Virus record (IMG/VR): IMGVR_UViG_3300025872_000322
Location: 1 to 22,808 of that record
DNA: 22,808 nucleotides
Source of the DNA: a virus
Reading direction: 5' to 3' (one strand)
Shown here: positions 1 through 22,808 of the stretch, one piece after another
How the letters are laid out: each line of letters begins with the position of its first letter
How positions within the stretch are numbered: the stretch's first letter is position 1
Program-made: the position numbers and the translations under genes
Notes under the pieces: generated by a model
The model's input: only the letters and a program-made list of their open reading frames with translations
Told to the model about the DNA's origin: nothing
Database searches by the model: none

Positions 1-1348
1 GACCAACGTGCAAACGGTACGCATCAGTGCGACCAGAGACAAAAGCGGCAGTAGAAGCCGCAACACCTAATGCTCTTGAAGTACTACCCCAAGCCGCAGG
101 CGTACCCCCGAGGCCGAGGTTTCCGCTGGAGTCAAGGCGCATCTTTTCTGTACCGCTCGTATAAAACGCGGCTACAGTAGACGTACTTGATGCGTTAAAT
201 ATTGCATCAGTTGGGCCTGAATCAATCGGGCCTATATAGGCAACATTACCTGCATTGATCCCAAGCATTCGCACGCTTGTTCCACCTGATGTGACGGATC
301 GGTAATATGTTGCATTAGTGGCTAATCGAATGTCGCCACCAGATACGTCCAGTTTTGCACCCGGCGAACTCGTACCAATCCCGAGGTTTCCGCTGGAGTC
401 GATACGCATACGTTCGGTATCACTACCAACGTTAAACGTCATGTAATCATTGCCGTACACAGCGGCGTTGATAGACGATTTAATTGCCCCACTACTATCA
501 AACCCGAGCTTAACGGCTTGAACTGATGTAGTGTTGTTGTTGCGAAGAACTAATGGCGTTGTAGACCCTGCGCCATCTAATTGAAAGATTCCCGCGCCAA
601 CAACTTGTAATTTCGCACCCGGAGAAGTCGTACCAATCCCTACGTCGCCCGTGGAAGTGATACGCATACGCTCCGCTCTAGTAACAGAGCCAGCAGGAGT
701 TGTAGAAAACACTAAATAACTGGAAATGTCGGTATTGCTGGTATAAGTATCAACAAGCCCTTGAATTCCAACTAGGCTACTGTAGTTTGTTCCACCATAC
801 CCAGAGCCTGACAACAGAAAAATACTGTCTCCAGATGCAACTGCTGTAGGAGAAGCGGCGGTTCCGCGACTTTTTAACAAGTTAATTGTGACGCCGGCAG
901 CAACAGTTGCACTTCTTCTTATTCCAACAACAGCACCAGCGGTTGTGTCTGTGCTAATCAAAGAAGTTGTTATAGTTGCACCGGCAGGGGCCGTTGAGTC
1001 ACCAACGGACAACAAGTATCCAGGCGAAGTAGTCCCTACCCCCACATTCCCCGAGGTCGTGGCAAGGTAAGTGTTGCCCGTGACCGTCAGGGTAGAAAGC
1101 AGCCCCGTAGAGCCACCATCAACCTTCTGCCATACGGAACCGTTGAATACCGCCCAATCACCTACCTGCCAATTCGTTTCACCGTTCAGGTTGGTGCTAC
1201 CAGCCACCGAAACAACGTAGTACTGCCCCTGAACCCCAACGCTGGAAGTCAAGGTGGGAGTGTTTGTGGAAGCATCCAAAGTGCCTTGATACTTCAAAGC
1301 ACCCAAGGTAGCCGCATCAACCTGTAGGTATTGCTCTATGCCTCTCAT
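1..1348 (-). CDS. Tail fibre / receptor-binding protein, 3' end cut by window edge
   Basis: This is the N-terminal 449 residues of a longer protein; the reading frame stays open to base 1. The start (ATG at 1348) overlaps the stop of the gene before it as TAATG. The first ~85 residues hold a segment typical of tail-fibre heads (GALKYQGTLDAS ... NWQVGDWAVFNGSVW). After that come irregular repeats with cores such as VGVGTTSP, VGIGTTSPGAKL, LGIGTSSPGAKL and LGLGGTP, each preceded or followed by ERMRIDSSGN-like blocks. Such repeats are common in trimeric beta-helical fibres and often lead to a C-terminal chaperone domain (peptidase S74 type), which would lie outside the window. The role in host binding is inferred from family resemblance and position in the structural operon. 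Confidence 0.85.
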   Translation of the reverse strand, partial: MRGIEQYLQVDAATLGALKYQGTLDASTNTPTLTSSVGVQGQYYVVSVAGSTNLNGETNWQVGDWAVFNGSVWQKVDGGSTGLLSTLTVTGNTYLATTSGNVGVGTTSPGYLLSVGDSTAPAGATITTSLISTDTTAGAVVGIRRSATVAAGVTINLLKSRGTAASPTAVASGDSIFLLSGSGYGGTNYSSLVGIQGLVDTYTSNTDISSYLVFSTTPAGSVTRAERMRITSTGDVGIGTTSPGAKLQVVGAGIFQLDGAGSTTPLVLRNNNTTSVQAVKLGFDSSGAIKSSINAAVYGNDYMTFNVGSDTERMRIDSSGNLGIGTSSPGAKLDVSGGDIRLATNATYYRSVTSGGTSVRMLGINAGNVAYIGPIDSGPTDAIFNASSTSTVAAFYTSGTEKMRLDSSGNLGLGGTPAAWGSTSRALGVAASTAAFVSGRTDAYRLHVG

Positions 1349-1512
1349 TACGCCCCCACAATTGCTTCAATCGCCGCAATTAGTTCCGCTTCTGTGGCAT
1401 CTTCTGGCAACTCTAAAACGAACGGCCCGACAAAATTGCCAGAAGCACTATCAACAACAGCAACCACAGTCCAGAAACCGTCATAGTATGTGCTTTCGCT
1501 GATGGTAATCAT
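1348..1512 (-). CDS. Small protein between structural genes (54 aa)
   Basis: I choose the ATG at 1512 (MITISESTYYDG...) because it overlaps the previous stop as ATGA, suggesting translational coupling; a longer upstream start would run into the 438-aa gene. The protein has two short beta-prone segments (around residues 12-20 and 25-33) and an acidic amphipathic C-terminus (EDATEAELIAAIEAIVGA). I do not recognise a named family. Its place just before the tail fibre suggests a fibre-associated or connector role, which is inference only. Confidence 0.7.
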   Translation of the reverse strand: MITISESTYYDGFWTVVAVVDSASGNFVGPFVLELPEDATEAELIAAIEAIVGA

Positions 1513-2825
1513 GGCGCAGTGTATCCCTGTGCGTTGACGTAAACAGCGGCGGCAGTCGTGATGCACGCAAAGTTGAGTGCGGCGTTAGCCGTAGTTTTGA
1601 GCGGGTTGGAAAATATAATTTCGATCATGGGAGCGTTGGCCGGCAAATGCCCGCGCCAGATGATAGTCGCGCCGTCCTTTAAGACTACTTCCGTTGCCGT
1701 GGCGCTGTTGTTGGACAGCGTCATTGAGCAGATATAGCGGCGCAGACCTGCACCAGCAGCAGCGGCAAGCGCAACGTCCGTGGTGTTTACCACGCCGCCA
1801 GCGGCAGACGCATATGACCACTCAAGTTCAGGGATTTGCCACTGACGGACAATCTGCACGCCTTGCAGCGTCGTAATGAAGTCGGCCGTATCACCTGTGG
1901 CAACCGTAGTATAGGCGGCAGAAAGCGCCCTTCCGGCTGCACGCACGGGGTTGCCGGCAATAACGGCGTCATGGGCGCTCTGGCCGTTCAGCGGGCTTGA
2001 TGGGTGCAGCGCAGCAACAAGGCCTGAGTTGGCGGCAGCAGCGGCAGTAGACGGCTTGGTGACGTTGGCCCGCCACTGGGGGTTGACCGGATCGCTGATG
2101 AACTCCGTATTGCAACCAGTGGTGCCGATACCAAAGGCCGTACAAATCAACTGAGCAGCAGCAGCCGGAGCCACAGCGCCGTTTACCGCCATCATGTACC
2201 CTGGCAGCGTCGCAACGTCCAGCGCAGGGATAAGGAACGTGGCAACAGGAATGGCAGTGCTGTTGATGTAGAAATCAATTCGATCTGCACGCCGAGCGAT
2301 GGCGGTGTAGAACGGCAGGTTGTTCGTGGCCGTGTAGCCAGACGCTGCCGTATTGGTCTTTACGCTGTTCTGGTAAATGACACAGGTAATAACGCCTGCA
2401 CCATCCAGTTCAAAGCCAACGCCGTTAGCAGTAGGAACAGAAGTGGTAGGCGTGGCAGGAACGGCACCCCAACCCCAAAAGCGCAGGGTGTTAGCCTGAA
2501 TCACGTTTGGAATGATCATCGTCATGCCTTCCGCAAGGAAGTTCAGACCATCAGGGACAAACGACGATTGAGTGCTAATACCTGCGTAAGCGCTGGCGGT
2601 CGTGCTGGACTGCATTACCAAGTTGCCTAGCGTGACGACAGTGGTTCCCGTCGAAACCTTCGTGGTCCACTTGTTGGTTGTGTCCAGCGTGTCAAAGCTA
2701 TCCGTAAACAGGGCGGTAGGTTCATTGGTTACTCGGAAATAACCATACTGTGTAACGCCGGCCTCAACCCCGTTGGAGCCAACAATCGCCGTATCTCCGG
2801 CAGAGTTTCCAAAGACTTCAATCAT
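1509..2825 (-). CDS. Virion structural protein, beta-sandwich type (438 aa)
   Basis: The protein is rich in Ala, Thr, Ser, Gly and Val and poor in charge, as usual for virion surface proteins. Residues ~40-220 (FTDSFDTLDTTNKW ... RADRIDFYINS) read like a concanavalin/laminin-G-like jelly roll, where similar RADRIDFYIN segments occur in carbohydrate-binding appendage proteins. The last ~100 residues (NNSATATEVVLKDGATIIWRG ... AAVYVNAQGYTA) look like a separate small beta-sandwich seen in phage decoration or fibre proteins. Its start lies six bases after the stop of the 91-aa gene, and it is followed with ATGA overlap by a small gene and the fibre. It could be a head fibre, decoration or tail-appendage protein; the sequence does not decide. 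Confidence 0.7.
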   Translation of the reverse strand: MIEVFGNSAGDTAIVGSNGVEAGVTQYGYFRVTNEPTALFTDSFDTLDTTNKWTTKVSTGTTVVTLGNLVMQSSTTASAYAGISTQSSFVPDGLNFLAEGMTMIIPNVIQANTLRFWGWGAVPATPTTSVPTANGVGFELDGAGVITCVIYQNSVKTNTAASGYTATNNLPFYTAIARRADRIDFYINSTAIPVATFLIPALDVATLPGYMMAVNGAVAPAAAAQLICTAFGIGTTGCNTEFISDPVNPQWRANVTKPSTAAAAANSGLVAALHPSSPLNGQSAHDAVIAGNPVRAAGRALSAAYTTVATGDTADFITTLQGVQIVRQWQIPELEWSYASAAGGVVNTTDVALAAAAGAGLRRYICSMTLSNNSATATEVVLKDGATIIWRGHLPANAPMIEIIFSNPLKTTANAALNFACITTAAAVYVNAQGYTAP

Positions 2826-2831
2826 GGTCGT

Positions 2832-3107
2832 TTACCGATAGTAAGATACGTTGAGTTTGGCACCAGAAACCTGATCAATAAACTTGATCCTTCTCAAGTC
2901 GCCGTCATAGCCCATAAAAGCACCGTTAGCCAAAGGCATACCCACGGTAGCCGTGGGATCAACACCGTCATCCCGCCACCGTACCGCATTACCCTCAGCC
3001 ACAATCATAGCCTTCAAAGCGCCGCTAGGAGGAGTCAATCCGGTTGCCGTGGAAACACTGGTGATCTGCTGATACCCCATGCAGTCTGTTATGTCTTTAA
3101 CTGGCAT
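2832..3107 (-). CDS. Small virion-associated protein (91 aa)
   Basis: It starts with ATG at 3107 after a usable ribosome-binding site (AAGGTG) about 7 bases upstream, 10 bases after the portal stop. The sequence (MPVKDITDCMGYQQITSVS ... NAVRWRDDGVDPTATVGMPL ... GDLRRIKFIDQVSGAKLNVSYYR) resembles short phage proteins in structural operons with an N-terminal polar part and a beta-rich body ending in an aromatic/basic tail, a pattern I have seen in small proteins encoded near head or fibre genes. I cannot name a Pfam family. A role as decoration or stabilising protein is plausible. Confidence 0.7.
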   Translation of the reverse strand: MPVKDITDCMGYQQITSVSTATGLTPPSGALKAMIVAEGNAVRWRDDGVDPTATVGMPLANGAFMGYDGDLRRIKFIDQVSGAKLNVSYYR

Positions 3108-3117
3108 TTCTGCACCT

Positions 3118-5286
3118 TTACTGTTGGGGCATTTCGCCCATAGGTTGAGGCATTTCGCCCATTAGTTGTTGAGGTTCTACCTGTGGCACCATGCTACCCA
3201 CAGAAAGATCGCCACTCTCCAAGGCCGCAAACAGCGTACCCTGGACGATGTCCTGAATCTGTTCCGGCGTCATGCCGCTAGATACCGCAGAGATCCGCTT
3301 GGTTTCAGCGTCATACTCTTTGATCTTGAGTTCCTGGGCTTCCATGCTCTGGTTGACGTTCCTAAGCATCGACGCCATCTGTTCCATCTGCTGGCCCATC
3401 TGCTGGATCTGCTGTTCAGCAGCTTGCAGTGCTGGCGGCTTGTCATCATCCGAAACAATCATTGGATCAATGGTCTTCTCAAACCGCTTGGCCATTTCCT
3501 GAGCGCCCGGCCAATCCATGTTCTTAACGAACAGATCCCCTGCCACAGCCCACAGTTGCGGGTTGCCTTGCAGCAGTTGCGCCATGCTCTCCAAGGCCTC
3601 TTGGCGCTTGGTCATGTAGTTGGGGCCAGTGGTCACCACAACATCGTACTTGCCCACAGAGGGGTTGTAGATCTTCTCAATGACAGCACCGGTCTGCATG
3701 TCCATGATCTTACGCACCGGCTCCTGTTGAGTCGGGTCGATCTTCGCCATGCTGGTATCGCCGTCAACCCCGATGATCCGAGCCACCCGTTGGGTGTCGT
3801 AATACTTGGGGATCAGGTCGATGATGATGCGGGTAACATGCCGGATGGCTCTGGCAAGGTTATCCACAAAGTGATAGGTGCCGGTATCTGCTTGCCTTTC
3901 GCGGGCGAGGATAGCCTTCCCGGAACGCTCATTACCGGCCATGCCTAAAGAGGCATCATATTGGCCTGTGGTGGCCTTTATATCGTCAGAAGCACCCATT
4001 TTAGCCTGAATCAGGCCAGTTTGTGGCATGGGTGGCATAGCACGTTGGGGCAGAGGCAACATACCGCCCTGGGCATCGGTGACATCAGGGTTCACCTCTA
4101 GGTACGGCCAGTTGTTGGTATTTGCGGTCTTCCACTGGTATTCATACCCTTCAAACTGACCGCCGTACCCAATAAACGGTGCTTTAGGTGCCAACGCCAA
4201 CATTTCGGTTTCCTGTGAAACCCAATAGTTGTACATCCGTTGGGCGTCCTTGGCATTTCGCACAATGCCAGACACATACAGCTTGCCGTCTACCTCAAAC
4301 TCGTTGCCCACCACCCGTACTACAGGGATGTGCTTACCAGCCCAGTCTTGCGGGCCTTCCAGAAACTCAAAACCGTTGGTCTTGCCCCACTTCACCATCC
4401 GGCGGGACGATTCACGGGTACGGATGGGCTTCAATCCCATCGCCTCAATGCGCTTGGCCTCGGGAGAACCTGCAAACGCCGTGATGTTGTTGGGATACAG
4501 GTTCAGGGTGGCCTTCTTGTACTCAATCCAGAAGTACTCAGCAATCCGTACCGTATCCTCATTGATCCAGTCCGAAATGGAAGGATCGCCCACCCCTTGG
4601 GCCAGAATGGACGTAATGGGCGCTGCATCAGGGTACAGACGCTCATACTCAGCCTTGGTGATGTCCTGCGTGATCAAGCACCATTGGGCATCGGCACCAC
4701 ACGGGTCTTGGATCGTAGGGTCCATGTAGACCGAGAAGCTGTTTCTGATCCGGCCAATCTTGATGTCCTGATCAAAGCTAGTCTCATCAATGTACTCGGT
4801 CAGAACCCGAATATAGCCCTCACCATACGTTACCTGGTTCTCGCAGGCAGTGTCGTAGGCCACGTCAGCATCACTGATGTACTCAATGTGACGGACGATA
4901 CCGTTCAGGATCTCGGCCACCTCAAGGTCAGCCTGGTCGTTGGCAGGGATAACCTTGCCTGATGGACGGTGCTGGCGCTGGTCGTTGGTGACCTGACGAA
5001 CGTGTTGGGGCAACTTGTTGATGGTCAGACAGGGACGGGCATTGATGGTCTGCCCTTGCACTGCACCACGGGTCTGAAGTACGTCAGCCGGCCACTGCCA
5101 CTGATTGTCCGGTGAGCCAGCGTAGAACCGGAGGTCATCCAGTTCATCCTCACGGCTTTCGGAGAACGCAGCAATGGCCACCGTCAGGCGATGCCGCATG
5201 GTGGACAGAACATTCTCGCTGCTCTGCTTTTCTTTGCCTCCGTTGGAGACTCTGCCTGCGGTCTGTATGCCTGATTGGTCAGCCAT
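3118..5286 (-). CDS. Portal protein, P22-like (722 aa)
   Basis: This is the dodecameric ring at the capsid vertex through which DNA is packaged and ejected. Length and sequence fit the P22-type portal family: an N-terminal FYAGSPDNQW region near residue 55, the block RPCLTINKLPQHVRQVTNDQR around 85-105, the stem/wing region with TYGEGYIRVLTEY, and the SGKAILARERQ segment typical of P22 portals. Residues ~615-665 are Gln/Met-rich and likely coiled coil (QQIQQMGQQMEQMASMLRN), matching the barrel of P22 portals. The last residues repeat GEMPQ twice. The ATG at 5286 directly follows the stop of the 52-aa gene (TAAATG). TerL and TerS lie upstream in the same operon, as expected for a packaging machine. 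Confidence 0.95.
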   Translation of the reverse strand: MADQSGIQTAGRVSNGGKEKQSSENVLSTMRHRLTVAIAAFSESREDELDDLRFYAGSPDNQWQWPADVLQTRGAVQGQTINARPCLTINKLPQHVRQVTNDQRQHRPSGKVIPANDQADLEVAEILNGIVRHIEYISDADVAYDTACENQVTYGEGYIRVLTEYIDETSFDQDIKIGRIRNSFSVYMDPTIQDPCGADAQWCLITQDITKAEYERLYPDAAPITSILAQGVGDPSISDWINEDTVRIAEYFWIEYKKATLNLYPNNITAFAGSPEAKRIEAMGLKPIRTRESSRRMVKWGKTNGFEFLEGPQDWAGKHIPVVRVVGNEFEVDGKLYVSGIVRNAKDAQRMYNYWVSQETEMLALAPKAPFIGYGGQFEGYEYQWKTANTNNWPYLEVNPDVTDAQGGMLPLPQRAMPPMPQTGLIQAKMGASDDIKATTGQYDASLGMAGNERSGKAILARERQADTGTYHFVDNLARAIRHVTRIIIDLIPKYYDTQRVARIIGVDGDTSMAKIDPTQQEPVRKIMDMQTGAVIEKIYNPSVGKYDVVVTTGPNYMTKRQEALESMAQLLQGNPQLWAVAGDLFVKNMDWPGAQEMAKRFEKTIDPMIVSDDDKPPALQAAEQQIQQMGQQMEQMASMLRNVNQSMEAQELKIKEYDAETKRISAVSSGMTPEQIQDIVQGTLFAALESGDLSVGSMVPQVEPQQLMGEMPQPMGEMPQQ

Positions 5287-5445
5287 TTACTTCTTCTTCC
5301 CTTTGGGAGCAGCTTTTTTGCCTTCTGCCTTGCGTTTTACCGAGTAGGCAATCGCCACGGCCTGTTTGATAGGCTTTCCGGCCTCTTTTTCAGCCTTCAC
5401 GTTCTCTCGGAAGGCCTTTTTGCTAGGCGATTTGATTAACGGCAT
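5287..5445 (-). CDS. Small lysine-rich protein (52 aa)
   Basis: The frame reads MPLIKSPSKKAFRENVKAEK ... and ends in a run of Lys, Ala, Pro and Gly (KAAPKGKKK). It overlaps the end of the previous gene by 10 bases and its stop abuts the portal start, so translation is probably coupled. Proteins with the pattern SKKAFxxNVxxExxAGKPxKQAVAIAYSxKR are common next to phage packaging genes and have no assigned function. The strong basic charge suggests nucleic-acid contact, which is inference. Sequence pattern and tight packing make it a likely real gene despite its size. Confidence 0.8.
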   Translation of the reverse strand: MPLIKSPSKKAFRENVKAEKEAGKPIKQAVAIAYSVKRKAEGKKAAPKGKKK

Positions 5446-5606
5446 GACTTTTTCATCGGCTTTTTAGCAGTCTTGGCCGATTCCTTAAAGGCTTTGTCGG
5501 TTGGGGCACCTTTCGCACCCGGTTTCCGCATCTTTTCACCGGAACCTGCCTTGATTCGCTCTTTTTTAGCGTTGATGTTTGCGTACAAACCTGGCTTATT
5601 TGCCAT
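5436..5606 (-). CDS. Small basic phage protein (56 aa)
   Basis: I choose the ATG at 5606 (MANKPGLYANINAKKERIKAG...) because AAGGAG lies about 9 bases upstream and because this N-terminus is a widely shared phage sequence (KPGLYANINAKxxRIxAGSGEKMRKPGxKGAP). An upstream start would add 14 unlike residues. The protein is very basic, with an Ala/Lys-rich tail. It overlaps its upstream neighbour by 11 bases and its downstream neighbour by 10. The family is found near terminase and portal genes and has no known function; a role in packaging or head assembly is a guess from place. Confidence 0.82.
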   Translation of the reverse strand: MANKPGLYANINAKKERIKAGSGEKMRKPGAKGAPTDKAFKESAKTAKKPMKKSCR

Positions 5607-5865
5607 TAGAGGCTCCTTGGGCTGATACATCACCAGCCGCCCTTTCAAGGGTAATACCTAAAACGTAAGGCGTCACGTTATGGATTTCGGACAGGGCCTG
5701 ACGAAGCTGCTTGATCTCATCCTTGCCGTTGTCCTTGCCCTCCAACTCCTTGATCCGCTCCTGCATCTTGTCAGCAGAGGCGTACATTTCAGCATACTTG
5801 GGCGCAGCCCTAGACCATGCCCTCAATGCTGTCAAATTTGGAGTTATGCTTACTGCGTTTGGCAT
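5596..5865 (-). CDS. Small coiled-coil protein after TerL (89 aa)
   Basis: The ATG at 5865 follows the TerL stop without a gap (TAGATG). Residues ~20-65 (APKYAEMYASADKMQERIKELEGK ... DEIKQLRQALSEIHNV) are predicted by eye to form a long charged helix with heptad-like spacing; the C-terminus is small and polar. I do not recognise a named family. Its place between terminase and portal would fit a packaging accessory, but nothing in the sequence proves it. Confidence 0.75.
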   Translation of the reverse strand: MPNAVSITPNLTALRAWSRAAPKYAEMYASADKMQERIKELEGKDNGKDEIKQLRQALSEIHNVTPYVLGITLERAAGDVSAQGASNGK

Positions 5866-7398
5866 CTAACAGCCCATCCAATTCGTTGCTATGCTGTTGT
5901 GGTTCCGCACCTGCTTGGTCTGTTTGGCCTTGATCTTCTCCGGGCTTGCCACAGGGAAGGCGAAGGTCAGCGCCAGGGCATCAGCACTGTCAGGAGACGC
6001 CATCCCGCGGGACTTCATCTCCTTCTTACTCTCCAACTGGATTGACCCACTAGAGTTAGGCTTCATCATCGGCCCAGTCAAGTCGGTCTTCAACAGCTTG
6101 TCTGCTGGAATACTAGCAGACCTTAGCCACTCACGCATAATCCCCCACATCTCAGCCCTCTTATTGAGCCAAGATGCTGGGTTTTTACTCTTCCAGCCGA
6201 AGTTCACACCCTTGACCATCTTGTACCGCTGCTCCTTCAGCCGGTCCACGATGCCATACCCCAGTCCTCCCTCATCTATATTGACCAAGGTGGGCTTGTA
6301 CTCGTCGATCAGGTCCACGATCCGACCCACGGTGGTCATGGTGTCATCCCCACTGAACCGCCTGATGTCGATCAGATCCCGTCCTCGTCTGACGGCGACC
6401 ACTGTCTTATCAGCACCAGAACGAGCAGGGTCAACCCCAATAACAACAGGAGCAAGGTCGTCATCGTACGACTCACGAGCCGCAGCAGCGTCCACCAGAG
6501 TAGGGCTGATAAACTGACCATCTGCCTCTGCAGGGAACTCGCCATAGACCTCGATCCTTGCCTCGTTCGAGTCCTCTCCGTACTCGTTGATGATCTGCTG
6601 GTAGTAGTTCCTGTCGGTCCCCTCGACCGTGCGAGCGTCGATGATCTCCGCAGCCCAAAAGTCCCGCTTGCTGTTGAAGCACTCGAAGAAGTACCCCTGG
6701 TTACGCCGGGGGTTACTGAACGCGAACCAGTACCGGTCCAGTATCGGCTCGGTAAAGTACCCCGCGGCTACCGACCAAATCGAGTCGGGTATACCGCTGG
6801 CCTCGTCGAATATGACCATCATACCATTGTGGTTGTGGTTACCCGCGTAGCCGTCAGGGTTCTCTTCACTCCACAGCTTGCCGTCCGCGCCCCACTGTCG
6901 AGTACCCATCTTGAGGTCCCGCTCGACCAACTCGGTCAGCCACTGGGCAGGGGTCAACGTCGTCGCTGTCGGCTCCCACCAGTGACTGTTGATCAGCATG
7001 GCGACCCACTTGACCAACTCACCCCAGGTCACCTTCCTCAACTGCGCTTCCGTGTTGGCCGAGATGATCACACTGGACCCGATCCTCGTGCTCAGCATCC
7101 ACAGGATCAACCAACTGACCAGTGCAGACTTACCTATCCCACGACCAGAGGACCTCGCCAGGCGCATCATCTCCATCATGTCCAGCTTGCCCTGGTTCTT
7201 CTGGAGGTGTTCGCGGATCTGCCTCAACACTTTCCGCTGCCACACCCGTGGTCCCTTGAAGTGCGCCAGGGGTGTCCCCTCTTGCCCCCAAGGGAACGCG
7301 AACAACACGAACGCCTCGGGATCGTCCTTGATCATGGGTGACCAGAGTGTCGCCATCAGCTTTTGCTCTTCCTGGGGACTATATTTAGGCTTCTGCAC
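5866..7398 (-). CDS. terL: Terminase large subunit (510 aa)
   Basis: This is the packaging motor and headful/cos nuclease. The ATPase half shows Walker A GRGIGKS (residues 85-91) and Walker B MMVIFDE (D198, E199), followed by a likely coupling segment FSNPRR (227-232). The RNase H-like nuclease half shows GVDPARSGADKT (D323), VNIDEGG (D375) and SPDSADALAL (D470 and D473), the three acidic sites of the family. Length is normal. The start codon is GTG at 7398, which shares its first base with the TerS stop (TAGTG); no ATG nearby would keep the full N-terminus. It acts with TerS and the portal encoded on either side. Confidence 0.96.
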   Translation of the reverse strand: MQKPKYSPQEEQKLMATLWSPMIKDDPEAFVLFAFPWGQEGTPLAHFKGPRVWQRKVLRQIREHLQKNQGKLDMMEMMRLARSSGRGIGKSALVSWLILWMLSTRIGSSVIISANTEAQLRKVTWGELVKWVAMLINSHWWEPTATTLTPAQWLTELVERDLKMGTRQWGADGKLWSEENPDGYAGNHNHNGMMVIFDEASGIPDSIWSVAAGYFTEPILDRYWFAFSNPRRNQGYFFECFNSKRDFWAAEIIDARTVEGTDRNYYQQIINEYGEDSNEARIEVYGEFPAEADGQFISPTLVDAAAARESYDDDLAPVVIGVDPARSGADKTVVAVRRGRDLIDIRRFSGDDTMTTVGRIVDLIDEYKPTLVNIDEGGLGYGIVDRLKEQRYKMVKGVNFGWKSKNPASWLNKRAEMWGIMREWLRSASIPADKLLKTDLTGPMMKPNSSGSIQLESKKEMKSRGMASPDSADALALTFAFPVASPEKIKAKQTKQVRNHNSIATNWMGC

Positions 7399-7934
7399 TA
7401 GCGGTACTCCCCATGTGAATCAGACGAATCAGAGTCGACCACCTCGCCCTCAATAACCTCCTGCATCTCCCTCGCCAGTACGCGCTGCTGTGCCTGCGCC
7501 AGGGCGTCAGTAATAGAGATGTTGGTGTTCATCTCGATCGTCTTGGTCTCACCATAGCGCTTCTTGTTGTGAACGCCCATGAGCCAGCGTCGGGTCTCGA
7601 TACGAAGGCGTGAACGATGGACATCCTCCACGTCATCGCCATCGGCAATCTGTACGATCTCGCCAGCGAAGAACTCAGTACGCAGTTCCTGCGCTTCTCT
7701 GTACAACTCCAGTCGAGATGGGTCCTTCTTGAGCCATCGGTAGAAGTCGTTGTAGTCGATCTGGCGATCCTCTGTGTTGAGGATATGTGCCAGTGTTTTG
7801 CCCTTGGCGATCTCCGAGATCACCCGCATGAACACATTCTCATACTGAAGCAGGATGAGTTCCTTGGTCTGCTGTGACACTTTGACCGGTTCTGGGTCCG
7901 GTGCAGACAACCATGAAGGTAGCGCGTTTTCCAT
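7398..7934 (-). CDS. terS: Terminase small subunit (178 aa)
   Basis: TerS recognises phage DNA and starts packaging. The N-terminal half (LILLQYENVFMRVISEIAKG ... IDYNDFYRWLKKDPSRLELY) looks like the helix-turn-helix DNA-binding part, and the segment EDVHRSRLRIETRRWLMGV with following KKRYGE is the hallmark of a common TerS family in which this block precedes the oligomerisation region. The C-terminus is acidic (EGEVVDSDSSDSHGE), as often in subunits that contact TerL. It is the first gene of the leftward operon; promoter candidate at 8327-8355 lies about 390 bases upstream. Confidence 0.92.
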   Translation of the reverse strand: MENALPSWLSAPDPEPVKVSQQTKELILLQYENVFMRVISEIAKGKTLAHILNTEDRQIDYNDFYRWLKKDPSRLELYREAQELRTEFFAGEIVQIADGDDVEDVHRSRLRIETRRWLMGVHNKKRYGETKTIEMNTNISITDALAQAQQRVLAREMQEVIEGEVVDSDSSDSHGEYR

Positions 7935-8156
7935 TTGATTATTCCAGTGTGAATACCAGTGATGGACTGACTGAGATTATGGGTCAGATTGGTCGAATTT
8001 ATGGATCGTTTGTCAGTGTAGCACAATTTCCAGTCAATCTGTCGCATCCCAGGGTGCTTGGGGACAGTTGGGGGAATTTGAGGAATTTGGGGAAAACTTT
8101 GGGTCATTTTTCCGTGAAAAAATAAAAATTGTGTCTGGGGGGATACTACAACAACA

Positions 8157-8186
8157 CCCCGCCCCCGTTCGGCCCCACCCGCCCCC
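8157..8186 (-). other. Candidate G-quadruplex in the leader of the packaging operon
   Basis: On the minus strand, which would be the transcript of the leftward promoter at 8327-8355, G-runs of 5, 3, 4, 5 and 4 are separated by loops of 1, 1, 6 and 1 bases (GGGGGCGGGTGGGG, then CCGAAC, then GGGGGCGGGG). This fits the usual quadruplex pattern with very short loops. It lies ~225 bases before the TerS start. A C6 run (8137-8142 on plus as G6) and an A/T-rich tract (8117-8130) follow downstream in the transcript, so alternative pairing of the G-run is possible. Confidence 0.5.
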
Positions 8187-8326
8187 AGGGTCTGGCAGGC
8201 AAGCGCCCACGGGCTACCTGTCCCCGGATCAGGGCTTCCCTGAGTCGCGTGGACACCGGCGTGAGTGTGTCTGTGTGTCTGGTGTCGCTGGTTCGTGTGA
8301 ATCCCCTTTCCTGTTCTGATAGGGTA

Positions 8327-8355
8327 ATTGTATAACGATTGCGACACAGTGTCAA
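8327..8355 (-). promoter_or_regulatory. Leftward sigma70-like promoter for the packaging operon
   Basis: Read on the minus strand: -35 TTGACA (8350-8355), 17-bp spacer ending in GTTA, -10 TACAAT (8327-8332). The start point would be near 8320, giving a leader of about 386 bases before TerS. The -35 overlaps the perfect palindrome GACAC-A-GTGTC (8343-8353). The sequence just after the -10, TTACCCTATCA followed by GAAAGGGG, recurs after the rightward promoter at 10888-10916, which argues that the two are copies of one element. Confidence 0.75.
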
Positions 8356-8421
8356 CACAATTTTATGCTTTTTTGCGTGTCCCGCGGCAAATGGTACGCT
8401 TGTCCGATTATGAGGAATTCC

Positions 8422-8694
8422 GTCACATTGTCACACTTGGACAGAAAAGCACACGCGCCAGGGGAATCCTGGGGGACCTGGAAGGGGGGGTCAATTGATG
8501 GGGTCGGGGTCACCTGTGACAAATGGTGCAAAAGGGGGGTAAACGCTGCAGCCCAGGAATGGCGCGGGCTCCAGGGGGTATCTGTGACAATGCGGCACGC
8601 AGAAAGACCAAAAAATCCCATTTTTTTAATTTTGCCTCAATTTTGATTTTCCCAGAATCCATATCCCCGTTTTCAGTCAATTTGTCACAGTCAC
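8422..8694. repeat. Cluster of GTGAC/GTCAC half-sites (possible operators or iterons)
   Basis: Seven copies of the 5-mer or its complement occur in about 273 bases: GTCAC at 8422, 8430, 8509, 8684 and 8690, and GTGAC at 8516 and 8584. By chance about half a copy is expected. They form pairs: two direct pairs with starts 8 and 6 bases apart, and one palindrome GTCAC-CT-GTGAC (8509-8520). Four copies extend to TGTGACAA(A)T or its complement. The cluster lies between the two divergent promoters, so repressor or replication-initiator binding is the obvious idea; no protein in the window can be assigned to it. Confidence 0.55.
8461..8577 (+). other. G-tract array, quadruplex-prone on plus strand
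   Basis: G-runs of 4 to 7 bases occur at 8461-8464, 8471-8475, 8484-8490, 8500-8503, 8506-8509, 8534-8539 and 8573-8577. Loops between the first five are 6, 8, 9 and 2 bases. The palindrome TCAATTGA (8491-8498) sits inside. The array lies upstream of the rightward promoter and is not part of any supported gene. Confidence 0.4.
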
Positions 8695-8723
8695 CCAAAA
8701 CATTACTTTTGGTCAACTATGCA

Positions 8724-8752
8724 TTGACACTGTGCAACATTAGTTATACGCT
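8724..8752 (+). promoter_or_regulatory. Rightward early promoter, first copy
   Basis: -35 TTGACA (8724-8729), 17-bp spacer beginning CTGTGCAACA and ending GTTA, -10 TACGCT (8747-8752). The start point would be near 8759, only ~29 bases before the ATG at 8788, with AGGAGGG between. The spacer and the bases after the -10 match the promoter at 10888-10916 closely and the leftward one at 8327-8355 in part. Confidence 0.75.
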
Positions 8753-8787
8753 TACTCTGTAAGCACAACAAACCAGGAGGGAACACA

Positions 8788-8877
8788 ATGGAGCAGAAAA
8801 TACTTGAAGGCATTGGATGTTTGATGGTCGGCGCAACTATGGGACTGATCCTGGTAGTGTGCTTGACCGGGTTTTGA
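8788..8877 (+). CDS. Tiny membrane peptide (29 aa), first early gene
   Basis: ATG at 8788 is preceded by a near-perfect AGGAGG six to seven bases upstream and by a promoter, so translation is very likely. The product is MEQKILEGIGCLMVGATMGL followed by ILVVCLTGF: a short charged N-terminus and one hydrophobic helix of about 20 residues, with no room for another domain. It would sit in the inner membrane. No family is recognised. As first gene after an early promoter it could alter host membrane function or block superinfection, but that is a guess. Confidence 0.65.
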   Translation: MEQKILEGIGCLMVGATMGLILVVCLTGF

Positions 8878-8908
8878 GTAAGTAACGTAAACAGTGAGGT
8901 AACAGTAA

Positions 8909-9211
8909 ATGAACGCAATAACTAATCCGATTAGTTTCGTGGTTGATAGACTGGCAATGGTCAAGGCGCAGATTGCCGAACTCGAAAAACTGGAAAAGGA
9001 ATACAAGCAAATCCTGATTGATAGTGGTGAAAGCGCTGTCGTGGGGACTGATCACCGCGCCAGTATCAGTTATTGCCAGGGACGCGAGAAAATCGACTGG
9101 CAAACGATTGCAATGCGGTTCAATCCTAGTAGGCAATTAATCACCGCCCATACGACAACTGGTGAACCGTTTCACACTGTTCGCGTATCGGCGCGCAAAA
9201 GGGGAGAATGA
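8909..9211 (+). CDS. Conserved phage protein with N-terminal coiled coil (100 aa)
   Basis: ATG at 8909 follows GAGGT at a good distance. Residues ~14-40 (DRLAMVKAQIAELEKLEKEY) form a likely coiled coil. The second half carries IDWQTIAMRFNPSRQLITAH and the end GEPFHTVRVSARKRGE, a block I recognise as recurring in small phage proteins of unknown function in replication or early regions. The stop overlaps the next start as ATGA. Function unknown. Confidence 0.85.
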   Translation: MNAITNPISFVVDRLAMVKAQIAELEKLEKEYKQILIDSGESAVVGTDHRASISYCQGREKIDWQTIAMRFNPSRQLITAHTTTGEPFHTVRVSARKRGE

Positions 9212-9426
9212 TTATGTTCTATATCTACGATTGTCAAAACCGCATTGTCGGGAATCGCAAGGGATACCGCACGCACACTGGCGCAATCCGGGAAGCGGAA
9301 AAGCGTGGTAGCAAAGCATGGCAACAAATCTGGAAAGCATTTTATGCGCACGAGCACGAGCACACGCTCACCTATGAGCGCGTGTGGTGCGTGAACGATA
9401 AAGGGGGATGGGATTGTGAAACATAA
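9208..9426 (+). CDS. Hypothetical early protein (72 aa)
   Basis: ATG at 9208 overlaps the previous stop (ATGA), with AAAGGGG upstream, so it is translated in a coupled way. The product MIMFYIYDCQNRIVGNRKGY ... has a beta-hairpin-like N-terminus, a helical basic middle (THTGAIREAEKRGSKAWQQIW) and a His/Glu-rich run HEHEHT near residue 50, ending in WCVNDKGGWDCET. No family recognised. The N-terminus recalls small proteins that read like a sheet followed by a helix; no function can be assigned. Confidence 0.8.
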   Translation: MIMFYIYDCQNRIVGNRKGYRTHTGAIREAEKRGSKAWQQIWKAFYAHEHEHTLTYERVWCVNDKGGWDCET

Positions 9427-9640
9427 GCAACACTACAAAACGCGAGCTGGCACAATGGCATGGCGCCCATCCATGGCCTATCTGATGACAATCCCGGAGC
9501 ATGGTGGGTTTTGCCTAGCGTGTGGGGACGACACAAGCGATGGCGTGGAACCGGACGCGAAACGCTACACTTGCCCACACTGTGGGGAGGATAGACTCTA
9601 CGGGCGGGAATCAATCGTCATGATGGGATTGACCTACTAA
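9416..9640 (+). CDS. Small zinc-ribbon protein (74 aa)
   Basis: Start is GTG at 9416, overlapping the previous gene by 11 bases with a G-rich site (GGGGGATGGG) upstream; an ATG 13 codons later is an alternative. Cysteines C33-x2-C36 and C53-x2-C56 (CLACG ... CPHCGED) form a typical zinc-ribbon with 16 residues between knuckles. Such domains bind nucleic acid or protein. It is the last gene before the terminator at 9657-9676. The exact role is unknown. Confidence 0.78.
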   Translation: MKHKQHYKTRAGTMAWRPSMAYLMTIPEHGGFCLACGDDTSDGVEPDAKRYTCPHCGEDRLYGRESIVMMGLTY

Positions 9641-9656
9641 ACCACCATAGCAAACC

Positions 9657-9681
9657 AGGGGGACTATTGTCCCCCTTTCGT
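9657..9681 (+). terminator. Intrinsic terminator with AGGGGGAC stem, first copy
   Basis: Perfect 8-bp stem AGGGGGAC (9657-9664) and GTCCCCCT (9669-9676) with loop TATT, followed by a T-rich but interrupted tail (TTTCGTTGTTCT). It lies 16 bases after the stop of the zinc-ribbon gene. The stem sequence is identical to that of the terminator at 10848-10867. The tail is weak, so it may be a partial terminator or a processing site. Confidence 0.6.
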
Positions 9682-9713
9682 TGTTCTGTAAACTGTAACG
9701 TAAGGTAATGTAA

Positions 9714-10403
9714 ATGCACACTGTACACTTCACGCTTAAAAGCGGAAACGAGAAAACAGGTCCAATCCCCGTATCGACTGTAAGTGCCGACACTTGCCCG
9801 GATGTTTGCCCGTTCAAAAAACAAGGCTGTTACGCTGATGGGGGACCGTTGGCGATTCACTGGCGTAGAGTCACGGAAGGCACACGCGGGGGAACATGGA
9901 TAGACTATACGCGCATGGTGCGGGCATTGCCCGCGGACCAACTATGGCGCCATGCACAGGCGGGTGATTTGCCCGGGAAGGGGAACAGGATAGACCGGCA
10001 AGCGCTGGACAGCCTGGTACGGGCGAACCGCGGCAAGCGTGGATTCACCTATACGCACAAACCAGTGCTCGATAACATCGAGAACACCCGCGCCATTTAC
10101 TGGGCGAATCGAAACGGTTTTACGATCAATCTATCGGCGAACGACTTGCACAATGCCGACCAACTATCCGAACTCGGGATAGCGCCAGTGGTCACCGTAT
10201 TGCCCGAGAACGCGCCAGAAAAGCAAACCACGCCCGCGGGACGGACTGTCATAGTCTGCCCGGCACAGTCCAGGGACGATATCACTTGCCTAGACTGTGG
10301 ACTATGCCAGCGTCAAGACCGGACTGTTATTGTCGGTTTTCGCGCTCATGGGGTACGCAAGCGTAAAGCTGAAGCAATATTCTATCGGGGTAACGCAGCA
10401 TGA
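9714..10403 (+). CDS. DUF7227 / gp88-like cysteine-rich phage protein (229 aa)
   Basis: From memory this matches a family of phage and plasmid proteins of unknown function called DUF7227, similar in its N-terminus to mycobacteriophage gp88: KTGPIPVSTVSADTCPDVCP, then GCYADGGPLAIHW, LWRHAQAGDLPG, KRGFTYTHKP, TINLSAND and a C-terminal CLDCGLCQ. Cysteines C28, C32, C39 and C182, C192, C195, C198 form two groups that could bind zinc or an iron-sulphur cluster; the conserved His in IHW, RHAQAGD and YTHKP suggest a catalytic or metal site. ATG at 9714 follows AAGG, and the stop overlaps the next start as ATGA. The biochemical activity is not known to me. Confidence 0.85.
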   Translation: MHTVHFTLKSGNEKTGPIPVSTVSADTCPDVCPFKKQGCYADGGPLAIHWRRVTEGTRGGTWIDYTRMVRALPADQLWRHAQAGDLPGKGNRIDRQALDSLVRANRGKRGFTYTHKPVLDNIENTRAIYWANRNGFTINLSANDLHNADQLSELGIAPVVTVLPENAPEKQTTPAGRTVIVCPAQSRDDITCLDCGLCQRQDRTVIVGFRAHGVRKRKAEAIFYRGNAA

Positions 10404-10615
10404 AGACAATAACTGTAGGTGACCGGGTAATGTTTTCTCGCAAATTCTGCCAGTCTATCGGCGCATATACCGGGTTTTTCCCCTTTGCTGTCGGTACTGT
10501 TACCGCTATCGATGGACAATTTGCCAGGATACTGTGGGAAGGCGTGGACGAGGAAAAAGGCGCGCTTGTGTGCAATCTGATCCGGAAGGATCGCCGACAC
10601 CTAGAACCGAATTAA
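10400..10615 (+). CDS. Small SH3/KOW-like protein (71 aa)
   Basis: ATG at 10400 overlaps the previous stop as ATGA. The product (MKTITVGDRVMFSRKFCQSI ... FFPFAVGTVTAIDGQFARIL ... LIRKDRRHLEPN) has alternating short strands with the VGDRV and GTVTAIDGQFARILW pattern of SH3-like barrels, ending in a basic tail. Proteins of this type often travel with the DUF7227-like gene just upstream. Nucleic-acid or protein binding is plausible; function unknown. Confidence 0.8.
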   Translation: MKTITVGDRVMFSRKFCQSIGAYTGFFPFAVGTVTAIDGQFARILWEGVDEEKGALVCNLIRKDRRHLEPN

Positions 10616-10625
10616 GGGGGACTAT

Positions 10626-10790
10626 ATGACCGTTTGGGTTTTGTACTGTGCTTATATTGATGGTGTGGACGTTATCGGGCGATACCTGGAACGAGAACAC
10701 GCTGAGGCGGAACGGTACCTTATGATCACGCAGGAAGGATACCTGGACCGGGATTTGTGGATTGACGAGGAAGGGGAAGGGGAATGTTAA
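10626..10790 (+). CDS. Small acidic hypothetical protein (54 aa)
   Basis: ATG at 10626 has AAGGGGG about 7 bases upstream. The product MTVWVLYCAYIDGVDVIGRY ... ends in an acidic tail (LWIDEEGEGEC). The pattern resembles small phage proteins with an N-terminal hydrophobic strand, an internal helix (REHAEAERYLM) and an acidic end. Its purine-rich 3' end supplies the ribosome-binding site for the overlapping next peptide. No family recognised. Confidence 0.72.
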   Translation: MTVWVLYCAYIDGVDVIGRYLEREHAEAERYLMITQEGYLDRDLWIDEEGEGEC

Positions 10791-10843
10791 CGTTTATCCT
10801 GGGGATACTGATAAGCGCTTTCCTGGTAGCGTTATTCGGATGA
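10784..10843 (+). CDS. Tiny hydrophobic peptide (19 aa)
   Basis: ATG at 10784 overlaps the end of the previous gene by seven bases and follows a strong GGAAGGGG site. The peptide MLTFILGILISAFLVALFG is one hydrophobic helix with no charged residue. Its stop is only five bases before the terminator stem. Strong initiation signals and the clean hydrophobic profile support a real membrane peptide; the small size keeps confidence low. Confidence 0.5.
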   Translation: MLTFILGILISAFLVALFG

Positions 10844-10847
10844 AACA

Positions 10848-10876
10848 AGGGGGACGCAAGTCCCCCTAAATTTTTT
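10848..10876 (+). terminator. Intrinsic terminator with AGGGGGAC stem, second copy
   Basis: Perfect 8-bp stem AGGGGGAC (10848-10855) and GTCCCCCT (10860-10867) closed by a GCAA tetraloop, followed by AAATTTTTT (10868-10876). This is a good rho-independent terminator for the second early block. It lies just upstream of the promoter at 10888, insulating the next gene. Confidence 0.8.
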
Positions 10877-10887
10877 CAAATAATGTA

Positions 10888-10916
10888 TTGACAGTGTGCA
10901 ACAAGCGTTATACACT
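10888..10916 (+). promoter_or_regulatory. Rightward early promoter, second copy
   Basis: -35 TTGACA (10888-10893), 17-bp spacer starting GTGTGCAACA and ending GTTA, -10 TACACT (10911-10916), start point near 10923. It closely repeats the promoter at 8724-8752, and its downstream TTACCCTATCA and GAAAGGGG repeat the leftward promoter at 8327-8355. It serves the 54-aa gene at 10948. Confidence 0.78.
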
Positions 10917-10947
10917 TACCCTATCAACACAACGAAAGGGGAAAACG

Positions 10948-11112
10948 ATGACGACACTGGTGGCAGTATGGGAAAACACAGAACTGGCGATAGCAGAAAT
11001 TGAATCGCTGGAATACTTGAAGGAAGGGATTCAAGATATCCTGGACCAAATACTCGGAACACCATATGAGGAAATAATCGAAGATATGAGAATTGAGATA
11101 ATCCCCCACTAG
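10948..11112 (+). CDS. Small acidic helical protein (54 aa) with its own promoter
   Basis: I choose ATG at 10948 because GAAAGGGG precedes it and the promoter at 10888-10916 rules out the longer frame, whose start would overlap the -35. The product (MTTLVAVWENTELAIAEIES ...) is strongly acidic and mostly helical, with a continuous run of Glu, Ile, Leu and Asp to residue ~50. A short acidic protein under its own strong promoter and between two hairpins would fit a phage inhibitor or DNA mimic acting on a host enzyme, which is inference. No family recognised. Confidence 0.72.
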   Translation: MTTLVAVWENTELAIAEIESLEYLKEGIQDILDQILGTPYEEIIEDMRIEIIPH

Positions 11113-11122
11113 GGGGATTATC
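11097..11122 (+). terminator. Hairpin with 11-bp perfect stem at the end of the early block
   Basis: Arms GATAATCCCCC (11097-11107) and GGGGGATTATC (11112-11122) with loop ACTA. The stop codon TAG (11110-11112) lies in the loop and first arm base. There is no T-run after it, so it may act as a weak or bidirectional terminator or protect the 3' end of the messenger. It faces the minus-strand primase operon. Confidence 0.55.
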
Positions 11123-11300
11123 CTGCCCGCGGCACTAGGGCGCACGCGCCAGCGTACCCGCGTCCACGCCGTCCCTGGGCGCATGCCGCGCCCGCGAGGC
11201 CGAGGTCCGTCCGTCCTTCCCTATTGGTGAATTTGGTCAAGGTGCTTTAAGGGAGATCCCCCCAAAATTTTTGAAATTTTCAAATTTTGAAATTTGAATT
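11123..11300. other. Convergent gene-free junction with GC hairpins and AT palindromes
   Basis: The left part (11123-11220) is very GC-rich and holds two perfect inverted repeats: GGCGC-AC-GCGCC (11139-11150) and GGGCGC-ATGCC-GCGCCC (11177-11193). The right part is AT-rich with nested palindromes (listed separately). Genes converge here from both sides, so termination is expected; the layout of GC hairpins beside an AT-rich tract also recalls a replication origin. I see no coding sequence. Confidence 0.6.
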
Positions 11301-11302
11301 TC
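11270..11302. repeat. Three overlapping AT-rich palindromes
   Basis: TTTGAAA-T-TTTCAAA (11270-11284), CAAATTT-TG-AAATTTG (11281-11296) and GAAATT-TG-AATTTC (11289-11302) are each perfect and overlap one another. The tract begins about 11264 and runs into the stop codon of the minus-strand gene. Such nested symmetry is rare in a random AT-rich stretch; it could be a bidirectional terminator or an easily melted element. Confidence 0.55.
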
Positions 11303-11489
11303 AGGAAAATGCTTTCGGAGGATCAGTTCTCACGCCATAGGGGATCACCGTAATCTTGTTGGCGCGGAGATATTCTTCCGTCAATGCCCGGATCTCCTGC
11401 CTTTCTTTTTCCTTTTTGGTCACGGCAGTGCTGGTGGAAATCTCCACCAGGCGGTCACCATACTGGAACGGAATCTCACCCCACTTCAT
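11301..11489 (-). CDS. Small protein downstream of the primase (62 aa)
   Basis: I choose ATG at 11489 (MKWGEIPFQYGDRLVEISTS...) because GGGAG stands ~9 bases upstream; an ATG at 11504 would add five residues. It overlaps the 3' end of the primase gene by 14 bases. The body (TKKEKERQEIRALTEEYLRA) is a charged helix; the ends are beta-prone (ITVIPYGVRTDP). Unknown function; tight coupling suggests an accessory of the primase-helicase. Confidence 0.7.
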   Translation of the reverse strand: MKWGEIPFQYGDRLVEISTSTAVTKKEKERQEIRALTEEYLRANKITVIPYGVRTDPPKAFS

Positions 11490-13959
11490 ACTGATCGCTC
11501 CCATGCGCGTTTCTTTTTGGTGTTCTGACTGGTTGTCTTTCGTAAATCGTATCGACCATGTGCTGCTTGGCCTTGATCACCGCCTGACGATACTCCTTGA
11601 ACTCTTCGATGATCGCTGGATTGATCGCCCACTGTGCAATCCCGCGGTGCTCCTGCGATCCATCGTCCATCCGTTTTATCCAGTTGGCCTTCTCCAGGAC
11701 GAACATAGAGTTGAGGATCACCTGATCCGCTTCCCATCCACTGGCATTGGCATTCTCCAGTGGTCGCCTCGCAGACCGCTTGACCTGCGAGAGCGTCACC
11801 GTCGTCTCATCGGCGTATTGGATAATATAGTCCGTAATCCAGCGGTCGAAGTTGCTCATACCCTGGGCCTCTCCGAACGAGTACCGGTAGGCAGGGATCA
11901 CATACCCCTTGACCACGCCAATCGCACGCTCCACCACGTCCAGACTGACCTCTGGGGAAAATGGCGACTCCATGAGGTGGAACAGCAGGATCAACCGTCC
12001 GGTCGTCCCCTCCAGCTTCCCGAAGGCCGTCATGAACACGTCACTGCTACGCACCAGACGCTCACGCCTCTTGGCCTCCTCGTACCAAGTCTGGAAATCA
12101 CGGAAGGCAAAGAACGCCTCAAACGACAGCCGGTAGGTCTGGATGGGCAGGGAGTAGATCAGCCTGACCATGTTCTCCCACTTCTCCTGATTGGACTGAC
12201 TGGCTGGGATCGGCTCGCCACGCTTGGTGTAGTCAGGGTTCAGCACACCAGGGATGAAGCGCTGCAGCAGGCCATCAGCCGCCAGCGAACTCAGGCTGTT
12301 GTAGAACACAGTGGGCTGGATGTTCCCATAGACCGACACGGCCAGGTTCTCGCAGTGGATCGAGCCTGCACCCACGCGGTCCATCTCGTAGCGTTCCGAC
12401 TCGTAACTGACAACCCATGCCGAGCGGTCCTCGCCACCGTTGCGGTCGGTCATCTTCCGCACCCAGCTGTTCATCTCGTCCAGATAGCACAAAAGCCCTC
12501 TGGGGCGCTCAGAGGCAGACCGGACCAGCTTCTGACTGGTAATGTCGGACACGGTGATCTTGAGCGCGACAGGGGCCGGTGGCAGGTCAGGGACCATGGG
12601 GGCCTGCGAGTCCAGCAGAGCCTCGGGGCTTGCCGACCAAGTAAGGAATTCCTTCTTGGCCGCGGCATACGCTGCCTCTTTGCCCTCCCACTCCAGCAGG
12701 ACCTTCTTGTGGCGCGGGTGGTCTTCCATCTCCAGCGTCTTCAAAATGGACATCATGGGACGACTGCCGGGGGACTTTTTATCAGCCGGCTCACCGAGAG
12801 TCATGAGCCACAGGATGGGTGGCACTTTGAACCCTGGCATCAACTCCAGCCTGATCCGTGCATCCACAACCCCACAGATCGCTCCCAGGCCTGCGAACAG
12901 CGGAACCAGTGGATCACATCCAACCGACTCGGCAACCTGCTCAGCGCGCAAAGCAAGCGTCCTGGGCCACAGGGACAGATCCATGTCCGGCATGGCAGGA
13001 CGCCACGAGTGCAGCATGGTCACGGGTGTTTTGGACTGTACGGACTGGAACATGCCACTGACATCGGGGGTCGGACGGGTCCAGCCGTAGCGCTTGGCCG
13101 TGTGGAACAGTGTTCCGAGTTTGACGGAGTTGGCCTTGTCTGGCTTGAACGAGGTCCAGTGGCTGAAGATGGCACGCTCACCGGGGTACTTGTCACTCCC
13201 TTGGCTCCACTCGTTCCAGAGGATCAGTGCCTGATCCACAGCACCGGTGTGCGTCCCTGCCCAGTGCAGCGCCATGCCCGCGGTGATCCACTCCTGGTAG
13301 CCGCATGAGGGGTCAATGTGCTCAAGGGCCTGACGGATCTCGCTCCATGACGCATCGATGGTGTTGCTGACGGGGATGTTGTGCTGCTTCTCTTGGGTGA
13401 TCATCTTCTCCCACAGGGTCAGCAGTGGGGTAGGGATCATCGGCAGGCGGGTCCAGTGACCAAGGCCTGCCCAGCGGTAGGGCTGTTTGGTATCGGGGTG
13501 GATGGTGGGAGGTAGGACGTCTTGCACAGTGAGATTGGCTGATGTCGCACAGCGTAATTCGTAGATTGCCCCTTGCGCTCCGACGATTTTCTTGCTGGCA
13601 AGGGCGTAACCTTCCGGCATCTGAAACAGGAGTTTTCCTCTGTTCTCCCGGCCACTGTCTATAATCACCGCGTCAGGGGCTGCGTAGTATGCAGCCAGAT
13701 CGACACCAGCCTCGGCCAGCAACTGGACCGCTTCTTCCCAGTTATCGATGTCCAATGCCATCGTGCTCGACCAGGCATGGGCAAGACCGATACCCCAGCC
13801 TGCAGGGAGATCTGATTGGGATGTGAGGTTCTGATCAGGCTTGTTCCACCCAAACGCTCTCGGTCCTTTGGTCCCTGGTGGTATCGGGACGAGTTTCCAT
13901 CCGTGTCTGATGTAGGCGTCTACTGATGCTGGGTGCTGCTGCACTGACTGTGTACTCAT
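11476..13959 (-). CDS. PrimPol / PriCT / DUF3987 primase-helicase (827 aa)
   Basis: I choose ATG at 13959 (MSTQSVQQHPASVDAYIRHG...), since the open frame upstream lacks fitting sequence and crosses the promoter. Residues ~10-185 match the bifunctional primase-polymerase domain: DID (D70, D72), SGRENRGKLLF (102-112; the usual His of the second motif is Lys here) and YELR (133-136). Residues ~205-290 look like PriCT-2 (IRQALEHIDPSCGYQEW ... SDKYPGE). From ~300 a DUF3987 helicase domain follows, with a Walker-A-like GEPADKKS (389-396), Walker B LDE (493-495) and sensor GNIQP (545-549). It would synthesise primers and unwind DNA for the polymerase at 16980. It is coded on the strand opposite to the other replication genes. 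Confidence 0.9.
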   Translation of the reverse strand: MSTQSVQQHPASVDAYIRHGWKLVPIPPGTKGPRAFGWNKPDQNLTSQSDLPAGWGIGLAHAWSSTMALDIDNWEEAVQLLAEAGVDLAAYYAAPDAVIIDSGRENRGKLLFQMPEGYALASKKIVGAQGAIYELRCATSANLTVQDVLPPTIHPDTKQPYRWAGLGHWTRLPMIPTPLLTLWEKMITQEKQHNIPVSNTIDASWSEIRQALEHIDPSCGYQEWITAGMALHWAGTHTGAVDQALILWNEWSQGSDKYPGERAIFSHWTSFKPDKANSVKLGTLFHTAKRYGWTRPTPDVSGMFQSVQSKTPVTMLHSWRPAMPDMDLSLWPRTLALRAEQVAESVGCDPLVPLFAGLGAICGVVDARIRLELMPGFKVPPILWLMTLGEPADKKSPGSRPMMSILKTLEMEDHPRHKKVLLEWEGKEAAYAAAKKEFLTWSASPEALLDSQAPMVPDLPPAPVALKITVSDITSQKLVRSASERPRGLLCYLDEMNSWVRKMTDRNGGEDRSAWVVSYESERYEMDRVGAGSIHCENLAVSVYGNIQPTVFYNSLSSLAADGLLQRFIPGVLNPDYTKRGEPIPASQSNQEKWENMVRLIYSLPIQTYRLSFEAFFAFRDFQTWYEEAKRRERLVRSSDVFMTAFGKLEGTTGRLILLFHLMESPFSPEVSLDVVERAIGVVKGYVIPAYRYSFGEAQGMSNFDRWITDYIIQYADETTVTLSQVKRSARRPLENANASGWEADQVILNSMFVLEKANWIKRMDDGSQEHRGIAQWAINPAIIEEFKEYRQAVIKAKQHMVDTIYERQPVRTPKRNAHGSDQYEVG

Positions 13960-13987
13960 GTTGTTCTCATTTTGTGCGACGAATGTA

Positions 13988-14015
13988 TTGCAATGTATCA
14001 TAATCGTGATACTAT
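13988..14015 (+). promoter_or_regulatory. Rightward promoter of the replication operon
   Basis: -35 TTGCAA (13988-13993), 16-bp spacer, -10 TACTAT (14010-14015) preceded by TG one base away (extended -10). It would start transcription near 14022, ~19 bases before the regulator gene at 14041. It overlaps the inverted repeat at 13995-14012 and a promoter on the other strand. Confidence 0.65.
13995..14012. promoter_or_regulatory. Operator candidate, GTATCA-N6-TGATAC
   Basis: A perfect inverted repeat with 6-bp arms and a 6-bp centre (TAATCG), lying inside both the rightward and the leftward promoter. Its size and place next to a ribbon-helix-helix gene suit an autoregulated dimeric repressor. 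Binding is inferred. Confidence 0.6.
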
Positions 14016-14026
14016 TCCAGCAGCAA
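13997..14026 (-). promoter_or_regulatory. Leftward promoter of the primase operon
   Basis: On the minus strand: -35 TTGCTG (14021-14026), 18-bp spacer, -10 TATGAT (13997-14002). The primase start codon is at 13959, about 38 bases on. It overlaps the rightward promoter and shares the inverted repeat, so one protein could control both directions. Confidence 0.55.
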
Positions 14027-14040
14027 ACGGAGAAAAACTT

Positions 14041-14238
14041 ATGAGCACTGCACTCGACACTTACATCACTATCCGTGTGAACAAGACCACCCACCAGAAT
14101 TTCATGGACCGGGCAAACAAGTACGGGAAACCGTCGGATGTCCTCCGTGAGATCATCGATGCCTTTATCGATGACCGCCTCGTAATGTACCCAAACCCTA
14201 GTAAGGAATCGTTATATGTCGTTAGAACAGAAAATTGA
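14041..14238 (+). CDS. Ribbon-helix-helix transcription regulator (65 aa)
   Basis: I choose ATG at 14041 with GGAGA ~8 bases upstream; a longer frame would start before the promoter. The fold is readable: a beta strand YITIRVNKT (8-16), helix A from T17 (THQNFMDRANKYG) and helix B from S32 (SDVLREIIDAFIDDRLV), the CopG/Arc/MetJ layout in which paired strands enter the DNA major groove. It is the first gene of the rightward replication operon and lies beside an inverted repeat within two promoters, so it probably controls its own operon and that of the primase. Its stop overlaps the next gene. Confidence 0.8.
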   Translation: MSTALDTYITIRVNKTTHQNFMDRANKYGKPSDVLREIIDAFIDDRLVMYPNPSKESLYVVRTEN

Positions 14239-14683
14239 TAACCTCGTTACCGTTATCGAGAAGCTTGTTACCGTAATCGAAGCTGCTGGCTCAAAAGGTG
14301 TAGCACAGCCCGAGCCGGTTGTGTGCAAAAAAGAACCTGAACCCGTAGTGGTTCCACCGCCTGTTGTGGCACAACCTGCGCCAGTTCCTGCACCAGTTGT
14401 GGAACAGCCTGCCCCCGCACCAGTGGCTGCACCTGCGGCACCGGTCATGCCTGCACTGCCGACCTTCGAGTTGCCAGTGGTACCTCCGGCACCGGCCTGC
14501 CCGTTCAACGACTTCAAGGGCATGGTGGGGTATGTGACCGAGGTGTATCGCACTCTCGGGTCGCGTGGTGCTGAGATGCAGGCTGAGATCCTGGCGATGG
14601 GTCACCAGCACATCAACGATGTTCCAGCGTCTGACTACCCTGAACTCTACCGCCGGATGGAGAAGCTGAAAAATGGCGCATGA
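14216..14683 (+). CDS. Coiled coil plus proline-rich linker protein (155 aa)
   Basis: ATG at 14216, preceded by AAGGA, overlaps the previous gene by 23 bases. Three parts are seen: an N-terminal helix with heptad Leu/Ile/Val (LEQKIDNLVTVIEKLVTVIE, 3-22), a long Pro/Ala/Val linker (~28-100) and a conserved-looking C-terminal helical domain (FKGMVGYVTEVYRTLGSRGA ... DYPELYRRMEKL). The linker would hold the C-terminal domain on a flexible tether from an oligomer. Similar linker proteins stand before DUF2800 genes in phages. Function unknown; a replisome adaptor is a guess. Confidence 0.82.
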   Translation: MSLEQKIDNLVTVIEKLVTVIEAAGSKGVAQPEPVVCKKEPEPVVVPPPVVAQPAPVPAPVVEQPAPAPVAAPAAPVMPALPTFELPVVPPAPACPFNDFKGMVGYVTEVYRTLGSRGAEMQAEILAMGHQHINDVPASDYPELYRRMEKLKNGA

Positions 14684-15953
14684 CCAGTTCAGCCCATCTA
14701 AGCGTCACCAGTTCGGTCACTGCCCCGGTTCGATCCGTGAGCAGGCTAAGTACCCAGAGGGGCCGTCTGGCCCCGCTGCGGTTGATGGTACGCATACCCA
14801 TACCCTGCTGGAGCACTGCATCAAGGGCAACCTGATCAGTCCTCGCAACATGGTAGGCATCACCCTGGAAGACCATGAGGGTCAGTTCGTAGTTGATGCT
14901 GATCGATCTGAGCGGGTCCAGGTCGCCATCGAATACATCCGCCAGCGGGTGGAAGCCCATGGTGGGATGTGCGAGGTGCTGTCGGAGACTCGGGTCGAAC
15001 CTGAGTTCCTGATTGGTCGCAAGGGTGCTGGCGGCACAGTGGACGTGCAGATCATCGGCGGCGGTGTGCTTGAGTTGATCGACTACAAGGACGGCATCCA
15101 GCCCACCGACGCCAAAGACCAATTGGAACAATATGCGGTCGGAGCACTGGCAAAATACCGGATACCGATTAATCTTGAGTATCCGGTCCATACAGTGCGT
15201 ATGACCGTCGTGCAGCCCAAACTTGCACTGAAGGGATTGGACCCGATCACCATCAGGGAAGTACCGGTCAAGTACATCCTCGACGACGTGGTAGGAAAGT
15301 TAGCTGCAGAACTGGCGAACGCCTCTGCACCGGACGCACCGCTGATCCCCGGTGAACTGCAGTGCAAGTGGTGCCGCGCCAAGGGTGGATGTGCCGCACT
15401 GGCAAACAAGGTAATGAGTGAGGTTAATGTAATGTTCACACCAACGACCAGTCCGATGGACATGGCGCAGCAGAGCGCCAACAAAGACCCTGCCACGATG
15501 GACGCAGACCAGATCCGTCAGATCCTGGAAGCAGCACCCCTGCTGCGCCAGATGCTGGAGAGCGTCGAAGAGGAAGCCAAGCGCCGCCTCGAGGCAGGCC
15601 AGGCCATCCCAGGCCTCAAGCTGGTCCATGGTCGCGGTAGCCGCGTCTGGGCCTTCGGCGAGGACGAGATGGCCGAGAAGCTGATCCAGATGGGTATTCC
15701 CAAGGCTGCGATCTACGAGACCAAGCTGGTCACGCCTGCCAAGGCCGAGAAGCTGTCGTGGGAAAAGCGCGATGGTACGAAGAAGCAACTGAGCAAGAAG
15801 CAACTGGACAGACTGAGCGAGTACATCACCAAGATGGCCGGGAAGTTGACCGTTGCACCAGAAAGCGATAGCCGTCCGGCTGTCACTGTGGACGCCGCCC
15901 CACTGTTTAGCGCGGTAAAAAGTGAGCCGGAACTTCCGGCTTGGTTACGGTAA
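14673..15953 (+). CDS. DUF2800 Cas4/RecB-like nuclease (426 aa)
   Basis: This is a PD-(D/E)XK exonuclease of the DUF2800 family, found in phage replication modules. The core shows GGTVDVQII (D124) followed by ELIDYKDG (D137-Y-K139), and a downstream Gln-containing helix (DQLEQYAVGALAKY). Cysteines C17 and C231-x2-C234-x5-C240 (CKWCRAKGGC) reproduce the four-cysteine iron-sulphur pattern of Cas4 and AddB. The C-terminal ~170 residues (after residue 255) are helical and charged, probably for DNA or partner binding. The start overlaps the previous gene by 11 bases. Its stop lies within the first copy of the 22-bp repeat. Confidence 0.9.
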   Translation: MAHDQFSPSKRHQFGHCPGSIREQAKYPEGPSGPAAVDGTHTHTLLEHCIKGNLISPRNMVGITLEDHEGQFVVDADRSERVQVAIEYIRQRVEAHGGMCEVLSETRVEPEFLIGRKGAGGTVDVQIIGGGVLELIDYKDGIQPTDAKDQLEQYAVGALAKYRIPINLEYPVHTVRMTVVQPKLALKGLDPITIREVPVKYILDDVVGKLAAELANASAPDAPLIPGELQCKWCRAKGGCAALANKVMSEVNVMFTPTTSPMDMAQQSANKDPATMDADQIRQILEAAPLLRQMLESVEEEAKRRLEAGQAIPGLKLVHGRGSRVWAFGEDEMAEKLIQMGIPKAAIYETKLVTPAKAEKLSWEKRDGTKKQLSKKQLDRLSEYITKMAGKLTVAPESDSRPAVTVDAAPLFSAVKSEPELPAWLR

Positions 15954-15971
15954 TCAGGAGTCAGTGTTATG
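15950..15971 (+). repeat. 22-bp direct repeat, left copy, with RBS and start codon
   Basis: Identical to 16235-16256 base for base; the copies are 285 bases apart. It includes the nuclease stop (TAA, 15951-15953), AGGAG (15957-15961) and the ATG of the Tad2-like gene (15969-15971). Flanking bases differ on both sides, which sets the limits of the repeat. Confidence 0.9.
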
Positions 15972-16229
15972 AATTTTGGTGATGCGGTTATTGCGTTAAA
16001 AGATGGGAAAAAAGTCACTCGTACGGGCTGGAACGGAAAAGGAATGTTTTTATTCTTAGTGCCCGGATCAATTTTTAACGTCAATCGTCCCCCGTTGTTG
16101 GGGGTTTATCCTGAAGGTACGCAAATTAACTATCGTTCACATATTGATATGAAAACGGTAGATGGTGAGGTTGTACCATGGGTCGCAAGTCAATCGGATA
16201 TTTTGTCTGAAGATTGGCAAATTGTGTAA
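15969..16229 (+). CDS. tad2: Tad2-like anti-Thoeris protein, DUF2829 (86 aa)
   Basis: The sequence follows the DUF2829 family along its whole length: MNFGDAVIALKDGKKVTRTG, then WNGKGMFLFLVPGS, INYRSHIDMKT, VPWVASQSDILSEDW. This family includes Tad2 of phage SPO1, which binds and sequesters the cyclic ADP-ribose-type signal made by ThsB in the Thoeris defence, so that ThsA is not activated. Length is typical. The gene has about 41% GC (hand count), against more than 60% in stretches of the nuclease upstream. It is bounded by 22-bp direct repeats, each with a ribosome-binding site and ATG, pointing to acquisition as a unit. Ligand range cannot be told from sequence. Confidence 0.9.
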   Translation: MNFGDAVIALKDGKKVTRTGWNGKGMFLFLVPGSIFNVNRPPLLGVYPEGTQINYRSHIDMKTVDGEVVPWVASQSDILSEDWQIV

Positions 16230-16234
16230 TTAAA

Positions 16235-16256
16235 GTAATCAGGAGTCAGTGTTATG
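16235..16256 (+). repeat. 22-bp direct repeat, right copy, with RBS and start codon
   Basis: Perfect copy of 15950-15971. It contains AGGAG (16241-16245) and the ATG (16254-16256) of the SSB gene. Removing one copy plus the unit between them would join the nuclease stop directly to the SSB start with normal spacing. Confidence 0.9.
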
Positions 16257-16898
16257 TCCGATGTTATTTATCTGTCCAATGTTCGCCTGTCTTTCCCCCA
16301 CCTGGCTGAGCCACAGCGCCAGAAGAACGAAATGACGGGAAAGGAGCGCATCTCTTACAACTGTGAGTTGCTGATGCTGCCAGACCATCCCGGCTTCCAG
16401 CAGTTCATGAAGCGCTACGGTGAGATGGCCCTGCAGAAGTGGGGTGAACACGCCCAGCCCGTCATGCAGATGGTGCAGGCTGAACGCAAGTTGCGCTGCT
16501 ATGGTCGCGGTGAGGAGAAGGTCAACAAGAAGACCTTCCAGCCCTATGACGGCTACGCGGGTCACGTCTACATCACTTGCGGCAGGGACACCCCTCCCCA
16601 GGCGATCCAGGACGATGGCAACCCGGTAGACTCTGCCAACACCATGGCGTACCAGGCGATCACTCGTCGCATGTACGGCGGTTGCCGGGTAAACGTGGCG
16701 ATCAAACCATGGCTGCAGGAGAACCAGTATGGCCGCGGTGTGCGGGCTGACTTGGTTGCCATCCAGTTTGCCGGCGACGACAAGGCATTCGGTGAGGGCG
16801 CTGCAGATGTCAGCCCCATGTTCAAGCCAGTGGCTGCGGCTCCTGCTGCTGCCCCTGCCGCGATGATCCCCGGTCTGCCTCCGTTCCTTCAAGGCTAA
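16254..16898 (+). CDS. ssb: Enc34-like ssDNA-binding protein, DUF2815 (214 aa)
   Basis: The sequence matches the DUF2815 family, whose member from phage Enc34 binds single-stranded DNA through an OB fold. Typical parts are the N-terminus VIYLSNVRLSFPHL, the segment KLRCYGRGEEKV with YDGYAGHVYITC, and the block MYGGCRVNVAIKPWLQEN followed by GRGVRADLVAIQFAGDD. The C-terminus is an Ala/Pro linker ending in GLPPFLQG, a tail that could bind partners. It would protect single strands made by the helicase and help the polymerase next in the operon. The start lies in the right 22-bp repeat. Confidence 0.9.
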   Translation: MSDVIYLSNVRLSFPHLAEPQRQKNEMTGKERISYNCELLMLPDHPGFQQFMKRYGEMALQKWGEHAQPVMQMVQAERKLRCYGRGEEKVNKKTFQPYDGYAGHVYITCGRDTPPQAIQDDGNPVDSANTMAYQAITRRMYGGCRVNVAIKPWLQENQYGRGVRADLVAIQFAGDDKAFGEGAADVSPMFKPVAAAPAAAPAAMIPGLPPFLQG

Positions 16899-16957
16899 TC
16901 CGTCCTCAGCGCCATCTGGACGACGGATCGTGGAGCCTGCCCACGTTAAAAACAGGC
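16898..16957 (+). other. Two hairpins in the spacer between SSB and polymerase
   Basis: ATCCGTC (16898-16904) pairs with GACGGAT (16922-16928) across 17 bases, and GCCTG (16935-16939) with CAGGC (16953-16957) across 13 bases. The spacer is 81 bases, long for this operon, in which other genes overlap. No T-run follows, so this is more likely RNA processing or expression tuning than termination. Confidence 0.4.
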
Positions 16958-16979
16958 ACTACTTTGTAAGGTAAAGGTA

Positions 16980-18812
16980 ATGAGCGACGACTACATCTAC
17001 GACATCGAGACATTCCCCAACTGCTTCCTCGCAGCCTTTGAGCACGTTGAGATCCCCATCCAACTGATGTTCGAGATCAGCGACAGACGCAACGACAGCA
17101 AGGCGCTGATCGACTTCCTACACTACCTCCAGGCGACCAATGCCAAGCTGATCGGGTTCAACAACCTCGGCTTCGACTATCCTGTACTACATCAGTTCAT
17201 CAAAATGGGACGCTCCGATGCGAATACGCTTTATCAGAAAGCGCAGGCAATCTTTGCGGCGCAGGACCTGGACGACCGGTGGACGCATCAAGTCTATCCG
17301 GGTGATCGATACATCGAGCAGATCGACCTTTTCAAGATCCATCACTTTGATAACAAGGCGAGATCTACCAGCCTCAAGGCCCTCGAATTCAACATGCGAT
17401 CCGAGACAATTGAGGATCTGCCCTTCGCGCCGGGGACACCGCTTGAAAGCGCTCAAATGGATACGCTCCGTCAATACAACCTGCATGATGTAAAGCAGAC
17501 AAAACAGTTCTACAAGAAGTCGCTGGACATGCTCAGATTTCGCCAAGAGCTATCTGCGAAGTATCAGCGCGACTTCATGAACCACAACGACACGAAGATC
17601 GGTAAAGACTACTTCGTGATGAAGCTGGAGGAGGCCGGTGTCGCCTGCTACGACTACGGCACCAAGGGTCGCACACCCAGACAGACCAAGCGCCCTGTGA
17701 TCCGTCTGGCTGACGCCATCCTGCCATGGATTGACTTCGACCTGCGTGAGTTCAAGCGGGTGCTCAACTGGCTCAAGCAACAGCAAATCACCGAGACCAA
17801 GGGTGTGTTCAAAGACCTTGTGGCTACTATCGACGGACTTGATTTCGTGTTTGGCCTTGGCGGTATTCACGGGTCAGTCGAGTCGCGCATCATTGAGTCT
17901 GACGACAACCATGTGATCATCGACCTCGATGTGTCCAGTTACTACCCCAATGTCGCTATCGCCAACGAGTTCTACCCCGAACACCTCGGCAAAACCTTCT
18001 GCACTATCTACAAGAACCTCTATGAACAACGAAAACAATACGACAAAAAGTCTGCTGAAAACGCGATGCTTAAGCTGGCTCTTAACGGCGTATATGGTGA
18101 TTCTAACAATCAGTTCTCTGTGTTTTATGACCCGCTGTTCACTATGAAGACCACGCTTAATGGGCAGTTGCTACTGTGTATGTTGGCAGAGTCGTTGATG
18201 GAGATTGACGACCTTGAACTCATCCAGATCAACACTGACGGTCTGACGGTGCGTGTACCGCGCAGTCAAGAAATGGCAGTAGACGACAGACGTGTGTGGT
18301 GGGAGAAGCTGACCAAGTTACAACTGGAGGATGTCACATACCAGACCATGTGTATTCGGGATGTGAACAACTATCTCGCAGTGAAGACAGACGGGTCTGT
18401 GAAGCGCAGAGGAGCCTATGAGTATGTCATCGGCTGGCATCAGAACGCTGGCGGTCTGGTGATCCCCAAGGTCGCTGAGAAGGTACTCGTTGAGGGTGCA
18501 CCGATCCGCAAGACGGTAATGGAGTGGCCCGACAAGATGGACTTCATGCTCCGCACCAAGGTACCTCGGTCAAGCTACCTCCAGTGGGGCGATGGCAAGG
18601 TACAGAACATCAGCCGCTATTACATCGCCAAAGAAGGCAAGCCGCTGATCAAGTGGATGCCGCCCCTCAAAGGCAAGACCGAGTGGCGCAAGATCGCCGT
18701 CGAGTCTGGCTGGAACGTACAGGTATGCAACGACATCAATGATGCGACGTTGCCTGTGGACTACGAATATTACATCAAAGAAGTCGAAAAACTGGTGCTT
18801 GGATTATGCTAG
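16980..18812 (+). CDS. DNA polymerase, family B (610 aa)
   Basis: The replicative polymerase with proofreading. Exonuclease motifs: YDIET (D8, E10), GFNNLGFD (N62, D66) and YNLHD (Y166, D170). Polymerase motifs: A is DLDVSSYYPN (D317), B is KLALNGVYG (K365, G373), C is NTDG (418-421), where the usual DTD reads NTD; the second Asp (D420), the catalytic one in family B, is kept. Only ~45 residues lie between A and B, leaving no room for the TPR1 insert of protein-primed enzymes, so priming by the PrimPol at 11476 fits. AAGGTAAAGGTA precedes the ATG. The stop overlaps the next gene by 7 bases. Confidence 0.93.
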   Translation: MSDDYIYDIETFPNCFLAAFEHVEIPIQLMFEISDRRNDSKALIDFLHYLQATNAKLIGFNNLGFDYPVLHQFIKMGRSDANTLYQKAQAIFAAQDLDDRWTHQVYPGDRYIEQIDLFKIHHFDNKARSTSLKALEFNMRSETIEDLPFAPGTPLESAQMDTLRQYNLHDVKQTKQFYKKSLDMLRFRQELSAKYQRDFMNHNDTKIGKDYFVMKLEEAGVACYDYGTKGRTPRQTKRPVIRLADAILPWIDFDLREFKRVLNWLKQQQITETKGVFKDLVATIDGLDFVFGLGGIHGSVESRIIESDDNHVIIDLDVSSYYPNVAIANEFYPEHLGKTFCTIYKNLYEQRKQYDKKSAENAMLKLALNGVYGDSNNQFSVFYDPLFTMKTTLNGQLLLCMLAESLMEIDDLELIQINTDGLTVRVPRSQEMAVDDRRVWWEKLTKLQLEDVTYQTMCIRDVNNYLAVKTDGSVKRRGAYEYVIGWHQNAGGLVIPKVAEKVLVEGAPIRKTVMEWPDKMDFMLRTKVPRSSYLQWGDGKVQNISRYYIAKEGKPLIKWMPPLKGKTEWRKIAVESGWNVQVCNDINDATLPVDYEYYIKEVEKLVLGLC

Positions 18813-19111
18813 AAAAACAGATTGAAAAACGAGTGTGCGACCATGCGAAAGAACTGGGATACCTTGTGTACAAGTTTACTTCTCCTCAGCGAATGGCTGT
18901 GCCTGATCGTATGTTTATTACTCCTAAAGGCATGGTGTTCTTTATTGAGTTCAAGCGATCCGGTGAGTCGCCGACGCCAGCGCAGGCTAGGGAACATGAA
19001 AGGCTCCAGGCTCAAGGCGTAAACGTGTTCGTAATTGATGACGTTGTAAAAGGTAAACTTGTAATTGATTTGATGGTGACCAAACATGCTAACGCCCAAC
19101 TTACTGCATGA
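18806..19111 (+). CDS. VRR-NUC nuclease (101 aa)
   Basis: A single-domain PD-(D/E)XK nuclease of the VRR-NUC family, which includes small phage enzymes that cut branched DNA. Visible parts: KQIEKRVCDHAKELGYLVYK, then KFTSPQRMAVPDRMF (D34), FFIEFKR (E48, K50) and PTPAQAREHERLQAQG (Q60). Length is usual for stand-alone phage members. It overlaps the polymerase gene by 7 bases and the helicase gene by 26, so the three are made together. Holliday-junction or flap resolution is likely from the family, not proven. Confidence 0.92.
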   Translation: MLEKQIEKRVCDHAKELGYLVYKFTSPQRMAVPDRMFITPKGMVFFIEFKRSGESPTPAQAREHERLQAQGVNVFVIDDVVKGKLVIDLMVTKHANAQLTA

Positions 19112-20513
19112 TTACCAGAAGAAAGCTGTCAACTTCCAGTGCTCCCATCCCCACTCGATGCTCTGGCTCGACATGGGGCTGGGCAAGACGGTTGTCACGC
19201 TCACCAGCATCGCGCACCTGATCAAGACTGGCTACCTGACTGGGGTGATCATCGTCGCCCCGATCAGGGTGTGCCGTCTGGTTTGGCGGCAAGAGGCTGA
19301 GAAGTGGGAGCATACCAAGCACCTCAAGTTCAGCATGGTCACAGGTACCAAGGACCAGCGTACCCGTGCTCTCCTGCGCCCTGCCCATGTCTACCTGATC
19401 AACTATGAGAACATGAAGTGGTTGGCTGAGACGATGCAGACTTATTTCATCAACAAGAACAAGCCGTTGCCTTTTAACGGAGTTGTCTGGGATGAGATCA
19501 GCAAGATGAAGAACTCCACCACCAACCGCGTCAACGCTTGGTTCTCCGGTAAGCGAAACGAGAACGTACTGGACTATTTCATATGGCGCACAGGATTGAC
19601 CGGGACGCCCGCCAGCAATGGTTACAAGGATCTCCATGGTCAGTATCTGGTAGTGGACTCAGGGTATCGCCTGGGCAAGTTCAAAACCGCGTTCATGACT
19701 CAGTGGTACAAGAAAGCTGAAGACGGACGAAAGGACATCGCCTACCGGGACACCGAGGACGGTATCAAGCGGTTGATCGGGGACATCACCCTAGAGATGT
19801 CTGCCGAGGACTACAACCCGTTGCCGGATCTTATGGTCAACAACATCGAGATCGAGATGCCCAGCGAGTTGCGCGGGATGTACGAGCAGTTGGAGGAAGA
19901 GTTCTTCCTGACCCTCGACAGCGGTACCGACATCGAGGTGTTCAACCAAGCGGCGCTGACCAACAAGTGCCTGCAGTTCTCCAATGGTGCGGTCTACCCG
20001 ATCCCAGGGATGCCTCTCTGGGAACCGATCCATGACATGAAGCTGGAAGCTTTGGAAGAGATCCTGGACGAGGCTCAGGGGTCACCTGTGCTCTGTGCTT
20101 ACGCCTATCGGTCGGACGCCCAGAGGATCATGGAGAAGTTCAAGCACCTCGACCCGATCAACCTGACCGAGTGCAAGTCTGAGGCCTCACTGGTCAACGC
20201 CATGACTCGCTGGAAGTCGGGTGACTGCGCTCTGATGATCGGCCATCCCGCCAGCATGGGTCACGGGATCGACGGACTGCAAAAGAACGGCCACATACTC
20301 GTCTGGTACGGTCTAAACTGGTCCCTTGACTTGTATGACCAGTTCAACGCCCGAGTGCGCCGACAGGGTCAGGGAGTGCCTGTTATCTGCCACAGGTTGC
20401 TGATGCGTGACACCCTTGATCAAGCGCAGGCACTGGCACTGGACGAGAAGGCCGCCACGCAGGCCGGTCTACGAAACGCCGTCAAACAATACCGCCTTGC
20501 AAAACACAAATAA
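19086..20513 (+). CDS. SNF2-type DEAD/DEAH-box helicase (475 aa)
   Basis: A superfamily 2 ATPase of the SNF2 group. Motif I DMGLGKT (29-35), motif II DEIS (136-139), motif III LTGTP (171-175), motif V HPASMGHGIDGLQ (387-399) and motif VI QFNARVRRQGQ (419-429) are all present, so the enzyme should be active. Such proteins translocate on double-stranded DNA and remodel complexes; in phages they usually stand next to VRR-NUC, as here. It may help fork restart or recombination. The start overlaps the nuclease by 26 bases. Confidence 0.93.
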   Translation: MLTPNLLHDYQKKAVNFQCSHPHSMLWLDMGLGKTVVTLTSIAHLIKTGYLTGVIIVAPIRVCRLVWRQEAEKWEHTKHLKFSMVTGTKDQRTRALLRPAHVYLINYENMKWLAETMQTYFINKNKPLPFNGVVWDEISKMKNSTTNRVNAWFSGKRNENVLDYFIWRTGLTGTPASNGYKDLHGQYLVVDSGYRLGKFKTAFMTQWYKKAEDGRKDIAYRDTEDGIKRLIGDITLEMSAEDYNPLPDLMVNNIEIEMPSELRGMYEQLEEEFFLTLDSGTDIEVFNQAALTNKCLQFSNGAVYPIPGMPLWEPIHDMKLEALEEILDEAQGSPVLCAYAYRSDAQRIMEKFKHLDPINLTECKSEASLVNAMTRWKSGDCALMIGHPASMGHGIDGLQKNGHILVWYGLNWSLDLYDQFNARVRRQGQGVPVICHRLLMRDTLDQAQALALDEKAATQAGLRNAVKQYRLAKHK

Positions 20514-20522
20514 GGTTGTACA

Positions 20523-20822
20523 ATGTATAACAAGATATGTACTGTCCCCCTATGCAACTATCCAGTAGGTGAGTGCGGCGGGGGCTGCTGGCATCCAGAA
20601 GAGAAGCAGATGTCCCTGTTTGACGAGGAACGTGCCGACATTATTGCCAGTAATGGCAACACGGGCGAGCACTACACTCCAGCGTCAAAGGTCTGCGTGG
20701 TTGTCATCGAGGACGGAAAGATTGTCCTCGACTACATGTCCAGTTGGCTTACCGGCAACGGGGTTGACCAGTTGGAAAGGGCCAAGAAGATGATCGATGT
20801 AATTGTAAGGAGTAAGAAATGA
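20523..20822 (+). CDS. Hypothetical protein with N-terminal cysteines (99 aa)
   Basis: ATG at 20523, nine bases after the helicase stop. The N-terminus carries cysteines C6, C11, C18 and C22 with a His at 24 (MYNKICTVPLCNYPVGECGG then GCWHPEE), which could bind zinc. The C-terminal part (SKVCVVVIEDGKIVLDYMSSW) is beta-rich, followed by an amphipathic helix. Its stop overlaps the next start as ATGA. No family recognised. Confidence 0.78.
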   Translation: MYNKICTVPLCNYPVGECGGGCWHPEEKQMSLFDEERADIIASNGNTGEHYTPASKVCVVVIEDGKIVLDYMSSWLTGNGVDQLERAKKMIDVIVRSKK

Positions 20823-21133
20823 CACGCGACAAGCTAGAAAAGATGGCAAAAGCCGCAAAGATTTTTGATCTGTACGGCCAGCAGGCAAAACAGCGCACAA
20901 CATTTTTGCTAAGCGACAAGGAATTAAAGCGGTTTCAGGATTTTCTTGAGGCGCTTGAAAAGTTCGCTGGACTAGTGGCCGCGCATGAGCGGGAGGAGTG
21001 TGCGAAGGTGTGCGAGGCTCAACAAAACATGGCGGTTATGAGGCATCCAGCGCGAATTGAAGTTGAGCAGTCTACGCAAAACATGATGGCGTTAAAGTGT
21101 GCTGGACTAATCCGAGCAAGGGGGCAGGAATGA
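20819..21133 (+). CDS. Small helical phage protein, tandem paralogue 1 (104 aa)
   Basis: Starts with ATGA overlap at 20819. The product opens MTRDKLEKMAKAAK and holds FAGLVAAHEREECAKVCE and a C-terminal AGLIRARGQE, the same frame of motifs as the next gene. The segment LVAAHEREECAKV is very common in small phage proteins of unknown function. The middle differs (a helix with KELKRFQDFLEALEKF). An older duplication followed by divergence is the simplest reading. Confidence 0.8.
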   Translation: MTRDKLEKMAKAAKIFDLYGQQAKQRTTFLLSDKELKRFQDFLEALEKFAGLVAAHEREECAKVCEAQQNMAVMRHPARIEVEQSTQNMMALKCAGLIRARGQE

Positions 21134-21402
21134 CACGCAACAAGCTAGAAAAGCTGGCGCAAGAGGCTGGCTGGTCAGGTCTTTACATTCATTGGGCAGA
21201 GCCTGATAACAAACCGGATTGGCGTCCGGTCAAAACAAGTCTTACCGTCCCGGTAACAATGGAACAAATCGAACGCTTCGCCGCACTGGTAGCGGCGCAT
21301 GAGCGGGAAGAGTGCGCCAGGTTGGTGGACGAGTTTGGAGAGGAGTGGATTTGTGATTCGAGCGAATTGAGCAAGTTGATTCGAGCAAGGAGGCAGGAAT
21401 GA
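21130..21402 (+). CDS. Small helical phage protein, tandem paralogue 2 (90 aa)
   Basis: I choose ATG at 21130 since it overlaps the previous stop as ATGA and gives an N-terminus (MTRNKLEKLAQEAG) that matches the neighbour; the 11 codons before it are the other gene. It holds FAALVAAHEREECARLVDEF and ends in KLIRARRQE. Between them lies a different segment (YIHWAEPDNKPDWRPVKTSL). Function unknown. Confidence 0.8.
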   Translation: MTRNKLEKLAQEAGWSGLYIHWAEPDNKPDWRPVKTSLTVPVTMEQIERFAALVAAHEREECARLVDEFGEEWICDSSELSKLIRARRQE

Positions 21403-21560
21403 ACGAACTGATACAGAAGGCATGGAAGGTCATCAACTCCTGTCAAACCCACAAACAGGCTAGGGGTGCACTGCGCTACTTGGAGCTACTGGCTGACCGA
21501 CACCCAGATCTCGATGTGCTGCCGTTGCGGAGGGAGTTGCAGACTCTCTTTGATCTATGA
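21399..21560 (+). CDS. Small helical protein (53 aa)
   Basis: ATG at 21399 overlaps the previous stop as ATGA, with GGAGG ~8 bases upstream. The product (MNELIQKAWKVINSCQTHKQ ... LRYLELLADRHPDLDVLPLR ...) looks fully helical and amphipathic, ending LFDL. Its stop overlaps the next start in the same way. No family recognised. Confidence 0.72.
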   Translation: MNELIQKAWKVINSCQTHKQARGALRYLELLADRHPDLDVLPLRRELQTLFDL

Positions 21561-21643
21561 CCGACACAGACTTAACAGCCGGCGGGCTGCTGATACTCTG
21601 CACGCTCACCGGTCTGATCTACCTGTATTGGAAGGATCTATGA
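21557..21643 (+). CDS. Tiny membrane peptide (28 aa), end of rightward operon
   Basis: ATGA overlap with the gene before. The product has an acidic N-terminus (MTDTDLTAGG) and one hydrophobic helix (LLILCTLTGLIYLYW) followed by KDL. Its 3' end overlaps the convergent lysozyme gene by six bases. Coupling and the clean membrane profile support it; its place beside the lysis genes is suggestive, yet it is on the other strand. Confidence 0.55.
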   Translation: MTDTDLTAGGLLILCTLTGLIYLYWKDL

Positions 21644-22060
21644 TCCGAACAGGTCAGCCTCAGCCTGACGACGCCTGACCAGACCAGGCAACTCCCGACC
21701 GCCAGCCTTAGTCCACCTGCTGAACTCAGCCTGCGCCCCGGCATAGTCCTGGGCGTCGATCTTCTTACGCATCGTCGACTTCTGATAGGCACCCATGCCC
21801 GTGTTGTAGGCAAAGCTGACCACAGCAGATAGCCGGTTGGTTTGGCCCTTGAGGATGGGGCTGGTTCTCAGGACTCCGGTGATAAACCGTTCCAGATCCT
21901 TCTCCAGCCTCTCATCGGCCTGCTGTTGCGTCCACACGGTGTTCTCGGTGACATCAGGGCCCGTAGCACCCCAACCACACGTCCACACCCCTGCGGGGCA
22001 TCTATACGCTTTTAACTTGCATCCCTCAAACCGCTTTACGATGTCGTATAGGGGTTTCAT
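21638..22060 (-). CDS. Endolysin, GH24 lysozyme (140 aa)
   Basis: A muramidase that breaks peptidoglycan at lysis. The N-terminus has no signal or anchor helix, so export depends on a holin. The active site reads RFEGCKLKAYRCPAGVWTCG: E12 as acid, C21 in place of the usual Asp, and T27, giving the E-8-C-5-T form of the E-8-D/C-5-T triad. The rest (VVSFAYNTGMGAYQKST ... FSRWTKAGGRELPGLVRRR) is standard for the T4/P22 lysozyme group. ATG at 22060 overlaps the holin-like gene's stop (ATGA). Confidence 0.93.
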   Translation of the reverse strand: MKPLYDIVKRFEGCKLKAYRCPAGVWTCGWGATGPDVTENTVWTQQQADERLEKDLERFITGVLRTSPILKGQTNRLSAVVSFAYNTGMGAYQKSTMRKKIDAQDYAGAQAEFSRWTKAGGRELPGLVRRRQAEADLFGS

Positions 22061-22227
22061 TTCTTGTCAGGGGTCACCACCCCTACCCCGCCAGCCAAGG
22101 CCAGCCCTACGCAGATAATAGCCTCACCCATTTGGGGGGCAATCGGAACACCAGCAGCGGTCAACAGCAGGATGATACCCCTCCAAGTGGAAGGCTCTTT
22201 TAAACGGGCTTTAACAAACTCTTTCAT
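22057..22227 (-). CDS. Holin-like small membrane protein (56 aa)
   Basis: I choose ATG at 22227 (MKEFVKARLKEPSTWRGIIL...), which overlaps the previous stop as ATGA and has AAGGA ~10 bases upstream. Two hydrophobic stretches, residues ~17-29 and ~37-50 with Gly-rich end (LALAGGVGVV), flank a short loop; the N-terminus is basic. The WRGII start and the layout fit small phage holins placed directly before a lysozyme gene. It would form membrane holes to release the endolysin. A role as holin is inferred from position and shape. Confidence 0.72.
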   Translation of the reverse strand: MKEFVKARLKEPSTWRGIILLLTAAGVPIAPQMGEAIICVGLALAGGVGVVTPDKK

Positions 22228-22454
22228 TTCAAAAGTTCCTTTAATGACACGTTTCCGATCACCAGGGCCGTGGTTACTGCGCCGATCAGCCAAAACGCCT
22301 TCTGCACCACGCTCTTGCCCACAGAGGCATACACCTCGGTGGTCATTTTTGCTACGGCAATCTCAGCCGCTTTAGTGGCGATATGCTCTATCTCTTCGTC
22401 CGACAGAACCGGCCTTTTGCGCCTTTCTGGGCCTTCGTAGTATTCCTCGCTCAT
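22224..22454 (-). CDS. Small phage membrane protein near the lysis genes (76 aa)
   Basis: The N-terminus MSEEYYEGPERRKRPVLSDE is shared by many small phage proteins in lysis or tail regions; a helix follows (IEHIATKAAEIAVAKMTTEV), then KSVVQKAFWLIGAVTTALVI as a single membrane helix near the C-terminus. It starts by ATGA overlap with the previous gene. It may be a second holin component or antiholin; not decided by sequence. Confidence 0.78.
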   Translation of the reverse strand: MSEEYYEGPERRKRPVLSDEEIEHIATKAAEIAVAKMTTEVYASVGKSVVQKAFWLIGAVTTALVIGNVSLKELLK

Positions 22455-22681
22455 AGCGAGGCCATCGCCGCATTGAGGCCAGCTACATCGGTCACGGCGT
22501 CAATGTCGTCCTGCACCTTGGCGTACTTCTCACGGATGGCTTGACGCTTGGCCTCGGCCTGCTCAAAGCCTGGGATCTGTTTGGCAATCAGGTCATCCAG
22601 AGGGGCGAACTCCTTGGCTCGCTCTTCTCTCCGGATGTTGTGGGCGATAACCTTCGCCCGGTCTATGTCTACTTTAATCAT
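22451..22681 (-). CDS. Small tail-region helical protein (76 aa)
   Basis: The product (MIKVDIDRAKVIAHNIRREE ... FAPLDDLIAKQIPGFEQAEA ... REKYAKVQDDIDAV) follows a pattern seen often in small phage genes just downstream of tail-fibre genes: an N-terminal strand, IAHxIRRxxRAxEFAPxD, and a helical tail. Its start shares a base with the previous stop (TAATG) and its stop overlaps the next start (ATGA). Function unknown; a tail or fibre accessory is likely from place. Confidence 0.8.
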   Translation of the reverse strand: MIKVDIDRAKVIAHNIRREERAKEFAPLDDLIAKQIPGFEQAEAKRQAIREKYAKVQDDIDAVTDVAGLNAAMASL

Positions 22682-22808
22682 TAAGCCACCCCATCAGGCT
22701 CAAAATCCATAACCCATGCATTGCGCCAGGTACGGTCGGAAGGTATTTCCTCATGGCTGACGATCTTATAAGGCCGTACGGGAGGAACCACCTGTTTCAC
22801 CAGATCGT
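22681..22808 (-). CDS. C-terminal fragment of a tail-region protein, cut by window edge
   Basis: The frame is open to the right edge; the last 42 residues are readable (DLVKQVVPPVRPYKIVSHEE then IPSDRTWRNAWVMDFEPDGVA, shown in parts). The pattern SDRTWRNAW near the C-terminus with a short acidic tail is typical of a small phage protein encoded after tail-fibre genes. The start lies outside the window. It is joined to the next gene by TAATG. Confidence 0.75.
   Translation of the reverse strand, partial: DLVKQVVPPVRPYKIVSHEEIPSDRTWRNAWVMDFEPDGVA

Follow-up and report, generated by a model that had tools for sequence, protein, structure and literature searches.

A probable gain-and-loss slot for small anti-defence genes at the duplicated start signal of a phage ssb gene

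The window analyzed here is the whole 22,808-nucleotide (22.8-kb) stretch of virus record IMGVR_UViG_3300025872_000322, in which the genes for a DUF2800/PD-(D/E)XK exonuclease, a small insert protein, an Enc34/Gp2.5-like ssDNA-binding and annealing protein (ssb) and a B-type DNA polymerase follow one another on the same strand (Table 1). The 86-aa product of the insert gene matched Pfam family PF11195 (DUF2829) over its full length (positions 1 to 73 of 73; E = 2.4e-27; 95.7 bits against a cut-off of 25), and it also matched the solved Tad2 chains 8v3e (4.8e-24), 9eib (5e-24) and 8sme (9.9e-15). Judged by these matches, the insert gene is Tad2 (Thoeris anti-defence 2), of the cyclic-nucleotide sponge family. 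Proteins of this family act as sponges for gcADPR, the signal of Thoeris, which they sequester, and some bind cyclic dinucleotides as well (PMC12043709). A PADLOC search returned no match for the cargo or for the neighboring genes.

Table 1. Features at and around the exonuclease-ssb junction of the window
Feature	Position	Strand	Basis or content
DUF2800 / PD-(D/E)XK exonuclease	14673..15953	+	PF10926 5.9e-59; phrog_69 exonuclease 1.5e-81
Left repeat copy GTAATCAGGAGTCAGTGTTATG	15950..15971	+	nuclease TAA stop, AGGAG, tad2 ATG
tad2 cargo, 86 aa	15969..16229	+	Tad2 family: PF11195 and PDB Tad2 chains
Right repeat copy GTAATCAGGAGTCAGTGTTATG	16235..16256	+	AGGAG and ATG of ssb
ssb exchange tract	16245..16935 (approximate edges)	+	about 97% identical to empty-site L004; sliding identity, alignment
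ssb, Enc34 / Gp2.5-like ssDNA-binding and annealing protein	16254..16898	+	PF10991 3e-14; phrog_112 3.5e-26
DNA polymerase B-type gene	16980..18812	+	weak match to the PF10108 exonuclease domain, under the curated cut-off

An earlier, sequence-only reading of the window had described perfect 22-bp repeats that carry AGGAG and ATG and bound a 285-bp unit, and this description was confirmed. Two perfect direct copies of GTAATCAGGAGTCAGTGTTATG are present, with a start-to-start spacing of 285 bp, which is the length of the unit. Each copy ends with a start codon, at 15969 for the insert ORF and at 16254 for ssb; the TAA stop of the exonuclease gene falls within the left copy, and the right copy begins 5 nt 3' of the tad2 stop codon. 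When both strands of the window were searched with the 21-mer TAATCAGGAGTCAGTGTTATG, allowing up to three mismatches, these two sites were the only ones found, and the repeat is thus not a ribosome-binding-site (RBS) sequence common throughout the genome, as the sequence-only reading had allowed it might be. A chance origin was ruled out, since none of 100 shuffles gave as many matches to the 21-mer as the window and about 2e-5 chance pairs of 22-mers are expected in 22.8 kb. Across all of IMG/VR, the 21-mer was otherwise confined to a single sister contig of this phage, which is 99.4 to 99.6% identical to the window and carries the 21-mer twice at unchanged spacing. The GC content was 40.2% in the insert, 58.6% in the nuclease gene, 59.5% in ssb and 54.1% in the window, and the contrast counted by hand in the sequence-only reading (about 41% in the cargo against 63 to 68% upstream) was therefore about right. 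Both records are metagenome contigs, which would be in keeping with an assembly artefact at a short repeat. We consider such an artefact extremely improbable, however, since the arrangement is common to two contigs that lie 0.4 to 0.6% apart, the ORFs are intact, the composition of the cargo is unlike that of its flanks, and the tad1 version of the unit (see below) is found in several contigs and in two different backgrounds.

Relatives were collected with the exonuclease, the ssb protein and an ssb alignment as queries, together with a pattern scan, and this gave 145 sequence-distinct exonuclease-ssb junctions. The junction was empty in 136 of these, with 0 to 40 nt between the genes and a single RBS; six junctions were occupied, and three were not judgeable. 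The occupied junctions held Tad2, Tad1 (in two backgrounds), a 54-aa ORF, a DHH phosphoesterase and a non-coding insert. The Tad1 cargo is a 133-aa ORF (L382 and L421; also L411, L438, L439 and L473) that matched PDB chains of Tad1 (6.6e-19), gp184 (3.4e-20) and phrog_2428 and had no match in Pfam. The unit that contains it is bounded by the 19-bp repeat AACTGGAGTAAATGTAATG, present in the two backgrounds. The 54-aa ORF of L019, for which no match was found in phage records or Pfam, is bounded by the 19-bp repeat GGAGTAACTGTAATGTCCG, which extends into the first ssb codons. Each of these 19-bp sequences is the local ssb start as seen in empty relatives. A long RBS repeat was absent from the junctions with the DHH phosphoesterase (L422; phrog_4771, 2e-102; Pfam DHHA1 just below the cut-off) and with the non-coding insert (L267, L057, L059 and others). 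The latter insert is 224 bp long and conserved, is without a convincing ORF, gave nothing convincing in Rfam and folds mildly better than its shuffles (z = -2.24); L363, an empty near-relative of the loci that carry it, is 99.6% identical downstream. The DHH phosphoesterase, for its part, may act on nucleotide signals.

Three unrelated cargos, namely Tad2, Tad1 and the 54-aa ORF, hence lie between perfect repeats of RBS plus ATG. Nor is the gene present throughout the relatives with repeats that have diverged or are missing. With 136 of 145 junctions empty and the occupied ones differing in cargo, these results support the earlier proposal of a modular slot that gains and loses small genes at duplicated starts. 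The exonuclease-ssb junction is probably a site at which small accessory genes are gained and lost; there the ssb start has been duplicated, and the Tad2 and Tad1 occupants are putative counter-immunity sponges, a role that the sequence-only reading had not assigned to the cargo.

The sequence-only reading had further proposed that genomes with one repeat and no insert, or with other small genes between two copies, be sought among related phages, and both kinds were found. The empty junction of L400 equals the Tad1-occupied junction of L411 minus exactly a 420-bp unit, which consists of tad1 and one RBS copy. One RBS copy is present at the junction in L400 and two in L411, and the tad1 insertion is in this sense repeat flanked, with two copies where the insert is present and one where it is not. 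Downstream of the junction, L400 and L411 are 99.8% identical over 1,879 nt; upstream, they match exactly for about 60 nt and are then 84 to 95% identical. Since near-identity is limited to the downstream side, an exchange of the junction, rather than a clean insertion or deletion, could explain the pair. Moreover, the tad1 genes of L411 and L439 are 95.5% identical at the nucleotide level, whereas their 600-nt flanks are 72.1% (upstream) and 78.2% (downstream) identical, which indicated that the unit moved between lineages and occupied the same place. For the Tad2 junction of the window, a near-isogenic empty site was not found among the collected relatives; its empty relatives are all diverged, and the closest, L004, has an identity of about 70% to it outside ssb. 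Within the ssb tract (Table 1), L004 closely resembles the window, whereas identity on either side of the tract is 46 to 88%, which indicates that ssb was exchanged as a cassette and that recombination placed the left edge of this exchange in the start sequence as well. Recombination between identical starts, by which the sequence-only reading had pictured gain and loss, explains the loss and transfer of units; it does not explain the initial duplication of a recipient-specific sequence.

In each lineage, the duplicated sequence is the lineage's own local sequence, and its length ranges from 19 to 24 bp (19, 22, 22 and 24). One account of such repeats is that donor and recipient both carried a pre-existing short boundary sequence and that homologous recombination at its copies inserted tad2. 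There are precedents of this kind in mycobacteriophages of Cluster K, whose genomes contain 11 to 19 copies of a start-associated sequence of 13 bp that bears AGGAG (PMC3203893), and in phage LRRHood, where a gained stretch of 1.35 kb lies between 29-bp repeats of which relatives have a single copy (PMC3029335); in addition, a second GGAGTAANTGTAATG is present elsewhere in some relatives. However, start-associated sequences occur in many copies per genome, and the window holds two at up to three mismatches, the 21-mer being found otherwise only in the sister contig in IMG/VR. The repeats are also lineage-specific, and they match the local ssb or neighboring sequence down to bases that do not belong to the Shine-Dalgarno motif. 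We consider this account unlikely. Still less probable is a transposon-like or homing element with target-site duplication. Such an element could leave recipient sequence doubled on both sides of the insert, as is seen here, and HNH endonuclease genes do lie in the next junction (ssb-polB) of some relatives. The units, however, carry a single small gene that is not a mobility gene, and they lack a transposase (the 86-aa Tad2 ORF alone in the window); no inverted repeats were detected at the two ends of the cargo, and the length of the duplication varies, with the RBS covered in every case; a transposase, terminal inverted repeats and a duplication of fixed length, by which a transposon is recognized, are all missing from the unit.

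The ssb-polB junction, which is empty in the window (16899 to 16979), is a second, separate insertion slot in relatives. It was enlarged in 29 of 136 cases, in none of which was there a repeat longer than 12 bp, and its cargos include HNH endonuclease ORFs, an N6/N4 methyltransferase and other ORFs (L334, L404, L338, L316, L342, L263 and others). In its 21 loci with ORF cargo, which serve as a control, the longest shared repeat was 12 bp (Fisher p = 0.0017), which indicated that repeats longer than this are no general companion of inserted genes. The same loci bear on a further explanation, ordinary mosaicism combined with selection for an RBS, by which random illegitimate recombination would bring in the genes and the identical starts would stem from convergence or later gene conversion. 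Similar start sequences are indeed frequent among phage genes, and the ssb-polB cargos have RBSs that are similar without being identical. At the exonuclease-ssb junction, by contrast, 19 to 24 consecutive bases are identical, past the Shine-Dalgarno core, as against 12 or fewer shared bases in the 21 ssb-polB loci with an ORF, and mosaicism of this sort appears improbable.

Flanking repeats were absent at most Tad1 and Tad2 loci of other phages (about 150 Tad2 loci and 48 Tad1 loci). Among 54 distinct Tad1 loci, a 22-bp RBS-plus-ATG repeat of its own is carried by L474, a distant phage in which Tad1 lies directly before a Gp2.5-like ssb gene and is separated by one small ORF from a DUF2800 exonuclease gene upstream; this phage also has a polymerase gene. 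A 24-bp repeat is likewise present at Tad2 in L154, one of about 155 Tad2 loci, where the replication cluster is a different one; when relatives of the downstream gene of L154 were sought, L154 itself alone was returned. When unrelated flanks were paired as a null, the longest repeat was about 12 to 14 bp, related pairs aside. Over 3.5 Mb of loci, 59 unique repeats were 18 bp or longer, and 6 of them joined two translation starts, whereas the share of start-type sequence in the collected loci predicts 0.12; this enrichment is supportive only and not an unbiased figure, since the loci were partly picked via Tad1, Tad2 and one repeat pattern.

Some other repeats at Tad loci were set aside. The 22-bp repeat of L196 (Tad2) was considered weak, its region having several tandem duplications. 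The perfect 35- to 37-bp repeats of L493 and L496 (Tad1; at about 2943 and 3385) are a terminator-like hairpin and the perfect 33-bp repeat of L483 (Tad1; at 2946 and 3377) is plain intergenic sequence, and neither is an RBS case; these three loci indicated that local duplication around tad1 is not confined to RBS sequence. Repeats of RBS plus ATG of 21 to 24 bp were also seen around small genes elsewhere, in L386 (reverse strand, 4676 and 5033), in L485 (4512 and 5348) and in L370 (three copies on the reverse strand at 3151, 3955 and 4620, in a tandem-paralogue family). The window itself has another repeat, 41 nt long and 85% identical between its copies (20807 to 20847 and 21118 to 21158), that lies over the starts of two adjacent small paralogues beginning MTRDKLEK... 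and MTRNKLEK....

Comparison of the sequences establishes the slot, its alternative cargos, the exact-unit difference, the movement of tad1 and the lineage-specific duplication of the start; how the cassette would have formed and would act can be outlined as follows. The cassette would be a single gene with hardly any sequence beyond its start and stop codons, together with one copy of the initiation region of the recipient's ssb gene. The old RBS and ATG would drive the new gene and the duplicated copy would drive ssb; since each gene has an RBS and ATG of its own, we propose that both are translated from one transcript. We infer that the unit originated by template switching or by an annealing-type illegitimate recombination, in which copying or annealing would exit the recipient at the start codon, cross the donor gene and re-enter upstream of the RBS. 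Re-entry at that point would duplicate about 20 bp of the recipient. This path would explain why the repeat is recipient-derived, why its length varies between 19 and 24 bp, why the cargo is nearly flush and why three of the repeats end exactly at the ATG. Selection would retain those products in which both genes keep a working start. Once established, units would spread via homologous recombination in the flanks, and loss of a unit would follow recombination across the direct repeat. Because the slot is flanked by genes for an exonuclease and an annealing protein, it is conceivable that phage recombination functions drive the capture.

Tad2 and Tad1 would sequester Thoeris-type signals while the phage infects. 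A sponge placed behind the start signal of ssb, which encodes an abundant replication protein, may perhaps reach the high early dose that sequestration calls for. The presence of two structurally unrelated sponges in the slot suggests that immunity of the Thoeris or CBASS type has exerted selection. It is possible, and we suggest it tentatively, that phages have a recurrent route of capture by which one foreign gene enters at a start codon and the recipient's initiation region is copied anew beside it, that the preferred site of this route lies directly before ssb, between the phage's genes for the exonuclease and the annealing protein, and that the unrelated Thoeris sponges Tad1 and Tad2 have been captured by it repeatedly in distant phage families. 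If so, the cassette would be both ready-expressed and cleanly removable. The slot bears on how phages acquire single counter-defence genes without breaking tight operons; the scar of acquisition can still be read in it, the recipient gene's start signal being present as a second, exact copy. Further counter-defence genes may be sought there, with the DHH phosphoesterase and the 54-aa ORF as candidates, and any phage genome can be searched for the signature, a start-to-start direct repeat of 19 to 24 bp.

In the open-access literature searched, no description was found of an anti-defence slot at ssb with its two unrelated sponges and its duplicated start signal; for start-signal repeats, too, the searches yielded just the precedents discussed here. 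In T4-type phages, mobile regulatory cassettes, or PeSLs, are units of a promoter and a stem-loop terminator. PeSLs and the slot have in common that repeated regulatory sequences between genes shuffle accessory modules; the slot repeat, however, is a translation-initiation region in which no promoter or terminator was seen. Regulatory cassettes in T4-type phages are also mentioned, as cited work (Arbiol 2010; Comeau 2014), in PMC4503421. Phage insertions that are flanked by repeats, with a single copy in relatives, are already known from LRRHood and Cali (PMC3029335), where, as in the window, an insert lies between direct repeats (of 29 bp) that are single-copy in insert-free relatives. In those phages the repeat is located at the ends of genes and encloses four of them (1.35 kb), whereas here it comprises the RBS and start of the next gene and bounds one gene; moreover, unlike the LRRHood/Cali repeat, the repeats of the slot recur with different local sequences and cargos. 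The start-associated sequences of Cluster K (PMC3203893) likewise bear AGGAG and lie just before the starts of non-structural genes, but they are one conserved 13-mer in 11 to 19 copies per genome, whereas the repeats described here are lineage-specific, present in two copies and bound an insertion. Hotspots for anti-phage systems in P2- and P4-like phages, as a passage of PMC9122126 presents them, are fixed places with exchangeable immunity-related genes. By that description, their content is defence systems and their carriers are temperate phages and satellites, whereas the present slot holds counter-defence sponges in a replication cluster, at duplicated starts. Compared with known Tad2 proteins, the one in the window is a full-length match to the family, and the repeat-bounded slot before ssb is a feature that the papers found do not describe. 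Relative to all of these precedents, what appears to be new is the duplicated element itself (the RBS and start of the next gene), its lineage-specific two-copy state and the cargo.
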